Shown in pieces: positions 1 to 64,000 of a stretch of 64,000 nucleotides of DNA. Positions within the stretch are counted from its first letter, which is position 1. Each line of letters opens with the position of its first letter. A program made the position numbers and the translations under genes. The notes under the pieces were generated by a model. The model worked only from the letters and a program-made list of their open reading frames with translations. It had not been told where the DNA came from and ran no database searches. The DNA lies in NCBI RefSeq assembly GCF_900114635.1, contig NZ_FOTQ01000008.1, positions 62,001 to 126,000 on the forward strand. Direction: 5' to 3'. The stretch is from Shimia aestuarii (GTDB lineage: Bacteria; Pseudomonadota; Alphaproteobacteria; Rhodobacterales; Rhodobacteraceae).

Positions 1-135
1 GCCGGCCTCTTCGAGGACAGCGTTGGTGAACTCGGCCTCAAGCTCATCATAGCCGGGGATGTCCGACTGCGAGATGTTCAGGACGTCGTGCAGTACGAAC
101 TGCATGTCTTTGACGGGGGCGGTATAGGTGGGCAT
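1..135 (-). CDS. Acyl-CoA dehydrogenase, N-terminal fragment (runs off the left edge)
   Basis: The first 45 codons of a gene read leftwards and cut by the window edge. The product starts [20 protein letters not shown], which I recognise as the N-terminus of the DmdC/FadE-like acyl-CoA dehydrogenases common in Rhodobacteraceae. These FAD enzymes oxidise acyl-CoA thioesters to enoyl-CoA. A GGAAGAG sequence just upstream of the ATG serves as ribosome binding site. The MerR-type gene 27 bp upstream on the same strand probably shares its transcript and controls it. The catalytic part lies outside the window, so the substrate cannot be judged. Confidence 0.8.
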
Positions 136-162
136 GAATCTCTTCCCTTGAATTGCTCTGAC

Positions 163-564
163 TTACTCAGCGGCTTTTTTTTCTTCAGCGAAGGAGGCGA
201 GGATTTTTTCGCCCCACTTGAGCTGCTCGCGGAGATCGTCGATCGCCTCGTTCAGCTCGTCGCGCTGTTCTTCCATGTCCTGCAGGCGCTGCTGGGCCAC
301 TTCGTAGGTGCGCTGCAACTGGGTCGCCTGCTGGTCTCCCATGTCGTAAAGATCAAGAAGCTGACGGATTTCCTCGAGTGAGAACCCAAACCGCTTGCCG
401 CGCAGGATCAGCTTGAGCCGGGCGCGGTCCCGCTTGGTGAAGAGCCGTTTCTGGCCTTCGCGGATCGGGAACAGAAGTTCCTTGGCTTCATAAAAACGCA
501 AGGTGCGCGGGGTCACGTCGTAGGTGTCGCACATCTCGCGGATGGTCAGCAGATTTTCACTCAT
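163..564 (-). CDS. MerR-family transcriptional regulator
   Basis: A 133-residue MerR-type regulator. Residues 4-75 form the winged-helix domain, with the signature TIREMCDTYDVTPRTLRFYE, followed by a C-terminal dimerising coiled coil (about 80-125). It lacks the cysteines of metal-sensing MerR proteins, so an organic or acyl-CoA ligand is more likely. An in-frame ATG nine codons upstream is possible, but the chosen start has a GAGGA site at good distance. It sits directly upstream of the acyl-CoA dehydrogenase gene, and a MerR-like palindrome lies in its own promoter region. By analogy with LiuR-type regulators it may control fatty or branched-chain acyl oxidation; this is inference. Confidence 0.85.
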   Translation of the reverse strand: MSENLLTIREMCDTYDVTPRTLRFYEAKELLFPIREGQKRLFTKRDRARLKLILRGKRFGFSLEEIRQLLDLYDMGDQQATQLQRTYEVAQQRLQDMEEQRDELNEAIDDLREQLKWGEKILASFAEEKKAAE

Positions 565-620
565 CGTATCGTCCTCGGCTTCGTCTCTCATCAGACAAAA
601 TGGGATATGCCCCGTTGGTT

Positions 621-649
621 ACAATAGAGGTTTACGTTGACGTAAGTAA
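621..649 (-). promoter_or_regulatory. Putative MerR operator within the promoter of the merR-acyl-CoA dehydrogenase operon
   Basis: Positions 632-645 read TTACGTTGACGTAA, a palindrome with arms TTACGT/ACGTAA. On the minus strand it lies between a possible -35 (TTACTT, 649-644) and a -10-like TATTGT (626-621), which is where MerR proteins bind in promoters with long spacers. The pattern resembles the ACGTnnACGT-type sites of LiuR-class MerR regulators as I recall them. No binding evidence exists here. Confidence 0.5.
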
Positions 650-831
650 GACGTTGCGTCACTTTGGAGATGACGCAACTGTCCATCTGAGATGAGCATG
701 TATCGCCGATGTCGGCTGTGTTTAGTTGTTGAAAATAAATATAAAAAACCGCACGTCTTGGCTGTGGACGTGCGGGCAGAGAAGGGAAGTCGCGATTTTG
801 TGACGTTGCGTTTGGCAGCCGTTTTGCGCGG

Positions 832-1209
832 TCAGCCAGATTTTTCGAGGAAGCCGGCGGTCTCGTCACGCAGGGATTTCAGCTCGTTCATGGCGTCGTC
901 CAGCTGTGAACGCTGGTCGAGCAACTCGGCATATTGACGATCTGCCATGTCGATAAACGCGCGCATCTGCGCCTCGGTGCCCTCGTTTTCGTAGATCAGC
1001 AACCACTGGCGGATGTCTTCGAGTTTGATCCCAAACTTGCGTCCGCGCATGATCAACGTCATGCGCGCTACTTCACGGGGACCGAAGTAACGCGATCTGC
1101 CCTCGCGATCGGGTCGCAACAGCTCGATATACTCATAGTAACGTAACGTTCTCGGCGTGACGTCGAATCGTGCGCACATTTCCTTGAAAGACAGGCGAGT
1201 TTCGGACAT
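832..1209 (-). CDS. Second MerR-family transcriptional regulator
   Basis: A 125-residue MerR-type protein, similar in layout to its neighbour: a winged-helix domain (residues 3-72, with DVTPRTLRYYEYIELL) and a C-terminal helix rich in Glu, Arg and Leu. An AGGGAG ribosome binding site precedes the ATG. It reads the same way as the downstream merR gene but is separated by about 270 bp containing the operator, so it probably has its own transcript. The two MerR proteins are clearly related in sequence and may have arisen by duplication. The ligand is unknown; there is no metal-binding cysteine cluster. Confidence 0.85.
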   Translation of the reverse strand: MSETRLSFKEMCARFDVTPRTLRYYEYIELLRPDREGRSRYFGPREVARMTLIMRGRKFGIKLEDIRQWLLIYENEGTEAQMRAFIDMADRQYAELLDQRSQLDDAMNELKSLRDETAGFLEKSG

Positions 1210-1326
1210 CTGGCAATTCTCCCTTGTCGGTAAAACTTAGTTCGCAACTGCAGCAAGAGCAACCGCCCCCTTGCCCATTCCGGAAAATGGCGCTCATAAA
1301 TATGCAAACGAAACGCGGAGCAGCGA

Positions 1327-1752
1327 ATGACCCCGGACAAATCCAAGATTGCAGAGCAGTTCATCAATGCGATCCCGCATTGCAAATCGCTCAACATGAA
1401 ACTGACCAATATCGGGGCGGGCGTTGCGGAAATGATGTTGCCCTATGATCTTCGGATCGTGGGGGATCCCGAAACCGGTGTCATACATGGCGGCGCGGTG
1501 TCGGCATTGATGGATACTTGTTGCGGGGCGGCGGCGATGAGCCACCCGGCGTCTCCGTCAGGCACGGCAACCATTGACCTGAGAATCGATTACATGCGGG
1601 CGGCGACGCCCGGACAGACCATTCATACCCGCGCCGAGTGTTACCGGATCACCCGCAGCGTGGCTTTCGTTCGGGCCACGGCGGTGGATGATGATGCAGA
1701 GAACCCGGTCGCGACCGCGACGGGCGCCTTTACGGTCGAGGGGATCAAATGA
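1327..1752 (+). CDS. PaaI-type hotdog thioesterase
   Basis: A 141-residue single-hotdog protein. The stretch GVIHGGAVSALMDTCCG (about residues 52-68) is the HGG motif on the central helix of PaaI/YigI-type acyl-CoA thioesterases, and the strand IDLRIDYMRAATPGQTI follows as expected. Such enzymes hydrolyse aromatic or medium-chain acyl-CoA to free acid. The stop overlaps the start of the next gene, which encodes a second hotdog protein, so the two are translated together and could form a mixed complex. The substrate is unknown. Confidence 0.85.
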   Translation: MTPDKSKIAEQFINAIPHCKSLNMKLTNIGAGVAEMMLPYDLRIVGDPETGVIHGGAVSALMDTCCGAAAMSHPASPSGTATIDLRIDYMRAATPGQTIHTRAECYRITRSVAFVRATAVDDDAENPVATATGAFTVEGIK

Positions 1753-2273
1753 TGGCACGCAAACGTCCCGAACCGGTTCAGGTTGTCAAACAGCGGCGCG
1801 ATGCGGCGCTGAGCGCGCTTGTGCATGGGGTGCCTTACATCCAGTTTCTCGGCATCGAGTTCGAGCGGCGCGGCGATGAGCTTACGGCGATCCTGCCCTT
1901 TGATGAGAAGTTGATCGGCAACCCGATCCTGCCCGCGATTCATGGTGGTGTGACGGCTGGATTCCTTGAGACTACCGCAGTGATCGGGCTGGCGTGGTCG
2001 GTGATGTGGGATGACATCGAGACAGGGCGGATCGATGTTGAGGAGCTGTCGCTGGGTCACATGCCGCGCCTGCCCAAGACAATTGATTTCACCGTCGATT
2101 ACCTGCGCTCGGGTCTGCCGCGCGATGCCTATGCGCGGGCACGTGTGAACCGGTCGGGCCGCCGCTATGCGTCGGTGCATGTCGAAGCCTGGCAGGATCA
2201 GCGGGCGGTGCTTTTTGCACAGGCGACGGGGCATTTCCTGATGCCCCCGCGCGATGCCGACAGGGATGGCTGA
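1749..2273 (+). CDS. Second PaaI-type hotdog thioesterase
   Basis: A 174-residue hotdog-fold protein with the motif AIHGGVTAGFLETTA (about residues 63-77) and the usual strand TVDYLRSGLPRDAYARA. It carries an insertion of about 25 residues after the central helix (DDIETGRIDVEELSLGHMPR) that its upstream partner lacks. The start overlaps the stop of the upstream thioesterase gene by 4 bp, and its end overlaps the start of the MATE exporter gene, so these three form one operon. Reaction probably acyl-CoA hydrolysis; substrate unknown. Confidence 0.8.
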   Translation: MMARKRPEPVQVVKQRRDAALSALVHGVPYIQFLGIEFERRGDELTAILPFDEKLIGNPILPAIHGGVTAGFLETTAVIGLAWSVMWDDIETGRIDVEELSLGHMPRLPKTIDFTVDYLRSGLPRDAYARARVNRSGRRYASVHVEAWQDQRAVLFAQATGHFLMPPRDADRDG

Positions 2274-3606
2274 CCTCGGCCCCGTCACGCATCGCCGCAT
2301 TCTGCGCAATGCCCTGCCCATCGTTCTGGCCAATGCCACCGTGCCCATTCTGGGGGCGGTGGATACAGGCGTGGTGGGGCAGCTGGGCGAGGCGGCGCCG
2401 ATTGGCGCGGTCGGGATCGGGGCCATCATCCTGTCGGCCCTTTACTGGGTGTTCGGTTTCCTGCGCATGGGGACTACTGGGCTGACCAGCCAGGCGCACG
2501 GCGCTGGAAAGAGCGGCGAAGTTGCGGCTCTGCTTGTGCGCGCGCTGATGATCGGGATCGCCGGTGGTGTGTTGGTGATCCTGACCCAAACGCTGTTGTT
2601 CCGCGCGTCGTTTTTCGTGTCACCGGCCAGTCCGGAGGTCGAGGAACTGGCGCGCGGGTATCTCACGATCCGGGTGTGGTCCGCACCTGCGGCGATCGGG
2701 CTTTACGGGTTGACCGGATGGCTGATCGCGCTTGAGCGCGCGCGGGCAGTTCTGGTGATCCAGGTCTGGATGAACGGGCTCAATATCCTGTTGGACCTGT
2801 GGTTCGTGCTGGGTCTGGGCTGGGGTGTTGAGGGGGTGGCCTTTGCCACCTTCCTTGCGGAATGGAGCGGGTTTGCGCTGGCCTTCTGGCTGTGCCGGGA
2901 TGCGTTTCAAAGCCCCGCGTGGCGGGACTGGGCGCGGGTGTTTGACCGCGCCCGCCTGATCGAGATGGCGGCAGTCAATCGCGATATACTTTTACGCTCG
3001 TTGATGTTGCAGGCGATCTTTGTCTCGTTCCTGTTCCTTGGGGCGGATTTCGGGGACATCACGCTTGCCGCCAATCAGGTTCTGCTGCAGTTCCTGCACA
3101 TCACGGCCTATGCGCTCGATGGGTTTGCCTTCGCGGTCGAGGCGCTGGTGGGGCAGGCGCTGGGGGCGCGCGACCGGGCGGGATTGCGCCGCGCGGCGTT
3201 GTTGTCGAGCGGCTGGGGGCTGTTTTGCGTGGTCGTGCTGTCGCTGGCGTTCGCGCTGGCGGGCGGCATGATCATCGACCTGATGACCACGGCGCCGGAT
3301 GTGCGCGCGGCGGCGCGGGACTACCTGCCGTACATGGTGGCCGCGCCCTTGCTTGGTGTGGCGAGCTGGATGCTGGACGGGATCTTCATCGGCGCGACAC
3401 AGAGCCGGGACATGCGCAACATGATGGTGCTGTCACTGATCGTTTATGTGGTGGCGGTCTGGGCGTTGGTGCCGCTTTGGGGCAATCACGGATTGTGGCT
3501 TGCCCTGTTGATCAGCTTCGTGGCGCGCGGGGTGACGTTGGGGGTGCGTTATCCGCGGCTGGAGGCGCTGGCGGAAAGAGGGGCGGGGGCGCTGCCCCCA
3601 CGTTGA
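2266..3606 (+). CDS. MATE-family efflux transporter (DinF-like)
   Basis: A 446-residue inner-membrane protein with about twelve hydrophobic segments, beginning with THRRILRNALPIVLANATVP. The motif GAVDTGVVGQLG is typical of the DinF branch of MATE exporters, which use proton or sodium gradients to expel cationic organic compounds. I chose the second in-frame ATG because family members usually start MADxxxxTHRR; an ATG four codons earlier is also possible. The gene overlaps the upstream thioesterase gene. Downstream is a hairpin plus repeat element that probably ends the transcript. Confidence 0.85.
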   Translation: MADLGPVTHRRILRNALPIVLANATVPILGAVDTGVVGQLGEAAPIGAVGIGAIILSALYWVFGFLRMGTTGLTSQAHGAGKSGEVAALLVRALMIGIAGGVLVILTQTLLFRASFFVSPASPEVEELARGYLTIRVWSAPAAIGLYGLTGWLIALERARAVLVIQVWMNGLNILLDLWFVLGLGWGVEGVAFATFLAEWSGFALAFWLCRDAFQSPAWRDWARVFDRARLIEMAAVNRDILLRSLMLQAIFVSFLFLGADFGDITLAANQVLLQFLHITAYALDGFAFAVEALVGQALGARDRAGLRRAALLSSGWGLFCVVVLSLAFALAGGMIIDLMTTAPDVRAAARDYLPYMVAAPLLGVASWMLDGIFIGATQSRDMRNMMVLSLIVYVVAVWALVPLWGNHGLWLALLISFVARGVTLGVRYPRLEALAERGAGALPPR

Positions 3607-3655
3607 AAATCGAAGGTTTCCAACATTCCCCCGGGGTATTTTTGGAAAAAGAAAG
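3593..3655 (+). repeat. Composite intergenic repeat, copy 1
   Basis: Between the convergent MATE and arsC genes. It has an imperfect stem (GTTGAAAA at 3602 paired with TTTCCAAC near 3624) followed by CCCCCGGGGTATTTTTGG and a purine-rich end AAAAAGAAAG. The same tail, GTATTTnnGGmAAAAnrAAG, recurs at 8226, 37571, 40985, 51942 and 58610, always on the + strand. It may act as a transcription terminator. Confidence 0.7.
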
Positions 3656-3676
3656 TGGATGAGGGCGCGCGCCGGG

Positions 3677-4015
3677 TCAGAGGATGTCGAGCACGGCCTC
3701 GGGCGGGCGGCCGATCGCGGCTTTGCCATTGGCGATCACAATGGGACGTTCGATCAGAACCGGGTTGTCCGCCATGGCAGCCAGCAGGGTGGCCGCGTCG
3801 TCGCTTTTGCTCAGCCCCAGTTCCTTGAAGCGGGCCTCCTTGGGGCGCATCATATCGATCAGCGGCAGGCCGAGCAGGGCCTGCACGGCAGTGATCTCCA
3901 CTGCGCTTGGTGCATCTTCGAGATAGCGGCGGATGGTGACATCGGCCTTTTCTTCGATCAGCGCAAGGGTTTGGCGCGATTTCGAGCAGCGCGGGTTGTG
4001 CCAGATGGTGATCAT
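3677..4015 (-). CDS. arsC: Arsenate reductase, glutaredoxin-dependent type
   Basis: A 112-residue thioredoxin-fold protein of the ArsC/Spx family. The N-terminus has [19 protein letters not shown] with the nucleophilic cysteine at residue 10 and arginine five residues on; the later [10 protein letters not shown] segment holds the second conserved Arg-Pro. ArsC reduces arsenate to arsenite with glutathione and glutaredoxin. No arsenite pump or ArsR gene is near; it sits as the last gene behind pyrD with an ATGA overlap, an arrangement suggesting a housekeeping or detoxifying role rather than an ars resistance operon. A related Spx/YffB function cannot be excluded, but the CSKSR motif favours ArsC. 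Confidence 0.85.
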
Positions 4016-5070
4016 AGCCAGTCCTCTCGTTTACTTCCGACCGCGTCCGCCACGTTGGCAAAGCCGTCGGCCTTCAGGAGAGCGTCGAGCCCCCGGATGA
4101 TCTCTTCCGCCAGTGAGAGCCCGCCATAAACCAGCGCCGTATAAAGCTGTACCGCCGTGGCGCCGGCGCAGATCTTGGCATAGGCGTCTTTCGCTGAGGC
4201 GATGCCCCCCACGCCGATCAGGGGGATCCGGCCGTCAGTGAGCTGGCTCATGCGCGCCAGAACGCGTGTCGACCTGTCAAACAGTGGCTTGCCCGAAAGG
4301 CCGCCTGTCTCGTCGCGGTGGCGGCTTTGCAGGCCGTCGCGCGACAGGGTGGTGTTGGTGGTGATGATGCCGTCAATGCCGGTGTCCTGCGCCACCTCGG
4401 CGATTTCGGCGAGCTCCGTGTCGTTGAGATCGGGCGCGATCTTGAGGAAGACCGGGATCGGTTGGGTCAGGGCATTGCGGGTGTCGATCACGCCCGAAAG
4501 CAGCGCAGTGAGGGCGGATTTGCCCTGCAGGTCGCGCAGTTTCTCGGTATTGGGCGAGCTGACGTTCACCGTGGCGAAATCGAGGTGCATTCCGCACCGT
4601 TCGAGCACGCGGGCGAAATCGGCGGCACGATCGTCGCTGTCCTTGTTGGCGCCAAGGTTGAGGCCGATCACGGCGTCCTTCGGGCGGTTCGCCAACCTCT
4701 CGGCAATCGCGTCCATACCGTCATTGTTGAAGCCGAAACGATTGATGGCCGCCGCGTCTTCGGTCAGGCGAAAGAGGCGTGGTTTGGGGTTGCCGGGCTG
4801 GGCGCGTGGGGTGGCGGCGCCGACCTCGAAAAAGCCGAAACCGGCGCGGGCGAGGCCATTGAGCGCGGTGGCGTTCTTGTCGAAACCCGCGGCGAGGCCA
4901 ACCGGGTTCGTCAGGGCGATCCCCGCGAGTGTGGTTTTGAGGCGCGGCGACGTGATTTTTCCGGGGGCCGGAGCCAGCCCCATCTGCAGGGCGCGGATGG
5001 CAAGGCCATGCGCGGCCTCGGGGTCCATGCCGCGCAGGGCCTTCATGCCAAGGGATTCAAGCGCTTTCAT
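4012..5070 (-). CDS. pyrD: Dihydroorotate dehydrogenase (quinone), class 2
   Basis: A 352-residue flavoprotein that oxidises dihydroorotate to orotate in pyrimidine synthesis, passing electrons to quinone at the inner membrane. It has the class 2 N-terminal helix (about residues 1-45), the [20 protein letters not shown] flavin loop, the catalytic serine in [16 protein letters not shown], and the phosphate-binding [14 protein letters not shown] segment near the C-terminus. The ATG at 5070 matches the family length; longer in-frame starts would add unrelated residues. It overlaps the upstream DUF952 gene and the downstream arsC gene by 4 bp each, so translation is coupled. Confidence 0.95.
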
Positions 5071-5408
5071 ATGCTTACTCCTGCGGGAAACTGATGCGTG
5101 CCGTCGACAAGTGGCAGCGGTTGCGCCCAGACAACATCGGACAGTTGCAGGTCGCGGTAGAGATGGGGAAAGAGCGCCCCGCCCCGGGACGGTTCCCACT
5201 TGAGCGCGTTGCCCAGCGTGTCAGTCTCGAGCCCCAAAAGGAAGAGGTTGTCTTCACCTGCAAAATGCTTGGCCGCGGTTTCACCGACCTGTTCGGCGGT
5301 CGAAAAATGCACGAAGCCATCGGCAATATCGACGGGGGCGCCCGCGGTGTGGCCGGCGCTGCGCAGGGCCGCCCATTCCTCGGCCCGGAATATCTTGAAG
5401 ATCAGCAT
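5067..5408 (-). CDS. DUF952 family protein
   Basis: A 113-residue cytoplasmic protein of the DUF952 family, starting [19 protein letters not shown] and containing the conserved [20 protein letters not shown] and [11 protein letters not shown] segments. The family has no established function, though the fold relates to ADP-ribosyltransferase-like proteins as I recall. The start was chosen by similarity; another ATG lies five codons upstream and neither has a strong ribosome binding site. It is the first gene of a three-gene operon with pyrD and arsC, joined by ATGA overlaps. Confidence 0.8.
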
Positions 5409-5520
5409 GGCGTTCACATGCATCGCGCGGGCAGCAAGGTCAAGCGCTCTAAGGCTTTGACAGGGGGAGGGCGCAAAGGGCAACATTTCCACATAACAAG
5501 ACAACAGAGAGGGGATTCTC

Positions 5521-7080
5521 ATGAAAGCTCGTTTGATGACGGGTGCAGCGGCCCTGGCCGTAACGGCGGGTATGGCGACGGCCGACTACTCGCTGACGAT
5601 TTTGCACACAAATGATTTCCATGCCCGGTTCGAGCCGATCTCGAAATATGACTCGGGGTGTTCAGAAGAAAGCAATGCCGAGGGCAAGTGCTTTGGCGGT
5701 TCGGCGCGGCTTGTTACGGCGCTTGAAGCGGCGCGGGCGCGGTCGGACAATTCGATCCTCGTCGACGGCGGGGACCAGTTCCAGGGCACGCTGTTCTACA
5801 CCTATTACAAGGGCAAGTTGGCCGCCGAAATGATGAACAAGATGGGCTATGACGCGATGACCGTGGGCAACCACGAATTCGACGATGGGCCTGAGGTGTT
5901 GCGCGGCTTCATGGATGCGGTGACTTTCCCGGTGCTGATGTCGAATGCGGATGTCAGCGGCGAGGAGCTGCTCAAGGATGCGCTGCGCAAATCGACGGTG
6001 ATCCAGAAGGACGGCGAGATGATCGGCCTGATCGGCCTGACGCCACAGGATACGGATGAGTTGGCCAGCCCGGGGCCGAACGTGATCTTCACCGATCCGG
6101 TGGATGCGGTGCAGGGAGAGGTGGACAAGCTGACCGAGATGGGGGTCAACAAGATCATCGTGCTAAGCCATTCCGGTTACGGCGTGGATCAGCGCGTGGC
6201 GGCGGAAACCACCGGCGTCGACGTGATCGTAGGGGGGCATTCCAATACCTATCTCTCGAACACGTCGGACAGGGCCGAGGGGCCGTACCCGACCATGGTC
6301 GGAACCACCGCGATCGTGTCGGCTTATGCCTATGGCAAGTTCCTGGGAGAGTTGAACGTCACGTTCAATGATGCGGGCGAGGTCGTTGAAGCGACGGGTG
6401 AGCCGATCATCATGGACGCGGCGGTGGCCGAGGACGTGGACACCAAGGCGCGCATTGCCAAGGCGGCTGCACCGCTTGAGGAAATCCGCAGCCGTGTTGT
6501 GGCCGAAACGGCCGAGGCCATCGACGGCGAACGCGGGTCATGCCGGTCGCAGGAATGCTCCATGGGCAACCTTATCGCGGATGCCATGCTGGACCGGGTC
6601 AAGGATCAGGGTGTCGAGATTGCCATTCAGAACGGCGGCGGCATCCGGGCGTCGATTGATGCGGGCGAAGTGACGATGGGCGAGGTGCTGACCGTGCTGC
6701 CGTTCCAGAACACGCTGAGCACGTTTCAGGTGACGGGCGCCACCATCGTGGCCGCGCTCGAAAACGGGGTCAGCCAGCATGAGGAAGGTGCCGGGCGGTT
6801 CGCGCAGGTCGCCGGGATGACCTATGCGTTTGACGTCAGTCAGCCGGCAGGCAGCCGGATCAGCGACGTCATGGTGGGCGGCAAGCCGATCGAGATGGAC
6901 AAGGTCTATGGCGTGGTCTCGAACAACTATGTCCGCAACGGTGGGGACGGTTACAAGATGTTCCGCGGCGCGATGAATGCCTATGATTTCGGCCCCGATC
7001 TGGCTGATGTCACGGCCGAGTATCTCGCTGCGCAGGGGCCGTTCAAACCGTATCTGGATGGACGGATCGTGGCGAAATAA
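5521..7080 (+). CDS. Periplasmic 5'-nucleotidase / UDP-sugar hydrolase family protein
   Basis: A 519-residue exported metallophosphoesterase. Residues 1-21 are a signal peptide ending in ATA. The N-terminal domain has the dimetal motifs LHTNDFHARF (D32, H34), DGGDQFQG, GNHEFD, SHSG and GGHSN; the C-terminal 5'-nucleotidase domain has QNGGGIRASI and the substrate stacking region near SNNYVRNGGDGY. It should release phosphate and nucleosides from nucleotides in the periplasm. Two cysteine pairs (around C48/C57 and in the GSCRSQECSMGN segment) could form disulphides. A GAGAGGGG ribosome binding site precedes the start. A strong terminator follows, so the gene is probably transcribed alone. Confidence 0.9.
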   Translation: MKARLMTGAAALAVTAGMATADYSLTILHTNDFHARFEPISKYDSGCSEESNAEGKCFGGSARLVTALEAARARSDNSILVDGGDQFQGTLFYTYYKGKLAAEMMNKMGYDAMTVGNHEFDDGPEVLRGFMDAVTFPVLMSNADVSGEELLKDALRKSTVIQKDGEMIGLIGLTPQDTDELASPGPNVIFTDPVDAVQGEVDKLTEMGVNKIIVLSHSGYGVDQRVAAETTGVDVIVGGHSNTYLSNTSDRAEGPYPTMVGTTAIVSAYAYGKFLGELNVTFNDAGEVVEATGEPIIMDAAVAEDVDTKARIAKAAAPLEEIRSRVVAETAEAIDGERGSCRSQECSMGNLIADAMLDRVKDQGVEIAIQNGGGIRASIDAGEVTMGEVLTVLPFQNTLSTFQVTGATIVAALENGVSQHEEGAGRFAQVAGMTYAFDVSQPAGSRISDVMVGGKPIEMDKVYGVVSNNYVRNGGDGYKMFRGAMNAYDFGPDLADVTAEYLAAQGPFKPYLDGRIVAK

Positions 7081-7100
7081 AGCCTGTGCTTGACCTTTGC

Positions 7101-7132
7101 AGCCCCCGCCGGGAGACTGGCGGGGGCTTTTG
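7101..7132 (+). terminator. Rho-independent terminator after the 5'-nucleotidase gene
   Basis: AGCCCCCGCC (7101-7110) pairs perfectly with GGCGGGGGCT (7119-7128) around an eight-base loop and is followed by TTTTGTTTT. It lies 20 bp after the 5'-nucleotidase stop codon. Confidence 0.9.
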
Positions 7133-7145
7133 TTTTGGGGTGCGC

Positions 7146-7451
7146 ATGGACCATCCTCTGATCGACCTGATCAACCAGAGAATCCGCGAGGCGGAGGAAG
7201 CGGGCGCGTTCGACAATCTCGAAGGCGCGGGAAAACCGTTGCCCAACATGGAAGACCCGGAGAACGCTCTCATCAACCGGCTGATCAGGGAAAACGGCGC
7301 GGTGCCGGAATTCGTGTCGCTGTCGCGGGAACTGGCGACACTGCGTGAAGAGCTGCGCGAAACGGGCGACCGGACGCGGCGGCGGGACATCATGAAAGAG
7401 ATGTCGATGATGGAAGCGCGCATTGAGCTGGCCCGCAAGGCCCATCGCTAG
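7146..7451 (+). CDS. DUF1992 / DnaJ-subfamily C member 28-like protein
   Basis: A 101-residue protein of the DUF1992 family. It begins MDHPLIDLINQRIREAEEAG and has the family hallmark FDNLEGAGKPLPNMEDPENA, then a helical C-terminus. In longer homologues this domain accompanies a J-domain, but none is present here. An in-frame start upstream (7086) would run through the preceding terminator and is rejected. Function is unknown. It is followed after 44 bp by the SRAP gene, probably in the same transcript. Confidence 0.8.
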   Translation: MDHPLIDLINQRIREAEEAGAFDNLEGAGKPLPNMEDPENALINRLIRENGAVPEFVSLSRELATLREELRETGDRTRRRDIMKEMSMMEARIELARKAHR

Positions 7452-7495
7452 GAGCCGCCCCTGTGGCGGAGGGATGACGGAGCATGTGACGGACG

Positions 7496-8170
7496 ATGTG
7501 CGGACGATTTGCGATCACCTTGCCCACGGACGCGATGGCGCAACTGTTTGCGGCAGCTCCGGCGAATGACCTGCCCACTGTGCCCAACTACAATGTTTGC
7601 CCGACAAACCAGGTGCACAGCGTTGTTGGGGGGGCGGGGGCGCAGCGGCGGTTGGTGGCGATGCGCTGGGGGTTTCTGCCGCATTGGTACATGGGGCCCT
7701 CTGACGGGCCGCTGCTGATCAATGCGCGGGCCGAAACAATTGCCGAGAAACCGGCCTTTCGCGCCGCGTGTCGCGAAAGGCGATGCCTGATCCCTGTCAG
7801 CGGGTTCTATGAATGGACCAAGGACGGCGACGGGGTGCGCTGGCCCTGGTACATCCATGGGAAGCAGACCCTGGCGCTGGCCGGGGTGTGGCAGCGTTGG
7901 GACAAGGGGGACACGCCGCTGGAGACCTGCGCGATCGTCACGACCGGGGCCAACGCGGCGATGTCGCGGATTCACCACCGGATGCCCGTCGTCATCGCGC
8001 AAAAAGACTGGGGGCTGTGGCTGGGCGAAGAGGGGCATGGCGCGGCGCGGTTGATGCGGGCGCCGGACGAGGATCTTTTGACTTTTCATGCAGTGGACCG
8101 GGCGGTGAATTCGAGCCGGGCCGAGGGCGCGCAGTTGATCGAGCCGGTCACGCGGGACGGGCCGCGGTAA
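7496..8170 (+). CDS. SOS response-associated peptidase (SRAP/HMCES/YedK family)
   Basis: A 224-residue SRAP protein. Cysteine 2 follows the initiator methionine (MCGRFAITLP), as required to form a thiazolidine DNA-protein crosslink with abasic sites in single-stranded DNA. The other active-site elements are present: INARAETIAEKPAFR (Asn), SGFYEWTK (Glu) and SRIHHRMPVVI (His). It protects abasic sites during replication. Translation must start at this ATG because Cys2 is essential. No LexA gene is adjacent. It is followed by a strong double hairpin and repeat element. Confidence 0.92.
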   Translation: MCGRFAITLPTDAMAQLFAAAPANDLPTVPNYNVCPTNQVHSVVGGAGAQRRLVAMRWGFLPHWYMGPSDGPLLINARAETIAEKPAFRAACRERRCLIPVSGFYEWTKDGDGVRWPWYIHGKQTLALAGVWQRWDKGDTPLETCAIVTTGANAAMSRIHHRMPVVIAQKDWGLWLGEEGHGAARLMRAPDEDLLTFHAVDRAVNSSRAEGAQLIEPVTRDGPR

Positions 8171-8246
8171 GAGGGGGCCAGCCCCCTCGTTTGAAAATGT
8201 CGACATTTTCAAACTTCACCCCCGGGGTATTTCCGGAAAAAGAAAG
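8171..8246 (+). repeat. Composite intergenic repeat, copy 2 (two hairpins plus tail)
   Basis: Directly after the SRAP stop codon, GAGGGGGC/GCCCCCTC form a first hairpin (8171-8188). A 26-bp perfect palindrome follows (8189-8214, half-site GTTTGAAAATGTC), then CCCCCGGGGTATTTCCGG with AAAAAGAAAG. It is nearly the same as copy 4 at 40932, some 33 kb away. It lies between co-oriented genes and probably stops readthrough into the gap gene. Confidence 0.8.
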
Positions 8247-8360
8247 AGCGGCGGTGGCGTTTTCGCGGAAACTGATTCACGAATCCGGACTGTTTTTCGG
8301 GGTGGCCTTTCGGGTGCAAAACCGTTCAATAGGCGTCAGGATGACTGTGGGAGCCATGAC

Positions 8361-9392
8361 ATGGCGCAAGACCAGGTTCGGATTTTCATCAACGGGTTCG
8401 GGCGCATTGGCCGGACCCTTTTGCGGATTTGGGCGCGCGGCGATTTTCCGGATGTGGAGATTGTCGGGATCAACGATATCGAACCGTTGGAAACCTGCGC
8501 CTATCTTTTTGAATATGACAGTGTTTTTGGTGCCTACACCGGATCTGTTTCGCATGACGACAAGGGCCTGATCATCGACGGTCATACCATCCCGTTTCAC
8601 GGCGAACGCGACCTGACCGCGCTTGACCTTAGGGGGGTGGATGTCGTGCTGGAATGTACCGGCATGGCCGGGGCTCGGGCCGTGGCGGAACGCGGGTTGC
8701 AGGCGGGGGCCGGATCGGTGCTCATCTCGGGGCCGTCGGACGAGGCGGACATGACGGTGGTGATGGGGGCCAATGAAGCGCTGATGGGCGATCATCGGAT
8801 CATTTCGAACGCGTCCTGCACCACCAACGCGCTGGCGCCGTTGCTCAAGGTGCTGGATGGCGCCTACGGGTTGATCAGCGGCCACATGACCACCGTGCAT
8901 TGTTATACCGGCAGCCAGCCGACCGTGGACAAGCCGCGCGGCGATTTGGCGCGCAGCCGGGCGGCGGCGCTGTCGATGGTTCCCACGACGACGTCGGCGC
9001 AGCGTCTGATCGACAAGGTGCTGCCGCATCTGAAAGGACGGGTCGAGGCGCGCGCGATCCGGGTGCCGACGGCAAGCGTGTCGGCAATAGACCTGACAAT
9101 ACAAACGGATAAGCCAACAAACGCCACCGATGTGAACGCGCTTTTGAAGGCGGAAGCGGCGCGCGACGGGCTGATCGGCTGGACCACGAAACCGCTGGTT
9201 TCGACCGACCTTCGGGCGCGTCCGGAGTCGCTGATCCTGAGCGGGCGCGAGACGTCGGTTTCGGTGGGTGGCCTGTTGCGAGTGTTTGGCTGGTACGATA
9301 ATGAGTGGGGATTTTCCAACCGTATGTTGGGTATGGCAAGATTGATGGGGCGGCGTGGCGCCGTGCGAGGGGAAACCGGGAGTAAGACATGA
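8361..9392 (+). CDS. Glyceraldehyde-3-phosphate dehydrogenase family protein (paralogue)
   Basis: A 343-residue GAPDH-fold enzyme: NAD-binding motif FINGFGRIGRTLLRI, catalytic cysteine in SNASCTTNALAP and the general-base histidine in TTVHCYTGSQ. The core is active-looking but diverges from glycolytic GAPDH: HCYTGSQ replaces the usual HAYTNDQ, and SGPSDEADMTVV replaces the common SAPAKDD-type loop. It could be a gluconeogenic GAPDH or act on another aldehyde such as erythrose 4-phosphate. Its stop overlaps the start of maeB by 4 bp, so the two are made together, which suggests a role in C3/C4 flux. The exact substrate is not settled by sequence. Confidence 0.85.
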   Translation: MAQDQVRIFINGFGRIGRTLLRIWARGDFPDVEIVGINDIEPLETCAYLFEYDSVFGAYTGSVSHDDKGLIIDGHTIPFHGERDLTALDLRGVDVVLECTGMAGARAVAERGLQAGAGSVLISGPSDEADMTVVMGANEALMGDHRIISNASCTTNALAPLLKVLDGAYGLISGHMTTVHCYTGSQPTVDKPRGDLARSRAAALSMVPTTTSAQRLIDKVLPHLKGRVEARAIRVPTASVSAIDLTIQTDKPTNATDVNALLKAEAARDGLIGWTTKPLVSTDLRARPESLILSGRETSVSVGGLLRVFGWYDNEWGFSNRMLGMARLMGRRGAVRGETGSKT

Positions 9393-11668
9393 CAATGGAT
9401 GACAAGGCGCGTGAAAGCGCCCGCGAGGCAGCTCTCAAATATCACGAGTTTCCCAAGCCGGGTAAGCTGGAGATCCGCGCAACCAAGCCCATGACCACGG
9501 GCCGCGACCTCAGCCGGGCCTATAGTCCGGGTGTGGCCGAAGCCTGTCTCGAGATCGAGAAGAACCCGGCAGACGCCACGCGTTATACGGCCAAGGGCAA
9601 CCTTGTCGCGGTGATCTCGAACGGTACGGCGGTTCTGGGTCTTGGCAATATCGGGGCGCAGGCCAGTAAGCCGGTGATGGAAGGCAAGGCCGTCCTGTTC
9701 AAGAAATTCGCCGGCATCGACTGTTTCGATATCGAGGTGAACGAGCCCGATCCGGAAAAGCTCGCCGATCTGGTGTGCCGGCTGGAGCCGACCTTTGGTG
9801 CCGTGAACCTTGAGGACATCAAGGCGCCCGACTGTTTCCTTGTAGAGCGTATCTGTAAAGAACGGATGAATATCCCGGTCTTTCACGATGACCAGCATGG
9901 CACCGCCATCGTTGCGGCAGCCGCGGCTTATAACGCGTTGATCGTGGCCGATAAAAAGGTCGATGAGATCAAGGTTGTGGCGCTGGGCGCAGGGGCGGCG
10001 GGGATTGCCTGTCTCAAGATGTTGATGACCATGGGGGTCAGGCACGAGAATATCCTGATGCTGGATTCCAAGGGCGTGGTACACAAGCAGCGCAACGATC
10101 TGACGCCCGAAAAGGCCGAGTTCGCTCAAGACACACCCAAGCGGACCACGATGGAAGCCATGGAAGGTGCAGACCTGTTCCTTGGTGTGTCGGGGCCGGG
10201 CCTGTTGACCAAGGAAATGGTCGAACAGATGGCGGACGATCCGATCATCTTTGCGCTGGCCAATCCAACACCGGAAATCATGCCCGAAGAGGCGCGTGAG
10301 GCGGCACCGGGCGCGTTGATCGCCACCGGGCGCAGCGACTATCCGAACCAGGTCAACAACGTGCTGTGTTTCCCGTTCATCTTCCGGGGTGCGCTGGATG
10401 TAGGTGCGACCGAGATCAACGACGCGATGAAGCTGGCCTGTGTTGAGGCGATTGCCTCTCTGGCGCGGGAAACCACCAGCGCCGAGGTGGGGGTGGCCTA
10501 TCGCGGAGAAGAACTGTCATTTGGGCCTAACTATCTGATTCCCAAGCCGTTTGACCCGCGCCTGTTGCCGACGATCGCCGTGGCGGTGGCCAAGGCAGCG
10601 ATGGAATCGGGCGTGGCGACCAAGGAAATTGATCTCTTCGAATATGAAGACCGCCTTGAGGCGCAGGTGTTCCGGTCTTCGATGATCATGCGCCCCGTTT
10701 TCGAGGCAGCCAGCCGCACGCGCCGCAAGATTGTCTTTGCGGAAGGCGAAGACGAACGCGTGTTGCGTACGGCGCAGGCAATGATCGAGGAAACGGTGGA
10801 TACGCCGATCCTGATCGGGCGGCCCGAGGTTGTGGAACATCGTCTGAAGCGCACGGGGCTCAAGATCAAGCCGGGTGTCGATTTCGAATTGATCAACCCC
10901 GAGCAAGACGACCGGTTCCGGGACTACTGGACCCATTACCATCGCAAGATGCGTCGCGACGGCGTGACGCCGGATTCGGCCAAGGCGATTCTGCGCACCA
11001 ACGCCACTGCGATTGCGGCGATTGCCGTGGACCGGGGTGATGCGGATAGCATGATCTGTGGCACCTTTGGCGAATACCGCTGGCATCTGAACTATGTCAC
11101 GCAGGTCCTGGCCAATGATGATCTGCATCCGGTGGCGTCCTTGTCTTTGATATTGCTGGATAAAGGCGCGCTCTTCCTGGCTGATACCCATATCCACATC
11201 GAACCCACCTCAGAGCAGGTGGCCGAGACGGTGATCGCGGCTGCGCGGCATGTGCGCCGCTTTGGCGTGGACCCCAAGATCGCGCTGTGTTCGGGGAGCC
11301 AGTTTGGCAATCTCGACAGCCACTCGGGGCGGGTGATGCGTGGGGCGCTCAAGGCGCTGGACTCGCATGAGCTGGACTTTGAATATGAAGGTGAGATGCA
11401 CACTGATGCCGCGCTTGACCCCGATCTGCGCGATCGTCTGTTCCCGGACGGGCGTCTGACGGGCAAGGCGAACGTGCTGGTCTACTCCAACACCGATGCC
11501 GCCGGGGCGACACGTAACGTGTTGAAATCCGTGGCAGATGGTCTGGAAGTGGGGCCGATCCTGATGGGGATGGGCAACCGGGCGCATATCGTGACGCCGT
11601 CGATCACCGTGCGTGGATTGCTTAATACCGCTGCACTCGCCGGGACGGATGTATCCAGTTACGGCTAA
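9389..11668 (+). CDS. maeB: NADP-dependent malic enzyme with C-terminal phosphotransacetylase-like domain
   Basis: A 759-residue MaeB-type protein. Residues 1-430 form the malic domain ([35 protein letters not shown](P)-binding [14 protein letters not shown]), decarboxylating malate to pyruvate with NADP. Residues 435-755 are a phosphotransacetylase-like domain ([35 protein letters not shown]), which in MaeB proteins binds acetyl-CoA and regulates activity rather than catalysing transfer. It overlaps the GAPDH-family gene by ATGA. The pair would feed pyruvate and NADPH from C4 acids, in keeping with acetate and propionate use encoded elsewhere in the window. Confidence 0.95.
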
Positions 11669-11758
11669 GAACGCAGGTGTTGCGCGGGGGGTGTGACTCC
11701 CCCGTGCGACTCAAAGGTAAATCTCTGAATTTACTGGGAAAAGCCGGTTCTGTTTCGC

Positions 11759-11786
11759 GTCGGTATCACGTCGGTATTGCGTCGGT
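11759..11786 (+). repeat. 11-bp direct-repeat array, copy A
   Basis: GTCGGTATCAC and GTCGGTATTGC follow each other, then a third GTCGGT. The units recur every 11 bp, about one DNA turn, and a degenerate unit TTCTGTTTCGC precedes them. The same 28 bases occur at 26311-26338. The array lies between maeB and the terminator at 11803. Confidence 0.75.
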
Positions 11787-11802
11787 GTGAGCAGGAGAGA
11801 AC

Positions 11803-11839
11803 AGAAAAGCGCGCCACGGTTAACGTGGCGCGCTTTTCT
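11803..11839. terminator. Bidirectional terminator between maeB and the SLC13 permease gene
   Basis: Arms AGAAAAGCGCGCCACG and CGTGGCGCGCTTTTCT are perfectly complementary around the loop GTTAA. A-rich and T-rich ends on both sides make it work for either strand. It sits between convergent genes, maeB (+) and the permease (-). Confidence 0.9.
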
Positions 11840-11854
11840 TTTGGTTAACGGCCT

Positions 11855-13627
11855 CTAGAGGGGCCAGAACAGCAGGATTGCCGGGATCGACGCGGCGACC
11901 ACGATCACCTCCAGCGGCAGGCCCATGCGCCAGTAATCTCCGAAGTGGTAGCCTCCGGGGCCAAGGACAAGGGTGTTGTTCTTGTGCCCGATCGGGGTGA
12001 GGAAGGCCGAGCTTGCCGCAACCGCGACGGCCATCAGGAAGGGGTCGGGCGAAACGCCAAGGGATTGCGCCATCTGGATGCCCACCGGGGCGGCGACGAT
12101 GGTGGTGGCGGTGTTGTTGAGCACATCCGAGAGTGTCATCGTCACCAGCATCAGCACGGTAAGCACGGCCCATGCGGGCAGACCCGAGGTCAGAGAAACG
12201 AGCGAATTGGCAATCAGCGCGGTGCCGCCGGACGTGTCGAGCGCGGCACCCAGCGGGATCATGGAGCCGAGCAGCACAACAACGGGCCATTCGATATGGG
12301 TGTAGATCTCGGAAATCGGGATGATCTTGGCCAGCACATAGGCCACGACCACCAGACCCAGTGCAATGGGCAGGTAGATCAGCCCGAGCGAAGCGGCCAG
12401 CACCGCGCCTGCAAAGAGGCCGATGGCGAGCCAGACCTTGGAGTCAGCCGTAACGACCAGCCCCCGATCGGCCAGCGGCAGGCATCCCAGCCAGTCGATA
12501 ACGTCCGGCCCCGAATCCTTGCGCACGAGGATGAGGAGGATGTCACCGGGTTCGACGATGGTTTTGCGGATCTGGCTGCGGATGCGCTGGCCCTTGCGCG
12601 AGATGCCCATGAGCACGGCGCCCTGACGCCACGCCAGACCCAGAGATTGCGCGGTCTTGCCCGCGATACGGGCGGTTTCGGGAACGACAACCTCGATGAT
12701 ATCAAGCCCGTCGCCTGCGGCATTGAGGTGCTCTTCGCGTTTCTCATCGGCAAATTTCAGCGACAGGGCCGAGCGGAATTCGTCGAGCGCGTCCGGGGTG
12801 GCTTCGAGCACGAGCGCATCGCCCTCGCGCAGGGTATAGTTGCGCGCCGCGCCATAGAGCCGCTTGCCGTCGCGGATCAGGCCAAGAACAGCGACGTCGC
12901 TTTCCTCGGCCTGTTCACCGAGCTCGGCGACCCGCTTGCCGATCAGCTTGCTCTCGGTCGGAATGGTCAGTTCGGCAATATACTGGCCAAGATCCGAGAC
13001 CTTTTTGCCCGCATCTTCGCGGTCAGGAATCAGGCGCCAGCCGATCAGGGCGACAAAGACCAGCCCCGCAAGCGCGGTCAGTCCGCCCACCGGGGCAAAG
13101 TCGAACATCTTGAAGGGCGCGCCAAGGGATTCTTCGCGGATCGAGGCGATGATGATGTTGGGAGGCGTGCCGATCAGCGTGGCCATGCCGCCGAGGATGG
13201 TGGCAAAGCTGAGCGGCATCAGGGACTTGGCGGGGCTGCGCCCGGCCTTGCGAGCGGTCTGGATGTCGACCGGCATGAGGAGAGCAAGGGCGGCGACATT
13301 GTTCATGAAGGCGGAGAGAACGGCGCCGATACTGCCGATGATCGCGATATGGCTGCCAAGACTGCGGGCGCTGTCGACAAGGGTGCGGGTGATCAGGAAC
13401 ACTGCCCCCGAGCGCACCAGCCCGGCCGAGACCACCAGCACCAGCGCGACGATGATCGTGGCCGGGTGGCCAAAGCCCGTAAAGGCATCCTTGACCGGAA
13501 CAACGCCCAGTACCACGCCGATGAGAAGCGCCGAAAAGGCTACGAGGTCATAGCGGAACCGGCCCCAGAGCAGCATGACAAAAACGCCACCAAAGAGGGA
13601 AAACAGGATGATCTGGTCGGTGGTCAT
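11855..13627 (-). CDS. SLC13-family permease with two TrkA-C (RCK) domains
   Basis: A 590-residue inner-membrane transporter of the DASS/SLC13 (CitMHS-like) family. Eleven or so hydrophobic segments flank two soluble TrkA-C domains (about residues 205-290 and 300-380; [11 protein letters not shown] and [14 protein letters not shown]). The motif [15 protein letters not shown] is the SNT-like signature of the family, and a second half repeats it near [15 protein letters not shown]. Such permeases import sulfate, di- or tricarboxylates with sodium; the substrate cannot be told from sequence. The ATG chosen has GGGG upstream and gives the usual MTTDQIILF start. Confidence 0.88.
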
Positions 13628-13760
13628 GCGCGCCCCAAGTGTTTTACCCGATCCAAACGCAGCAGGCATAGGAATGCAAGCTGCTTGCGGGTCTTGGCCG
13701 GTCTGCCTTATAGAAGCGTCGATAACGCGACCAAGCGCAGAAGATTACCGGAGGCGAAAC

Positions 13761-14501
13761 ATGGCCGGCCACAGTAAATGGGCAAACATTCAGCATCGTA
13801 AAGGGCGTCAGGATGCGGCGCGCTCCAAGCTGTTTTCGAAACTTTCCAAGGAGATCACCGTCGCCGCCAAGATGGGCGATCCCGACCCGGACAAGAACCC
13901 GCGCCTGCGTCTGGCGGTAAAAGAGGCCAAGTCGCAGTCGGTCCCGAAGGACGTGATCGACCGCGCGATCAAGAAGTCGGTTGCCGGTGATGGCGACGAT
14001 TACGAAGAAATCCGTTACGAGGGCTATGGCCCCAATGGCGTGGCGGTGATCGTCGAGGCGATGACCGACAACCGCAACCGCACCGCGTCGACCGTGCGCT
14101 CGACCTTTTCCAAGAACGGTGGCAACCTTGGCGAGACCGGGTCGGTCGGGTTCATGTTCGACCGCAAGGGCGAAGTGGTCTACCCGGCGGATGCGGGGGA
14201 TGCGGACACGATTTTCGAAGCCGCGATCGAAGCGGGCGCCGAGGATGTGGAAAGCAGTGAGGATGGCCATGTCATCTGGTGTGCGGACACAGACCTCAAC
14301 GAGGTGTCGAATGCGCTCGAAGCGGCTCTGGGCGAGAGTGAATCGACCAAGCTGGTGTGGAAGCCGACCACCACCACCGAGATGGACCTTGAGGGCATGC
14401 AGAAGCTGATGAAGCTGATTGATGCGCTGGAAGATGATGATGACGTGCAGCGCGTCACGGCCAACTTTGAAGCCAGCGACGAGGTGATGGACCAGCTCTG
14501 A
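13761..14501 (+). CDS. yebC: YebC/PmpR family protein
   Basis: A 246-residue protein of the YebC family, beginning [20 protein letters not shown] as almost all members do, with the conserved [20 protein letters not shown] and [16 protein letters not shown]. It was long annotated as a DNA-binding regulator; recent work on some members points to relief of ribosome stalling at proline stretches. A GGAGG site precedes the ATG. In many alphaproteobacteria yebC lies beside ruvC; it does not here. A terminator follows 30 bp downstream, so it is a single-gene unit. Confidence 0.95.
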
Positions 14502-14530
14502 GGGCCGGTTGCATCCTGCGAGTTTTCCAA

Positions 14531-14560
14531 GGGGCGTGCCACGGGGCGCGCCCCTTTTTC
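14531..14560 (+). terminator. Rho-independent terminator after yebC
   Basis: GGGGCGTGCC (14531-14540) pairs with GGCGCGCCCC (14544-14553) with one wobble, followed by TTTTTC. Confidence 0.85.
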
Positions 14561-14657
14561 GTTGCCCGGACGACGCATCGAGCCAATCATGGCGTAGGAC
14601 GTGATTGGGGCGGAGCCGAGGCCGGTCATTTCCCATCTTTTGAGGAGAAGGCGACGG

Positions 14658-15074
14658 ATGATTTCTTATGTGACGGTTGGTGCGGATGACATCGCGGCGG
14701 CTAAGCGGTTTTACACGGCTTTTCTGCCGGCGCTTGGGTTTGGGCTGGAAGAGGGACCGGAGGGGCTGAGTTTCTCGCTTCTGGTTGACGAAGCGCAGAC
14801 TCAGGTTTTGCCGGATTTCTATGTCAAACCGCCTTTTGACGGGCGGCCTGCTTCGGTTGGCAATGGCGCGATGGTTGCGTTTGAGGCGCAAACGCAGCAG
14901 CAGGTGCGTGCGCTGCATGCGGCGGCTCTTGCGGCGGGGGGAACCGATGAGGGCGGGCCGGGCTTTCGGGCGGAATACGGGCCACGGTTCTACGTGGGAT
15001 ACCTGCGTGACCCCCAGGGAAACAAGATCGCGCTGTTTTCAAGCAACCCGGCAGAGCCGGGGCGCGACGGCTAG
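14658..15074 (+). CDS. VOC-family (glyoxalase/dioxygenase-like) protein
   Basis: A 138-residue protein of the vicinal oxygen chelate superfamily. It starts MISYVTVGADDIAAAKRFYT, the typical first beta-alpha unit, and ends with YVGYLRDPQGNKIALF, the typical last strand. A clear AGGAGAAGG ribosome binding site fixes the start. Members include glyoxalases, metal-dependent lyases and antibiotic-binding proteins; metal ligands are not fully evident here. The gene stands between the yebC terminator and a convergent acyltransferase gene, with no informative partner. Confidence 0.8.
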   Translation: MISYVTVGADDIAAAKRFYTAFLPALGFGLEEGPEGLSFSLLVDEAQTQVLPDFYVKPPFDGRPASVGNGAMVAFEAQTQQQVRALHAAALAAGGTDEGGPGFRAEYGPRFYVGYLRDPQGNKIALFSSNPAEPGRDG

Positions 15075-15089
15075 GGCGCAGCGGCGGGA

Positions 15090-16169
15090 TTATGCGCCGC
15101 TGGGCTGGGTGGCCAGTTTGCGCGCGCGCAGCTTGTCGAGCGGTAGGCCTAGGCAGGCGGCCCCGGCAAGCGGCCAGCGCAGGATCAGGTTTTGCAGAAT
15201 CATCGGCCCGCCTGTGCCAAGCATCAGTCCGAGAATGACAATGGCGAGCAGGGGGATCGGCTGTCCGGTGGCGTGCCAGAGTTTTGTGGTCAGCGCCGTG
15301 AAGAACACGTGGAACAGGTAGATCGCGTAGGAATAGGCGCCGATCCGGGCAAGAAAACCCGAGGACAGGCGCAGCATGATCAGGCCGAAACAGGCAGAGA
15401 AGCCAAGGTAGATGGCGATCAGGCGGCGGGGCAGTCCGGTGAGATCAAGGTTGTGGGTGGCGATGTTCCAGCCGATGACGAGGCCAATCACAAGGAGCGC
15501 CGCGCCGACCGAACGGGCGAGCGGGTGTGTGCGCAGTTTCTGGCGCAGCTCCGGGGTTTGCGTGAGCAGATAGCCCGACATGAAGAACGGCAGCAGGAAC
15601 ACGGCGTTCACGATCGAGAACCAGTTGGTCATGGGAAAGGGCAGGATGGCAAAGCCCCACCACAGGATGCCGAGCGCACCAAGTCCGAGCGCGACGGTCT
15701 TGTGATGTGGGCCGCCGAAAACACAGGTCAGCAGGACGAAGGCCGTCATGATCAGGAAACTGGCCTGCAGGAACCAGTAATGTGCAAAGGAAGTCACGAA
15801 GATCATCGGGTAGGGCATCGGATCGCCCCCGGTGACAAAACGTGCAAGCCAGAACAGCGACCCCACCACGGCCATGGGCAGAAGCAGGCGACGGGCCTTC
15901 TTGCGGATCACGGTGCGCGCATCGGGCAACAGCCCGGTGGCGCGGGCAAAGACCATGCCGGAGATGAAGCTGAAGATCGGCATGCGCATGTCCTGCGTGG
16001 TGTGGCTGACGATGCTGACGGTGTTTTCCCAAGGCAGTTCCAGCCCGTAATCGGGGGAAATGCCAACCATATGGTGCAGGACAAGGATGAAGCAGACGAT
16101 GGCCCGGATGGTGTCTACTTCGATGCGCATGGCGGCGCGGGTCTGGTCAGGCAGGGAATGTGCAGTCAT
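15090..16169 (-). CDS. Acyltransferase family 3 membrane protein
   Basis: A 359-residue integral membrane protein with about ten hydrophobic segments. The first carries the family signature: a histidine pair in CFILVLHHMVGISPDYG after RIEVDTIRAI. These enzymes O-acetylate or succinylate sugars of envelope polysaccharides or other carbohydrates from cytoplasmic acyl-CoA. It has no SGNH domain, unlike the broken homologue at 47.3-49.3 kb. The acceptor is unknown. It is probably transcribed alone; the 171 bp upstream holds nothing I can identify. Confidence 0.85.
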   Translation of the reverse strand: MTAHSLPDQTRAAMRIEVDTIRAIVCFILVLHHMVGISPDYGLELPWENTVSIVSHTTQDMRMPIFSFISGMVFARATGLLPDARTVIRKKARRLLLPMAVVGSLFWLARFVTGGDPMPYPMIFVTSFAHYWFLQASFLIMTAFVLLTCVFGGPHHKTVALGLGALGILWWGFAILPFPMTNWFSIVNAVFLLPFFMSGYLLTQTPELRQKLRTHPLARSVGAALLVIGLVIGWNIATHNLDLTGLPRRLIAIYLGFSACFGLIMLRLSSGFLARIGAYSYAIYLFHVFFTALTTKLWHATGQPIPLLAIVILGLMLGTGGPMILQNLILRWPLAGAACLGLPLDKLRARKLATQPSGA

Positions 16170-16340
16170 GCGAGGGCCTCTTGCAAGTCCGGTGCGGAAA
16201 GGGGGCGTTCAAATCGGTCTTTGCGGGGACAGTTTGCACGCAAACGGGGCAAAAAGCAGGCCCGCGCCGTTCGTTTTCACGACAGGTTCCCTTGAAATGA
16301 CGGCTTGTGCACAAGAGGCAGGTCCGCCGCAGTCAGAGGG

Positions 16341-17216
16341 TCAGATCAGGGTCGACCTGGCCGCGCGGCGGACTTCGCGGGTCAGCGGCGCCAGGGCGGG
16401 GGCGACCAGCCGCGAGGCCTGCCAGTGGAGCGGCACGTCATGGGGGGCGTCAGGCAGGAGCGGCACGAGACGCCCCGAGGCGATGTGATCGGCGACCAGT
16501 GCCTCGGGGTTCATGCCCCAGCCCAGCCCGAGAAGGCAGGCCTCGACGAAGCCTTGCGAGGAGGGCAGGCGGTGGCTGGGCGGTGTCGGGGCGCGGCCCA
16601 GATGCCGGGTCATCCAAATCTGTTGCAGGCGGTCCTTGGCATCAAAGCGCAGCATCGGCGCGCGGGCGATGTTTTCGGCAGTTACCGCTTCAGGAAACCA
16701 GCGTTGCATGTAGTTTGGGCTTGCGGTGGCAAGGTAGCGGATCGCGCCAAGGGGGTGGCTGTCGCATCCGGCGATCGGGGTTTCATGGGCGGTGACGGCG
16801 GCCACGACTTCGCCCCGGCGCAGCCAGTCGGCGGAGAAATCCTGATCGTCGACGACGAGGTCGAAAAGGATGTCGGGCACCCGCGCGGCCGCGTGCAGGA
16901 ACCATGTAGCGAGGCTGTCGGCATTGACCGCCACCCGCAGGCGTGCCGTGCGGGGCGTGAGACCGGCAAGGTCGCGGGCGAGATCCTGTTCCAGCAGGCC
17001 CACCTGATCGAGATGCGCGGCCAGACGGCGCCCGGTTTCGGTGCCGCTGCAGGGCTGGCCGCGCAGCACCAGCGGCGTGCCGACCCGTTCTTCGAGCGCC
17101 TTGAGCCGCTGGGAGACGGCGGATTGTGTGATGCCAAGCGCCGCAGCCGCACCGTCAAAACTTCCCGTGCGCAGGATCGCCGCCAGCGCGGAGAGTTGGG
17201 CGTAGTCGATTTGCAT
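16341..17216 (-). CDS. argP: LysR-family regulator ArgP
   Basis: A 291-residue LysR protein with an N-terminal helix-turn-helix (residues about 3-60, TGSFDGAAAALGITQSAVSQ) and a C-terminal effector-binding domain. It is divergent from a LysE/ArgO-type exporter gene 88 bp away, the classic arrangement of ArgP, which senses lysine and arginine and activates the exporter. The sequence RLKALEERVGTPLVLRGQPC fits the ArgP subgroup. The shared intergenic region is AT-rich (17216-17255) and includes TTAAGGTAGAATCTTTAA, a plausible LysR site with TTAA at both ends. Confidence 0.88.
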   Translation of the reverse strand: MQIDYAQLSALAAILRTGSFDGAAAALGITQSAVSQRLKALEERVGTPLVLRGQPCSGTETGRRLAAHLDQVGLLEQDLARDLAGLTPRTARLRVAVNADSLATWFLHAAARVPDILFDLVVDDQDFSADWLRRGEVVAAVTAHETPIAGCDSHPLGAIRYLATASPNYMQRWFPEAVTAENIARAPMLRFDAKDRLQQIWMTRHLGRAPTPPSHRLPSSQGFVEACLLGLGWGMNPEALVADHIASGRLVPLLPDAPHDVPLHWQASRLVAPALAPLTREVRRAARSTLI

Positions 17217-17304
17217 TAGCTATGCTTATGTTAAGGTAGAATCTTTAATTTGTGTAATGTGGCGGAGCGGCGTAGGCAAGACCCGGCACAAAGAGGGGGC
17301 GCAG

Positions 17305-17910
17305 ATGATCGAAGCGGGTATCGCGGGGTTTGCATTGGGATTTTCGCTGATCATGGCGATCGGGGCGCAGAATGCCTTTGTGCTGCGGCAGGGGCTGCGC
17401 GGCGAATACGTGCTGCCGTTGGTGTTGACCTGCGCCATTTCAGACGCGCTGTTGATCACCGCCGGGGTGGCGGGGTTCGGGGCGCTGGTCTCGGCCAATC
17501 CTTGGGCCTTGACGCTGGTGCGGTGGGGCGGGGCGGGGTTCCTGTTTGTCTATGGTGCGATGAACTTCCGTGCTGCCTTTCAGGGGGAGGGCAAGCTTGA
17601 GGACAAGGGGCGCACGGCAGGCTCGCTCAACGGAGCGTTGACCACCTGCCTGCTGCTCACTTGGGCCAATCCGCATGTCTATCTCGATACAGTGGTCCTG
17701 CTCGGGGGCATCTCGGCGCAGTACAACCCGGCCTGGGCCTTTGGGGTTGGCGCAGCTCTGAGCAGTTTCGTCTTCTTCTTTTCGCTGGGTTTTGGCGCGC
17801 GGTTGCTGCGCCCTGTGTTCACGAGCGCGCGGGCATGGCAGGGGTTGGATATCCTGGTCGGGCTGACCATGTGGGCGATTGCGGCCAAGCTGGTGCTGTT
17901 CACTTCGTGA
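17305..17910 (+). CDS. LysE/ArgO-family basic amino acid exporter
   Basis: A 201-residue membrane protein with five or six hydrophobic segments. The N-terminus GFSLIMAIGAQNAFVLRQGL is the LysE/ArgO signature, and NPHVYLDTVVLLGG is the conserved central motif. It exports lysine or arginine when their levels rise. A GAGGGGG ribosome binding site supports the start at 17305 rather than an in-frame ATG 16 codons upstream. The divergent argP gene is its likely activator. Confidence 0.9.
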   Translation: MIEAGIAGFALGFSLIMAIGAQNAFVLRQGLRGEYVLPLVLTCAISDALLITAGVAGFGALVSANPWALTLVRWGGAGFLFVYGAMNFRAAFQGEGKLEDKGRTAGSLNGALTTCLLLTWANPHVYLDTVVLLGGISAQYNPAWAFGVGAALSSFVFFFSLGFGARLLRPVFTSARAWQGLDILVGLTMWAIAAKLVLFTS

Positions 17911-17982
17911 TCGCGTCGGGCTTGTTTGGGCCGGGACCTTTGTGCTTTGCTGGTCGTGAAACCACGCAAGGAGAAGCATCGC

Positions 17983-18345
17983 ATGATCCGAAATGGCATG
18001 ATTGCCGTCGTCACCTTGGCGGTTGGTCTTGGCGCCGCAGATATGACCTTGGCCAAGGACAAACCCGGAAAAGGCAACAAGAAGGGCGCCAGCAGCCAGG
18101 TTCTCGACAAGCCGGGAAAGGGCCCAAAGGCCATCCCGCCGGGGCAGATCAAACGCTATACCCGTGGGGCCAAGCTTCCTGGAGATCTGAAATACAGGGA
18201 TATTGGCGACCTGTCCAAATGGAAACTCAAGCCACCGGGCAAGGGAAATCGTTATATCCGGGTGGATAATGAAATCCTTGAAGTGACGGATGACTTGTCG
18301 ACCGTCGTGGATGCCGTGGGGATCGTGGACGATCTTTTGCGCTAG
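17983..18345 (+). CDS. RcnB-like small periplasmic protein
   Basis: A 120-residue exported protein. Residues 1-25 form a signal peptide (MIRNGMIAVVTLAVGLGAAD region). A Lys/Gly/Pro-rich linker with repeated DKPGKG follows, and the C-terminal part (KRYTRGAKLPGDLKYRDIGD, then NRYIRVDNEILEV) matches the RcnB family, whose founding member affects nickel/cobalt homeostasis in E. coli. Other members have no known role. An AAGGAGAAG site fixes the start. Its stop lies 12 bp before the next gene, so the two are co-transcribed. Confidence 0.75.
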   Translation: MIRNGMIAVVTLAVGLGAADMTLAKDKPGKGNKKGASSQVLDKPGKGPKAIPPGQIKRYTRGAKLPGDLKYRDIGDLSKWKLKPPGKGNRYIRVDNEILEVTDDLSTVVDAVGIVDDLLR

Positions 18346-18357
18346 GTGAAAAGATAC

Positions 18358-18810
18358 ATGAAATCAAAATATGCAGTAATTGCCGTTGCGGCGGCCCTGT
18401 CGACGGCGACCTCTGCGATGGCGCAGTGCCCCGTACCCACGCCTTCGGCTTCAGCCAGCGGTTGGCGGGTCGAGGCGGGGGACAATGGTTATGTCGCGGA
18501 ATCGGCACGGTATCCGGATGTGACCGTGCGGCTGGATATGCATTCGCCCGGCCGGCCTGAAATCCTGTTCTGGAGGGCTTTGCCACAATATGGCGGGCGT
18601 GTCGGGGTCATGCGTTTTTTCGCGGGTGAGCCGGGCACCTCTTATCTCGTGACGCTGGTGGATCAGGTCGTTGTTGACCTGACCACCGGGCGAGAGATCG
18701 GGCGGGGCACCTATACCGAAGACTGCAACCCGGTTGAATGGACATGGCACAAGAACCGTGTGGAGGTGGATGATCCGGGCTTTGGAAGGCAAGTTTTCGA
18801 GCTTCCCTGA
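18358..18810 (+). CDS. Uncharacterised exported protein
   Basis: A 150-residue protein with a clear signal peptide (MKSKYAVIAVAAALSTATSA, cleavage near AMA-QC). The mature part has two cysteines (in AQCPVP and TEDCNPVE), which could form a disulphide, and is rich in beta-type sequence. I do not recognise a family. An AGGTGA site overlaps the stop codon of the upstream gene and fits the ATG at 18358 better than a GTG four codons earlier. It is co-transcribed with the RcnB-like gene. Confidence 0.7.
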   Translation: MKSKYAVIAVAAALSTATSAMAQCPVPTPSASASGWRVEAGDNGYVAESARYPDVTVRLDMHSPGRPEILFWRALPQYGGRVGVMRFFAGEPGTSYLVTLVDQVVVDLTTGREIGRGTYTEDCNPVEWTWHKNRVEVDDPGFGRQVFELP

Positions 18811-18908
18811 TCGCCGTCCCTTCGCTGCACAGCCCATGTGCGTCTTCGAAGCTTGGGGGCGGGCGGTCTGCCCCCATATGCTGAAGGGACACAAGGAGGA
18901 GTGCCGAC

Positions 18909-19841
18909 ATGAGCTGGAACCCTACGCTGGAACCGCATTGCCCCGACGCGGGTGATCTGGAGTCGATTGAAACCGTGATCATTCCGCGCGCCCGTGATCT
19001 GGGCGGGTTCGAAGTGCGCCGGGCGTTGCCTGCGCCACGGCGTCAGATGGTGGGGCCGTTCATATTTTTCGACCAGGCCGGACCGGCGGAGTTCCTGACC
19101 GGGCAGGGCATCGATGTGCGCCCGCATCCCCATATCGGCCTTGGCACTGTGACCTACCTTTACAGGGGCGAGTTTGAGCATCGCGACAGCCTTGGCACGC
19201 ATCAGATGATCTATCCCGGCGAGGTGAACTGGATGGTGGCGGGAAATGGCGTGACCCATTCCGAACGCACCAGCGCGGCCACCCGTGCTGCACCAAGCAG
19301 CCTGTTCGGCATCCAGACATGGATTGCTTTGCCCGAGGATCATGAAGATGACGCGCCGATGTTCGAGCATCACGGGCGCGCGGCTTTGCCAGTGCTCGAA
19401 GGCGAAGGCAAGGAGGTGCGGTTGATCCTCGGCTCGGCTTGGGGGGAAAAGGCGCCGGCGACACTTTTTTCCGAGACCTTCTATGCGGACGTGATCCTTG
19501 AGGCCGGGGCGAAGCTTCCATTGCCCGAGGATCACGAGGATCGTGGGCTTTATGTGACCGAAGGGGCCGTCGAGATTGCCGGAGAGCGGTTTGAGGCCGG
19601 GCGGATGATGGTGTTTCGCCCCGGCGATGCGATCACGGTTAAAGCCGGAGCGCAGGGCGCACGGCTGATGGCGTTGGGGGGCGAAACGCTCAATGGGCCG
19701 CGCCATATCTGGTGGAACTTCGTGGCCTCGTCCAGGGAGCGGATCGAAGAGGCAAAACAGGCCTGGGCCAAGGGAGATTGGGAAAATGGGCGGTTCCATC
19801 TGCCGCCCGGCGACGCGGATGAGTTCATTCCCCTGCCCTGA
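18909..19841 (+). CDS. Pirin family protein
   Basis: A 310-residue bicupin of the pirin family. The N-terminal cupin has RPHPHIGLGTVTYLYRGEFEHRDS with the metal-binding histidines, and the later GEVNWMVAGNGVTHSER holds further ligands; the C-terminal pirin domain has LPEDHEDRGLYVTEGAVEI. Some bacterial pirins have quercetinase activity, others regulate enzymes such as pyruvate dehydrogenase; the role here is unknown. An AGGAGG ribosome binding site lies 7 bp upstream. It appears to be a single-gene unit. Confidence 0.9.
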   Translation: MSWNPTLEPHCPDAGDLESIETVIIPRARDLGGFEVRRALPAPRRQMVGPFIFFDQAGPAEFLTGQGIDVRPHPHIGLGTVTYLYRGEFEHRDSLGTHQMIYPGEVNWMVAGNGVTHSERTSAATRAAPSSLFGIQTWIALPEDHEDDAPMFEHHGRAALPVLEGEGKEVRLILGSAWGEKAPATLFSETFYADVILEAGAKLPLPEDHEDRGLYVTEGAVEIAGERFEAGRMMVFRPGDAITVKAGAQGARLMALGGETLNGPRHIWWNFVASSRERIEEAKQAWAKGDWENGRFHLPPGDADEFIPLP

Positions 19842-19917
19842 AGCCATGCGAAGAACGCAAGGTCGTTAACCTGTTTCCTATCTCGACAAGGGGCGGCAAA
19901 CGTGGTGGTGTGGCGCC

Positions 19918-20823
19918 ATGACTGAGAACCCCGCCCATCGCCCTGTTATCGGCATCTTCTGGATGTTGGTGACGGGCCTGTGTTTCGTGGCCGTCACCGC
20001 GCTCGTAAAGCTGGTTGGTATTCGAATCCCGGCAGCCGAAGCGGCATTCCTGCGCTATGCGCTGGGTCTCGTCTTCCTTTTGCCGATGATCGGACCGATC
20101 CGGCGGGCGCGGCTGACCCGGCGCCAGCTGGGCCTGTTTGGCTTGCGTGGGGTGCTGCACACCGGGGGTGTGATCCTGTGGTTTTTTGCCATGGCGCGCA
20201 TTCCATTGGCCGAGGTGACGGCGATGAACTATCTCGCGCCGGTCTATGTGACGGTGGGGGCGGCGCTGTTTCTCGGGGAAAAGCTGGCCCTGCGTCGGAT
20301 CATGGCGGTGGTCGTGGCGCTGATCGGGACGGCGATCATCCTGCGTCCCGGGTTTCGTGAATTGGACATGGGGCATATTGCCATGCTGTTCACCGCCGTG
20401 TTCTTTGCCGGGGGATACCTGTTGGCGAAGGTGTTGAGCGACGAGGCCAGCCCGGCCGTGGTTGTAGGCATGTTGTCGATCACGGTAACGATCGGGTTGG
20501 CCCCTGCGGCAGCGGCTGTCTGGGTGACGCCGACACCTTGGGAACTGGGTGTTCTGTTTCTTGTCGCCTGTTTCGCGACAGCGGGGCACTACACGATGAC
20601 CATGGCCTTTGCCGCCGCGCCGGTGACGGTGACACAGCCCGTCAGCTTTCTGCAACTGGTCTGGGCGGTGCTGTTGGGGCTGGTGCTGTTCAACGAGGCG
20701 CCCGATATCTGGGTGATCGTCGGCGGGCTGGTGATCATTGGGGCGATCAGCTTTATTACGTGGCGCGAAGCGGTTCTGAACCGGCGACAGATCACACCGC
20801 TGGTGGGGCAGACCAAGCTCTGA
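19918..20823 (+). CDS. EamA-type DMT superfamily transporter
   Basis: A 301-residue inner-membrane protein with ten predicted helices in two EamA repeats (about 10-145 and 155-285). The loops GLRGVLHTGGVILWFFAMAR and PLAEVTAMNYLAPVY are typical of the RhaT/S-adenosylmethionine-uptake-like branch common in Rhodobacterales. The substrate is unknown; metabolite export is usual. A small unknown gene follows after 25 bp, probably in the same transcript. Confidence 0.85.
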   Translation: MTENPAHRPVIGIFWMLVTGLCFVAVTALVKLVGIRIPAAEAAFLRYALGLVFLLPMIGPIRRARLTRRQLGLFGLRGVLHTGGVILWFFAMARIPLAEVTAMNYLAPVYVTVGAALFLGEKLALRRIMAVVVALIGTAIILRPGFRELDMGHIAMLFTAVFFAGGYLLAKVLSDEASPAVVVGMLSITVTIGLAPAAAAVWVTPTPWELGVLFLVACFATAGHYTMTMAFAAAPVTVTQPVSFLQLVWAVLLGLVLFNEAPDIWVIVGGLVIIGAISFITWREAVLNRRQITPLVGQTKL

Positions 20824-20848
20824 TCTTGGGGGCTTCGCAGGCGAGGTC

Positions 20849-21181
20849 GTGCTGTGCGACGTGACCCATTTTCCGGGGCTGGACCGTTGGCAGGCCGAGC
20901 GCATTGTGATGCAGGGGCTTTGGACCAGCACGGATGACCCAGCATCGCAGATCCTGATCGAGGGGTCGGATGTTCAGGAAATCTATGGCGGCGCGAGGAT
21001 GAGTCGGCTCTTTGCCCAGATCGCGCCGCGCTGTGAGGATGCGCCCAATGTCGGCCCGGTGATGATCCAGACCGACCCGGAAAGCCGCGAGAGGTTTTGT
21101 TACCTTATTGAGGATGTGTCAGAGGATTGGCTGGAGCTGATCTATTTCGGCAACCCGAACCCGCTGGTATACTGGCGCTGA
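20849..21181 (+). CDS. Small uncharacterised protein
   Basis: A 110-residue acidic protein starting with GTG. Sequence features include GSDVQEIYGGARMSRLFAQI and a C-terminus rich in Trp and acidic residues (SEDWLELIYFGNPNPLVYW). I do not recognise the family. The GTG is preceded by GCGAGG at rather short spacing; an ATG at 20909 is an alternative start. It follows the EamA gene and is convergent with betI, ending only 6 bp from it. Confidence 0.6.
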   Translation: MLCDVTHFPGLDRWQAERIVMQGLWTSTDDPASQILIEGSDVQEIYGGARMSRLFAQIAPRCEDAPNVGPVMIQTDPESRERFCYLIEDVSEDWLELIYFGNPNPLVYWR

Positions 21182-21187
21182 CAGGGA

Positions 21188-21772
21188 TCAGACGTCGGAG
21201 GTCAGAAGCAGGTCTGCGACCTTGCGGGCCTCGGCGCGCGCCTGGATGGGATCGAGCCTGACTGCCGATTGCGCCGCTTCGAGCCAGACACCATCCATAT
21301 AGCTTTGCAGGGCCACGCGCACGGTTTCGCGGCGGTTTTCCGGCAGGAGCGCGCTCAACTCGGCGCGGAAATGCGAGGTGACGCGCGCCCGGTTGATCTG
21401 GTGCAGGCGGGCCAGCGTCGGCACATAGGGGGCGCTGCCCCAGAACTGCACCCAGAGTGAACATTGTTCGATCGTGTAGAGCCGGTCGGAAAAGTTGGCA
21501 TCCAGAACCGCCATCAAACGATCATGCGGCGACTTGGCCAAGGCGTAGCGTTCCAGCATCGCTTCTTTCAGCATGGTCATCAGGTGGCGCATGGTCGCCT
21601 CCATCAACCGTTCCTTGGACCCGAAATAATAGTTGATCGACGCCGCCGAGGCCCCGGCCAGTGCGGCAATTTCTGCCATGGTGACAACCGCATAGCCCCG
21701 CTGATGCACGGCGGTGATGGTCGCTTCGATCAATTCCTGATGGCGGATGTCGCGGATACGTGTTCGGCCCAT
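21188..21772 (-). CDS. betI: TetR-family choline-responsive repressor BetI
   Basis: A 194-residue TetR-family repressor: N-terminal helix-turn-helix (residues 8-55, [20 protein letters not shown]) and a C-terminal choline-binding domain with the BetI-type [13 protein letters not shown] segment. BetI represses genes that convert choline to glycine betaine and is released by choline. It is divergent from the choline dehydrogenase gene betA; the 185-bp region between them holds an AT-rich palindrome that is probably its operator. No betB or betC gene is in the window. Confidence 0.9.
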
Positions 21773-21815
21773 GGATCAACTGTGGCCGCTTGGGGCGGGG
21801 GACGCAATATTGTTG

Positions 21816-21846
21816 TTTAAATAAAAAATTTAAATGCCCATTTAAA
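21816..21846. promoter_or_regulatory. Putative BetI operator between betI and betA
   Basis: In an AT-rich island, TTTAAATG and CATTTAAA face each other across CC (21829-21846), and a further TTTAAAT arm starts at 21816, giving three half-sites of the TTTAAAT type. The site lies between the divergent betI and betA starts, where TetR-family repressors bind. Confidence 0.55.
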
Positions 21847-21957
21847 AAATTGAAGTCGAATGCTAACGTGACCCGATCCGGCGCTGTCGGAGTGGTTGAA
21901 CGGGATGGGCTGGAGCGCTTGCAAAGGGGCGCGTCCGATCAAATGCGGAGAAGGCGG

Positions 21958-23607
21958 ATGCAGGCGGATTACGTGATTGTCGGGGCCGGGAGCGCGGGCT
22001 GCGCCATGGCTTATCGTCTGAGTGAGGCAGGTAAATCGGTTCTGGTGATCGAACATGGTGGCACCGATGCGGGACCGCTTATCCAGATGCCTGCGGCTCT
22101 GAGCTATCCCATGAACATGTCGCTTTATGACTGGGGTTACAAAAGTGTACCCGAACCGCACCTTGGCGGGCGCGAGTTGGTCTGCCCGCGCGGCAAGGTG
22201 ATCGGCGGGTCCAGTTCGATCAATGGCATGGTCTATGTGCGCGGCCATGCGGGCGATTATGATCACTGGGCCGAAAGCGGCGCGACCGGGTGGGGCTATG
22301 CTGACGTACTGCCCTATTTCAAGCGCATGGAGCATTGGCACGGAGGCGAAAACTCGGACGGGTTCCGCGGGACGGACGGGCCGTTGCACATCACGCGCGG
22401 GCCGCGCAGCAACCCGTTGCATGCGGCTTTCGTCAAAGCCGGGGAACAGGCCGGCTACCCGGTGACGGATGACTATAACGGTCGCCAGCAGGAAGGCTTT
22501 GGCGCCATGGAAATGACGGTCTGGAAGGGGCAGCGCTGGTCGGCGGCGAATGCCTATCTCAAACCGGCGTTGAAACGTGAGAACTGCGATCTCGTGCGCG
22601 GGTTGGCGCGCAGGGTCGTGATCGAAGGCGGGCGCGCCGTCGGGGTCGAGATCGAGCGGGGCGGCAAGGTGCAGGTGATCCGGGCCAATGCCGAGGTGGT
22701 GCTTGCCGCGTCGTCGCTGAACTCGCCCAAGCTGCTGATGCTGTCGGGGATCGGCCCAGCGGCGCATCTGGCCGAGCATGGCATCGACGTTGTGGCGGAT
22801 CGGCCGGGCGTGGGGCAGAACCTTCAGGACCACCTTGAAGTCTACATGCAATATGCCAGCAAGCAGCCGATCACGCTTTACAAGTACTGGAACCTGATCG
22901 GCAAAGGGCTGATCGGGGCGCAGTGGCTGTTCACAAAGACCGGACTTGGCGCGTCGAACCAGTTCGAAAGCGCGGCCTTTATCCGGTCGCGGGCGGGGAT
23001 CGACTATCCCGATATCCAGTACCATTTCCTGCCCATCGCCGTGCGCTATGACGGGCAGGCCGCAGCCGAGGGGCACGGGTTTCAGGCCCATGTCGGGCCA
23101 ATGCGGGCCAGGTCGCGGGGCGAGGTCACGCTGGCTTCGGCCGATCCCAAGGCGGCCCCGAAAATCTTTTTCAACTACATGTCCGAAGAACAGGACTGGA
23201 TCGACTTCCGCGCCTGTTTGCGGCTGACGCGCGAGATCTTTGAACAGGACGCGATGAAGCCTTTCGTGAAGCATGAAATCCAACCCGGCGCAGCTTTGCA
23301 AACGGATGACGAGCTAGACGGGTTCATCCGCGAACATGCCGAGAGCGCCTATCATCCCTGTGGCACCTGCAAGATGGGCCGGGCGGATGATCCGGGCGCC
23401 GTGGTCGACCCCGAATGCCGGGTGATCGGGGTTGAGGGGCTGCGTGTGGCGGACAGTTCCATCTTCCCGCGTATCACCAATGGCAACCTCAACGGACCGT
23501 CGATCATGACCGGCGAAAAGGCGGCTGACCACCTTTTGGGGCGGCGTCTGCCATCGGCCAATGACGAGCCGTGGTTCCACCCCGGTTGGCAGGCCGCTCA
23601 GAGGTGA
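21958..23607 (+). CDS. betA: Choline dehydrogenase
   Basis: A 549-residue GMC-family FAD oxidoreductase that oxidises choline to betaine aldehyde for osmoprotection or catabolism. It shows the FAD motif [20 protein letters not shown] at residue 5, the GMC signatures [20 protein letters not shown] and [16 protein letters not shown], and the active-site region [11 protein letters not shown] with [11 protein letters not shown] near the C-terminus. A GGAG site 7 bp upstream sets the start at 21958. It is divergent from betI. Betaine from this enzyme could feed demethylation by an oxidoreductase like the FAD/GcvT protein at the right end, but that link is inference. Confidence 0.92.
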
Positions 23608-23708
23608 TTTTTGTGCGTTTTGCGCGGGCTGTTTGATCCCTGTCAAAGCGGGTGCCGACCCGGCACCGATACGGTTTTGTCAAACAGAACAAAACAGGAG
23701 CGCAAACA

Positions 23709-23948
23709 ATGTCCCACACCCCCCATGAACTGGCCGAGGAATTTCCGGAATTCGTTGAAAAGATGAGCGCGCTGAAGGTCAGCGATGCCCATTATGCCAA
23801 GATGCACGAGGAATACCACGAGCTGAATCGCAAGGTGCACCGCGCCGAGACCAACGTCGAGCCGCGCGAAGAGCTTTCCGAGGTCGATCTGCGCAAGCGG
23901 CGCGCGGCGCTCAAGGACGAGATCTACGCCTATCTCAAGGCAAACTGA
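23709..23948 (+). CDS. YdcH family protein (DUF465)
   Basis: A 79-residue, almost fully helical, highly charged protein beginning MSHTPHELAEEFPEFVEKMS. The pattern AHYAKMHEEYHELNRKVHR is the DUF465/YdcH hallmark. Function is unknown. An AGGAG site lies upstream. Its 3' end overlaps the 3' end of the convergent hydrolase gene by 19 bp. Confidence 0.85.
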   Translation: MSHTPHELAEEFPEFVEKMSALKVSDAHYAKMHEEYHELNRKVHRAETNVEPREELSEVDLRKRRAALKDEIYAYLKAN

Positions 23949-24775
23949 TCAATAAAGCGCCAGAGGCGTGGCAGGGCATCGGATCGCCAGAGGTCCGTAT
24001 GGCCCGCGCCTTTGACAGTCAGGAAGTCTTTCCTTCGGGATGGGGCGGCAGCGAAAATCTGTCGCCCCATTTCTATGGGGATGAGGTCATCTTTGGTGCC
24101 GTGCAGGACCAAAAGCGGCGGTCCAAGTGCCTCGGCGCGTGTCAGGCTGGGCCATTTGTTCTCAAGTTTTGCGGCGAAGTCACCCGTGCCCGGATAATGA
24201 TGCTCGGCCAGATCCGAGATTGAGGTGAAGGGCGCTTCGAGGAGGATGGCCGCGGGTGGTCCGAACCCTTTATGCGAGTTGGTGGACGGGGTGGCCATCA
24301 GCGCGATAGCGACGGCGGTGCCAAGGCTTTCGCCATAGAGAATCACGCGGCCGGCGGGAAGATCGCTGAAGCGGGTAAAAAGCGCATGATAGGCTGTTTC
24401 AGCGTCCCAAGTCAGCGCGGCCTCGGAAGGGGTGCCGGTGCTGCCTGAAGAGCCGCGATAGGCGGGCGCGAAAAGACCATAGCCCCGGTCAAGAAACCGG
24501 CGGAGGCGGCCTGCGCGGACCGCGAGGTTTCCGGCGTTGCCGTGGAAATAGAGGATCACCGGTTTGCCCGGCGCAGGATCGGCCGTCCAGGCAATTAGGG
24601 TCTCGTCGTCATTGTGAAAACGGTGCTCGGTGACACCGGAGAGCCCCGCATCGGCCGGTTCCACATGCGAGGGGTCAAAAGGGTAGAGCACAAACCGCTC
24701 CGCCACGCTCGATAGGGCGATCATGCCAAAAGACCCCAGAACGACAAGCGTCAGGAGCTTGAAGAGAAGGCGCAT
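23930..24775 (-). CDS. Alpha/beta hydrolase (Bem46/YfhR type)
   Basis: A 281-residue protein with one N-terminal membrane anchor (residues 1-22) and an alpha/beta hydrolase domain. The nucleophile elbow is GESLGTAVA, the oxyanion region YFHGNAGNLAVRAGRL, the acid in HGTKDDLIP and the histidine in KGAGHTDLW. This matches the Bem46/YfhR serine hydrolases, of unknown physiological substrate. The start ATG overlaps the stop of the regulator gene upstream by one base (TGATG); an in-frame GTG one codon earlier is possible. Translation is thus coupled to pccR. Confidence 0.85.
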   Translation of the reverse strand: MRLLFKLLTLVVLGSFGMIALSSVAERFVLYPFDPSHVEPADAGLSGVTEHRFHNDDETLIAWTADPAPGKPVILYFHGNAGNLAVRAGRLRRFLDRGYGLFAPAYRGSSGSTGTPSEAALTWDAETAYHALFTRFSDLPAGRVILYGESLGTAVAIALMATPSTNSHKGFGPPAAILLEAPFTSISDLAEHHYPGTGDFAAKLENKWPSLTRAEALGPPLLVLHGTKDDLIPIEMGRQIFAAAPSRRKDFLTVKGAGHTDLWRSDALPRLWRFIDQFALR

Positions 24776-26175
24776 CACCCCACCTCGTAGGGCAGAACGC
24801 CACGGGCATTTTCATTAATGGTCAGGCGGCGTTCCAGAGGCGGAACCGAGCGCTGATGGCAATGGGTGCGTTCGCAGATTCGGCAGGAAATTCCAATTGG
24901 CTCAAAGGCTTGCGGGTTCGAGATGTCCATGTGGTCGGCATAGACGAGCGCGTCCGCGTGGCGGATTTCGCAGCCCAGAGAGATCGCGTAGCGCCGTACC
25001 GGTGCGCCGTAGTGACCCCCCGATTTCGACACGTCGCGTGCGAGCGAGATGTAGCGGACCCCGTCCGGCGTCTCGGCAAGCTGGCGCAGGAAGCGGCCGG
25101 GGGTTTCGAAGGCGCGGTGCACGTTCCAGAGGGGGCAGGCGCCGCCGAAGCGGGCGAATTGCAGGCGGGTGGCCGAGTGGCGCTTGGTAATGGTGCCGGC
25201 CTGATCAACGCGCACGAAGAAGAAGGGAATGCCCTTGGCGCCGGGGCGCTGCATGGTGCTGAGGCGATGGGCGACCTGCTCGATCGAGGCGCCGAAGCGG
25301 TGTGACAGGAGCTCCAGATCGTGGCGGGTTTCGCGGGCGGCATCAAGGAAGGTGGCATAGGGCATCAGCGCGGCCCCGGCGAAGTAATTTGCCAGCCCGA
25401 TCTTGGCAATCGCGCGGGCGGCGTCGGTCTGGAAACGGGCAAGGTCCAGCGTGGCTTCGAGCAGTTTGTCGCTTTGCAGAAGCGCCACCTGCAACAGGAG
25501 CTGGAAGGTCTGGGTTTCGGGCTGGGCATAGCGCGAGATTTGCAGACGGCCGGTTTCCGGGTCGAACTGGCGCAGGGGTTCAATGTCGGAATAGGACACG
25601 GAAATGCCCTTGTTGCGCAGGGCCGAGATCGCCGTGGCGCGCACGCCGCCCTGATCCGGCGCCTGAACCGCGAAATGTTCGGCGGCGCGGTCGACGGCGT
25701 CTATGTAGTTGTCACAATAGTGAAAAAAGTCGCGCACCTCGTCCCAGGGGCTGGCCTGCATCTGCACATCCTGCCGCCCAAGGGCTTCGTCGAGCGAGGC
25801 GAGGCGTTCGTGGGTTTGGCGATAGGCGCGGTGCAGTTCCAGAAAGGCGCGGGCCAATGCCGGGGCGTTGGAGGCGGTCAGGCGCAGGTCGGCCAGGGGG
25901 GCCGAGGTTTCGGCCAGAACCGGATCGGCCAGTGCTTCGCGCATGTCCGAGACAAGGCGTTCGCTGTCGCCAGTGGAAAGCTCGGTAACGTCAAGGCCGA
26001 ACTCCTGTGCGAGCGCCAGCACCACCGTGGTCGACACCGGCCGGTTGTTGTTTTCCATCTGGTTGAGATAGGGCAGAGACACGCCAAGCTTCTGGGCGAA
26101 GTCCTTTTGCGTGAGGCTGAGCCGGGTGCGTATCTCGCGCAGCTTGGCGCCGGCATAGAGTTTCTGAGTGGGCAA
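24775..26175 (-). CDS. pccR: Short-chain fatty acyl-CoA regulator, PccR-like
   Basis: A 466-residue XRE-family regulator of the ScfR class. Residues 8-62 form a Cro/CI helix-turn-helix (LREIRTRLSLTQKDFAQKLG, LPYLNQMENNNRPVS); the centre resembles the ImmA/IrrE-like domain without a zinc HExxH site; the C-terminus has the conserved cysteines SCRICERTHCHQRSVPPLER. In Rhodobacter sphaeroides the homologue PccR controls pccB in response to propionyl-CoA metabolism. The pccB gene lies 2.2 kb away here, and TTTGCAAA-like sites occur in both upstream regions, which supports the same role. It is coupled to an alpha/beta hydrolase gene. Confidence 0.88.
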   Translation of the reverse strand: MPTQKLYAGAKLREIRTRLSLTQKDFAQKLGVSLPYLNQMENNNRPVSTTVVLALAQEFGLDVTELSTGDSERLVSDMREALADPVLAETSAPLADLRLTASNAPALARAFLELHRAYRQTHERLASLDEALGRQDVQMQASPWDEVRDFFHYCDNYIDAVDRAAEHFAVQAPDQGGVRATAISALRNKGISVSYSDIEPLRQFDPETGRLQISRYAQPETQTFQLLLQVALLQSDKLLEATLDLARFQTDAARAIAKIGLANYFAGAALMPYATFLDAARETRHDLELLSHRFGASIEQVAHRLSTMQRPGAKGIPFFFVRVDQAGTITKRHSATRLQFARFGGACPLWNVHRAFETPGRFLRQLAETPDGVRYISLARDVSKSGGHYGAPVRRYAISLGCEIRHADALVYADHMDISNPQAFEPIGISCRICERTHCHQRSVPPLERRLTINENARGVLPYEVG

Positions 26176-26203
26176 GGCGGGCTCCGGTCACAGGGGTTGC
26201 GTA

Positions 26204-26225
26204 GCTGCAAAGATAGCTTTGCAAA
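26204..26225. promoter_or_regulatory. Putative PccR site upstream of pccR
   Basis: TTTGCAAA at 26218-26225 and a related GCTGCAAA at 26204-26211, six bases apart, lie 29-50 bp before the pccR start. The R. sphaeroides PccR motif is, from memory, two TTTGCAAA octamers with four bases between. The site suggests autoregulation. Confidence 0.5.
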
Positions 26226-26310
26226 GCACCGTACGCCAGTGGCGATGTGACGAGGCCGGCGAATCGGGGGTTAACCCAGTGTTTGTTGGCGAATCCGAGT
26301 TCGGTAACGT

Positions 26311-26338
26311 GTCGGTATCACGTCGGTATTGCGTCGGT
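26311..26338 (+). repeat. 11-bp direct-repeat array, copy B
   Basis: The same 28 bases as at 11759-11786: GTCGGTATCAC, GTCGGTATTGC, GTCGGT. A further unit TTCGGTAACGT directly precedes it (26300-26310), so there are four in-phase units. About 40 bp further on GTTAACGCGGCGCGCTTT recalls the sequence beyond copy A. It lies between pccR and the convergent-side VOC gene, outside any coding region. Confidence 0.75.
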
Positions 26339-26423
26339 ATGGATTTGGGTTTTGCCGGAATTTGTCGACGTTAACGCGGCGCGCTTTACCAATCATGAGG
26401 AATTGATCGCGGGTGTTCGCCCA

Positions 26424-26843
26424 TCAGGGTGTTACCTGTTGGTGGACCTCGATCACGTTGCCCTCGGGGTCATGGAAGAAGACCTGATGCCATTCCTTGG
26501 CAAAGGCGGTGCCATAGTCGGAATAGGGGATGCCACGCGCGTCAAGGATGGCAAGGAAGGCGGCGAGGTCATCGGTGCGAAAGGCGATATGGCCGCGTTC
26601 AACCGGGTTGATGACCCGACCGTTTTTGAAAGCCACGTCAAAGGCGCGTTCGGCAAGGTGCATTTCCATTTTGCCTTCGGTGGCGAAGCGGATCTTGCCA
26701 TCATATCCCGAGGTGCTGTCGGCTTGGGTGCGCGGAAAGTTTTCCTGGGGGATGTCGTCCAGTCCCAGCACGTTGGTATAGAAATCATGCATGCGGTCGA
26801 CATCGTCAGCCACGAAGTTGATGTGATGGAATTCCAGTTTCAT
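26424..26843 (-). CDS. VOC-family protein
   Basis: A 139-residue protein of the vicinal oxygen chelate superfamily, starting MKLEFHHINFVADDVDRMHD with a metal-ligand-type histidine pair (HHI), a central VERGHIAFRTDDL and ending FFHDPEGNVIEVHQ with a glutamate ligand. These four positions suit a divalent metal site, so an enzymatic role (lyase, isomerase or dioxygenase type) is plausible. It is shorter than and distinct from methylmalonyl-CoA epimerase as I know it, despite lying in the propionyl-CoA region. It reads with the MFS gene upstream. Confidence 0.75.
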   Translation of the reverse strand: MKLEFHHINFVADDVDRMHDFYTNVLGLDDIPQENFPRTQADSTSGYDGKIRFATEGKMEMHLAERAFDVAFKNGRVINPVERGHIAFRTDDLAAFLAILDARGIPYSDYGTAFAKEWHQVFFHDPEGNVIEVHQQVTP

Positions 26844-26939
26844 CCGGCTTGCCTGTGGTCTACTGCCCTTGATGGCCCGTGGTAGCATTGTGCAAAGGGC
26901 GCAAGGAAGTGGAAACTTGCCGCTGTAAAGCGTTGGCCG

Positions 26940-28154
26940 TCAAAGGTGCAGGCGGCGTTCGCGGCGGATCACGGCGAGGATGGTCAGGAAGCCTGCAAAA
27001 CTGGTGGCGAACATGATCCACAAGAGCGGGAGCGGGCCGGAACCGGGTACAAGGAGGGCCCCGGCCAGCGCCGACAGCCCCGCGCCGCCGCCGATCATGA
27101 TCGAGCCGGACAGGCCCGATGCGGTGCCCGCAAGATGCGGGCGCACGGAGAGCGCGCCGGAGGTGGCGTTGGGGATGGTCAGCCCGTTGCCAAGGCCGAC
27201 AAATGTCATCATGCCAAAGAACAGTTCGGCGCTTCCGGCGCCGCCAAAGACGATCAGGATCAGAACGCCGATCCCGGCGGCGGCAATGGCGCAGCCCGCG
27301 ACCACCATGCGATTGATTCCGAAGCGGACCGAGTAGCGCCCGGACAGGAAGTTGCCGATGAAATAGCCCACGGCCGGGGCGCCGAAATAAAGCCCCATCA
27401 GGGCGGGGGACAACCCGTAGATATTGGTGGCTACAAAGGGCGCCCCGCCGAGATAGGCAAAGAAGGCCCCCGAACTCAGACCGCTGGCCAGCGAATAGCC
27501 CCAGAAGCGCGGGCTGGTGAGCAGCTCGGGGTATTCGCGGAACTGTTTGGCAAGCGAGAGGCCGCTGCTTTGCTTGGTTTCGCCAAGATCCGCCCAGGTG
27601 AGCACGAGAATCAGCAGGCCCACCGCGAACAGCAGCCAGAAGCTGGCCTGCCAGCCAAAAGCCTGATCCAGCAATCCGCCAAAGACCGGGCCAAGCATCG
27701 GCACGATGGTCATGCCCATGGTCACATAACCGATCATCGAGGCGGCTTCGTCTGCCGGAACCATGTCGCGCACCACGGCGCGGCTCAGCACCATGGCCAC
27801 CACCACCGCGGCCTGCATCATGCGGAAGGTCAGAAACAGGGTGACATTGGGGGCGAAGATGCAGCCCAAGGTGGCGAGCAGAAACAGCACCATGCCGCCA
27901 AGAATCACCGGGCGGCGCCCGAGTTTGTCCGAGATCGGCCCGACAAGGATCTGCAACACGGCATTCACGCCGAGATAGACCGCCACGGAAAGCTGCATGA
28001 CGCTGTATTCCGTGTCAAAATGCGCCGTCATGCTGGGCAGGCTGGGCAAGAAGATGTTCATGCTCAGCGCCGAAATCCCGGCCAGCAGGATCAGCGTGAA
28101 AATGTTCGGTGGCGTGGAGCGGTCGAGGAACTGACCGCGCGGTTTTGAACTCAT
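26940..28154 (-). CDS. Bcr/CflA-family multidrug efflux MFS transporter
   Basis: A 404-residue major facilitator protein with twelve hydrophobic segments. It has the loop 2-3 motif GPISDKLGRRPVILGG and the FLPSLPSMTAHFDTEYSVMQ start typical of the Bcr/CflA drug:proton antiporters. Substrates could include antibiotics or dipeptides; unknown. The gene is divergent from pccB, with 179 bp between the starts carrying putative PccR sites. Confidence 0.88.
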   Translation of the reverse strand: MSSKPRGQFLDRSTPPNIFTLILLAGISALSMNIFLPSLPSMTAHFDTEYSVMQLSVAVYLGVNAVLQILVGPISDKLGRRPVILGGMVLFLLATLGCIFAPNVTLFLTFRMMQAAVVVAMVLSRAVVRDMVPADEAASMIGYVTMGMTIVPMLGPVFGGLLDQAFGWQASFWLLFAVGLLILVLTWADLGETKQSSGLSLAKQFREYPELLTSPRFWGYSLASGLSSGAFFAYLGGAPFVATNIYGLSPALMGLYFGAPAVGYFIGNFLSGRYSVRFGINRMVVAGCAIAAAGIGVLILIVFGGAGSAELFFGMMTFVGLGNGLTIPNATSGALSVRPHLAGTASGLSGSIMIGGGAGLSALAGALLVPGSGPLPLLWIMFATSFAGFLTILAVIRRERRLHL

Positions 28155-28215
28155 GAGTTCAGAGGTAAGTGCTGGACGCCGCGTTGTCCATCATTGGTAT
28201 TTGATTTGTGTAGTT

Positions 28216-28271
28216 TTTGCTGTTTTGCAATATTCAGTCAAAAGATTTTCCATACTTTGCAAATTTGCCGA
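28216..28271. promoter_or_regulatory. Putative PccR-binding region and promoter of pccB
   Basis: Two pairs of octamer-like sites occur: TTTGCTGT next to TTTGCAAT (28216-28231), and TTTGCAAA next to TTTGCCGA (28256-28271). The pairs are 40 bp apart. The perfect octamer overlaps a possible -35 (TTGCAA), with a weak -10 TGTATG at 28281. The spacing differs from the published R. sphaeroides arrangement. Confidence 0.5.
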
Positions 28272-28333
28272 ATTAAGCTTTGTATGGAGGGTCGCTGCGG
28301 CTATGGTCTCTTTCAAATCATAGGGGACATGCC

Positions 28334-29866
<1,533 letters not shown>

Positions 29867-29888
29867 GCGGAGCGTTGAACACGCAAGG

Positions 29889-29948
29889 TCGGGTGGGTTT
29901 GTAACCCACCGGACCCATTGAAAGGGTGGGTAGCAGACCCACCCGACG
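29889..29948. repeat. Nested inverted repeats between pccB and the cupin gene
   Basis: The outer arms GTCGGGTGGGT (29889-29899) and ACCCACCCGAC (29938-29948) enclose inner arms ACCCACC (29905-29911) and GGTGGGT (29926-29932). The same bases can fold instead as two tandem hairpins, GGTGGGTT with AACCCACC and GGTGGGT with ACCCACC. It resembles paired palindromic (BIME-like) units. It ends only 9 bp before the cupin start and may affect expression within the operon. Confidence 0.7.
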
Positions 29949-29957
29949 GAGGATGCC

Positions 29958-30359
29958 ATGACACAGCTCTGGAACAACCAAGCCTTCAGCGTCTCGCACG
30001 CCGATGACTCGCCCTTCGTGGGCGAGGGGCTGCGGGCGTTCTTTGAGTATCGCGACCTTGGCATCCAATCCGCCACCAAGGGCAAGTTCGGCGCGCATGT
30101 GATCCGGGCCGTGCCGGGGATGGAAAGCCCGGGCGCGTGGCATTCCCATGAGCTCGACTTCCAGATGGTCTATGTGACCAAGGGCTGGGTCGTGTTCGAA
30201 TACGAAGGGCAGGGCGAGCACATGCTGCGCGCCGGGTCCTGTGTGTTGCAACCGCCGGGGATCAGGCATCGCGAGTGCCGTCATTCCGATGACATGGAGC
30301 TGATCGAGATCATCAGCCCGGCGGAATTTGCCACCAATGACGAGGACGCACCGGAATGA
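29958..30359 (+). CDS. Small cupin-domain protein
   Basis: A 133-residue single cupin. The motif GAWHSHELDFQMVYVTKGWV (about residues 56-75) holds the HxH and later acid of cupin motif 1, and GSCVLQPPGIRHRE the histidine of motif 2, so a metal may be bound. Function unknown; small cupins of this kind can be binding proteins or enzymes. A GGAGG site lies close to the ATG. Its stop overlaps the next start (ATGA), starting a run of small genes within the pcc locus. Confidence 0.8.
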   Translation: MTQLWNNQAFSVSHADDSPFVGEGLRAFFEYRDLGIQSATKGKFGAHVIRAVPGMESPGAWHSHELDFQMVYVTKGWVVFEYEGQGEHMLRAGSCVLQPPGIRHRECRHSDDMELIEIISPAEFATNDEDAPE

Positions 30360-30709
30360 GCCGGACGGGCTGGCATATCCTTAGCGAGGGGGAGACCCTG
30401 ACGCTGGCGCGGCGCAACCGCGCGCGGCTGGATGTGGCGGCGCGCACCGAGTTGCCCGATGCCGGGCGGCTGCGCATCGCGCACCAGGTCCGGCAGGACA
30501 TGTGGCGCGCGCTCCAGGGGCTGCGTGGGTTTTCGCCCGTGGTGCAGGTGCGCCGCGAGGCAGGTCAGCTGCATATCACCGCCGGGGGCGAGATCGCCGG
30601 AGCGTTCAGCCGGGAATACGTGGAAAACATGATCCGGGACGTGCTTGAGCACCCCGAACGGCGGTCGCGGTGGATCCGTTATGCGCGCCGGTCAGGGGGG
30701 CAGTCATGA
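30356..30709 (+). CDS. Uncharacterised protein of the pcc locus
   Basis: A 117-residue basic protein without signal peptide, containing RIAHQVRQDMWRALQGLRGF and a C-terminal helix EYVENMIRDVLEHPERRSRW. I cannot assign a family, but from memory genes of this type sit between pccB and pccA in other Rhodobacteraceae. It overlaps the cupin gene upstream and the next gene downstream by ATGA, so all three are translationally coupled. Confidence 0.65.
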   Translation: MSRTGWHILSEGETLTLARRNRARLDVAARTELPDAGRLRIAHQVRQDMWRALQGLRGFSPVVQVRREAGQLHITAGGEIAGAFSREYVENMIRDVLEHPERRSRWIRYARRSGGQS

Positions 30710-31200
30710 CCCGGTGGGCTGCATGGAATTTGTTCGGCGGGAATATTAAGTCCCGCCCCCATACGGCAGCGGATTTTCCGCGCCGGATGTGCCATACTGT
30801 GGGCGCAGTAGCGAGATTCGCCGCGTTTGGAGGGGCCCTTTGTGGCGCGGCCGCGGCCGGGGTTTTGGAGGAGACACCGGCCGTGCCCTCCGGCAACGAG
30901 ATTCACCTTCAGGAAATCCTGCTTGAGACCCGAGATGACAAGCTGCGGGTGGCGCGGTTCCGTTATATCATGCCGCTGATCCGGCAGGGGGTCGAGTTCG
31001 CCGAGATCGAAGACGATTTTTTCCACCTGTGCATTGGCGTTGCGGTGCCGTATCTGACCACGCAAGGCGAAACGGTGGATCAGGTCGTCATTTCGATGGC
31101 CGACCGGGAAACGGAATTCGGCGTCATGGACACGCTCGCGACGCAATATTTCGAAGCCTTCACGGTGCAAGATGGCACCTGTATCTGGGAGGGTTTCTGA
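30706..31200 (+). CDS. DUF6497-like exported protein
   Basis: A 164-residue protein (from the ATG at 30706 that overlaps the upstream stop). A hydrophobic stretch, VGAVARFAAFGGALCGAAAA, lies at about residues 31-50 and looks like a signal peptide; an ATG at 30787 would place it right at the N-terminus but lacks a ribosome binding site. The mature part, with MPLIRQGVEFAEIEDDFFHL and a pair of cysteines (FHLCIGV, GTCIWEGF), resembles DUF6497 proteins of Rhodobacteraceae as I recall. Function unknown. Confidence 0.6.
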   Translation: MTRWAAWNLFGGNIKSRPHTAADFPRRMCHTVGAVARFAAFGGALCGAAAAGVLEETPAVPSGNEIHLQEILLETRDDKLRVARFRYIMPLIRQGVEFAEIEDDFFHLCIGVAVPYLTTQGETVDQVVISMADRETEFGVMDTLATQYFEAFTVQDGTCIWEGF

Positions 31201-31402
31201 TGACACCACAATATCTTGCGCAAAGGAATGCAGGCAGGGACGCGATTGCGGCTTTGCGGCCACATCACATTAGCTTGGCGCCCTATCCGTATCTTTTTGC
31301 AGTAGAATCCACTATTCTCCGGTCACGTCGCCCGTGGGCGATCGTGGGGCAGGCAGGGTCGAATGGCCCTGTTTCCAATGAAAACAAGAACTGGAGAAAC
31401 AG

Positions 31403-31549
31403 ATGTCAAAGAGCATCAAAGCATTCCTGGCCCTTGGCCTTGTTGCACTTGTCGCAGCCTGTGCAGACACCGCACAGGTTGAAGAATATGTCGTGGTCGA
31501 CCCCGAGCCGATCTCGCAGGAACCGGTTTACACCGGCAAGTACAAGTAA
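31403..31549 (+). CDS. Tiny lipoprotein (48 residues)
   Basis: A 48-residue reading frame with a lipoprotein signal: MSKSIKAFLALGLVALVAAC, lipobox VAAC with cysteine 20. The mature part is only 29 residues, acidic (VEEYVVVDPEP) and ends YTGKYK. A TGGAGAAA ribosome binding site stands upstream. I do not know a function. Tiny lipoproteins of this size are easily missed in annotation. Strong hairpins follow its stop codon. Confidence 0.75.
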   Translation: MSKSIKAFLALGLVALVAACADTAQVEEYVVVDPEPISQEPVYTGKYK

Positions 31550-31590
31550 GCTTGGCGCCAAGCGATTCGGGCAGGCCCTCGGGCCTGTCC
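31550..31590 (+). terminator. Hairpin pair after the tiny lipoprotein gene
   Basis: GCTTGGCGCCAAGC (31550-31563) is a perfect palindrome. A second hairpin with arms GGGCAGGCCC and GGGCCTGTCC follows at 31569-31590. No run of T follows, so this may be a Rho-aided stop or an mRNA-stabilising structure. Confidence 0.5.
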
Positions 31591-31636
31591 GCCCAGCCCT
31601 GAGCCAGAACGCTCCTGTCATCCGGAGGAGCGCGGC

Positions 31637-31996
31637 ATGATCAAGCACAAGGGCTTTCCGGGTCGTCTTCCGGGTACGGATTTCCAGTTTGTCATTCGCC
31701 GCGCCAACCCCAAGGGCGCCACGCCGATCACCCGGCGCGAACGGTTCAAGGACCGCCGTCCGGCCGACCGGCGCGCGGATGCCGGGTTCATGACCGCGTT
31801 GTGGGATCATTTCGGGGACCAGCCGTTTGAGCGGGGCAACCTTGATGCCGGGCGGCTGAGCTGGCTTTTCGGGCGCGAAGTGAAACCGGTGGACCCCGAC
31901 AATTTCGACCCCGAGGATTACGAAGCGCTGCTGGTGATCGACGTGGACGTGGCGCGGGCCTCGTTCCCGGATGCGATCGATGGGGGGTGGGCATGA
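31637..31996 (+). CDS. Uncharacterised protein of the pcc locus
   Basis: A 119-residue soluble protein with a very basic first half (RRERFKDRRPADRRAD) and an acidic second half (DPDNFDPEDYEALLVIDVDV). No signal peptide or membrane segment. I do not recognise a family. A CGGAGGAG ribosome binding site lies upstream. It sits between the two lipoprotein genes in the pccB-pccA interval. Confidence 0.65.
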   Translation: MIKHKGFPGRLPGTDFQFVIRRANPKGATPITRRERFKDRRPADRRADAGFMTALWDHFGDQPFERGNLDAGRLSWLFGREVKPVDPDNFDPEDYEALLVIDVDVARASFPDAIDGGWA

Positions 31997-32160
31997 TCTT
32001 GCCGATCCGCGCGCAGAATGGGCAGAAAGCGGCCCAAGGTCAAAATCTCTCGACGCAAGCCGTTGAGATGACAAGAAACCATGCCAATATGGACCATGTG
32101 GAGCACGGGCTTGTTCGGGTCCGCTCCTGTAACAGTGTATTCCGTTACCCTTCCCCTTTC

Positions 32161-32201
32161 GGGTGGTCCTGTGGCGTCCCTGCGGGATCACCCGTTTTTT
32201 C
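32161..32201 (+). terminator. Rho-independent terminator in the pccB-pccA interval
   Basis: GGGTGGTCC (32161-32169) pairs with GGGATCACCC (32184-32193) allowing a bulge, followed by GTTTTTTCT. It lies 165 bp after the previous stop codon and 73 bp before the next lipoprotein start, so it may end a long 3' UTR or a small RNA. Confidence 0.75.
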
Positions 32202-32273
32202 TAGTCAAGCCGTGGCGTATAACGCGGTCAGAATGTCGGGAGGAATGCCCGGCCGATCAGAGGAAACAGGCAA

Positions 32274-32480
32274 ATGTCAAAAATTTGGAAATTCGCTCTT
32301 GCCGGCGTGGCCGCTATTGGGCTGGCGGGCTGTGGAGACACATTCGGTGAGCAGGCGCTCATCGGTGCGGGCGCCGGTGCGGCCACGTCAGCCGTTGTCG
32401 GGGGCAGCGTCGCTGCGGGTGCGCTTGTCGGGAGCGCCGCAAACGTCATCTATTGCAAGGAAAACCCTGGCAAGTGCTGA
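32274..32480 (+). CDS. Small glycine-zipper-like lipoprotein
   Basis: A 68-residue lipoprotein. The signal MSKIWKFALAGVAAIGLAGC has lipobox LAGC with cysteine 20. The mature part is rich in Gly and Ala (GAGAGAATSAVVGGSVAAGA), a glycine-zipper pattern able to insert in or associate with membranes, and ends with two cysteines (YCKENPGKC). Similar small proteins with OsmB-like zippers are common in Gram-negative outer membranes. A GAGGAAA site precedes the start; it has its own upstream terminator. Confidence 0.75.
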   Translation: MSKIWKFALAGVAAIGLAGCGDTFGEQALIGAGAGAATSAVVGGSVAAGALVGSAANVIYCKENPGKC

Positions 32481-32618
32481 TCGACTGAATTCCTCGGCCC
32501 GGTTTGGGCTGATCGAAAATGAACACGCCATCTGTGCCCTGTCGGGCGCAGGTGGCTTTTTTGTTGCCAATTCCGGCGCGACCGTGTCGCGCGGGACAAG
32601 AACCAGAAGGGACATGAC

Positions 32619-34667
32619 ATGTTCGACAAGATCCTGATTGCCAACCGTGGCGAGATTGCCTGCCGGGTGATCAAGACCGCCCGCAAGATGGGCATCAAGA
32701 CCGTGGCCATCTATTCGGATGCCGACAAGCAGGCGCTGCATGTGCAGATGGCCGATGAGGCCGTGCATATCGGCCCGCCCCCGGCGAACCAGTCCTATAT
32801 CGTCATCGACAAGGTGATGGATGCGATCCGTCAGACTGGCGCGCAGGCGGTGCACCCGGGTTACGGCTTCCTGTCGGAAAACTCGAAATTCGCCGAGGCG
32901 CTTGAGGCCGAAGGCGTGGCCTTTGTCGGCCCCCCCAAGGGCGCGATCGAAGCCATGGGCGACAAGATCACCTCGAAGAAGATCGCACAGGACGCGAACG
33001 TGTCGACCGTGCCCGGTTACATGGGCCTGATCGAGGACGCGGACGAGGCCGTGAAGATCTCGAACGAGATCGGTTATCCGGTGATGATCAAGGCCTCCGC
33101 CGGTGGCGGTGGTAAGGGGATGCGGATCGCGTGGAACGACCAGGAAGCGCGCGAGGGGTTCCAGTCGTCCAAGAACGAAGCCGCGAACAGTTTTGGTGAC
33201 GACCGGATTTTCATTGAGAAATTCGTCACCCAGCCGCGCCACATCGAAATTCAGGTTCTCTGCGACGCGCATGGCAACGGCATCTATCTGAACGAGCGCG
33301 AATGCTCGATCCAGCGCCGGAACCAGAAGGTTGTGGAAGAGGCCCCGAGCCCCTTCCTTGACGAAGGCACCCGCAAGGCGATGGGCGAGCAGTCGGTCGC
33401 GCTGGCCAAGGCGGTGGGCTATGCCAGCGCCGGGACGGTGGAATTCATCGTCGATGGCGACAAGAACTTCTACTTCCTTGAAATGAACACCCGTCTGCAG
33501 GTGGAACACCCCGTGACCGAGCTGATCACTGGTGTCGACCTTGTCGAGCAGATGATCCGCGTCGCGGCCGGCGAGCCGCTGAGCATCACGCAGGACGATG
33601 TGGGCATCAACGGCTGGGCGATTGAAAACCGCGTATACGCCGAAGACCCCTATCGCAACTTCCTGCCGTCGATTGGCCGCCTGACCCGCTATCGCCCGCC
33701 CGCCGAAGTGGCTGCCGGTCCGATGCAGGACAATGGCAAATGGGCCGACAAGGCGATCGAGGGCAAGGATTATGCCGTGCGCAACGATACCGGCGTCTAT
33801 GAAGGCGGCGAGATCAGCATGTATTACGACCCGATGATCGCCAAGCTTTGCACATGGGCGCCGACCCGTGACGAGGCGATCGAAGCAATGCGCAACGCGC
33901 TCGACGGGTTCGAGCTGGAAGGCATTGGTCACAACCTGCCCTTCGTGAGCGCGGTGATGGACCATCCGAAGTTCATCAGCGGCGACATGACCACGGCCTT
34001 TATCGAGGAAGAATATCCCGAAGGGTTCGAGGGCGTGACCCTGCCGAGCGACACGCTCAAGAAGATCGCGGCGGCCACCGCGGCGATGCATCGCGTGGCG
34101 GAAATTCGGCGCACCCGGGTCTCGGGCCGCATGGACAACCACGAGCGCCGCGTTGGCACGAAATGGGTTGTAACGCTGCAGGGCGAAGAGTTCCCGGTCA
34201 AGATCAAGGCCGACAAGAAGGGCTCGACCGTCAAATTTGCCGATGGCGACAAGCTGCGCGTGACGAGCGATTGGACGCCGGGCGATCAGCTGGCCGAAGT
34301 GAAGGTTGGCAAGGAGCTTCTGGTGCTCAAGGTTGGCAAGATCTCGGGCGGGTTCCGGATCCGCTCGCGTGGGGCCGATCTGGCTGTGCATGTCCGCACG
34401 CCGCGTCAGGCCGAGCTTGCCAAGCTGATGCCGGAGAAGGTGGCGCCCGATACTTCCAAGCTGCTCTTGTGCCCGATGCCGGGTCTGATCGTGAAGGTCA
34501 ACGTGGAAGTTGGGCAGGAAGTGCAGGAAGGTCAGGCGCTGTGCACGGTGGAAGCCATGAAGATGGAAAACATCCTGCGCGCCGAGAAGACCGGTGTCGT
34601 CTCCAAGATCAACGCCGCAGCGGGCGACAGCCTTGCCGTGGACGACGTGATCATGGAGTTCGAATAA
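32619..34667 (+). CDS. pccA: Propionyl-CoA carboxylase, biotin-carrying (alpha) subunit
   Basis: A 682-residue biotin-dependent subunit. Residues 1-445 are biotin carboxylase (MFDKILIANRGEIACRVIKT, ATP-grasp KASAGGGGKGMRI, active-site EMNTRLQVEHPVTE); residues about 455-600 are the BT linker that docks PccB; residues 610-682 are the biotinyl domain with VEAMKMEN, the biotinylated lysine being K648. It carboxylates biotin with ATP and bicarbonate for transfer by PccB to propionyl-CoA. Length and the extra BT domain fit PCC-alpha rather than acetyl-CoA carboxylase AccC. Confidence 0.96.
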   Translation: MFDKILIANRGEIACRVIKTARKMGIKTVAIYSDADKQALHVQMADEAVHIGPPPANQSYIVIDKVMDAIRQTGAQAVHPGYGFLSENSKFAEALEAEGVAFVGPPKGAIEAMGDKITSKKIAQDANVSTVPGYMGLIEDADEAVKISNEIGYPVMIKASAGGGGKGMRIAWNDQEAREGFQSSKNEAANSFGDDRIFIEKFVTQPRHIEIQVLCDAHGNGIYLNERECSIQRRNQKVVEEAPSPFLDEGTRKAMGEQSVALAKAVGYASAGTVEFIVDGDKNFYFLEMNTRLQVEHPVTELITGVDLVEQMIRVAAGEPLSITQDDVGINGWAIENRVYAEDPYRNFLPSIGRLTRYRPPAEVAAGPMQDNGKWADKAIEGKDYAVRNDTGVYEGGEISMYYDPMIAKLCTWAPTRDEAIEAMRNALDGFELEGIGHNLPFVSAVMDHPKFISGDMTTAFIEEEYPEGFEGVTLPSDTLKKIAAATAAMHRVAEIRRTRVSGRMDNHERRVGTKWVVTLQGEEFPVKIKADKKGSTVKFADGDKLRVTSDWTPGDQLAEVKVGKELLVLKVGKISGGFRIRSRGADLAVHVRTPRQAELAKLMPEKVAPDTSKLLLCPMPGLIVKVNVEVGQEVQEGQALCTVEAMKMENILRAEKTGVVSKINAAAGDSLAVDDVIMEFE

Positions 34668-34754
34668 GGCGATGTCTGCGCGGCGACACATATGGCACGA
34701 AGCCCCGGATCATATCCGGGGCGGGGGAGCCTTGTGCGCCGCGCATGTCCCGTC

Positions 34755-35216
34755 TCAGCGGGACGGGCGGTGGCTGTCGCGGATTTCCTGTTGCCGCAGC
34801 GGCATCTTGTCGATCGAGGCAGAGATGGCGCGCACGTCCCAAGGGAAGGGTTTGCGCAGGTACGGATTGCCGTCCTTGCCAATCAGCACCAGCATGAAGC
34901 CGCGCGGGCGCAGCGCTTCGCGCAATGCCGATTTTGCGCCCGGATTGGTGTCGGAGAGCACCACGACATCGCGTTCGGCAAGCTCGTCGGGAAGCGCATT
35001 CAACAACTCCATCTGCTGGGCAAAACGCGGATCGCGGTCGGTGTCGGCAAAAATCACCAACGGGCGTTTGATCCAGCGGAATTCTTCCAGCGTGGCGGTT
35101 TCGCCATTCTGGAAAAGTGCGTCTTCCGACGCTTGCGCATCGGTCTCGGCGGCCTGTGCAATGGCAGCGGGAGCGGCCAGAAAGACAGATAGAACAAGGG
35201 CTAAGCGGTGGGTCAT
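34755..35216 (-). CDS. DUF4174 family exported protein
   Basis: A 153-residue protein with a signal peptide (MTHRLALVLSVFLAAPAAIA). The mature part has LEEFRWIKRPLVIFADTDRD and GFMLVLIGKDGNPYLRKPFP, which fit DUF4174, a thioredoxin-like family without the CxxC pair. Function unknown. It lies on the opposite strand inside the pcc locus, between pccA and the mutase gene, so pccA and the mutase are probably not on one uninterrupted message unless this gene is traversed antisense. Confidence 0.75.
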   Translation of the reverse strand: MTHRLALVLSVFLAAPAAIAQAAETDAQASEDALFQNGETATLEEFRWIKRPLVIFADTDRDPRFAQQMELLNALPDELAERDVVVLSDTNPGAKSALREALRPRGFMLVLIGKDGNPYLRKPFPWDVRAISASIDKMPLRQQEIRDSHRPSR

Positions 35217-35373
35217 GATCTCTCCTGCTCAGTCCAATATATGGGGTGGCGCCCGATTTGCGACAGGCAAATTGGAAAGCCACGGGAATTTTATGTCCGC
35301 CTGACCCGGCGGAGGAAAAATGGCCGGCGCCCGCTCGGGCGGGGCCGCGTGAGACATGGACGAGGAATTGGAT

Positions 35374-37500
35374 ATGACCGATACCAAGAAATGGGCCGAA
35401 CTGGCCGAGAAGGAACTGCGCGGGCGCCCGCTGGACGATCTGACCTGGAAGACGCTGGAAGGCATCGACGTCAAGCCGCTCTATACCGAGGAAGATACCG
35501 ACGGGCTGGACCACATGGGCAGCCTGCCGGGCTTTGGCCCCTTCACGCGCGGCCCCAAGGCGACGATGTATGCCGGGCGTCCGTGGACGATCCGTCAATA
35601 TGCGGGCTTTTCGACCGCCGAGGAATCCAACGCCTTTTACCGTCGCAACCTTGCTGCGGGTCAACAGGGCGTGTCGGTGGCCTTCGACTTGGCGACGCAC
35701 CGTGGCTATGACAGCGACCACCCGCGCGTGGTGGGGGATGTCGGCAAGGCCGGTGTGGCGATCGACTCGATCGAGGACATGAAAATCCTGTTCGACGGCA
35801 TTCCGCTCGACAAGGTGTCGGTGTCGATGACCATGAACGGCGCGGTGATCCCGATCCTTGCCAACTATATCGTGGCCGGTGAAGAACAGGGCCATGACAA
35901 GGCGCTTCTGGCCGGGACCATTCAGAACGACATCCTGAAAGAGTTCATGGTCCGCAACACCTATATCTACCCGCCCGAACCGTCGATGCGGATCATTTCG
36001 GACATCATCGAGTACACCAGCAACGAGATGCCGAAATTCAACTCGATCTCGATTTCCGGCTACCACATGCAGGAAGCGGGCGCGAACCTTGTGCAGGAGC
36101 TGGCCTATACGCTGGCGGACGGGCGCGAATATGTGCGCGCGGCTATGAATGCGGGCATGGATGTCGACAAGTTCGCAGGCCGCCTGTCGTTCTTCTTTGC
36201 GATTGGCATGAACTTCTTCATGGAAGCGGCCAAGCTGCGTGCGGCGCGTACGCTCTGGCACCGCATCATGACCGAGTTCGGTGCGAAATCCGAGCGTTCG
36301 AAAATGCTGCGCACCCACTGCCAGACCTCGGGCGTGAGCTTGCAGGAGCAGGACCCCTATAACAACGTGATCCGCACTGCGTACGAGGCGATGTCGGCGG
36401 TTCTGGGCGGGACTCAAAGCTTGCACACCAACGCGCTTGACGAAGCCATCGCGCTGCCCACCGATTTCTCGGCCCGGATTGCGCGCAACACCCAGCTCAT
36501 CCTGCAGGAAGAGACCGGTGTGACCAACGTGGTCGATCCGCTGGCGGGCTCCTATTACGTTGAAGCGCTGACCGACGAGCTGATCCAGAAAGCCTGGGCG
36601 CTGATGGAAGAGGTCGAGGAAATGGGTGGCATGACCAAGGCCGTGGCCTCGGGCATGCCCAAGCTGCGGATCGAGGAATCGGCCGCAACCCGTCAGGCGA
36701 TGATCGACAAGGGCGACGAGGTGATCGTCGGGGTCAACAAGTACCGCAAGGACAAGGAAGACCCGATCGACATTCTGGACGTGGACAACGTGGCCGTACG
36801 TGAGAGCCAGATTGCCCGTCTCGAGAAAATCCGCGCGACACGTGACAACGCGGCCTGCGAGGCCGCGCTGAACGAGCTGACGCGGGTTGCGAAAGAGGGA
36901 GGCAATCTGCTCGCCGCCGCTGTGGAGGCAGCGCGCGCACGGGCATCTGTTGGGGAAATCAGCATGGCTATGGAAAAGGAATTCGGTCGTCACCGCGCCG
37001 AGGTCAAGACGCTGGCCGGAGTGTATGGCGCCGCCTACGAGGGCGACGAGGGCTTTGCCGCGATCCAGAAATCGGTCGAGGACTTTGCCAACGACGAGGG
37101 GCGCCGTCCGCGGATGCTGGTCGTGAAGATGGGGCAGGACGGACATGACCGTGGTGCCAAGGTGATCGCGACAGCCTTTGCCGATATCGGCTTTGACGTG
37201 GATGTGGGCCCGCTGTTCCAGACCCCGGACGAAGCGGCGCAGGACGCGGTGGACAACGACGTGCATGTCGTCGGGATCTCGTCCCAGGCCGCCGGGCACA
37301 AGACGCTGGCACCGCAGTTGATCGAGGCGCTCAAGGCGAAAGACGCGGGTGATATCATCGTGATCTGTGGCGGGGTGATCCCGCAGCAGGATTACGAATT
37401 CCTGCAGAAGGCGGGTGTGAAGGCGATCTTTGGCCCCGGCACCAATATTCCGGAAGCCGCGCAGGATATTCTGAAGCTGATCCGCCAAGCGCGCGGGTAA
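35374..37500 (+). CDS. Methylmalonyl-CoA mutase, fused alpha/B12 chain
   Basis: A 708-residue adenosylcobalamin-dependent mutase converting (R)-methylmalonyl-CoA to succinyl-CoA. Residues 20-545 are the substrate TIM barrel, with the catalytic region [20 protein letters not shown] and the acyl-CoA contact [12 protein letters not shown]; residues 575-708 are the B12 domain with DxHxxG in [10 protein letters not shown] (axial histidine about residue 591). A GAGGAA site seven bases ahead decides the start at 35374. It completes the pathway begun by pccB and pccA. No methylmalonyl-CoA epimerase or MeaB chaperone gene was recognised in the window. Confidence 0.95.
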
Positions 37501-37594
37501 GGGCTGCCGGGGGGGTTGCCCCCCCGGACCCGCAGGATAGCCGGGGGTTTTGCACCCCCGGACCCCCGCAGAGTATTTCCGGCAAAATGAAGAG
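37501..37594 (+). repeat. Composite intergenic repeat, copy 3
   Basis: After the mutase stop, two GC-rich hairpins (CCGGGGGGG with CCCCCCCGG near 37507-37527; CCGGGGG with CCCCCGG near 37541-37561) are followed by GAGTATTTCCGGCAAAATGA and AG. The tail is the same as in the other copies, with the CAAAATGAAG variant shared by copies 5 and 6. Confidence 0.75.
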
Positions 37595-37699
37595 AGAGGC
37601 GCGGTCCGAAAGGGCGGCGCCTTTTCCTGTTTGTGAAAGGGCTTTCAACTTGGTCAGGGAAGGCGTTTTATGCGGGCAGGTAACGTGAGGGAGGCGCGC

Positions 37700-38305
37700 A
37701 TGGAATTGGATCATCTGGCGGTGGCCGGGGAGACGCTGGACGCGGCGGTGGCGCATATTGAAGAGGCGTTGGGGGTGGAGATGCTGCCCGGTGGCAAGCA
37801 TGATCATTTTGGCACCTATAATCGGCTTTTGGGCCTCGGGGGCGGGTTGTACCTTGAGGCGATTGCGATTGATCCGGAGGCGGAAAAGCCGGGGCAGGCG
37901 CGGTGGTTTGATCTCGACCGGTTTTCCGGCGGGCCGCGGTTGCAGAACTGGATCTGCCGGGTGACGGATATGGATGCGGCGCTGGCGGGGCTGGATGTGG
38001 ATGCCGGGGTGCCGGTGGCGTTGAGGCGGGGCGATCTGCGCTGGCGGATGGCGGTGCCCGGGAGCGGTGTGTTGCCGTTTGACAATTGTTTTCCGGCGTT
38101 GATTCAATGGGATGTGGCAGTGACACCGGCAGAGCTTCTGGCGCCGTCGGGCTGTTCCTTGCGGCGTCTTGAGGTGGCGCATCCACAGGCGGCGTCGTTG
38201 CGGGCAGCGGTGGCTCTGGACGATGCGCGGGTGGTGTTCGTGGAGGGCGAAAGCGCGTTGCGCGCCGCGTTCGACACGCCACACGGGGTCAGGGTGCTGG
38301 CATGA
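37700..38305 (+). CDS. VOC / glyoxalase-like domain protein
   Basis: A 201-residue protein of the Glyoxalase-like (PF13468 type) group. It starts MELDHLAVAGETLDAAVAHI, continues with GGKHDHFGTYNRLLGLGGGL and has a second half beginning WDVAVTPAELLAPSGCSLRR. Members bind a metal through His and Glu, but the reaction here is unknown. GAGGGAGG six bases upstream supports the start at 37700 rather than ten codons earlier. It overlaps the following GNAT gene by 4 bp. Confidence 0.75.
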   Translation: MELDHLAVAGETLDAAVAHIEEALGVEMLPGGKHDHFGTYNRLLGLGGGLYLEAIAIDPEAEKPGQARWFDLDRFSGGPRLQNWICRVTDMDAALAGLDVDAGVPVALRRGDLRWRMAVPGSGVLPFDNCFPALIQWDVAVTPAELLAPSGCSLRRLEVAHPQAASLRAAVALDDARVVFVEGESALRAAFDTPHGVRVLA

Positions 38306-38781
38306 AGCTGCGTCAGGCGGAGCCGGGGGATGCGATGGCGATTGCGCGGATCTGGAACCGGGAGATCCGGGACGGTGTGAGCACGTTCAACAGTGTCGAG
38401 AAGCCGGTGGAGGAAGTCGCGGGGATGATAGCGGCGCGTCCGCAGGCCTGGATCGTGGCCGAAGTGGAGGGCGTCGTGGCCGGGTTTGCGACCTGGTCAC
38501 AGTTTCGCGGCGGTGTGGGGTATGCCCACAGTTTCGAACACACGGTGCACCTGGACGCGGTGGCCCGCGGGCGGGGCGTGGGCCGCGCGTTGATGGCGGC
38601 GGCGGAAGAGGGCGCGCGCCGGGAGGGGGCACATGTCCTGGTGGCCGGGATATCCGGGGAGAACGCGGCGGGAATCGCCTTTCACGAGGCCATGGAATTT
38701 CGGCATGTCGGGCGGATGCCCGAGGTGGGGCGCAAGTTCGGCCGCTGGATGGATTTGATCTTGATGCAAAAAATGCTGTGA
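38302..38781 (+). CDS. GNAT-family N-acetyltransferase (Pat/YncA-like)
   Basis: A 159-residue GNAT. The acetyl-CoA binding motif is LDAVARGRGVGRALMAAAEE (about residues 83-102), preceded by the YAHSFEHTVHLD strand typical of the phosphinothricin/methionine-sulfoximine acetyltransferase branch, and followed by SGENAAGIAFHEAMEFRHVG. Substrate unknown; an amino acid or its analogue is likely. It overlaps the VOC gene by ATGA. Confidence 0.82.
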   Translation: MKLRQAEPGDAMAIARIWNREIRDGVSTFNSVEKPVEEVAGMIAARPQAWIVAEVEGVVAGFATWSQFRGGVGYAHSFEHTVHLDAVARGRGVGRALMAAAEEGARREGAHVLVAGISGENAAGIAFHEAMEFRHVGRMPEVGRKFGRWMDLILMQKML

Positions 38782-38823
38782 TGCGGCGCTGACTTCTGCG
38801 TTTGCAAAGGATATGGTCGCAAC

Positions 38824-39501
38824 ATGTCGATCTGGACCCGTATTTCCGATGCTTTGTCCGCCCTTGCCAAGGGCGAGGGGCTGGCGGCCGTTTTCGAGCG
38901 GCTGAGCACGCCGCCGGAGCGCTCGATTGCCTTCACCATTGCCGTGATCGGACTTGGCGCGAAAATGGCCAAGGCCGACGGGCTGGTGACACGCGACGAG
39001 GTGACGGCCTTTCGCGAAGTGTTCCAGATCGCGCGCGAGGACGAGGCGCAGGCGGCGCGGGTGTTCAACCTTGCGCGGCAGGACGTGTCGGGTTTCGAGG
39101 AATATGCCCATCGGATCAAGGGGTTGTTCGGGCCGAGCAATCAGGGCTTCTGTGACCTGATGGAGGGGTTGTTCCACATCGCGGTGGCGGATGGCGAATA
39201 TCACCCGGCCGAAGATGCGTTTCTTGCCCGGGTGGCGGAAATCCTTGAATTTCCCGAACCGGAGTTTCAAGCGATGCGGGCGCGTTACGTGCCGGATGCG
39301 GAGCCGGACCCCTATAGCGTGCTGGGCGTGACGCCGGACATGCCGCTTGTCGAGATTCGCAAGGCCTGGCGCAAGCTGGTGCGGGAAACCCACCCGGACA
39401 GCATGATTGCGCGCGGGGTGCCGGAAGAAGCGATCCGGCTTGCCGAGAAGCGGATGATCGACATCAACCGCGCCTGGGACCAGATCAACGAGGCCGCGTG
39501 A
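38824..39501 (+). CDS. TerB-domain and J-domain protein (DjlA-like)
   Basis: A 225-residue protein joining a TerB domain (about residues 36-150, IGLGAKMAKADGLVTRDEV and IAVADGEYHPAED) to a C-terminal J-domain (162-225, DPYSVLGVTPDMPLVEIRKA) with the essential HPD at 190-192. It would act as a DnaK co-chaperone similar to DjlA but lacks the N-terminal membrane anchor. A single TTTGCAAA precedes it by 16 bp; I do not regard that as a PccR site. Its stop codon overlaps the next gene start by one base. Confidence 0.87.
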   Translation: MSIWTRISDALSALAKGEGLAAVFERLSTPPERSIAFTIAVIGLGAKMAKADGLVTRDEVTAFREVFQIAREDEAQAARVFNLARQDVSGFEEYAHRIKGLFGPSNQGFCDLMEGLFHIAVADGEYHPAEDAFLARVAEILEFPEPEFQAMRARYVPDAEPDPYSVLGVTPDMPLVEIRKAWRKLVRETHPDSMIARGVPEEAIRLAEKRMIDINRAWDQINEAA

Positions 39502-40526
39502 TGCGGATCGCCACGTATAACGTGGAGTGGTTCAACAATCTGTTTGACGCGCGTGACAAGCTTGTCGTGGATGATCGCTGGTCGGGGCGGCAGGACGTGA
39601 CCCGCGCCCAGCAGGCCGAGGCGCTGGGCATCGTGTTCACGGCGATGGATGCGGATGCGGTCATGATCATCGAGGCGCCAGACCAGAATGGGCGGCGCGA
39701 TGCGGTGGCCGCACTGGAAGATTTTGCCCGCGCCTTTGACCTGCGCACGCGCAAGGCGGTGATGGGGTTCATGAATGACACCCAGCAGGAGATTGCGCTT
39801 CTTTATGATCCGGACGTGTTGAGCGCGCGCCACGATCCGGTTGGCGAGGAAACCGGCAAGAAAGGCGCGGGCGATGCACCGCGCTTTGACGGGGTGTTTC
39901 GGATTGACCTCGATATTGACGCGACCGAAGACCTTGTGAGCTTTTCCAAGCCGCCGCTGGAACTGGCGGTGCGCACGGCAAAGGGGACCGAGCTGCGCAT
40001 GATCGGGGCACATCTCAAATCCAAGGCGCCGCATGGGGCGCGCAACCGCGACCAGGTGATGCGGCTTTCGATTGCCAACCGGCGCAAGCAGCTGGCGCAG
40101 GCGATCTGGCTTCGGGCACGGATCGAGGCACATTTGCGGGCGGGAGAATCGCTCATTCTGCTTGGCGATCTCAATGACGGGCCGGGGCTGGATGAATATG
40201 AACACCTGTTCGGGCGGTCCTCGATCGAGATCGTCATGGGGGAAGAGGGGCCGTTGGGGTTGTTTGATCCCCATGCCCGCGCTGCGCTCAGGCGGCGGCT
40301 GGGGCCGGTGCCGACCTCTGCGCGGTTCTTTCTGCCCAAGCAGGGGCGGTATCTGCAGGCGCTGCTGGATTACGTGATGGTGTCGGAGGACCTGCGGGCG
40401 CGAGAACCGGTCTGGCGGATCTGGCATCCGTTTGATGACCACGATTGCTGGAAGGTGCCGGAGTTGAGAGAGGCGCTGTTGACCGCGTCAGATCATTTTC
40501 CGGTGGTGTTGGATATCGACATTTGA
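39501..40526 (+). CDS. Endonuclease/exonuclease/phosphatase family protein
   Basis: A 341-residue EEP-superfamily phosphodiesterase. The N-terminus MRIATYNVEWFNNLFD has the Asn and the metal Glu region, IGAHLKSKAPHGARNRDQV and LLGDLNDGPGLDEYE supply the central DxN pair, and SDHFPVVLDIDI the terminal Asp-His. These are all catalytic elements of the DNase I-like fold. Substrate (nucleic acid, lipid or other phosphodiester) is unknown. There is no signal peptide. It begins at the stop codon of the J-domain gene (TGATG), so translation is coupled. Confidence 0.82.
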   Translation: MRIATYNVEWFNNLFDARDKLVVDDRWSGRQDVTRAQQAEALGIVFTAMDADAVMIIEAPDQNGRRDAVAALEDFARAFDLRTRKAVMGFMNDTQQEIALLYDPDVLSARHDPVGEETGKKGAGDAPRFDGVFRIDLDIDATEDLVSFSKPPLELAVRTAKGTELRMIGAHLKSKAPHGARNRDQVMRLSIANRRKQLAQAIWLRARIEAHLRAGESLILLGDLNDGPGLDEYEHLFGRSSIEIVMGEEGPLGLFDPHARAALRRRLGPVPTSARFFLPKQGRYLQALLDYVMVSEDLRAREPVWRIWHPFDDHDCWKVPELREALLTASDHFPVVLDIDI

Positions 40527-40558
40527 AATGGCAGGGCTTGAGGCCCATATCTGATGCT

Positions 40559-40933
40559 ATGAGAGTATATGTGATTGCAGTTTGTGCGGCGCTGGCCGCA
40601 CCGGTGGCCCCCGTCATGGCCCAAGCGCAGGGCAGCGAAGAGGACTCGGGCACGAGCCTGATGGAAGAAGGCGCGCGCCTGTTCCTCAAGGGATTGCAGC
40701 AGCAGATGGAGCCCGCCCTTGAAGGGTTGCAGGGCTTTGCCGAGGAGATGGGCCCGCAGATGCGGTCATTCTTTGTCGAGATGGGACCGGCGCTTCAGGA
40801 CCTGATGGAGAAGGTCGAGGACTGGAGCGCCTATCATCCGCCGGAAATGTTGCCCAACGGCGATATCATCCTGCGGCGCAAACAGCCCGAGGAACAGGTT
40901 GATACGCCCGAAGAGGGTGAAACCGATATCTGA
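40559..40933 (+). CDS. Conserved exported protein of unknown function
   Basis: A 124-residue protein with a signal peptide (MRVYVIAVCAALAAPVAPVM). The mature part is acidic and helical with repeated EM/GP phrases (LEGLQGFAEEMGPQMRSFF, VEMGPALQDLMEKVEDW) and a conserved end YHPPEMLPNGDIILRRK. Homologues in Rhodobacterales have sometimes been labelled AAA+ ATPases, but no nucleotide-binding motif is present. Periplasmic, function unknown. Its stop codon runs into repeat copy 4. Confidence 0.75.
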   Translation: MRVYVIAVCAALAAPVAPVMAQAQGSEEDSGTSLMEEGARLFLKGLQQQMEPALEGLQGFAEEMGPQMRSFFVEMGPALQDLMEKVEDWSAYHPPEMLPNGDIILRRKQPEEQVDTPEEGETDI

Positions 40934-41007
40934 GGGGGCCAGCCCCCTCGGTTGAAAATGCGGGCATTTTCACCCTTCACCCCTGGGATATTTGCGGCAA
41001 AAGGAAG
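40932..41007 (+). repeat. Composite intergenic repeat, copy 4
   Basis: GAGGGGGCC/AGCCCCCTC (sharing the TGA of the upstream gene), then a stem TTGAAAATGCGGGCATTTTCA, then a tail ATATTTGCGGCAAAAGGAAG. It differs from copy 2 at only a handful of positions and lies between convergent genes. Confidence 0.8.
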
Positions 41008-41028
41008 TGGGGGCCTGGCGCGCGTGCG

Positions 41029-41520
41029 TCAGGGCATGCGCAGTTCATTGAGTGTCGCGGCGCCGCTGTTGGGGGCGTTCAGGATGAAGAGTCGGTCGAA
41101 TTGCGCCTGTGTCATCTCAACCGGATCCGGCGCGCCAAGCGCGGTCAGGATGCCGGGAAGAGTTTCGACATGACCGACGATGAGCACACGGTCGCCTTCG
41201 TGATCGAATTCCAGCGCATCAAGAAGCGCGGAAGGCGTGTTGGCGGGAAATGAGATCAGGGGCAGATCGAGGGCATTGGCGATGAGGGTGCCGGTCTCCA
41301 CCGTGCGGCGGGCCTCGGAGGTGATCACGACATCGAGGCCGACGGGGCGCAGCATCGTGGCCCAGTTGGCGGCGCGCGCGCGTCCGTCTTCCGTCAGCGC
41401 AGGGTCGGGGCCGTCCTGTTTTTCGGCATGGCGGATGGCAAGCACCAGCTCTTGCGCATGGAGGGGGGCGGCGAGCCACAGGGTGAGGAGCAGAAGCAGG
41501 GTTTTGACAGGTTTGTTCAT
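41029..41520 (-). CDS. Exported histidine phosphatase (SixA-like)
   Basis: A 163-residue protein with a signal peptide (MNKPVKTLLLLLTLWLAAPL, cleavage near HAQ) and a histidine-phosphatase fold. The catalytic motif is LAIRHAEK, where the RHG of phosphoglycerate mutases reads RHA; the second histidine is in VLIVGHVETLP. It should act in the periplasm, substrate unknown. It is followed on the same strand by no gene but preceded by ppx 27 bp upstream, so it may ride on the ppx message. Confidence 0.8.
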   Translation of the reverse strand: MNKPVKTLLLLLTLWLAAPLHAQELVLAIRHAEKQDGPDPALTEDGRARAANWATMLRPVGLDVVITSEARRTVETGTLIANALDLPLISFPANTPSALLDALEFDHEGDRVLIVGHVETLPGILTALGAPDPVEMTQAQFDRLFILNAPNSGAATLNELRMP

Positions 41521-41546
41521 GGTCTTCTGCTCTTTTGACGTGGCTG

Positions 41547-43088
41547 TCAGCCGGTGATCTCGACATGGGGCGTGGCGTCAAGGGCGCTGCAGAGCGAGTG
41601 GAACCGGGCCTCGGCCACCTCGCCGAACAGCGGCTCGGCGGCGGCGGGCAGGATCAGGTGCAGTTCGCGTTTCTTGGGGTGCCATTTGAGATACCCCATG
41701 TCGTCGCGGTTCTGAATCCAGAGCATCGCGCCAAGGCGCATGGCCTTGCCGAGAATTTCCGCCTGAACCTGGTTCTTTTCGTCGAGCAGCCCGGAGAGGG
41801 CCTCAAAGCCGGTGCCTTCGCGCTTGTTGCGGTAGCGGTGCAGCAGGGCGAGGCCGAGAAACACCCGTTCGGAATGTTTCAGACCGCCCAGATTGGCGCG
41901 GGTGGCGGCGTCGAAACAGGTCTGGGCACGGTAGTCGGGATGCGCGCGCCAGCTCACGTCATGCAAGAGGCAGGCGGCCTTGATCAGGCGTTTGCGCTCA
42001 TGATTGGCGGAGCGGAACAGGGAATGCAGAAAGGCGTAGAGCGATTTGCCGAAACCGGGCAGGCGGGCGTCCTTGGCCTCTGCAAAGCGGCAGGCTTCGA
42101 TCAAGGGGTCGCGGGCGCGCAGGCGGTCGGGCATCTGTTCGTAAAGCATGCCTTCGCGGATGCCATAGCTGGAGACCGCGATGTCATGCGGTTTGAAGCG
42201 GCGGACGACGCCTTTGAGCACCTCGATGGCGATGGGGACGAGTTCCATGCGGCTTGAGGAGATGCCGCAGCGCGCGCGCAGCTCTTCAAGGTCGTTCTCG
42301 GCGATATAGCGGGCGGTGGCCCGTACGGATTTGCCGCTCATGCGGTATTCGTGCAGCACGTGCAGCGGGTAGCCGCGCCGCTCCATGTCGATGCGGGCAA
42401 TGGCGCGCCACGACCCCCCGACAAGGAAGAGGCGGTTGTTCTGGACACCCATCTCGGCCTGAAGACGGTCGAGGGTTTCGTCGATGAAGTCCTTGCGCCC
42501 CTTCTTGCCCCCTTTGAGGTCGCGCAGTTTGAGCGGGCCAAGTTGGGAGGTGACACGGCGGCCGACCTCGCCGTTGTTGATCTCGGCCAATTCCATCGAA
42601 GAGCCGCCGATGTCACAGACCAGACCGTAGGCGCCGGGCCAGCCCAGAAGCACACCCTGTGCCGAAAGGCGGGCCTCTTCGCGGCCATCGATCACGTGGA
42701 TGGTGACACCGGTTTCGCGCAGCACATCGGCGCAGAATTCGGCCCCGTCATCAGCTTCGCGCACGGCTGCGGTGGCGACAGCGGTCAGCCCGTCGAGCCC
42801 CATTCCGTCGGCCAGCCGCTGAAAGCGGTGGATCGCGGCGAGGGCGCGGCGGCGACCCTCGGGGTTGAGGTGGCCGGTTTCGCCAAGTCCGGCACCCAGC
42901 GCACACATGATCTTTTCGTTGTAGAAATAGGCCGGGCTGCGCGCGGCGCCGTCAAATACCACGAGACGGACCGAGTTGGAGCCCACATCCACCACGCCGA
43001 CGCGCGACAGCGCGCGTGCCTCGGGGTCGTTAAAAAGCGGACGCCCAAAGAGCGCCCAGTCTTTTGCGGGTTCCGAATTACCGTCCAT
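41547..43088 (-). CDS. ppx: Exopolyphosphatase, Ppx/GppA family
   Basis: A 513-residue Ppx/GppA phosphatase of the ASKHA fold. VGVVDVGSNSVRLVVFDG (near residue 30) is the first phosphate loop and VCDIGGSSMELAEIN the second; the C-terminal third is the HD-like domain (LHDVSWRAHPDYR). It degrades polyphosphate from the end and may also hydrolyse pppGpp. The ppk1 gene lies 52 bp upstream on the same strand, so synthesis and breakdown of polyphosphate are expressed together. Confidence 0.93.
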   Translation of the reverse strand: MDGNSEPAKDWALFGRPLFNDPEARALSRVGVVDVGSNSVRLVVFDGAARSPAYFYNEKIMCALGAGLGETGHLNPEGRRRALAAIHRFQRLADGMGLDGLTAVATAAVREADDGAEFCADVLRETGVTIHVIDGREEARLSAQGVLLGWPGAYGLVCDIGGSSMELAEINNGEVGRRVTSQLGPLKLRDLKGGKKGRKDFIDETLDRLQAEMGVQNNRLFLVGGSWRAIARIDMERRGYPLHVLHEYRMSGKSVRATARYIAENDLEELRARCGISSSRMELVPIAIEVLKGVVRRFKPHDIAVSSYGIREGMLYEQMPDRLRARDPLIEACRFAEAKDARLPGFGKSLYAFLHSLFRSANHERKRLIKAACLLHDVSWRAHPDYRAQTCFDAATRANLGGLKHSERVFLGLALLHRYRNKREGTGFEALSGLLDEKNQVQAEILGKAMRLGAMLWIQNRDDMGYLKWHPKKRELHLILPAAAEPLFGEVAEARFHSLCSALDATPHVEITG

Positions 43089-43140
43089 GCCGTTCCCCGA
43101 ATACGTGCCTGTCTCAATGTGCGCCAGTGACGGGACCGGG

Positions 43141-45315
43141 TCAATCTTCGGTATGGGTCAGTTTGGGCACATCCGAGGCGCCGGCAGAGCCACGGCCCGA
43201 CAAAGAAGGGTTCTCCATGAAGAACCTGTGGCAATTGAACGCAAATTCGCCTTCGGGGACGAGGGTGCGTTCAAACGAGCCATCGGGCTTCATCACCCAG
43301 CTTTGGGCCACGTCAGCCAGGTTGGCGGCCATGACCTGGCTCACGATCTGGGCCTTGACGGTGGCGTTGTTGATCTCGACCAGTGTTTCCACGCGACGGT
43401 TGAGGTTGCGGCCCATCCAGTCGGCGGACGAGATGAAGACGCGCGCTTTCTTGTGGGGCAGGCCGTGGCCATTGCCGAAACAGACGATGCGGGAATGTTC
43501 AAGGAAGCGCCCGACGATGGATTTGACGCGGATATTGTCGCTGAGGCCCTTGATACCGGGGCGCAAACCGCAGATGCCGCGAATAACGAGGCTGATCTTT
43601 ACCCCGGCCTGGCTGGCGGCGTAGAGCGCGTCGATCACCTCGGCGTCGATGAGCGAGTTCATCTTGGCCCAGATCTCGGCGGGTTTGCCAGCCCGCGCGT
43701 GTTCGCTTTCGGCGGCGATCATCTCGAGCAGGCGGGATTTCAGCGAGATCGGGGAAATCGCGAGGTTGTCGAGCTTTTCCGGCTCCACGTAGCCCGAGAG
43801 ATAGTTGAACACCTTGGTCGCGTCGCGGCCCAGTTCTGTGTCGCAGGTGAAGAAGCTGACATCGGTGTAGATCTTGGCCGTGATCGGGTGATAGTTGCCG
43901 GTGCCATAATGGGTGTAGGTCACAAGCTGGTCGCCTTCGCGGCGCACCACGGTGGAAATCTTGGCGTGAGTCTTGAGGTCGAGGAAGCCGTAGACCACAT
44001 GCGCGCCCGCGCGTTCAAGGCGGCGGGACTGGCGGATATTGGCGGCTTCGTCAAACCGCGCCTTGAGTTCGACCAGCGCCGTGACGGATTTGCCGTCCTC
44101 GGCGGCTTCGCACAATGCTTCGACGATGGGCGACAGCTTGGAGGTTCGATAAAGCGTCTGCTTGATCGCGACGACGTCGGGGTCGCGCGCCGCCTGTTGC
44201 AGGAAACGCACCACCATGTCGAAGGTTTCATATGGGTGATGCAGCAGCATATCTTTCTGTCGGATGGCGGCAAACATGTCGCCGTCGAAATCCTGTACCC
44301 GTTCGGGCACGCGGGGCGTGAAGGAGGGCCAGAGCAGGTCGGAGCGCTCATCCAGCACCAGCTCCTTGAGGTCGGCGAGGCCGATCATGCCGTCGATCTC
44401 GACCACCTCGTCTTCGGTGACGTGCAGCTCGTCCATGATCAGCGCCTTGAGCGACTTGGGGGCGTCTGTCGAGATCTTCATGCGCACGACTTCGCCGCGG
44501 CGGCGGCGTTTCAGGGCAACTTCGAATTCGCGCACGAGGTCTTCGGCTTCGTCCTCGACCTCGAGATCGCTGTCGCGCAGCACGCGGAAGGCACAGTGGC
44601 CCTTGGCCTTGTAGCCGGGGAACAGGCTGTCCAGATGCAGGAGCAGCAGTTCTTCGAGCGGCAAGGCGCGGGTGGTGCCTTCGGGGGCGGGCAGGAAGAT
44701 GAAGCGGTCGATTTGGTGCGGGATCGGCAGAAGCGCCTGAAGCGCGCGCTTGTCTTTGTTGCGTTCCAGTTGCAGCGCCAGCGAATAGCCGGTGTTGGGG
44801 ATGAAGGGGAACGGGTGCGCCGGGTCGATGGCGAGCGGCGAAAGCACCGGGAACACCTTGTTCAGAAAGACGGATTCCAGATGGGTCTTGTCGTCATCGG
44901 TCAGGGATTTGTGGTCGAGAATATGGATGTTCTCGGATTCCATTTCGGCGCGCAGGGCGATGAACATGCGCTGCTGGCTTTGCAGCAGGTTGCGGGCATC
45001 GTCGTTGATCAGGACAAGCTGTTCGGCGGGGCTCAGCCCGTCCTGGGCCGGGGTGGAATTGTTCTCGCGCACCAGCTCGCGCAGGCCTGCGACGCGCACG
45101 GTGTAGAATTCGTCAAGGTTGGTGGCCGAGATCGACAGGAACCGCAGGCGTTCGAGCAGGGGGACGCGGGGATTCTCGGCCTCTTCCAACACGCGCCAAT
45201 TGAAACCCAGCCAGCTGAGTTCGCGGTTGTAGAAGCGTCCCGGGCCGGAAAGATCAATTTCGGGCAGGTCGATCGGGGCGGGGAAATCGGATTTCAGAAA
45301 GTCGGCTTGGGTCAT
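43141..45315 (-). CDS. ppk1: Polyphosphate kinase 1
   Basis: A 724-residue PPK1 that makes polyphosphate from ATP. Recognisable parts are the N-terminal domain ([19 protein letters not shown]), the central [20 protein letters not shown] region, and the phospho-histidine region [20 protein letters not shown]; the second active-site segment is [20 protein letters not shown] with [10 protein letters not shown]. It is bound to the inner membrane in other bacteria. It is the first gene of the ppk1-ppx pair and lies 133 bp from hdaA. Confidence 0.95.
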
Positions 45316-45448
45316 GATACGAACAATATAGGGAGTGGGTAACGGGATCGTAACACTAGGCGTGTTTTTTCAGGACGTCCAGCGGGTTAGCCGTGTGGGG
45401 ACAAGCGCTTTAGAGGCCGCTTGAAAGGCGTTTGCAAATGCCTTGGCG

Positions 45449-46114
45449 CTAATCCTTGAGGACGCGCTTGGCCAGGGCGCGGGTGACGGGGCGTTTTTCG
45501 CTGAGCGAGAGCTGATCCAGCGCCGCGACCAGTTCCGTGACAGCGACAAAAGAGCGGTCCATGTGCTTGAGCAGGTAGGGGATGGTGTCCGGTGTCGGCA
45601 CGAGCTGGCGGTCGGCGAACTGCTTGGCCAACACCGCCATCAGGAGCATGTCGTCGGGCTGATCCAGCGTCGCCACGGTGGTGCCCATCATGCGGCTTTT
45701 GAGATCGGGCAGCGTCAGCCCCCAGTGACCGGGTTCGCCTTCTCCGGTCAGCAACAGGGAGTGGCCTTCGGCCAGCACGAGATTGTGCAGGTGGAACAGG
45801 GCGGTCTGGGCCCCGGGATCATCGGCAATGGAGGGCACGTCCTCGACCGCGACGGGGCCGGTGGCGAGCGCGGGGATGGTTTCGGCCACAAGTGCGGATG
45901 CCGCGACGATGCGTGCGCCCGAAAGCGCGGCCCAGACATGGGTCAGGTGGGTTTTCCCCGCGCCGCTCGGGCCAGACAGGATCAGCTTGTTCCCCGCCCA
46001 GTTGGGCCAGCTTTCCACCAGCCCCAGCGCCATGGCATTGGCGGGGCTGACGAAGAAATCGTCACGCCCGAGTGCTGCCCGGACGGGCAGGTCGAATGGC
46101 AGTTGTTCAGCCAT
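45449..46114 (-). CDS. hdaA: DnaA-related replication regulator HdaA
   Basis: A 221-residue AAA+ protein of the Hda/DnaA type. The N-terminus EQLPFDL is a clamp-binding motif, allowing it to dock on the DnaN sliding clamp; Walker A is GPSGAGKT (48-55), and the sensor regions follow. There is no DnaA DNA-binding domain 4. Hda with the clamp stimulates ATP hydrolysis by DnaA after initiation. Its position beside ppk1 and the AI-2E-type permease is the common arrangement in Rhodobacterales. Confidence 0.9.
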   Translation of the reverse strand: MAEQLPFDLPVRAALGRDDFFVSPANAMALGLVESWPNWAGNKLILSGPSGAGKTHLTHVWAALSGARIVAASALVAETIPALATGPVAVEDVPSIADDPGAQTALFHLHNLVLAEGHSLLLTGEGEPGHWGLTLPDLKSRMMGTTVATLDQPDDMLLMAVLAKQFADRQLVPTPDTIPYLLKHMDRSFVAVTELVAALDQLSLSEKRPVTRALAKRVLKD

Positions 46115-46118
46115 GGAG

Positions 46119-47192
46119 TCAGTCTTTGTCCTGTTGGTCGACGCTGAGGCCGAGATAGAGCCGGGACGTCATGTATTGGCCAGTGAAGAAACGTGCAAGA
46201 ACCCCGATGGAGGCGGCCACGGGCACGGCAATCAGCATGCCGACAAAGCCGAACAACGCCCCGAAGACCGACAGGGCCAAGAGGAGCCAGACCGGGTGCA
46301 GGCCGACGGAACTTCCGACCAGCTTGGGGGTCAGCACGTTGCCTTCGATCACCTGGCCCACGGCAAAGATACCGGCAACAAGGCCGATCGAGAGCCAGTC
46401 GCCCCAGAACTGGAACAGGGCGAGGCCAATCGCCAATGCGCCGCCGATCAGGGCGCCGAGATAGGGGATGAAGGTCACGAGCCCGGCAATGAAGCCGACC
46501 ACAAGGCCGAATTGCAACCCGACCACCATCAGCGCCACGGCATAGTAGGTGCCGAGGATCAGGCACACGGTGCCCATGCCGCGCACGAAAGAGGCCAGCG
46601 TCAGGTTGATGTCATGCGCCAGCAGACGGATGACCGGGGCATGATCGCGGGGCAGGAGGCGGTCGATCTCGGCCACCATATTGTCCCAGTCCAGCAGCAG
46701 ATAGAAGGCGACCACGGGCACGATCACCAGCAGCATGACGATGTTGATCACCGAAAGCGCCGAGTTCAGGACTCCGGACAGCAACTCGCCGCCGCGCTCC
46801 TGCACCATGGCGCCCAACGAGGCGAGTGATTTGTGGATGACGGAATCGGGCTGGGACAGGCTGGGGAGTTTGGCGGCCACGAAGTTGCGCAAATCGCTGA
46901 ACAGCTCGGGCATGACTTCGACGAGCGCGACGGCCTGATTGATCAGCGTCGGGACCACGGCGAGGATGGCAATCACGAAGGTCAACAGGCAGACAAGCGT
47001 GATGATCACGGTGGCCGTTGTGCGGGAGAACCCCATGTTTTCAAGGCGATCCGCAACCGGATCGAGGAAATAGGCAATGGCGCCGCCCAGGATGAAGGGC
47101 AGCATGATGTCGCCCAGATACCAGAGCGCAACGAAAAAGATAACAGCGGCCAAACTCCAGTATTTGAGCTGGTCGCGCACGGGCAAGGCCAT
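46119..47192 (-). CDS. AI-2E family (PerM-like) transporter
   Basis: A 357-residue inner-membrane protein with about eight helices, beginning MALPVRDQLKYWSLAAVIFF. It has the family motif PVADRLENMGFSRTTATVII and a C-terminal region VEGNVLTPKLVGSSVGLHPV. The family name comes from an AI-2 exporter, but many members are ion antiporters or of unknown function. AGGGGAC upstream supports the start at 47192. It ends 4 bp before hdaA, so they share a message. Confidence 0.87.
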   Translation of the reverse strand: MALPVRDQLKYWSLAAVIFFVALWYLGDIMLPFILGGAIAYFLDPVADRLENMGFSRTTATVIITLVCLLTFVIAILAVVPTLINQAVALVEVMPELFSDLRNFVAAKLPSLSQPDSVIHKSLASLGAMVQERGGELLSGVLNSALSVINIVMLLVIVPVVAFYLLLDWDNMVAEIDRLLPRDHAPVIRLLAHDINLTLASFVRGMGTVCLILGTYYAVALMVVGLQFGLVVGFIAGLVTFIPYLGALIGGALAIGLALFQFWGDWLSIGLVAGIFAVGQVIEGNVLTPKLVGSSVGLHPVWLLLALSVFGALFGFVGMLIAVPVAASIGVLARFFTGQYMTSRLYLGLSVDQQDKD

Positions 47193-47256
47193 GACTGTCC
47201 CCTGTTTGTTTGCATTGAATGTGACCAATCCGGCCGCAGATTCAAGGCCAGAGCGG

Positions 47257-49287
47257 TTAATCGGTTGAGTTAGATCCCGTGACAGGCCCGGTGATCGCCT
47301 CTGTTATGGCAGGGATGAACAGATCCAGCCCCGGCAGGGAGGGGTGGTTTTCATCGCTGAGCAGCAGTTTGCCGTCGCGGATCACGTCACAGGTGGTCGC
47401 GTCGCAGGAGAAATCGGCCGGATCGATCACGGTGATGGCGTTGTCGGGAAGGTCGGCGGCCGCGATGGCGCGGGCAAAGATCTCACGAAGGGGAGTTCCC
47501 AGCGCGTCTTCGTAGGCGCGGGGGAAACCTTCTTTTTCGGGCAGCGGGCTGCCCCACCACATCCGGGTTGCGTAGTAGCGTGGAATATCGACCAGCGGAC
47601 GTGGCGCCGGCAGCACGAGGATCACCTGCCGCCCCTTGGAGATGCGCTGCAACTGGGCGGCAAACAGTTCGACAATGGCCTGTTCCCGCAGGCCGCGGGT
47701 GTTGGGGCCCGATGCGTCCAGCGGTCTGGCATAGACCCCGTCCTCGCCCACTTAGCCGAACATGTTTGGGCCGGTGTCGTTGAACATGTATTTCTTCCAA
47801 TGTGCAAAAAGCACGATCCGGGTGATCTCGGGATGAGCGTCGAGATAGGTTTCCACGAGGTTATTGAACACCGGGCATTGCTGGGCGCGGGTCTGGCCGT
47901 GGATGATCAAGCCCGAGATCGGCATGCAGCTTGACAGGGTAAGCTGGCGGACGGAGTGGCCGCGTTTGGCAAGGTCATCGGCCAGCGGCTCGGCAAGGCG
48001 GGCGGCATGGCTGTCGCCCCAGACGGCAATGGTCTCTGGCTTGTCGGGCCCAAAGCGGCAGGAGGTCGAAAGGTCGACGCCGGGCACTTCGCTGCGCACA
48101 TAGAGGCATTTGCGGTAGGTCGGACCCCAGGATTGGCGCATCGCGAGCACGTCCAGAACCTGGGGCGGCATCCGTTTCGGGTAGCCCTCGGTGACCTCGC
48201 CCCCGATGGCAATCAGCAGGATCGCCAACGCGCTGGCCATGAGCAGGCGCGGTTTGAACCGGGGCAGGGGGCCGGGGGTGCGGAACGGTTGTTCGACAAA
48301 TCGCCAGCTGAGCGTCGCAAGGGCGATCATCAGGGCAAGGATCACAAGCAGCCCCCAGAGGGTTGCGGGCCAGAAGTTCGACGCCTTGAGCATGCTGATC
48401 ACCGGCTGGTGCCAGAGATAGAGCGAATAGGAGATCAGACCCACAAATCGCATGGGCGGGTTGGCCAGCAGCGCGCGCAAAGGGGCTGATGCTTGCGGGG
48501 CCACGAGGATAAGAGCCGTGCCGACCACCGTTGGCAGCGTCCAGAGGCCCGGCCACGGAGCGGCGGGGGGCACGATCCAGAGCCCGGCAAGGATCAGGAC
48601 CAGTCCAACGGCATAGAGAGGTGTGTGCAGGTCGGCGCGCAAGGGGCGGTTGCGCTCGGCCCAAGCGACCATGACCCCGGCCAGCAATTCCCACGCGCGG
48701 GTGTGCAGCAGGTAAAATGCCTCGGTCCGGTATTCGCCGCTTCTGGTGACGGCGAGCGCGAGGCTGATGGCGATCAGGCCAAGCAGCACCGGCGCGATCA
48801 GGCCGGTCCGCCAGCGCCACAGGAGCAGCAACAGCAGGGGGATGATGAGGTAGAATTGTTCCTCGATCCCGAGGCTCCACGTGTGGATCAGCGGGTCCAG
48901 CAGCGCGTCGGGGTTGAAATAGTCGATGCGGGTCAGGAACCAGATATTGGACAGCGACAAGAGCGCGGTCACGGCGGCCCCGCCCATGTAGCGATAGGGG
49001 TGGGGCATCAGGGTGAACCACCCCAGCACCATCACCGCAAGAACCATGACCACCAGCGCCGGCAGGATGCGTCTTGCGCGCCGGGTGTAGAAATTGCGGA
49101 AGCTGAACCGCCCCGCGGCAAGGTCATCAAGGATATTGCCGCCGATCAGGTAGCCCGAGATCACGAAGAACACGTCGACCCCGGCATACCCGCCCGACAT
49201 CTGCTTGAGCCCGATATGGTAGAGCACCACCCCAAGGATGGCGATGGCGCGAAGCCCGTCGATATCGGTTCTGTATGCGCGTGCCAT
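47257..49287 (-). pseudogene. OafA/YrhL-type acyltransferase with SGNH domain, interrupted by an in-frame TAA
   Basis: One reading frame for a two-domain O-acetyltransferase: membrane acyltransferase-3 domain (residues 1-345, YRTDIDGLRAIAILGVVLYH) followed by an extracytoplasmic SGNH hydrolase domain. A TAA at 47752-47754 splits it after 511 residues. The frame continues at once with GTG and 164 further residues that hold the missing SGNH end. The nucleophile serine (WGDSHAARL) is before the stop and the Asp/His pair (SDENHPSLPG) after it, so the truncated product would lack an active SGNH site. It is either a recent nonsense mutation, a readthrough case or a sequencing error. Intact relatives acetylate lipopolysaccharide or exopolysaccharide sugars. 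Confidence 0.85.
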
Positions 49288-49390
49288 GATGGGGCTGCCT
49301 GTCTGTTTGTCGCCTTCTAGCATGGCTGCAGATCAAGGCAATGCCGCCTTGCGCTCGACAATCAGGCGCGGGGCGGCTAGCCCTTTGAGG

Positions 49391-50224
49391 ATGACGCGTA
49401 TCAACGAGTTTTTTTCCGACGAGTCGCCCGAAGGCCGAATGGCCGGGTCGGTCAGCGCGGCGGATACGCTGGCGCAGATCAACCGGATTGCCGAAGCGCG
49501 CACGGTCGAAATGGCCTGGCGCATCGGTATTGAGGCGCTGGGTGCGTTTGGGTTCGAGCGCGTGAACTATGGGTATACCCGCTACCGCGTCGGGGTGGGG
49601 ATCGGTGATCCCGCGGATGCGTTTTTCCTGAGTACCCACGCGCTTGAGGCGATAAAGCACTATCACACCAGCGGGCTCTATCTCAGGAGCGCGGATTTTC
49701 GCTGGGTGCGCGAGAATGTCGGCGCCTGCAGTTGGGGCTGGGTGCGCGAAGAGCGCCGGGCCGGGCGGCTGAGCGCGGATGAATGTGCGGTCATGGACCA
49801 GCTCGGCAGCGGACGTCAACGCGCGGGATACACGGTCAGCTTCCCGGTCAACACGCCGCGCTCGAAGGGGGCAATGGCTCTTGCGGCGCGTGTGGGGGTG
49901 CGCCAGCAGGAGGTGGATGCGCATTGGCTCGCCCACGAGGACGGTTTGATGGCTTTGACGCATGTTCTGCATCTCAAGCTCAGCCAGATGCCCCTGCCGG
50001 TTGACCGGGCGCGGCTGACGGCGCGCCAGAGCGAAATTCTGGGCTGGATCGCGGATGGCAAGGCGATGGCGGATGTCTGTATCCTGACCGGGCTGTCGCG
50101 CAGCGCTGTAGAAAAACACCTGCGCGCGGCGCGCGACCGTCTGAACGTGGAAACCACCGCTCATGCCGTTGCGAAGGTCAGTTTCCTGAACCAGTTGTTC
50201 GTGCAGCACGAAACCGGGGCCTGA
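49391..50224 (+). CDS. LuxR-family regulator with autoinducer-binding-type domain, no luxI nearby
   Basis: A 277-residue protein. Residues about 30-185 resemble the autoinducer-binding domain; residues 210-270 form a LuxR helix-turn-helix (LTARQSEILGWIADGKAMAD, then LSRSAVEKHLRAARDRLNVE). The expected W-Y-D-P-W ligand set is altered: the region reads IKHYHTSGLYLRSADFRWVR, with Phe where Pro is usual, so the ligand may not be a standard acyl-homoserine lactone. No luxI is in the window. The start is unsure: GAGG abuts this ATG, and an ATG at 49439 is an alternative. A 22-bp palindrome lies 35 bp downstream. Confidence 0.8.
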   Translation: MTRINEFFSDESPEGRMAGSVSAADTLAQINRIAEARTVEMAWRIGIEALGAFGFERVNYGYTRYRVGVGIGDPADAFFLSTHALEAIKHYHTSGLYLRSADFRWVRENVGACSWGWVREERRAGRLSADECAVMDQLGSGRQRAGYTVSFPVNTPRSKGAMALAARVGVRQQEVDAHWLAHEDGLMALTHVLHLKLSQMPLPVDRARLTARQSEILGWIADGKAMADVCILTGLSRSAVEKHLRAARDRLNVETTAHAVAKVSFLNQLFVQHETGA

Positions 50225-50258
50225 ACGGGCCTTTATCGGACGGATGGGCCACTTTCTG

Positions 50259-50280
50259 CCAGTGCGGAAATCCGCAGTGG
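50259..50280. promoter_or_regulatory. 22-bp palindrome between luxR and proS
   Basis: The half-sites CCAGTGCGGA and TCCGCAGTGG face each other across AA and match at all but one pair. No T-run follows, so it is not a normal terminator. TTGACA occurs 17 bp further on (50297). It is a candidate operator, possibly for the adjacent LuxR protein. Confidence 0.5.
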
Positions 50281-50539
50281 TTGAAATCCGGGAATGTTGA
50301 CATACTTTTGGTATTCCGTGAGTCGAAGCCGGGCAGCCGGTTTCGGAGTAGCATGTGGTGAGGTCAATTGATCTGGCCGTTCCCGCCGCATTCGCGCTGT
50401 CCCTCTTTCCCCAGAAGGGGGGCAGCGCACCTTTCACCTCCCCAGGATGTATCTTCCGTCAAGGCGGCTCTTGTGCGAGCGGGCGCAAAGCCATAAACGA
50501 CAGGGCGAATGAACCGTCCAAGTGTCGCAAGGAGTGCAC
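50281..50539 (+). other. Long 5' region of proS with a stable hairpin
   Basis: The interval from luxR to proS (315 bp with the palindrome) has no gene that I can support. It contains TTGACA at 50297 without a good -10, and a hairpin whose arms GCGCTG (50394-50399) and CAGCGC (50423-50428) extend with TCCC/GGGG pairs. An AAGGAG site lies just before proS. No T-box or known riboswitch is recognisable. Confidence 0.5.
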
Positions 50540-51877
50540 ATGCGCCTGTCCCGCTATTTCCTGCCCGTGCTCAAGGAAACCCCTGCCGAGGCCCAGATTG
50601 TCAGCCACCGCTACATGTTGCGCGCCGGCATGATCAAACAGGCCAGCGCCGGGATCTATTCGTGGCTGCCGCTGGGCTTCAAGGTGCTGCGCAAGCTGGA
50701 AAACATCGTGCACGAGGAACAAGTGCGCGCGGGCCATATCCCGATGCTGATGCCGACGCTGCAATCGGCGGACCTTTGGCGCGAGTCGGGGCGCTATGAC
50801 GGCTATGGCGAAGAGATGCTGCGCATGCAGGACCGGCACGGGCGCGACATGCTGTTTTCGCCCACGGCTGAAGAGATGTTCACCGACGTGTTCCGCAGCC
50901 ATGTGAAAAGCTACAAGGACTTGCCGCTGACCCTTTACCAAATCCAGTGGAAGTTCCGCGACGAGATCCGCCCGCGTTTCGGTGTGATGCGGGGGCGCGA
51001 GTTCCTGATGAAGGACGGCTATAACTTTGACCTGACCAAGGAAGACGCGCTGCACGCCTATAACCGCCACCTGGTGAGCTATCTGCGCACCTATGAGCGG
51101 ATGGGGCTGCAGGCGATCCCGATGCGCGCGGATTCCGGGCCGATCGGCGGCGATTACACGCATGAATTTCTCGTGCTGGCCGAGACCGGCGAGAGCGAAG
51201 TGTTCTATGACGCAGAGATCACCGATCTGAAGTTCGGTAACCGAGAGATCGACTTTGACAGCGTGGAACAGTGCCAGGCGGTGCTCGAAGAGTTCACCAG
51301 CCGCTACGCCCGCACGGATGAGACCCATGACGAAGCCGTGTTCAACGCGCTGCCCGAAGAGCGCCGCCGCGTGGCGCGGGGGATCGAAGTGGGTCAGATC
51401 TTTTACTTCGGCACGCAGTATTCCGAGGCGCTGGGCGCGACGGTGCAGACGCCGGATGGCAGCAGCGTGCCGGTGCATATGGGCTCGCACGGTATCGGAG
51501 TTTCGCGTCTCTTGGGGGCGATCATCGAGGCCAGCCATGACGACAAGGGCATCATCTGGCCCGAGGGTGTGACGCCGTTCCATTGCGGGATCGTCAACCT
51601 CAAGCAGGGCGACGACGAGGCAGATGCGGCCTGTGAGGCGCTTTACAAGTCGCTGACCGCGCTGGGGCTGGAGCCGCTTTATGATGATCGCAACGAGCGG
51701 GCCGGGGGCAAGTTTGCCACCATGGACCTGATCGGCCTGCCTTGGCGGATCACGGTGGGGCCGCGTGGGTTGAAGAACGGGGTGGTAGAACTCACTTGTC
51801 GTCGTACCGGGGAAAGCGAAGAATTGCCGCCCGAGCAGGCGGTGGAGAAAGTGGCCGCGATCTACGCCGGTTTGTAA
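50540..51877 (+). CDS. proS: Prolyl-tRNA synthetase (short form without editing insertion)
   Basis: A 445-residue class II synthetase that charges tRNA-Pro. It begins [20 protein letters not shown] and has motif 1 around [20 protein letters not shown], motif 2 in [20 protein letters not shown] and motif 3 near [18 protein letters not shown], followed by the anticodon-binding domain (from about residue 345). It lacks the roughly 180-residue INS editing domain of E. coli ProRS, as is usual in alphaproteobacteria. AAGGAG six bases upstream fixes the start. Confidence 0.96.
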
Positions 51878-51882
51878 ATTGT

Positions 51883-51909
51883 GCGCCCCGTTGGGGCGCG
51901 CAGGTTTTT
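51883..51909 (+). terminator. Terminator after proS
   Basis: GCGCCCC (51883-51889) and GGGGCGC (51893-51899) pair around GTT; TTTTT follows at 51905-51909 after a short GCAGG gap. Confidence 0.65.
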
Positions 51910-51965
51910 GGGGCCGCCTGGCGGCCCCGTCCGCTTCCAGCGGGAGTATTTCTGGCAAAATGAAG
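51910..51965 (+). repeat. Composite intergenic repeat, copy 5
   Basis: Hairpin GGGGCCGCC/GGCGGCCCC (51910-51928), then the tail GGGAGTATTTCTGGCAAAAT and GAAG (51942-51965). The tail is identical to copy 6 over AGTATTTCTGGCAAAATGAA. It lies between proS and lolC/E, both on the + strand. Confidence 0.8.
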
Positions 51966-52034
51966 TGAATGGGCCGCGCTTGACCATGGTCAGGTGCGCG
52001 CCTAGGGTCGCGCGCAACAAGAACCGGAGCAGAC

Positions 52035-53312
52035 ATGACCGCCCCTTTTGCCCCATTTGAGTGGATGATTGCCTGGCGTTACCTGCGCGCGCGGCGCGCC
52101 GAGGGCGGCGTGAGCGTGATGACGTGGATCAGCCTGATCGGCATTACTTTGGCGGTGTTTGCGTTGATCGCGACATTGTCCGTGCGCTCGGGGTTTCGGG
52201 CCGAATTTGTCGATACCATTCTGGGCGCCAACGCGCATGTGACGATCTATCAGAGCGGATTGGTCAGTGAAGGCGGCAAGGTCGATCGTTCGATTTCCGA
52301 TTTTGACGGGATGGCCGAACGGTTGCGCGCGGTGCCCGGCGTGACGCGGGCCGCACCGCTGGTGAAGGGGCAGGTGATGGCCAACCTGCGCAACCGTAAT
52401 GCCGGGGTGGAAGTTTTTGGAATCCGGGCGGAAAACCTTGCTGAGCTGCCGCGAATTGCCGACCCGGAGACCGGGGATGGCGACATTGCGCGGTTTGGCG
52501 AAGGCATTGCGATCGGCTCGGGCGTGGCGCGGGAACTGGGCGCCTCTGTGGGCGACCGGATCAAGATTATCTCGCCCAATGGCGTGAAAACGGCCTTTGG
52601 CACCTCGCCGCGGGTGAATGCCTATGAGGTGGTCTATATCTTCTCTGCCGGGCGCTATGATATCGATCGGACGCGGGTTTACCTGCCCTTCACCGAGGCG
52701 CAATCCTTTTTCAATCGTGATGGGGTGGCGGACGAAATTGAAGTGATGGTTGAAGTGCCGGAGGCGGTGGACCAGATGGCGGTGCCGCTGATGCGGGCGG
52801 CGGGCGAACGGGCGCTTGTCTGGACGTGGCGGGATGCCTCTGGCGGCTTTCTGAGGGCGCTGGAGGTCGAGGACAACGTGATGTTCATCATCCTGTCGAT
52901 CCTTGTGCTGATCGCGACCATGAATATCGTCTCGGGGCTCATAATGTTGGTAAAGAACAAGGGGCGCGATATCGGCATCCTGCGCACCATGGGATTGACC
53001 GAAGGATCGGTGCTCAGAGTATTCTTTATTTGTGGGGCGTTTACGGGGCTTCTTGGAACCATTTTTGGCGTCATTCTGGGATGCCTTTTTGCGATCTACA
53101 TCGACACGGTGTTCGGATTTGTAAACATGATGATGGGCGGCGGGACGTGGGATCCGGCCATACGAGGCATCTATCACCTGCCTGCGAAGCTCGAACTTGC
53201 CGACGTTTTGAGCGCGGTTTTCCTGTCGCTGGGCCTGTCTTTTGTGGTGACAATCTTTCCAGCACGGCGCGCGGCGCGGATGAACCCGGTGGAGGCGCTG
53301 CGCTATGAGTGA
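52035..53312 (+). CDS. lolC: Lipoprotein-releasing ABC transporter permease (LolC/LolE type)
   Basis: A 425-residue permease of the Lol system that releases mature lipoproteins from the inner membrane to LolA. It starts [20 protein letters not shown], has one membrane helix near residue 35, a long periplasmic domain (55-275) and three C-terminal helices with the FtsX-type [20 protein letters not shown]. Alphaproteobacteria usually carry a single LolF-like permease, so C versus E cannot be told apart. Its end overlaps lolD by 8 bp. The many lipoproteins in this window would be clients. Confidence 0.9.
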
Positions 53313-53988
53313 TGTTGTGCTGTCTCTCAAAGGGATTACCAAGCGCTATAATAAGGGCTTGCCGGGCGAAGTGCAGGTGTTGCGCGGGGTGGATCTGCAA
53401 CTGTCGTCGGGCGAGATGGTGGCGCTTGTGGCGCCGTCGGGGGCCGGGAAATCCACGCTTTTGCATATCGCGGGTTTGCTTGATCAGCCGGACGAAGGGG
53501 CGGTTGAAATTGGCGGCGAGGACCTGAGCGGGCGTTCGGACCGGCGGCGCACGGTGGCACGGCGGCGTGATGTGGGATTTGTCTATCAGTTCCACCACTT
53601 GCTGCCCGAGTTTAATGCGCTCGAAAACGTGGTTCTGCCGCAACTGGCCAATGGCGTGGCGGGCAATGAGGCCGAGAAACGGGCGATGGAACTGCTTGGG
53701 CGCGTCGGTGTGGCCGAGCGCGCGACGCATCGGCCTGCGGCCCTGTCGGGCGGCGAGCAGCAGCGCGTCGCCTTTTGTCGAGCTTTGGCCAATAAACCAC
53801 GGGTTTTGCTGGCAGATGAGCCGACGGGTAACCTTGATCCCGGCACGTCCGACCAAGTGTTTGGCGCCTTGATGGAACTGGTGCGCGGTACGGGGCTCGC
53901 GGCGCTGATTGCAACGCATAACATGGAGCTGGCAGCGCGTATGGATCGTGTTTTGCGGCTTCAGGACGGGGTCCTGGTCGACGCCTAG
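53305..53988 (+). CDS. lolD: Lipoprotein-releasing ABC transporter ATPase
   Basis: A 227-residue ABC ATPase. Walker A reads APSGAGKST (43-51), with Ala where Gly is common; the signature is LSGGEQQR, Walker [14 protein letters not shown], and the switch histidine follows in IATHNMELA. It powers lipoprotein release with the permease encoded just upstream, whose 3' end it overlaps. The following YdcZ-type gene is convergent and overlaps its end by 4 bp. Confidence 0.93.
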
Positions 53989-54431
53989 GCCTGCTGCGTG
54001 AGCCAGACGCCGGCCGCCATGAGGCCGATCCCTCCGGCGCGGGCCAGTGAAAGCGGCGAGACCTGCGCGCCGAAGAGGCCGAAATGGTCGATTGCGGCGG
54101 CGGAAATCAACTGACCCAGAAGCACGAAGAAGACCGCGTTGCCGATGCCGAATTTCGGCGCGACCCATGTGATCGAAAGCACGTAAAACGCCACGAGGCA
54201 GCCGCCGAGGAACAGGTGTTTGGGGGCGGCGATGGCGCCCGCCATTCGCGGCAGTTGGCCGCTGGCCCCGGCAACGATGAGGGCCGACAGGAAGGCGACC
54301 ACGAAGAGGATCACGCCCGCGGCCAAGGGCGAGCCGAGGCGCTGACCCAGCGCGGCGTTGAGGGCGGCGAGGACCGGGATGCCGATCCCGGCGGCCAGCA
54401 TGGTGAGGGCGTAGGTGGTTGTCGGGGGCAT
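53985..54431 (-). CDS. DMT-type membrane protein (YdcZ/DUF606)
   Basis: A 148-residue protein with five hydrophobic helices, half the size of EamA transporters. The start ([20 protein letters not shown]) and the segment [20 protein letters not shown] match the YdcZ/DUF606 family of small DMT permeases, which may function as dimers. Substrate unknown. It shares direction with the thioesterase gene 13 bp upstream. Confidence 0.82.
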
Positions 54432-54444
54432 CGGCGGGCTCGTC

Positions 54445-54858
54445 TCAGGAAGGCAGGAAGAAAGTGGCCGTCGCGGTGGCGACCAGTTTGTCAGACGGCA
54501 TTGCGGTCATCGAGGCGCGGCAGAAGATCAGCGCCTTTCCTGCGCGCACGATCTCGGCGTCGCAACGGATCAGATCACCCGTGCCGGGTCGCAGAAACAC
54601 GGTGTCCAGATTGGTGGTGGCCACCGGTTTGGGTTCGCCAAGGAACCCCATCGCGGCAAAAACCATTGACGTGTCAGCCATTGCCGCCAGCGCCTGGCCG
54701 GAAATGATGCCGCCGATCCGGGCCAGATCGTCGGTAATCGGCATGGTCAGGGTTGCACCTTGGGGCGAGATATCGGTTATGGTCAGGTCAAGCGCCTTGA
54801 CCCATGGGGCAAAGGCGTGTTCGAGCACCGACTGGGCGTCGGCCGGGGTCATGGTCAT
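54445..54858 (-). CDS. PaaI-family hotdog thioesterase
   Basis: A 137-residue hotdog protein, starting MTMTPADAQSVLEHAFAPWV. The central helix IGGIISGQALAAMADTSMVF has the Gly-rich turn and an Asp as in PaaI-type thioesterases, though the HGG is replaced by SGQ, so it may belong to the DUF4442-like or a divergent branch. LDTVFLRPGTGDLIRCDAEI is the paired strand. TTGGAGAC upstream supports this start. Substrate unknown. Confidence 0.75.
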   Translation of the reverse strand: MTMTPADAQSVLEHAFAPWVKALDLTITDISPQGATLTMPITDDLARIGGIISGQALAAMADTSMVFAAMGFLGEPKPVATTNLDTVFLRPGTGDLIRCDAEIVRAGKALIFCRASMTAMPSDKLVATATATFFLPS

Positions 54859-54989
54859 GCGCGTCTCCAAGATGTTTCGCGGCGGCGTGTTGATGCCGAG
54901 AATGGCGGGCGCGGGCGGGGATGTCACGCGCTATGATCGGGATCAAGGTCGGTACAGCGGGAACATGAGACCCTGAGAAAGGGCGCAAG

Positions 54990-55367
54990 ATGGGGAACAA
55001 TGCCATGCGGGCAGGACTGACAGGATGGATCACGGCATTGGGCCTGCCGCTTTTGGTGGTGGCCTGTGGCATCAACGTGGCGCAGGGGCGCGGCGTATAC
55101 GAGCGAAATTGCGTGCAATGTCACGGGGATACCGGATTGGGCGATGGGCCGTTTGCGGACAAGTTGCTGAAGCCGCCCACGGATCTGACGGTTCTGGCGC
55201 GCAATAATGGCGGCACGTTTCCGGCCATGTATGTGACCGAGATCATCGATGGGCATTCGCGGTCTGAAGATTTTAGCGGCGCGATGCCTGAATTTGGCCC
55301 CGGTTTGGGGGGAGAAGAGTTGCAGCTTGGTCCGTTGGTGGATTATCTCGAGACCCTCCAGCGGTGA
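54990..55367 (+). CDS. Small c-type cytochrome, first of three in tandem
   Basis: A 125-residue class I cytochrome c. Heme attachment is CVQCH (C41, C44, H45) and the likely axial methionine is M99 in GAMPEFGP. The N-terminal hydrophobic segment ends LLVVAC, a possible lipobox with C26, so the protein may be lipid-anchored in the periplasm. The next two genes encode close relatives. The electron partners are unknown; no oxidase or dehydrogenase is adjacent. Confidence 0.85.
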   Translation: MGNNAMRAGLTGWITALGLPLLVVACGINVAQGRGVYERNCVQCHGDTGLGDGPFADKLLKPPTDLTVLARNNGGTFPAMYVTEIIDGHSRSEDFSGAMPEFGPGLGGEELQLGPLVDYLETLQR

Positions 55368-55395
55368 GCCGAACGCAGTCAACAGGGGTATAGCT

Positions 55396-55791
55396 ATGAA
55401 GAAACTGATTTTTTCGTTCCTGATCATGGGGATGTCCGGGGCCTGTATCGCGGGGGATGCTGAGGACGGGGCCGCGCTTTACATGGATCATTGCGCCACC
55501 TGTCACGGGATTGACCTGACCGGGCAGGGGCCGATGGCCGGGGTGATGGTGATCAAGCCGGCGGACCTGACCGCGCTCAGCGCAGGCAATGGCGGGGCGT
55601 TTCCGCTGGTCCGGGTGATCCAGCGCATTGACGGGCGCGATCCGCTGGTCAGCCATGGCAGCCCGATGCCGGTTTACGGCGACTTTTTCGAAGGGTTCGA
55701 CGTGGCGATGAAGACCGATGCGGGTCAGCCGATCATGACCTCGAAGCCGGTCGCGGACCTCGTGGAATATCTCAAGAGCGTACAGAAATGA
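55396..55791 (+). CDS. Small c-type cytochrome, second of three
   Basis: A 131-residue class I cytochrome c with CATCH (C33, C36, H37) and probable axial M91 in GSPMPVYGDF. The signal region MKKLIFSFLIMGMSGACIAG could be a normal signal peptide or a weak lipobox (C17). Between the axial methionine and the C-terminus it has an insertion (FDVAMKTDAGQPIMTSKP) shared in part with the third cytochrome. Its stop overlaps the next start by ATGA. Confidence 0.85.
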   Translation: MKKLIFSFLIMGMSGACIAGDAEDGAALYMDHCATCHGIDLTGQGPMAGVMVIKPADLTALSAGNGGAFPLVRVIQRIDGRDPLVSHGSPMPVYGDFFEGFDVAMKTDAGQPIMTSKPVADLVEYLKSVQK

Positions 55792-56192
55792 AATACTGGA
55801 TGATGGCGGCCGCTCTGGGCGTCGGGGCGATGGCCTGTGCCGAGGCGGAAATGCCCGAAGCCCCTGAAGGGGAAGCGATTTTTGCCGAGAACTGCGCGCT
55901 GTGCCATGGCGCGGGTGGGCGCGGAGACGGAGCGATTGCCGCCGGGTTGCGCCCCCGGCCCAGCGATCTGACACAGATTTCCCGGAGGGCCGGGGGGGCA
56001 TTTCCCGTGGCCGAGGTGTTGAGCCAGATCGACGGCTATGAGCGGGACGCGATTGCCGGAGTGGATATGCCGGAATTTGGCGCGCTTCTGGAGGGCGATC
56101 TTGTGCCGGTGGACACAGGTGACGGGGTGATGACGCCGACGCCGCGCCCGCTGGCGGCGCTGTTGGCCTATCTTGAGAGCATCCAGCGTTAG
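55788..56192 (+). CDS. Small c-type cytochrome, third of three
   Basis: A 134-residue class I cytochrome c with CALCH (C36, C39, H40) and probable axial M94 in GVDMPEFGALL. The signal ends GVGAMACAEA, again with a cysteine (C17) at a possible processing site, followed by an acidic linker (EMPEAPEGE). It overlaps the second cytochrome gene upstream and the 3' end of the convergent aminotransferase gene by 4 bp each. Confidence 0.85.
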   Translation: MKYWMMAAALGVGAMACAEAEMPEAPEGEAIFAENCALCHGAGGRGDGAIAAGLRPRPSDLTQISRRAGGAFPVAEVLSQIDGYERDAIAGVDMPEFGALLEGDLVPVDTGDGVMTPTPRPLAALLAYLESIQR

Positions 56193-57472
56193 GAAAGCGC
56201 CCGTGCCGCGGCGGTGATGGCGGATTGCGTGCGCGCGAGATCGTCATCGGTGAGCGCGAGGCAGGGATAGGTTTTGCCGGGCGATTTGAAGATGCCGTTG
56301 GCGCGCAGGCTTGCATTATAGGCGGCGGCGCGTGCGGTGTTGGAGGATTGCACATCGCGGTAATCGCGCACCGGAGTCTCGGTGAAAACCACTTCGAACA
56401 GGGTGGGGTCTCCGACAATCTGGTAGGGGTGTCCGGAGGCATCCAGCGCGGTGCGGGTCATGGCCATGACCTCTTCCCCCCGCTGGCGCAGGGTGTCATA
56501 GGCCCCGTCGCGGCGCAGGATTTCCAGCGTTTTGAGCCCGGCCACGGCAGCGACCGGGTTGCCCGAGAGCGTCCCCAGCATCATCAGCCAATTCTCGGCA
56601 CCGACCTTGGATTTGTCGAAATGGGCCATGATGTCGGCGCGCCCGGCGATGGCGGCAAGGGGCATGCCGCCGCCGATCACCTTGCCCAGCGTGCAGAGAT
56701 CGGGGGTCGCGCCGTAAAGCGCCTGCGCGCCGCCATAGGCAAAGCGAAAGCCAGTGACGACCTCGTCAAAGATCAGCAGGCAGCCATGTTTGTCGGCCTC
56801 ATCCCGCAGGGTTTGCAGGAAGCCGGGTTCGGGCGGGATGATGCGTTGCAGGGGTTCGACGATGATCGCGGCAACCTGTGGCCCGTATTCGGCAAGAAGC
56901 GAGCGTATATAGTCGATATCATTGAATGGCGCGATCAGCATGTGTTCCGCAACGGCGGCGGGGATGCCGGCGCTGTCGGGGATGGCCTGGGGGAAATTCG
57001 CGCGCTGTTCGGGGGCGAGGCTCATTTGCGCTTCGGCGGACATGCCATGGTAGCCGCCCTCGAACTTGATGATTCGGTCGCGCCCGGTGTAGGCGCGGGC
57101 AAGGCGCATGGCGTACATGTCGGCCTCGCCACCCGAGGCAAGAAAGCGGAGCTGTTCAGCGCAGGGCACGGCGGCGCAGATCTCTTCGGCAAGCTCGATG
57201 GCAAAGGGGTTGTTGGCAAAGAAGGTCATGCCATGAGGGAGTTGGGCGCAGATGGCGTCGATTACTTCGGGGGGATTGTGGCCCAGCAGCATCGGGCCGG
57301 AGCCGATCAGGTAGTCGACATAGGTGTTGCCGTCAGTATCGGTGACGCGGGCGCCGTGACCCGAAGCGATACAGATCGAAGGGTCGAAATTGCCTAACCC
57401 GCCTGCGGGAAAGACGGCGCGGGCGCGGGCGGCCCAATCGGTGTCGGAGGCAATCGGGTGCATGTCAGTCAC
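56189..57472 (-). CDS. Class III aminotransferase (glutamate-1-semialdehyde-mutase-like)
   Basis: A 427-residue PLP enzyme of the GSAM/class III group. It has the phosphate-loop SGGEADMYAMRLARAYTGRD, the pyridine-contacting Asp in CLLIFDEVVTGFRFAYGG and the Schiff-base lysine in LCTLGKVIGGGMPLAA. It is not the heme-pathway HemL as judged by divergent ends. It probably transfers an amino group from an amine or amino acid derived from the operon substrate. The start overlaps the upstream enolase-family gene (ATGA); last gene of the operon. Confidence 0.82.
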   Translation of the reverse strand: MTDMHPIASDTDWAARARAVFPAGGLGNFDPSICIASGHGARVTDTDGNTYVDYLIGSGPMLLGHNPPEVIDAICAQLPHGMTFFANNPFAIELAEEICAAVPCAEQLRFLASGGEADMYAMRLARAYTGRDRIIKFEGGYHGMSAEAQMSLAPEQRANFPQAIPDSAGIPAAVAEHMLIAPFNDIDYIRSLLAEYGPQVAAIIVEPLQRIIPPEPGFLQTLRDEADKHGCLLIFDEVVTGFRFAYGGAQALYGATPDLCTLGKVIGGGMPLAAIAGRADIMAHFDKSKVGAENWLMMLGTLSGNPVAAVAGLKTLEILRRDGAYDTLRQRGEEVMAMTRTALDASGHPYQIVGDPTLFEVVFTETPVRDYRDVQSSNTARAAAYNASLRANGIFKSPGKTYPCLALTDDDLARTQSAITAAARALS

Positions 57473-58572
57473 TCCAAGATTAGGTCGGGCGCGCCAAGGG
57501 CCGCGCGGTCGGGGGTGATGCCCAAACCGGGGCCGCTGGGCGGCGCAATCTGGCCATTGTCACGGGTGGGCCCGTAGGGCGCGAGGCGTGGGGCCACATA
57601 GCCCGAGAGATCGCAGGTATTGAGCAGGCGCGCGGGTGGGGTGCTGGCCGCGAGATGCAGGAGCGCAGCGGTGGTGATGTCGGAGCCCCATGTGTCTTCG
57701 ATGCAAAGTTTTGCGCCCAGATGCAGGCAAAGGTCGCGCGCGGCGCGGGTGGCGGAGAGGCCGCCGAACTTGGACAGCTTGAGGGCAACGGCGTCCATGA
57801 TGCCAAGCCGGTGTGCCTCGAGCAGGGAGGCGGTGTCATGCGCGTTTTCGTCAAGTTTCATCGGCAGGTTTGTGGCGGCGCGCACGCGGGCGCAATCGGC
57901 CAACGTGGCGCAGGGCTGTTCAAGCATGATGTCGAGATGCGCCACGGCGCGGCCCACGCGCGTTGCCTCAAGCGAGGTCGCGCCACAGTTCCAGTCGCCA
58001 TAGACCAGCGGGCCGGGGCCGACGGCGGCGCGGACCTTGGTCAGGCGTTCGACATCGGTTTGCCAGTCGCCCGATGCGCCGAGTTTGACCTGAAACTGTG
58101 TGATCCCAGTGGCTTGTGCTTCGCGCGCGATGGCGGCCATGTCGTCGGGCGCGATGCAGGTGATGGAGTGATAGAGCGGCATGCGCGCGGCCTGTTGCCC
58201 GCCGAGCAGGGCAAAGAGCGGCAGGTTTGCAGCCTGTCCGGTGAGATCCCAGAGCGCGATGTCGAGGGCGGATTTGGCATAGGCATGCCCCTGCAGATGG
58301 GCATTGGCGCGGGCCATGAGCGCTTCGGGTCCAATCGGGTTGGCACCGAGCAGGATCGGGGCCAGGTCGCTCAGCGCGGGCGCGGCGCCGCGCGCATAGG
58401 CGGGCAGGTAATGCGGGATCGGACAGACCTCGCCCCAACCGGTCAGCCCGGTGTCGGTGTCCAGTGCAAGGACCACGGTTTCGACCGTGTCACAGGTTTT
58501 GCCATCTGCCATGTAATAGGCCGCGTGGCTGGTCAGGGGCAGGTGCCAGAGCGAGATGCGGGTGAGTTTCAT
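57469..58572 (-). CDS. Enolase-superfamily enzyme (MR/MLE subgroup), first
   Basis: A 367-residue member of the mandelate racemase/muconate lactonising superfamily. It shows the capping domain start (LTRISLWHLPLTSHAAYYMA), QFQVKLG with a catalytic lysine, metal ligands in YGDWNCG, EQPCATL and DENAHD, and a second lysine in ALKLSKFGG. These enzymes abstract a proton alpha to a carboxylate. The layout recalls 4-hydroxyproline betaine epimerase (HpbD) and cis-3-hydroxyproline dehydratase, but the substrate is not proven. It overlaps the aminotransferase gene. Confidence 0.83.
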   Translation of the reverse strand: MKLTRISLWHLPLTSHAAYYMADGKTCDTVETVVLALDTDTGLTGWGEVCPIPHYLPAYARGAAPALSDLAPILLGANPIGPEALMARANAHLQGHAYAKSALDIALWDLTGQAANLPLFALLGGQQAARMPLYHSITCIAPDDMAAIAREAQATGITQFQVKLGASGDWQTDVERLTKVRAAVGPGPLVYGDWNCGATSLEATRVGRAVAHLDIMLEQPCATLADCARVRAATNLPMKLDENAHDTASLLEAHRLGIMDAVALKLSKFGGLSATRAARDLCLHLGAKLCIEDTWGSDITTAALLHLAASTPPARLLNTCDLSGYVAPRLAPYGPTRDNGQIAPPSGPGLGITPDRAALGAPDLILE

Positions 58573-58583
58573 GGGCGCCACGC

Positions 58584-58631
58584 GTGGGGGCGTTGCCCCC
58601 ACACCCCCGAAGTATTTCTGGCAAAATGAAG
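58584..58631 (+). repeat. Composite intergenic repeat, copy 6
   Basis: Hairpin GTGGGGGC/GCCCCCAC (58584-58602) and the tail CGAAGTATTTCTGGCAAAAT plus GA. It lies between two minus-strand genes of one operon, so here the element runs against transcription. Confidence 0.8.
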
Positions 58632-58633
58632 CA

Positions 58634-59746
58634 TCAGGGCATCTCGTAGGTTGCGGTGGGAGGACCAAGCATGTCCTCGTCGGGATGCACGCCAAGGCCG
58701 GGGGTGTCCGGCAGGGTGAGGTGACCGTTGGTGGCGCGGGGGCCGCGGCCGGGGGCGATTTCGGCGGTAATCATGTCCTGACAGGCCCAGACCGCGCGGC
58801 AGTTTGCGTCGGGGATGGTGGCGGCGAGGTGCAGCGCCTCGGTGTCGGCCAGCACGGAGCCACCGGTGGCCATGACAAACATGTCCATGCCATGGGTCAG
58901 TGCGATGTCGCGCATGCGCACGGCCTTGGTCAGCCCGCCAACGCGGTTGAGCTTGATGCCGAAGACCTCGGCCAGTCCGTCGCGGGCGATGCGGGCGGCG
59001 TCTTGCAGGGTAACGAGGGATTCGTCGACCGAAACCGGCGCGCTGTGCAGGGGGCGCAGGGCGGCGATATCGTCCAGCGTTTCGCAGGGCTGTTCGAACA
59101 TGACGTTCAGGTCCTCGGTGGCGGACATCACTCGCAGGGCCTGTTGGCGGGTCCAGCCGCGGTTGACGTCATAGAGGATGATCTCGTTTTCGGCGCGCAG
59201 GCTTTCCACATCGCGGATGCGGGCAATGTCGCGGGCCACGTCGCCGCCGATCTTGACCGAATGGGCGATATAGCCGCGCGCCCGGTAGCGGTCCATGACG
59301 GCGCGGGTGTCTTCGATGGTCTTGGCTCCGACGGAGGAGGCGATGGGGATTGGGCGGTTTGTGTGCGCGCCCACCAGGGCAGCAATGGAGAGGCCGGCGG
59401 CCTGTCCGGCGATATCCCAGCAGGCCATGTCGATGGGCGATTTGGCATAGAGATGCCCGGGCAGGGCAAGGTCCATGGCGCGCTCGACCGCAAGCAGGTG
59501 GCGCGGGTCAAGCCCGAGGATGAAGGGGGCCATGGTTTCGATCCCGGCGCGGATGCCGGGGCCGTGGGCGGGCACATAGGTGTGGCCCCATGGTGTGCCT
59601 TCGCCCCAGCCGACAAGCCCTTCGTCGGTTTCGAGTTTGACGAAGGTGGCATCGAGCGTTTCGAATTTCAGCCGTCCGCCCGAGAGCCAGTAGGGATGTT
59701 CCAGCGGCAGGTCGCGTTGATAGACGGTGATGCGGGTGAGTTTCAT
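58634..59746 (-). CDS. Enolase-superfamily enzyme (MR/MLE subgroup), second
   Basis: A 370-residue paralogue of the neighbouring enzyme. It starts LTRITVYQRDLPLEHPYWLS; the catalytic lysine motif is HSVKIGGD, metal ligands lie in LYDVNRGW, FEQPCETL and VDESLVT, and the second lysine in FGIKLNRVGG. All superfamily residues are present, so it should be active. A betaine, hydroxyproline-type or sugar-acid substrate is possible. The two enolase genes are separated by repeat copy 6. The upstream DddQ-like gene is 58 bp away. Confidence 0.83.
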   Translation of the reverse strand: MKLTRITVYQRDLPLEHPYWLSGGRLKFETLDATFVKLETDEGLVGWGEGTPWGHTYVPAHGPGIRAGIETMAPFILGLDPRHLLAVERAMDLALPGHLYAKSPIDMACWDIAGQAAGLSIAALVGAHTNRPIPIASSVGAKTIEDTRAVMDRYRARGYIAHSVKIGGDVARDIARIRDVESLRAENEIILYDVNRGWTRQQALRVMSATEDLNVMFEQPCETLDDIAALRPLHSAPVSVDESLVTLQDAARIARDGLAEVFGIKLNRVGGLTKAVRMRDIALTHGMDMFVMATGGSVLADTEALHLAATIPDANCRAVWACQDMITAEIAPGRGPRATNGHLTLPDTPGLGVHPDEDMLGPPTATYEMP

Positions 59747-59804
59747 GGCACGGCGTTCCGGACGGGGGCCGGGACCTCCTGATTGGCTTGTGTCGGTCTC
59801 GGAC

Positions 59805-60404
59805 TCATGCGCTCATCCTTGGCAGGCCGGTCAGCCCGGCGCCGCGCCAGAGTACCAGTGCCAGCACAGGGCTGTCCGTGGTGGTCATGGCGTGGCGTTG
59901 GTTGGAAAGATGATGGCGCGTGTCGCCGGGGCGCAGGGTTTCTGGAGGGCACCCCTCGGCCTCGAAGAGGGCTTTGCCTGCGATGATGTAGTAGAGTTCC
60001 TCGGCTTCGTGCTGGTGCCATGGATAGTAGAGATGCGCGCCCCAGTAGGCGATATAGGCGCGGATCGTGTCGGACTGGAAATGTCCTGTGGGCCCGACAA
60101 GCTCGAAATACCCATAGCGGGCGAGAAAATCTGCGCCGACCTCGTCCTTGGTATAGGTCTGTTGCCAGTCGGCGAAATCGCACACATCCCGGACCGCATC
60201 GCGCAGGGTCAGCGTGGCTTCGATATGACCATCGGCCCAGTCCCTGAGGATGTCGGCGGCGGGGACATGGCGGCGGGTGGGTTTGGTGTTGGGCAGGGCG
60301 AGGGGCCAGCCCGCGAAACCGAGCAGGGGCGGGGTCGCGGCCACGAGCATGGTCAGGGCGTGGTAAGCATTGGCAAAGGCGAGGGACGAGTCGGGTTGTG
60401 ACAT
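59805..60404 (-). CDS. dddQ: DMSP-lyase-family cupin (DddQ-like)
   Basis: A 199-residue protein of the dimethylsulfoniopropionate lyase family. The C-terminal cupin has all metal-site elements: HxHxxxE with H130, H132 and E136 (YYPWHQHEAEELYYIIAG), and motif 2 with PGD and H164xxxN168. Tyrosines at 120, 126 and 127 lie where DddQ enzymes use a tyrosine in catalysis. DddQ cleaves DMSP to dimethyl sulfide and acrylate. The enolase-type and FAD/GcvT neighbours fit dddQ loci as I remember them from other roseobacters. Some family members are weak or inactive on DMSP, so activity needs proof. Confidence 0.75.
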   Translation of the reverse strand: MSQPDSSLAFANAYHALTMLVAATPPLLGFAGWPLALPNTKPTRRHVPAADILRDWADGHIEATLTLRDAVRDVCDFADWQQTYTKDEVGADFLARYGYFELVGPTGHFQSDTIRAYIAYWGAHLYYPWHQHEAEELYYIIAGKALFEAEGCPPETLRPGDTRHHLSNQRHAMTTTDSPVLALVLWRGAGLTGLPRMSA

Positions 60405-60419
60405 GGGAAAACCTTTGGG

Positions 60420-61502
60420 TCAGGGGATCACGACGATATTTCCGGTATGTTGCTTGGCGATGAAGGCGGCTTGGGCGGTGCGCAGGTCCTTGAGCGGGTA
60501 GGTGGCGGCCAGCGCCGGTTTGATTTCACCTGCCTCGATGTAGCGGATGATGTTCTGCATTACCTCGGGCGGGATCACGGTCGAGCCGGTGAAAGTGAGG
60601 TCGCGCAGGTAGAAGGTGCGCAGGTCCAACTCAACAAGCGGTCCGGCGATGGCGCCCGAGCAGGTGTAGCGCCCGCCGCGTTCAAGGATGTCGATCAGCT
60701 TTGGCCAATCGGGGCCGCCGACGATATCGGCGACCACGGTGATCTTTTCATTCGCGAGCGCGGCGCGCAGGTTTTCGGGTGCGCGGGGCAGGATGCGATC
60801 CGGTCCGAGTTGGGCGACCTCGGCGTGTTTCGTTTCCGAGGCCATGGCGATCACGCGCGCGCCGCGGCGTTTGGCAAGCTGCACCAGCGCGCCTCCAACG
60901 CCCCCCGAGGCGCCGGGGATTAGCACGGTGTCCGCCTTGGTCACGTTGGCGCGGGTGAGCATGCCTTCGGCGGTGGAATAGGAACAGGAAAAAGTGGCCA
61001 GTTCCGCGTCGCTGAGCGGGGAGGAGATGGCGAGGGCATTGCTGGCGGGGATGGTGGCATATTGCGCAAAGCCGCCATCGCGCTCGGAGCCGAAATAGCC
61101 GGTCTTGTCCTTGTTCTCCAGATCCTCGGGGTCGCGCAACCAGTTGTCGGTGAGGACACGTTCGCCGATGCGGGCCGGGTCAATACCGTCGCCCACGGCA
61201 ACAATCCGGCCGCAGATATCGGCGCCCTGGATTCGCGGGAAGGTGAGCGGACGCCCTCCCCATGTCGGGTCGTCTTCATCGACCGCGTCAAAGGCGCCGC
61301 CGGTGGTCGCATCATCGACGGCCTTGGAGTACCAGCCCGACCTTGTGTTGACGTCGGTATTGTTGAGGCCGCAGGCGCCGACCTTGATCAGCACCTCGCC
61401 GGGGGCGGGGCTGGGGGTGGGCCAGTCCTCGCGCCAGTCATAAGCGTCAAGATCGCCGTGGCCGGTGAGGATCATGGCCTGCATGGTGGCGGGAACGGTC
61501 AT
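60420..61502 (-). CDS. Medium-chain dehydrogenase/quinone oxidoreductase-like enzyme
   Basis: A 360-residue member of the MDR superfamily. The N-terminal GroES-like domain has GACGLNNTDVNTRSGWYSKA and the family glycines in GADICGRIVAVGDG; the NAD(P)-binding motif is GASGGVGGALVQLAK. Zinc ligands of classical alcohol dehydrogenases are not complete, so a quinone- or enoyl-reductase-type reaction is more likely. In DMSP catabolism an MDR enzyme (AcuI) reduces acryloyl-CoA, but this protein is longer and I do not claim it is AcuI. It overlaps the FAD/GcvT gene by ATGA. Confidence 0.8.
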   Translation of the reverse strand: MTVPATMQAMILTGHGDLDAYDWREDWPTPSPAPGEVLIKVGACGLNNTDVNTRSGWYSKAVDDATTGGAFDAVDEDDPTWGGRPLTFPRIQGADICGRIVAVGDGIDPARIGERVLTDNWLRDPEDLENKDKTGYFGSERDGGFAQYATIPASNALAISSPLSDAELATFSCSYSTAEGMLTRANVTKADTVLIPGASGGVGGALVQLAKRRGARVIAMASETKHAEVAQLGPDRILPRAPENLRAALANEKITVVADIVGGPDWPKLIDILERGGRYTCSGAIAGPLVELDLRTFYLRDLTFTGSTVIPPEVMQNIIRYIEAGEIKPALAATYPLKDLRTAQAAFIAKQHTGNIVVIP

Positions 61503-63982
61503 TCGGCGGCCTCCTGCGTGGCGTCGGTTCGGGGAAGGAGGGAGCCTGGATCGTAGGCGGCTTGGACCAGGACACGGGCGGGGCGGGGCTGGCCCGCGAT
61601 GATCACCGTGAGGTCGATGCCGGGGGTGGCAGCAGCGGGTTTGAGATAGGCAAAGGCGAGGATTTTGCCGACCGTGTGGCCATAGGCGACCGAGGCGGTG
61701 GAGCCGACCACGGTATCGCCCATGAGCACGGCTTCGCCGCCATGGCCATCATGTGTCCCGTCAGGATCAATCTCGAGATAGGTGCAGATCCATGGCAGGT
61801 TGGATTGGGCGCTGGTGCGGGTTGCTTCGGCCCCGAGGTAGTCCTTGTCGAGTTTCACGAAACGCATGACATTGGCTTCGGGCAGGGTGACTTCGTTGGT
61901 GAGTTCGCCTGCGCCGGGGAAGGCCTTTTCCATGCGCAGGGCGTTCATGGCGAAAGAGCCGTAATTGGCGATGCCGTGAGGCTGGCCCGCCTGCCAGAGC
62001 GCGTCATAGATCGCGGGGGCGGCGGCGTTGGGCGTGTGCAACTCCCAGCCCAGTTCCCCGGCATAGGACATGCGGAAGGCCCAGATTTTATGGCCCGCAA
62101 CGGTGATTTCGCGGGCCGAGAGCCATCGGAAACCGGCGTTGGAGAGGTCGGCGTCGGTGCATTGCGAGAGCACGTCGCGGGACAGGGGGCCGTTCAGCGA
62201 AAGCGCCGACCAGTCGCTGGAAAGGCAGGTGATGGTGGCGTCGGCATCGCCTTGGTGGCGGTGCAGGTGGTCGAGCAGGCGTTGCTCAAAGAAGGCGGCG
62301 CAGACGAGATAGAAACGGTCTGCGGCCATGCGCACGATGGTGGTTTCAAGCTCGATCCGTCCGCGACGGTTGAGCATATGGGTCAGGGTGATCGAGCCGT
62401 CTTTTTGCGGCATGCGATTGGCGGTGAGACGGTCGAGCAGGGCGTAAGCGTCGGGGCCTTCCACAATGACCTTGGTAAAGGCGGTCACGTCCATGAGGCC
62501 GACCCGTTCACGCACGGCCTTGCATTCAAAAGCGACCATGTCGTGCACCACGTTGCGGGTGAAGCTGTAATGGTCACGCTGTTCCACGCCATTGCGGGCG
62601 AACCAACGGGGGCGCTCATGGCCATAGACCTCTTCATGTACGGCGCCCGCCTTTTTCAGCTGATCATGCAGGGGTGAGGGTTTCACGGGGCGTCCGGTGA
62701 GCCGGTTGAAATGCGGGAACGGAATCTCGTGGCGCAGGCAATAGTCTTCCTTGGCCTTGATCACCTGCCATTCGGGGGTGGCGTATTCTCCGAAGCGGCG
62801 TGGGTCGTAGTCGCGCATCGAGATGTCGGCGGCGCCATGCACCATCCAGCGGGCCAGTTCGCGGGTCAGCCCCGGCCCCCAGCCGATGCCGATCTGGGTG
62901 CCGCAGCAGCACCAGTAGTTTTCCACGCCGGGTGCGGGGCCGATCAGCGGGTTGCCGTCAGGCGGGTGCGAGATGGCGCCGTGCACATCGCGGGTTATGC
63001 CGAGATCGGCAAAGATCGGCATACGATCCAGCGCGTTTTCGAGCCATGGCATGACGCGGTCGTAATCGGCCTCGAACAGCCAGTTTTCATACTCCCACGG
63101 ACACTCATCGAGCCAGACCGCGTTGGGATTGGCTTTCTCGTAGATGCCGATCAGGCCCTTTTTCTGTTCCATGCGGATATAGCCGGAGACCTTCTTGTCA
63201 TCTCGGATGACGGGAAGTTCGGTGGGCAGGTCGCGGAATTCCGGCACTTCGTCGGTGACGAAATAGTGGTGCGTCATCGAGGTCATGGGCAGTTGCAGCC
63301 CTGACCAGTCGCCCATCTGGCGGGCATAGGTGCCGCCCGCATTGACCACGTGTTCGCATGTGATCGTGCCCTGATCGGTTTCGACCACCCATTCATGGCC
63401 GCGCTTTGTGATGTTGCTGGCGCGGCAGCGGCGGATGATGCGCACACCCTTGGCGCGGGCCCCTGCGGCCATGGCCATGGTGACGTTGGTCGGATCGACA
63501 TGGCCGTCATCAGGGGTATGCAGCGCGCCCAGAACGCCGTCGAGATTGTAGAAGGGATGCAGTGCGCCGACGCGGTCGGGGCTGACCAGCTCGATATTGA
63601 AGCCAAGCGAACGGCCCACAGACAGGGTGTGACGCAGCCAGTCCATTTCATCTTCGGTATAAGCCAGCCGGAAGGACCCGCAGCCGTGCCATGTCACGGG
63701 CTGGCCGGTTTCCTGCTCCAGCCCGCCGGAATAGAGGCCGATATTGTAATCGACACATTTGCCGAGCGAGAAAGACGAGGTGGAATGCGTGATCTGGCCC
63801 GCGGCGTGCCACGTGGAGCCGGAGGTCAGTTCGGCCTTTTCCAGAAGCACCGTGTCGCCGCCCCAGCCTTCGTGGGCGAGGTGATAGGCGAGGCCGACGC
63901 CCATGACACCGCCGCCGACAATGACAACGCGGGCGTGGCTTGGAAGGGAAGATGAGGACATGAGGCCGACTCGCTCTGGCAC
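61499..63982 (-). CDS. FAD-dependent oxidoreductase with GcvT domain (dimethylglycine dehydrogenase-like)
   Basis: An 827-residue two-part enzyme. Residues 17-400 are a DAO-type FAD domain (VVIVGGGVMGVGLAYHLAHE) with SGSTWHAAG; its H59 lies where dimethylglycine oxidases bind FAD covalently. Residues 460-815 form the GcvT folate-binding halves (VRERVGLMDVTAFTKVIVEG, RMSYAGELGWELHTPN). It should remove N-methyl groups from a methylated amine, passing them to tetrahydrofolate. The GTG at 63982 has a good AGGAAA site; an ATG at 63961 is possible. First visible gene of the leftward operon. Confidence 0.85.
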   Translation of the reverse strand: MPERVGLMSSSSLPSHARVVIVGGGVMGVGLAYHLAHEGWGGDTVLLEKAELTSGSTWHAAGQITHSTSSFSLGKCVDYNIGLYSGGLEQETGQPVTWHGCGSFRLAYTEDEMDWLRHTLSVGRSLGFNIELVSPDRVGALHPFYNLDGVLGALHTPDDGHVDPTNVTMAMAAGARAKGVRIIRRCRASNITKRGHEWVVETDQGTITCEHVVNAGGTYARQMGDWSGLQLPMTSMTHHYFVTDEVPEFRDLPTELPVIRDDKKVSGYIRMEQKKGLIGIYEKANPNAVWLDECPWEYENWLFEADYDRVMPWLENALDRMPIFADLGITRDVHGAISHPPDGNPLIGPAPGVENYWCCCGTQIGIGWGPGLTRELARWMVHGAADISMRDYDPRRFGEYATPEWQVIKAKEDYCLRHEIPFPHFNRLTGRPVKPSPLHDQLKKAGAVHEEVYGHERPRWFARNGVEQRDHYSFTRNVVHDMVAFECKAVRERVGLMDVTAFTKVIVEGPDAYALLDRLTANRMPQKDGSITLTHMLNRRGRIELETTIVRMAADRFYLVCAAFFEQRLLDHLHRHQGDADATITCLSSDWSALSLNGPLSRDVLSQCTDADLSNAGFRWLSAREITVAGHKIWAFRMSYAGELGWELHTPNAAAPAIYDALWQAGQPHGIANYGSFAMNALRMEKAFPGAGELTNEVTLPEANVMRFVKLDKDYLGAEATRTSAQSNLPWICTYLEIDPDGTHDGHGGEAVLMGDTVVGSTASVAYGHTVGKILAFAYLKPAAATPGIDLTVIIAGQPRPARVLVQAAYDPGSLLPRTDATQEAAE

Positions 63983-64000
63983 GGTTGTTTCCTGTGGACA

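Follow-up and report, generated by a model that had tools for sequence, protein, structure and literature searches.

The dddQ loci of R. pomeroyi DSS-3 (cupin SPO1596, MDR SPO1593) and Roseovarius nubinhibens (dddQ1-dddQ2, MDR ISM_14095) link a DddQ-type cupin to an MDR-family oxidoreductase outside the AcuI sub-family, and the R. nubinhibens MDR neither replaced YhdH/AcuI nor protected against acrylate (PMC3338564). The review PMC5395565 reports that DMSP induces dddQ, that DddQ cleaves DMSP in vivo and that DMS output of dddQ mutants falls by 97% in R. pomeroyi and by 20% in R. nubinhibens; it also states that the DddQ of R. lacuscaerulensis has a Km as high as 22 mM with DMSP. Ocean surveys count dddQ as a gene for release of the climate gas DMS (for example PMC8520302). 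The window analysed here, a stretch of 64,000 nucleotides from Shimia aestuarii, holds a locus of this dddQ type of the Rhodobacteraceae, with the cupin linked to a non-AcuI MDR as in the two described loci; as a difference, the window cupin falls in a clade of its own in our cupin tree, one with 7 rows and good support. The dddQ cupin family reportedly includes enzymes of unknown function (Lei et al. 2018, by its title), and the present gene neighbourhood offers betaine demethylation as a concrete, testable candidate context for such a function. The reading we favour, with modest confidence, is that of a betaine N-demethylation and transamination operon to which a cupin lyase and a reductase have been added as accessories.

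As the initial annotation proposed, six same-strand genes run leftward at 56189-63982, and Pfam backs each identity. The first encodes a DMGDH-like FAD/folate N-demethylase (61499..63961, minus strand, as are the other five), in which DAO, FAO_M, GCV_T and GCV_T_C domains place FAD oxidase and GcvT-type folate modules over the full length, as in the dimethylglycine dehydrogenase family (5l46 DMGDH, 501.2 bits, residues 8-806); its start is ATG 63961, with GTG 63982 as a possible alternative. It is followed by the MDR-family oxidoreductase (60420..61502; PF08240/PF00107; 4j6f, 314.5 bits), in which inspection by eye showed no catalytic-zinc Cys motif, the DddQ-type cupin (59805..60404; 5jso DddQ, 168.7 bits), the enolase-superfamily enzyme EnoA (58634..59746), an orthologue of PDB 3eez (699 bits, 84% identity), a second enolase-superfamily enzyme, EnoB (57469..58572; PF13378/PF02746; best PDB match 4mgg, 257 bits), and AT3, a GSAM-like class III PLP aminotransferase with a GTG start (56189..57472; PF00202, 197.7 bits). 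Genes do overlap, but 'several ATGA overlaps' was slightly overstated, since the 4-base junctions are one ATGA (61499-61502, DMGDH-like/MDR) and one GTGA (57469-57472, EnoB/AT3); the remaining gaps are 61, 58 and 15 bases.

The locus extends past the window edge. A 70-base divergent intergenic region, whose first 39 bases (63962..64000) lie in the window, separates the six genes from an RpiR-Rieske unit that starts at 64032 in window numbering and comprises an RpiR regulator (L002:10033-10920, plus strand) and a Rieske oxygenase (L002:10917-12005, plus strand); after it, on that strand, come GFA, GST and CMD genes. The Rieske protein is nearest, among solved structures, to carnitine monooxygenase CntA (205 bits), followed at 122 bits by 3vca, which we take to be the stachydrine demethylase Stc2, and by 4qup, named a demethylase. 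It shares the Rieske/ring-hydroxylating architecture of CntA and Stc2, but no reductase gene was recognised beside it in the window's own locus. It does not qualify as the glycine betaine monooxygenase GbcA (148 bits against an NCBIfam cut-off of 670). Likewise, AT3 has the GSAM 5i92 as its best PDB match (305.9 bits), and was rejected as the glutamate-1-semialdehyde aminomutase of the haem pathway, scoring 375.6 against 398 and 347.2 against 527.3 (NCBIfam cut-offs).

The two enolases are distinct, as had been annotated. Both possess two Lys and D/E/D metal ligands (K163, D193, E218, D241 and K265 in EnoB's own numbering). In EnoA K165, D193, E218, D241 and K265, together with W20, W53 and W320, are invariant in 54/54 sequences (50 different), whereas Trp is missing at columns 20, 53 and 320 from EnoB and from a third enolase, EnoC, found in some related operons. 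Sequences entered the EnoA, EnoB and EnoC sets if they were at least 62-65% identical to the copy of the window or of L040, and the sets contain, duplicates included, 54, 67 and 38 sequences (50, 61 and 33 different). The three conserved tryptophans likely line the substrate pocket of EnoA, and we infer that EnoB is of the free-amine type. We presume that 3eez is an R. pomeroyi protein; no exact match to it was found among 295 family and 25 genus genomes, the best EnoA identity being 92%. The present context gives this orphan crystal structure a likely substrate class.

Sugar-acid dehydratase function, raised earlier as part of an outcome that would count against a shared osmolyte pathway, was rejected for both enolases, whose nearest solved relatives are the 4mgg, 4e8g and 2pmq group. 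We take 2pmq/4h2h and 4e8g to be HpbD-type betaine epimerases (systems of Pelagibaca bermudensis and Paracoccus denitrificans) and 4mgg to be LhpJ, a 3-hydroxyproline dehydratase. EnoA has the sequence features of the HpbD type, namely the two catalytic lysines, the D/E/D ligands and the Trp at column 320, which it has in common with 4e8g and to which we assume a role in HpbD. Systems of that type, presumably also accompanied by a Rieske demethylase, have an enolase of EnoA's group, but its identity to the window enzyme is only 35-36%, and the aminotransferase, cupin and MDR are additions of the present operon. The hydroxyproline dehydratase type represented by 4mgg lacks the tryptophan set, as do EnoB and EnoC; the window enolases, however, fall below the NCBIfam cut-off for it (302.7 for EnoA and 326.2 for EnoB against 500).

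These relationships would suit an operon for degradation of a hydroxyproline- or proline-type betaine, in which EnoA is an HpbD-like 2-epimerase and EnoB an LhpJ-like 3-hydroxyproline dehydratase, and one related locus, L257, has DAO, alpha-ketoglutarate-semialdehyde-type ALDH, DapA-family and amino-acid ABC genes adjoining its Rieske gene. We regard this assignment as improbable: L257 is a single case, the identity of the window enolases to 4e8g and 4mgg is just 35-39% (35% for EnoA to 4e8g), and the conserved aminotransferase, retained in some enolase-free loci, fits a proline route poorly, the amine of proline being secondary. In a further difference from the HpbD-type systems, neither a hydroxyproline oxidase nor a deaminase was recognised in the operon core. 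Hydroxyproline betaine, which the initial annotation had offered as an example, is therefore not singled out and is weakened to one candidate, since some relatives of the core without locus enolases still carry the aminotransferase.

To see which genes belong together we relied on the 35 EnoA-bearing genomes among 295 searched, scored by eye. The six core genes (Rieske, RpiR, DMGDH-like, EnoA, EnoB and aminotransferase) occur together in 24 of the 35; of the other 11, contig ends truncate five (G078, G079, G102, G139, G160), while the set is incomplete or rearranged in the remaining six (G109, G176, G194, G200, G201, G210), G194 having diverged copies of all six genes. The gene set recurs across genera and is thus beyond chance, so that the lack of co-conservation named earlier as a refutation did not occur. 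The cupin is indeed embedded in this operon, and recurrently so (18/35), but it is optional: 16 of the 35 operons lack it, and the core can therefore do without it. Among these 16 genomes, three have a strong cupin (a search row at E <= about 2e-20) elsewhere (G139, G176 and G269), although the G139 contig ends right after EnoA and a cupin further on is possible. Except for EnoC in G223, we saw no gene replacing the missing cupin in the interval from MDR (or DMGDH) to EnoA, and in the cupin-less L182 MDR and EnoA overlap. Cupin and EnoA are associated, strong cupins being present in 22/35 EnoA genomes versus 25/260 others. EnoC tends to accompany the cupin, occurring in 12/18 cupin-plus versus 1/16 cupin-minus operons (p=0.0004, Fisher test with kinship ignored). 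An ALDH gene lies in 12/35 and a GFA gene in 10/35 loci, as judged by eye; at the window's own locus the GFA gene is present and the ALDH gene missing. These tallies name operon sets that either have or lack the cupin and EnoC and so lend themselves to comparison.

Outside these genomes, 16 loci of further genera of the class were read by eye, and 9 of them combine Rieske, DMGDH and aminotransferase genes. L255, L261, L262 and L270 carry this core but no enolase, MDR or cupin at the locus; that the latter three share a single route is therefore inferred. Identity of the L261, L262 and L270 aminotransferases is only 40-43%, and a separate contig of the L270 genome holds an EnoB homologue; L264 and L265 have the Rieske gene without DMGDH or aminotransferase. 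L255 adds to the core a BADH/aminobutyraldehyde-type ALDH, which, with CntA as the nearest solved Rieske structure, would be expected if the core degraded an omega- or beta-ammonio acid by three demethylations, transamination to a semialdehyde and oxidation. Candidates would be beta-alanine betaine (the nitrogen analogue of DMSP), gamma-butyrobetaine, carnitine or a betaine-lipid head group. We hold this to be rather unlikely as a full account, since on its own it leaves the two or three alpha-proton-abstracting enolases unaccounted for, and the window's own locus lacks an ALDH.

We therefore return to the broader reading, which we consider somewhat probable, of an operon primarily catabolic for a quaternary-ammonium acid (betaine), with the substrate, the catalytic steps and their order all read from protein families. 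EnoA would take the alpha-proton from the intact betaine in an epimerase-like manner, as HpbD does; the CntA-like Rieske oxygenase would remove the first N-methyl, and the DMGDH-like flavoprotein the remaining ones, with folate as the acceptor. The demethylated acid would then lose its alpha-proton to EnoB (or also to EnoC in operons that have it) and be epimerised or dehydrated, after which the class III aminotransferase would remove the amine and the aldehyde dehydrogenase encoded nearby in one third of loci would oxidise the product. The accessory cupin may bind the carboxylate of a related or side-branch substrate on its metal, abstract the alpha-proton and expel the beta-substituent, leaving a double bond for the adjacent MDR to reduce. 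The earlier idea that an N-methylated betaine unites the genes thus holds for the core, given the CntA-like Rieske, the ALDH and GFA genes and the EnoA tryptophans, but less so for the optional cupin.

By sequence, the window cupin is DddQ-type, within the DMSP lyase and lyase-like family. It scores 76.3 bits against Pfam DMSP_lyase (PF16867; gathering score 27), and as anticipated it falls among the crystallised enzymes: all five PDB sequences that match it at E <= 1e-20 carry DMSP lyase names, three of them DddQ. Across the columns aligned with 5jso all of Y, H, H, E, Y, H and W are present, covering the metal ligands and catalytic tyrosines of DddQ, and both annotated metal motifs are intact. 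The cupin tree consists of 124 rows plus 3 PDB rows, 15 of 139 cupin hits having been excluded as shorter than 130 residues or duplicate, and is drawn without DddL, DddK or DddW sequences. Several DddQ-like lineages are located in the operon, and an operon cupin is the nearest row to each of 5jso, 4b29 and 5cu1. The tree forces 13 context changes, maybe too many because some 'solo' and 'MDRonly' labels stem from short contigs; the named loci form an uneven sample, being the 80 out of 180 that most resemble the window cupin.

Could the cupin be a true DMSP lyase that sits in a betaine operon for shared regulation only and performs no betaine-route step? Phytoplankton release DMSP and N-betaines together, and co-induction would therefore benefit the cells; the window cupin retains all DddQ active-site columns, 16/35 operons dispense with it, and 55/124 tree rows are solitary cupins. 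The DddQ activity, DMSP induction and mutant phenotypes summarised in PMC5395565, which also describes the roles of the metal ligands and catalytic tyrosines, point the same way; the 22 mM Km given there does not. Nor does the MDR, which was rejected as the acryloyl-CoA reductase AcuI (39.5 bits versus an NCBIfam cut-off of 440), in line with the R. nubinhibens copy that gave no acrylate protection (PMC3338564). The cupin moreover goes with EnoC, and with the MDR even outside the operon. We judge regulation alone to be the less likely explanation, though a serious rival.

A further reading, which we consider rather less likely than not, is that operon DddQ-type cupins evolved as betaine-pathway lyases acting on an ammonio acid or a betaine-derived hydroxy acid, that the MDR reduces the product, and that DMSP cleavage is a side activity or second role. 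DMSP, as a sulfonium look-alike of a short betaine, would fit the same cupin site, and the everyday job of the cupin may not be, or not only be, DMS production. The initial suggestion of a real substrate other than DMSP survives only in this qualified form, given the in vivo DMSP cleavage reported in PMC5395565; the seven DddQ columns show no difference between cupins in the operon and those standing alone, and a different substrate is therefore not indicated by sequence. If operon cupins do serve a betaine pathway, metagenomic counts of marine dddQ would partly record N-osmolyte breakdown rather than DMS release.

Cupins of the family also have other neighbours, most of which we count in favour of the betaine reading. 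In one SAR11 clade a homocysteine S-methyltransferase gene directly precedes the cupin in 9/9 loci; against this, it is absent from the loci of three other SAR11 cupins (L114, L121 and L122). Six loci titled Rhizobiaceae have the MDR and cupin as a pair, and L266 has a cupin-MDR-Rieske arrangement.

The six leftward genes described in the initial annotation are present, and the gene set is better than chance. All on the reverse strand, they encode the AT3 aminotransferase (56189-57472, GTG start, Pfam Aminotran_3), the two enolase-superfamily paralogues EnoB (57469-58572) and EnoA (58634-59746; both Pfam MR_MLE), the DddQ-type cupin (59805-60404, DMSP_lyase), the MDR protein (60420-61502, ADH_N/ADH_zinc_N) and the DMGDH-like protein (61499-63961, with a possible GTG start at 63982; DAO, FAO_M, GCV_T and GCV_T_C). 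Several ATGA joins had been claimed; overlaps do exist, but there are two of 4 bases, one ATGA and one GTGA. Among the NCBIfam matches listed (the best 25 for three proteins), none of the six reached a curated cut-off, so the families are clear while the specific functions are not. Three small tandem genes for c-type cytochromes lie at 54990-56192 (+), the last running tail to tail into the end of the AT3 gene with a 4-base overlap.

Of the new findings, the one that most strongly supports a betaine-type substrate, as first proposed, is a Rieske oxygenase encoded outside the window. In the locus continuing past the window edge (L002), an RpiR-family regulator gene (HTH_6 + SIS) lies on the opposite strand, 70 bases from the DMGDH-like ATG, and is followed by the gene for a Rieske oxygenase alpha subunit, beyond which lie GFA, GST and carboxymuconolactone-decarboxylase-family genes. 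The nearest solved structure to the Rieske protein is carnitine monooxygenase (205 bits), followed by 3vca, which we take to be the stachydrine demethylase Stc2, and 4qup, a named demethylase (122 bits each); the match to GbcA (148 bits) is far below the cut-off of 670. The Rieske gene is often adjoined by genes for a weak arylmalonate-decarboxylase-type and Sulfotransfer_5 protein pair (L043:3274-4828 (-) and six other loci); arylmalonate-decarboxylase-type proteins are related to the aspartate racemase superfamily. PMC8520302 places Alma1, an algal DMSP lyase, in that superfamily.

In the family sample (295 genomes, 294 genera), the cupin was matched in 149 genomes at E<=0.001 and EnoA in 35 at E<=1e-100; the loci of all 35 EnoA genomes were extracted and their gene contents scored by eye. 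Rieske, RpiR, DMGDH-like, EnoA, EnoB and AT3 genes (the core) stand all together in 24 of the 35, the co-conservation that the initial reading needed; the other 11 comprise five contig ends and six incomplete or rearranged loci. One EnoA-like match (G109:C19, L052) contains one in-frame TAG, and this copy may be broken or misassembled.

A still smaller set is found in the class sample of 385 genomes, where Rieske was matched in 21 (E<=1e-90) and EnoB in 26 (E<=1e-80), and where the 20 extracted regions take in 16 of 19 Rieske-bearing genomes from genera other than the window's. Rieske, DMGDH-like and aminotransferase genes occur together in 9 of these 16 loci (L255-L258, L261, L262, L268-L270; the Rieske gene of L269 was counted from the class-wide Rieske scan). 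No enolase, MDR or cupin gene was seen within L255, L261, L262 or L270, EnoB alone is added in L257 and L258, and EnoA, EnoB and MDR are added in L256. L266 has cupin-MDR-Rieske adjoining DMGDH and lacks the aminotransferase, in L264 and L265 neither DMGDH nor an aminotransferase accompanies the Rieske gene, and L259 and L260 are short contigs. The Rieske gene of L255 adjoins an ALDH gene nearest to betaine-aldehyde and aminobutyraldehyde models, below their cut-offs, and in L273 a PotF-type polyamine ABC transporter adjoins AT3-MDR-Rieske. The surroundings of L257 (DAO, ketoglutarate-semialdehyde-type ALDH, DapA-family and amino-acid ABC genes) seem, as a single case, to recall hydroxyproline catabolism. 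A cupin (E<=1e-15) is present in 8/21 Rieske genomes versus 29/364 others; among the cupin-bearing Rieske genomes, only G000 (the window's own), G210 and G537 have it beside the Rieske gene on the same contig. MttB-like (trimethylamine methyltransferase) genes lie near the Rieske core at L266:14649-16220 and L261:7206-8558 (TIGR02369 below cut-off), and another, recognised by eye only, adjoins MDR (53%) and enolase (28%) genes at L092:1812-3332.

We propose that the core would N-demethylate a quaternary ammonium acid stepwise, with transamination and then oxidation to follow, and that the enolases, MDR and cupin would be additions widening or adapting this route.

In the comparison of the enolases with characterised relatives, to which the initial annotation had pointed, both are nearest to one solved group (4mgg, 2qdd, 4e8g, 2rdx, 2pce, 2ps2, 2pmq, 4h2h and 3eez), and solved relatives outside the 4mgg/4e8g/2pmq/3eez group score far lower for both. 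We take 4e8g/4j1o and 2pmq/4h2h to be HpbD, and 4mgg to be LhpJ. PMC5144071 describes LhpJ as acting on cis-3-hydroxy-L-proline, and sets it beside hydroxyproline betaine 2-epimerase and proline betaine racemase. Across 54 EnoA, 67 EnoB and 38 EnoC sequences (50, 61 and 33 different; EnoC is a third enolase of some relatives), the two catalytic lysines never vary, nor do the three metal ligands. W20, W53 and W320 are found in 54/54 EnoA sequences, W320 being shared with 4e8g; EnoB has I53 and C320, with Tyr at 20 in 46/67, EnoC has C53 and T320, and 4mgg has L53 and T320. Positions 20 and 53 presumably lie in loops capping the active site, and 320 near the barrel end. From the sequences we infer that EnoA would bind a quaternary ammonium substrate, and EnoB and EnoC demethylated ones.

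Of the 35 EnoA loci, 18 have the cupin in the operon, 16 have an operon that lacks it, and in one (G200) it adjoins EnoA where the core is absent; the 24 complete operons divide into 14 with and 10 without. Since no substitute gene occupies the site between MDR (or DMGDH) and EnoA in cupin-minus operons, except EnoC in G223, the cupin is an optional part of the operon. A strong cupin is encoded elsewhere in 3/16 cupin-minus genomes (G139, G176, G269), and overall strong cupins occur in 22/35 EnoA genomes versus 25/260 others. EnoC is present in 12/18 cupin-plus versus 1/16 cupin-minus operons (Fisher p 0.0004, kinship ignored); the window's own operon is without it. MDR, present in 17/18 cupin-plus and also in 13/16 cupin-minus operons (by eye), is the cupin's most faithful partner. 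Some loci have a second, small cupin (~95 aa, Cupin_2), placed between EnoC and EnoA or directly after the DddQ-like cupin (L035:11428-11712, L040:11411-11695 and L149:10596-10883). The proposal that one N-methyl betaine substrate unites the genes stands in part: the Rieske oxygenase of the locus speaks for it, but the cupin is optional. By eye, the MDR protein lacks the catalytic-zinc cysteine motif and therefore fits a double-bond reductase; chemically, it makes sense for a lyase that abstracts an alpha-proton to be followed by such a reductase. DMSP could be compatible with a betaine-pathway role for the cupin if the enzyme has two substrates.

A tree of 124 cupins and three PDB chains was labelled by context (57 operon, 12 MDR only, 55 solo), short contigs having caused some mislabelling. 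The operon label shows clustering (27 changes versus a shuffled mean of 42; 0/500 shuffles as low), and well-supported branches force at least 13 context changes, so several different DddQ-like lineages share this operon context as a result of gains, of losses, or of the two combined. For each of the crystallised DMSP lyases 5jso, 4b29 and 5cu1, the nearest row is an operon cupin; the window's own cupin belongs to a separate seven-row clade (SH-aLRT 99). Because seven DddQ columns are essentially invariant across all three classes (three odd cells in 124 x 7), these residues alone cannot separate a DMSP lyase from a lyase of another substrate.

The window locus is a dddQ type of locus, and its EnoA is 84% identical to 3eez, presumably from R. 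pomeroyi. The literature searched yielded no account of the wider set of genes around dddQ, no paper joining dddQ with mandelate racemase and, among the matches listed, none joining it with enolase; PMC3338564 was the sole paper found naming any of SPO1593-SPO1595 or SPO1597-SPO1599, and among the papers listed by a further search PMC5068391 alone contains dddQ, there in the reference list only. PMC3338564 links dddQ of R. pomeroyi and R. nubinhibens to an MDR gene outside the AcuI sub-family, and states that an E. coli yhdH mutant stayed sensitive to acrylate when given the R. nubinhibens copy. A review gives dddQ as induced by DMSP, its mutants as making 97% less DMS in R. pomeroyi and 20% less in R. 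nubinhibens, and the Km of R. lacuscaerulensis DddQ as 22 mM (PMC5395565). What is already known of this locus type is the dddQ gene with its MDR neighbour; what makes it worth testing is that it has the character of a betaine-demethylation locus, and that the cupin, though optional, is repeatedly present in the operon.

A contig scan with cupin alignment A1 gave 180 loci, the best 80 of which were kept. Among these, 34 have a DMGDH-like orthologue (>=65%) and 28 have Rieske, DMGDH, AT3 and an enolase, and titles include Nioella, Mameliella, Roseovarius, Ruegeria, Shimia, Tropicibacter and others; six Rhizobiaceae-titled loci have only MDR (60-64%), directly before the cupin. Among the loci listed, Leisingera and SAR11 cupins are in other settings. 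In one SAR11 clade, a homocysteine S-methyltransferase (PF02574) gene directly precedes the DddQ-like cupin in 9/9 loci (L113:9064-10573; L120, L124-L128, L130, L132); it was not found in three other SAR11 cupin loci. The clusters of this clade, which also contain CoA-transferase III, ALDH and glyoxalase homologues and a TRAP-type binding protein, are another demethylation context for the DddQ-like cupin family.
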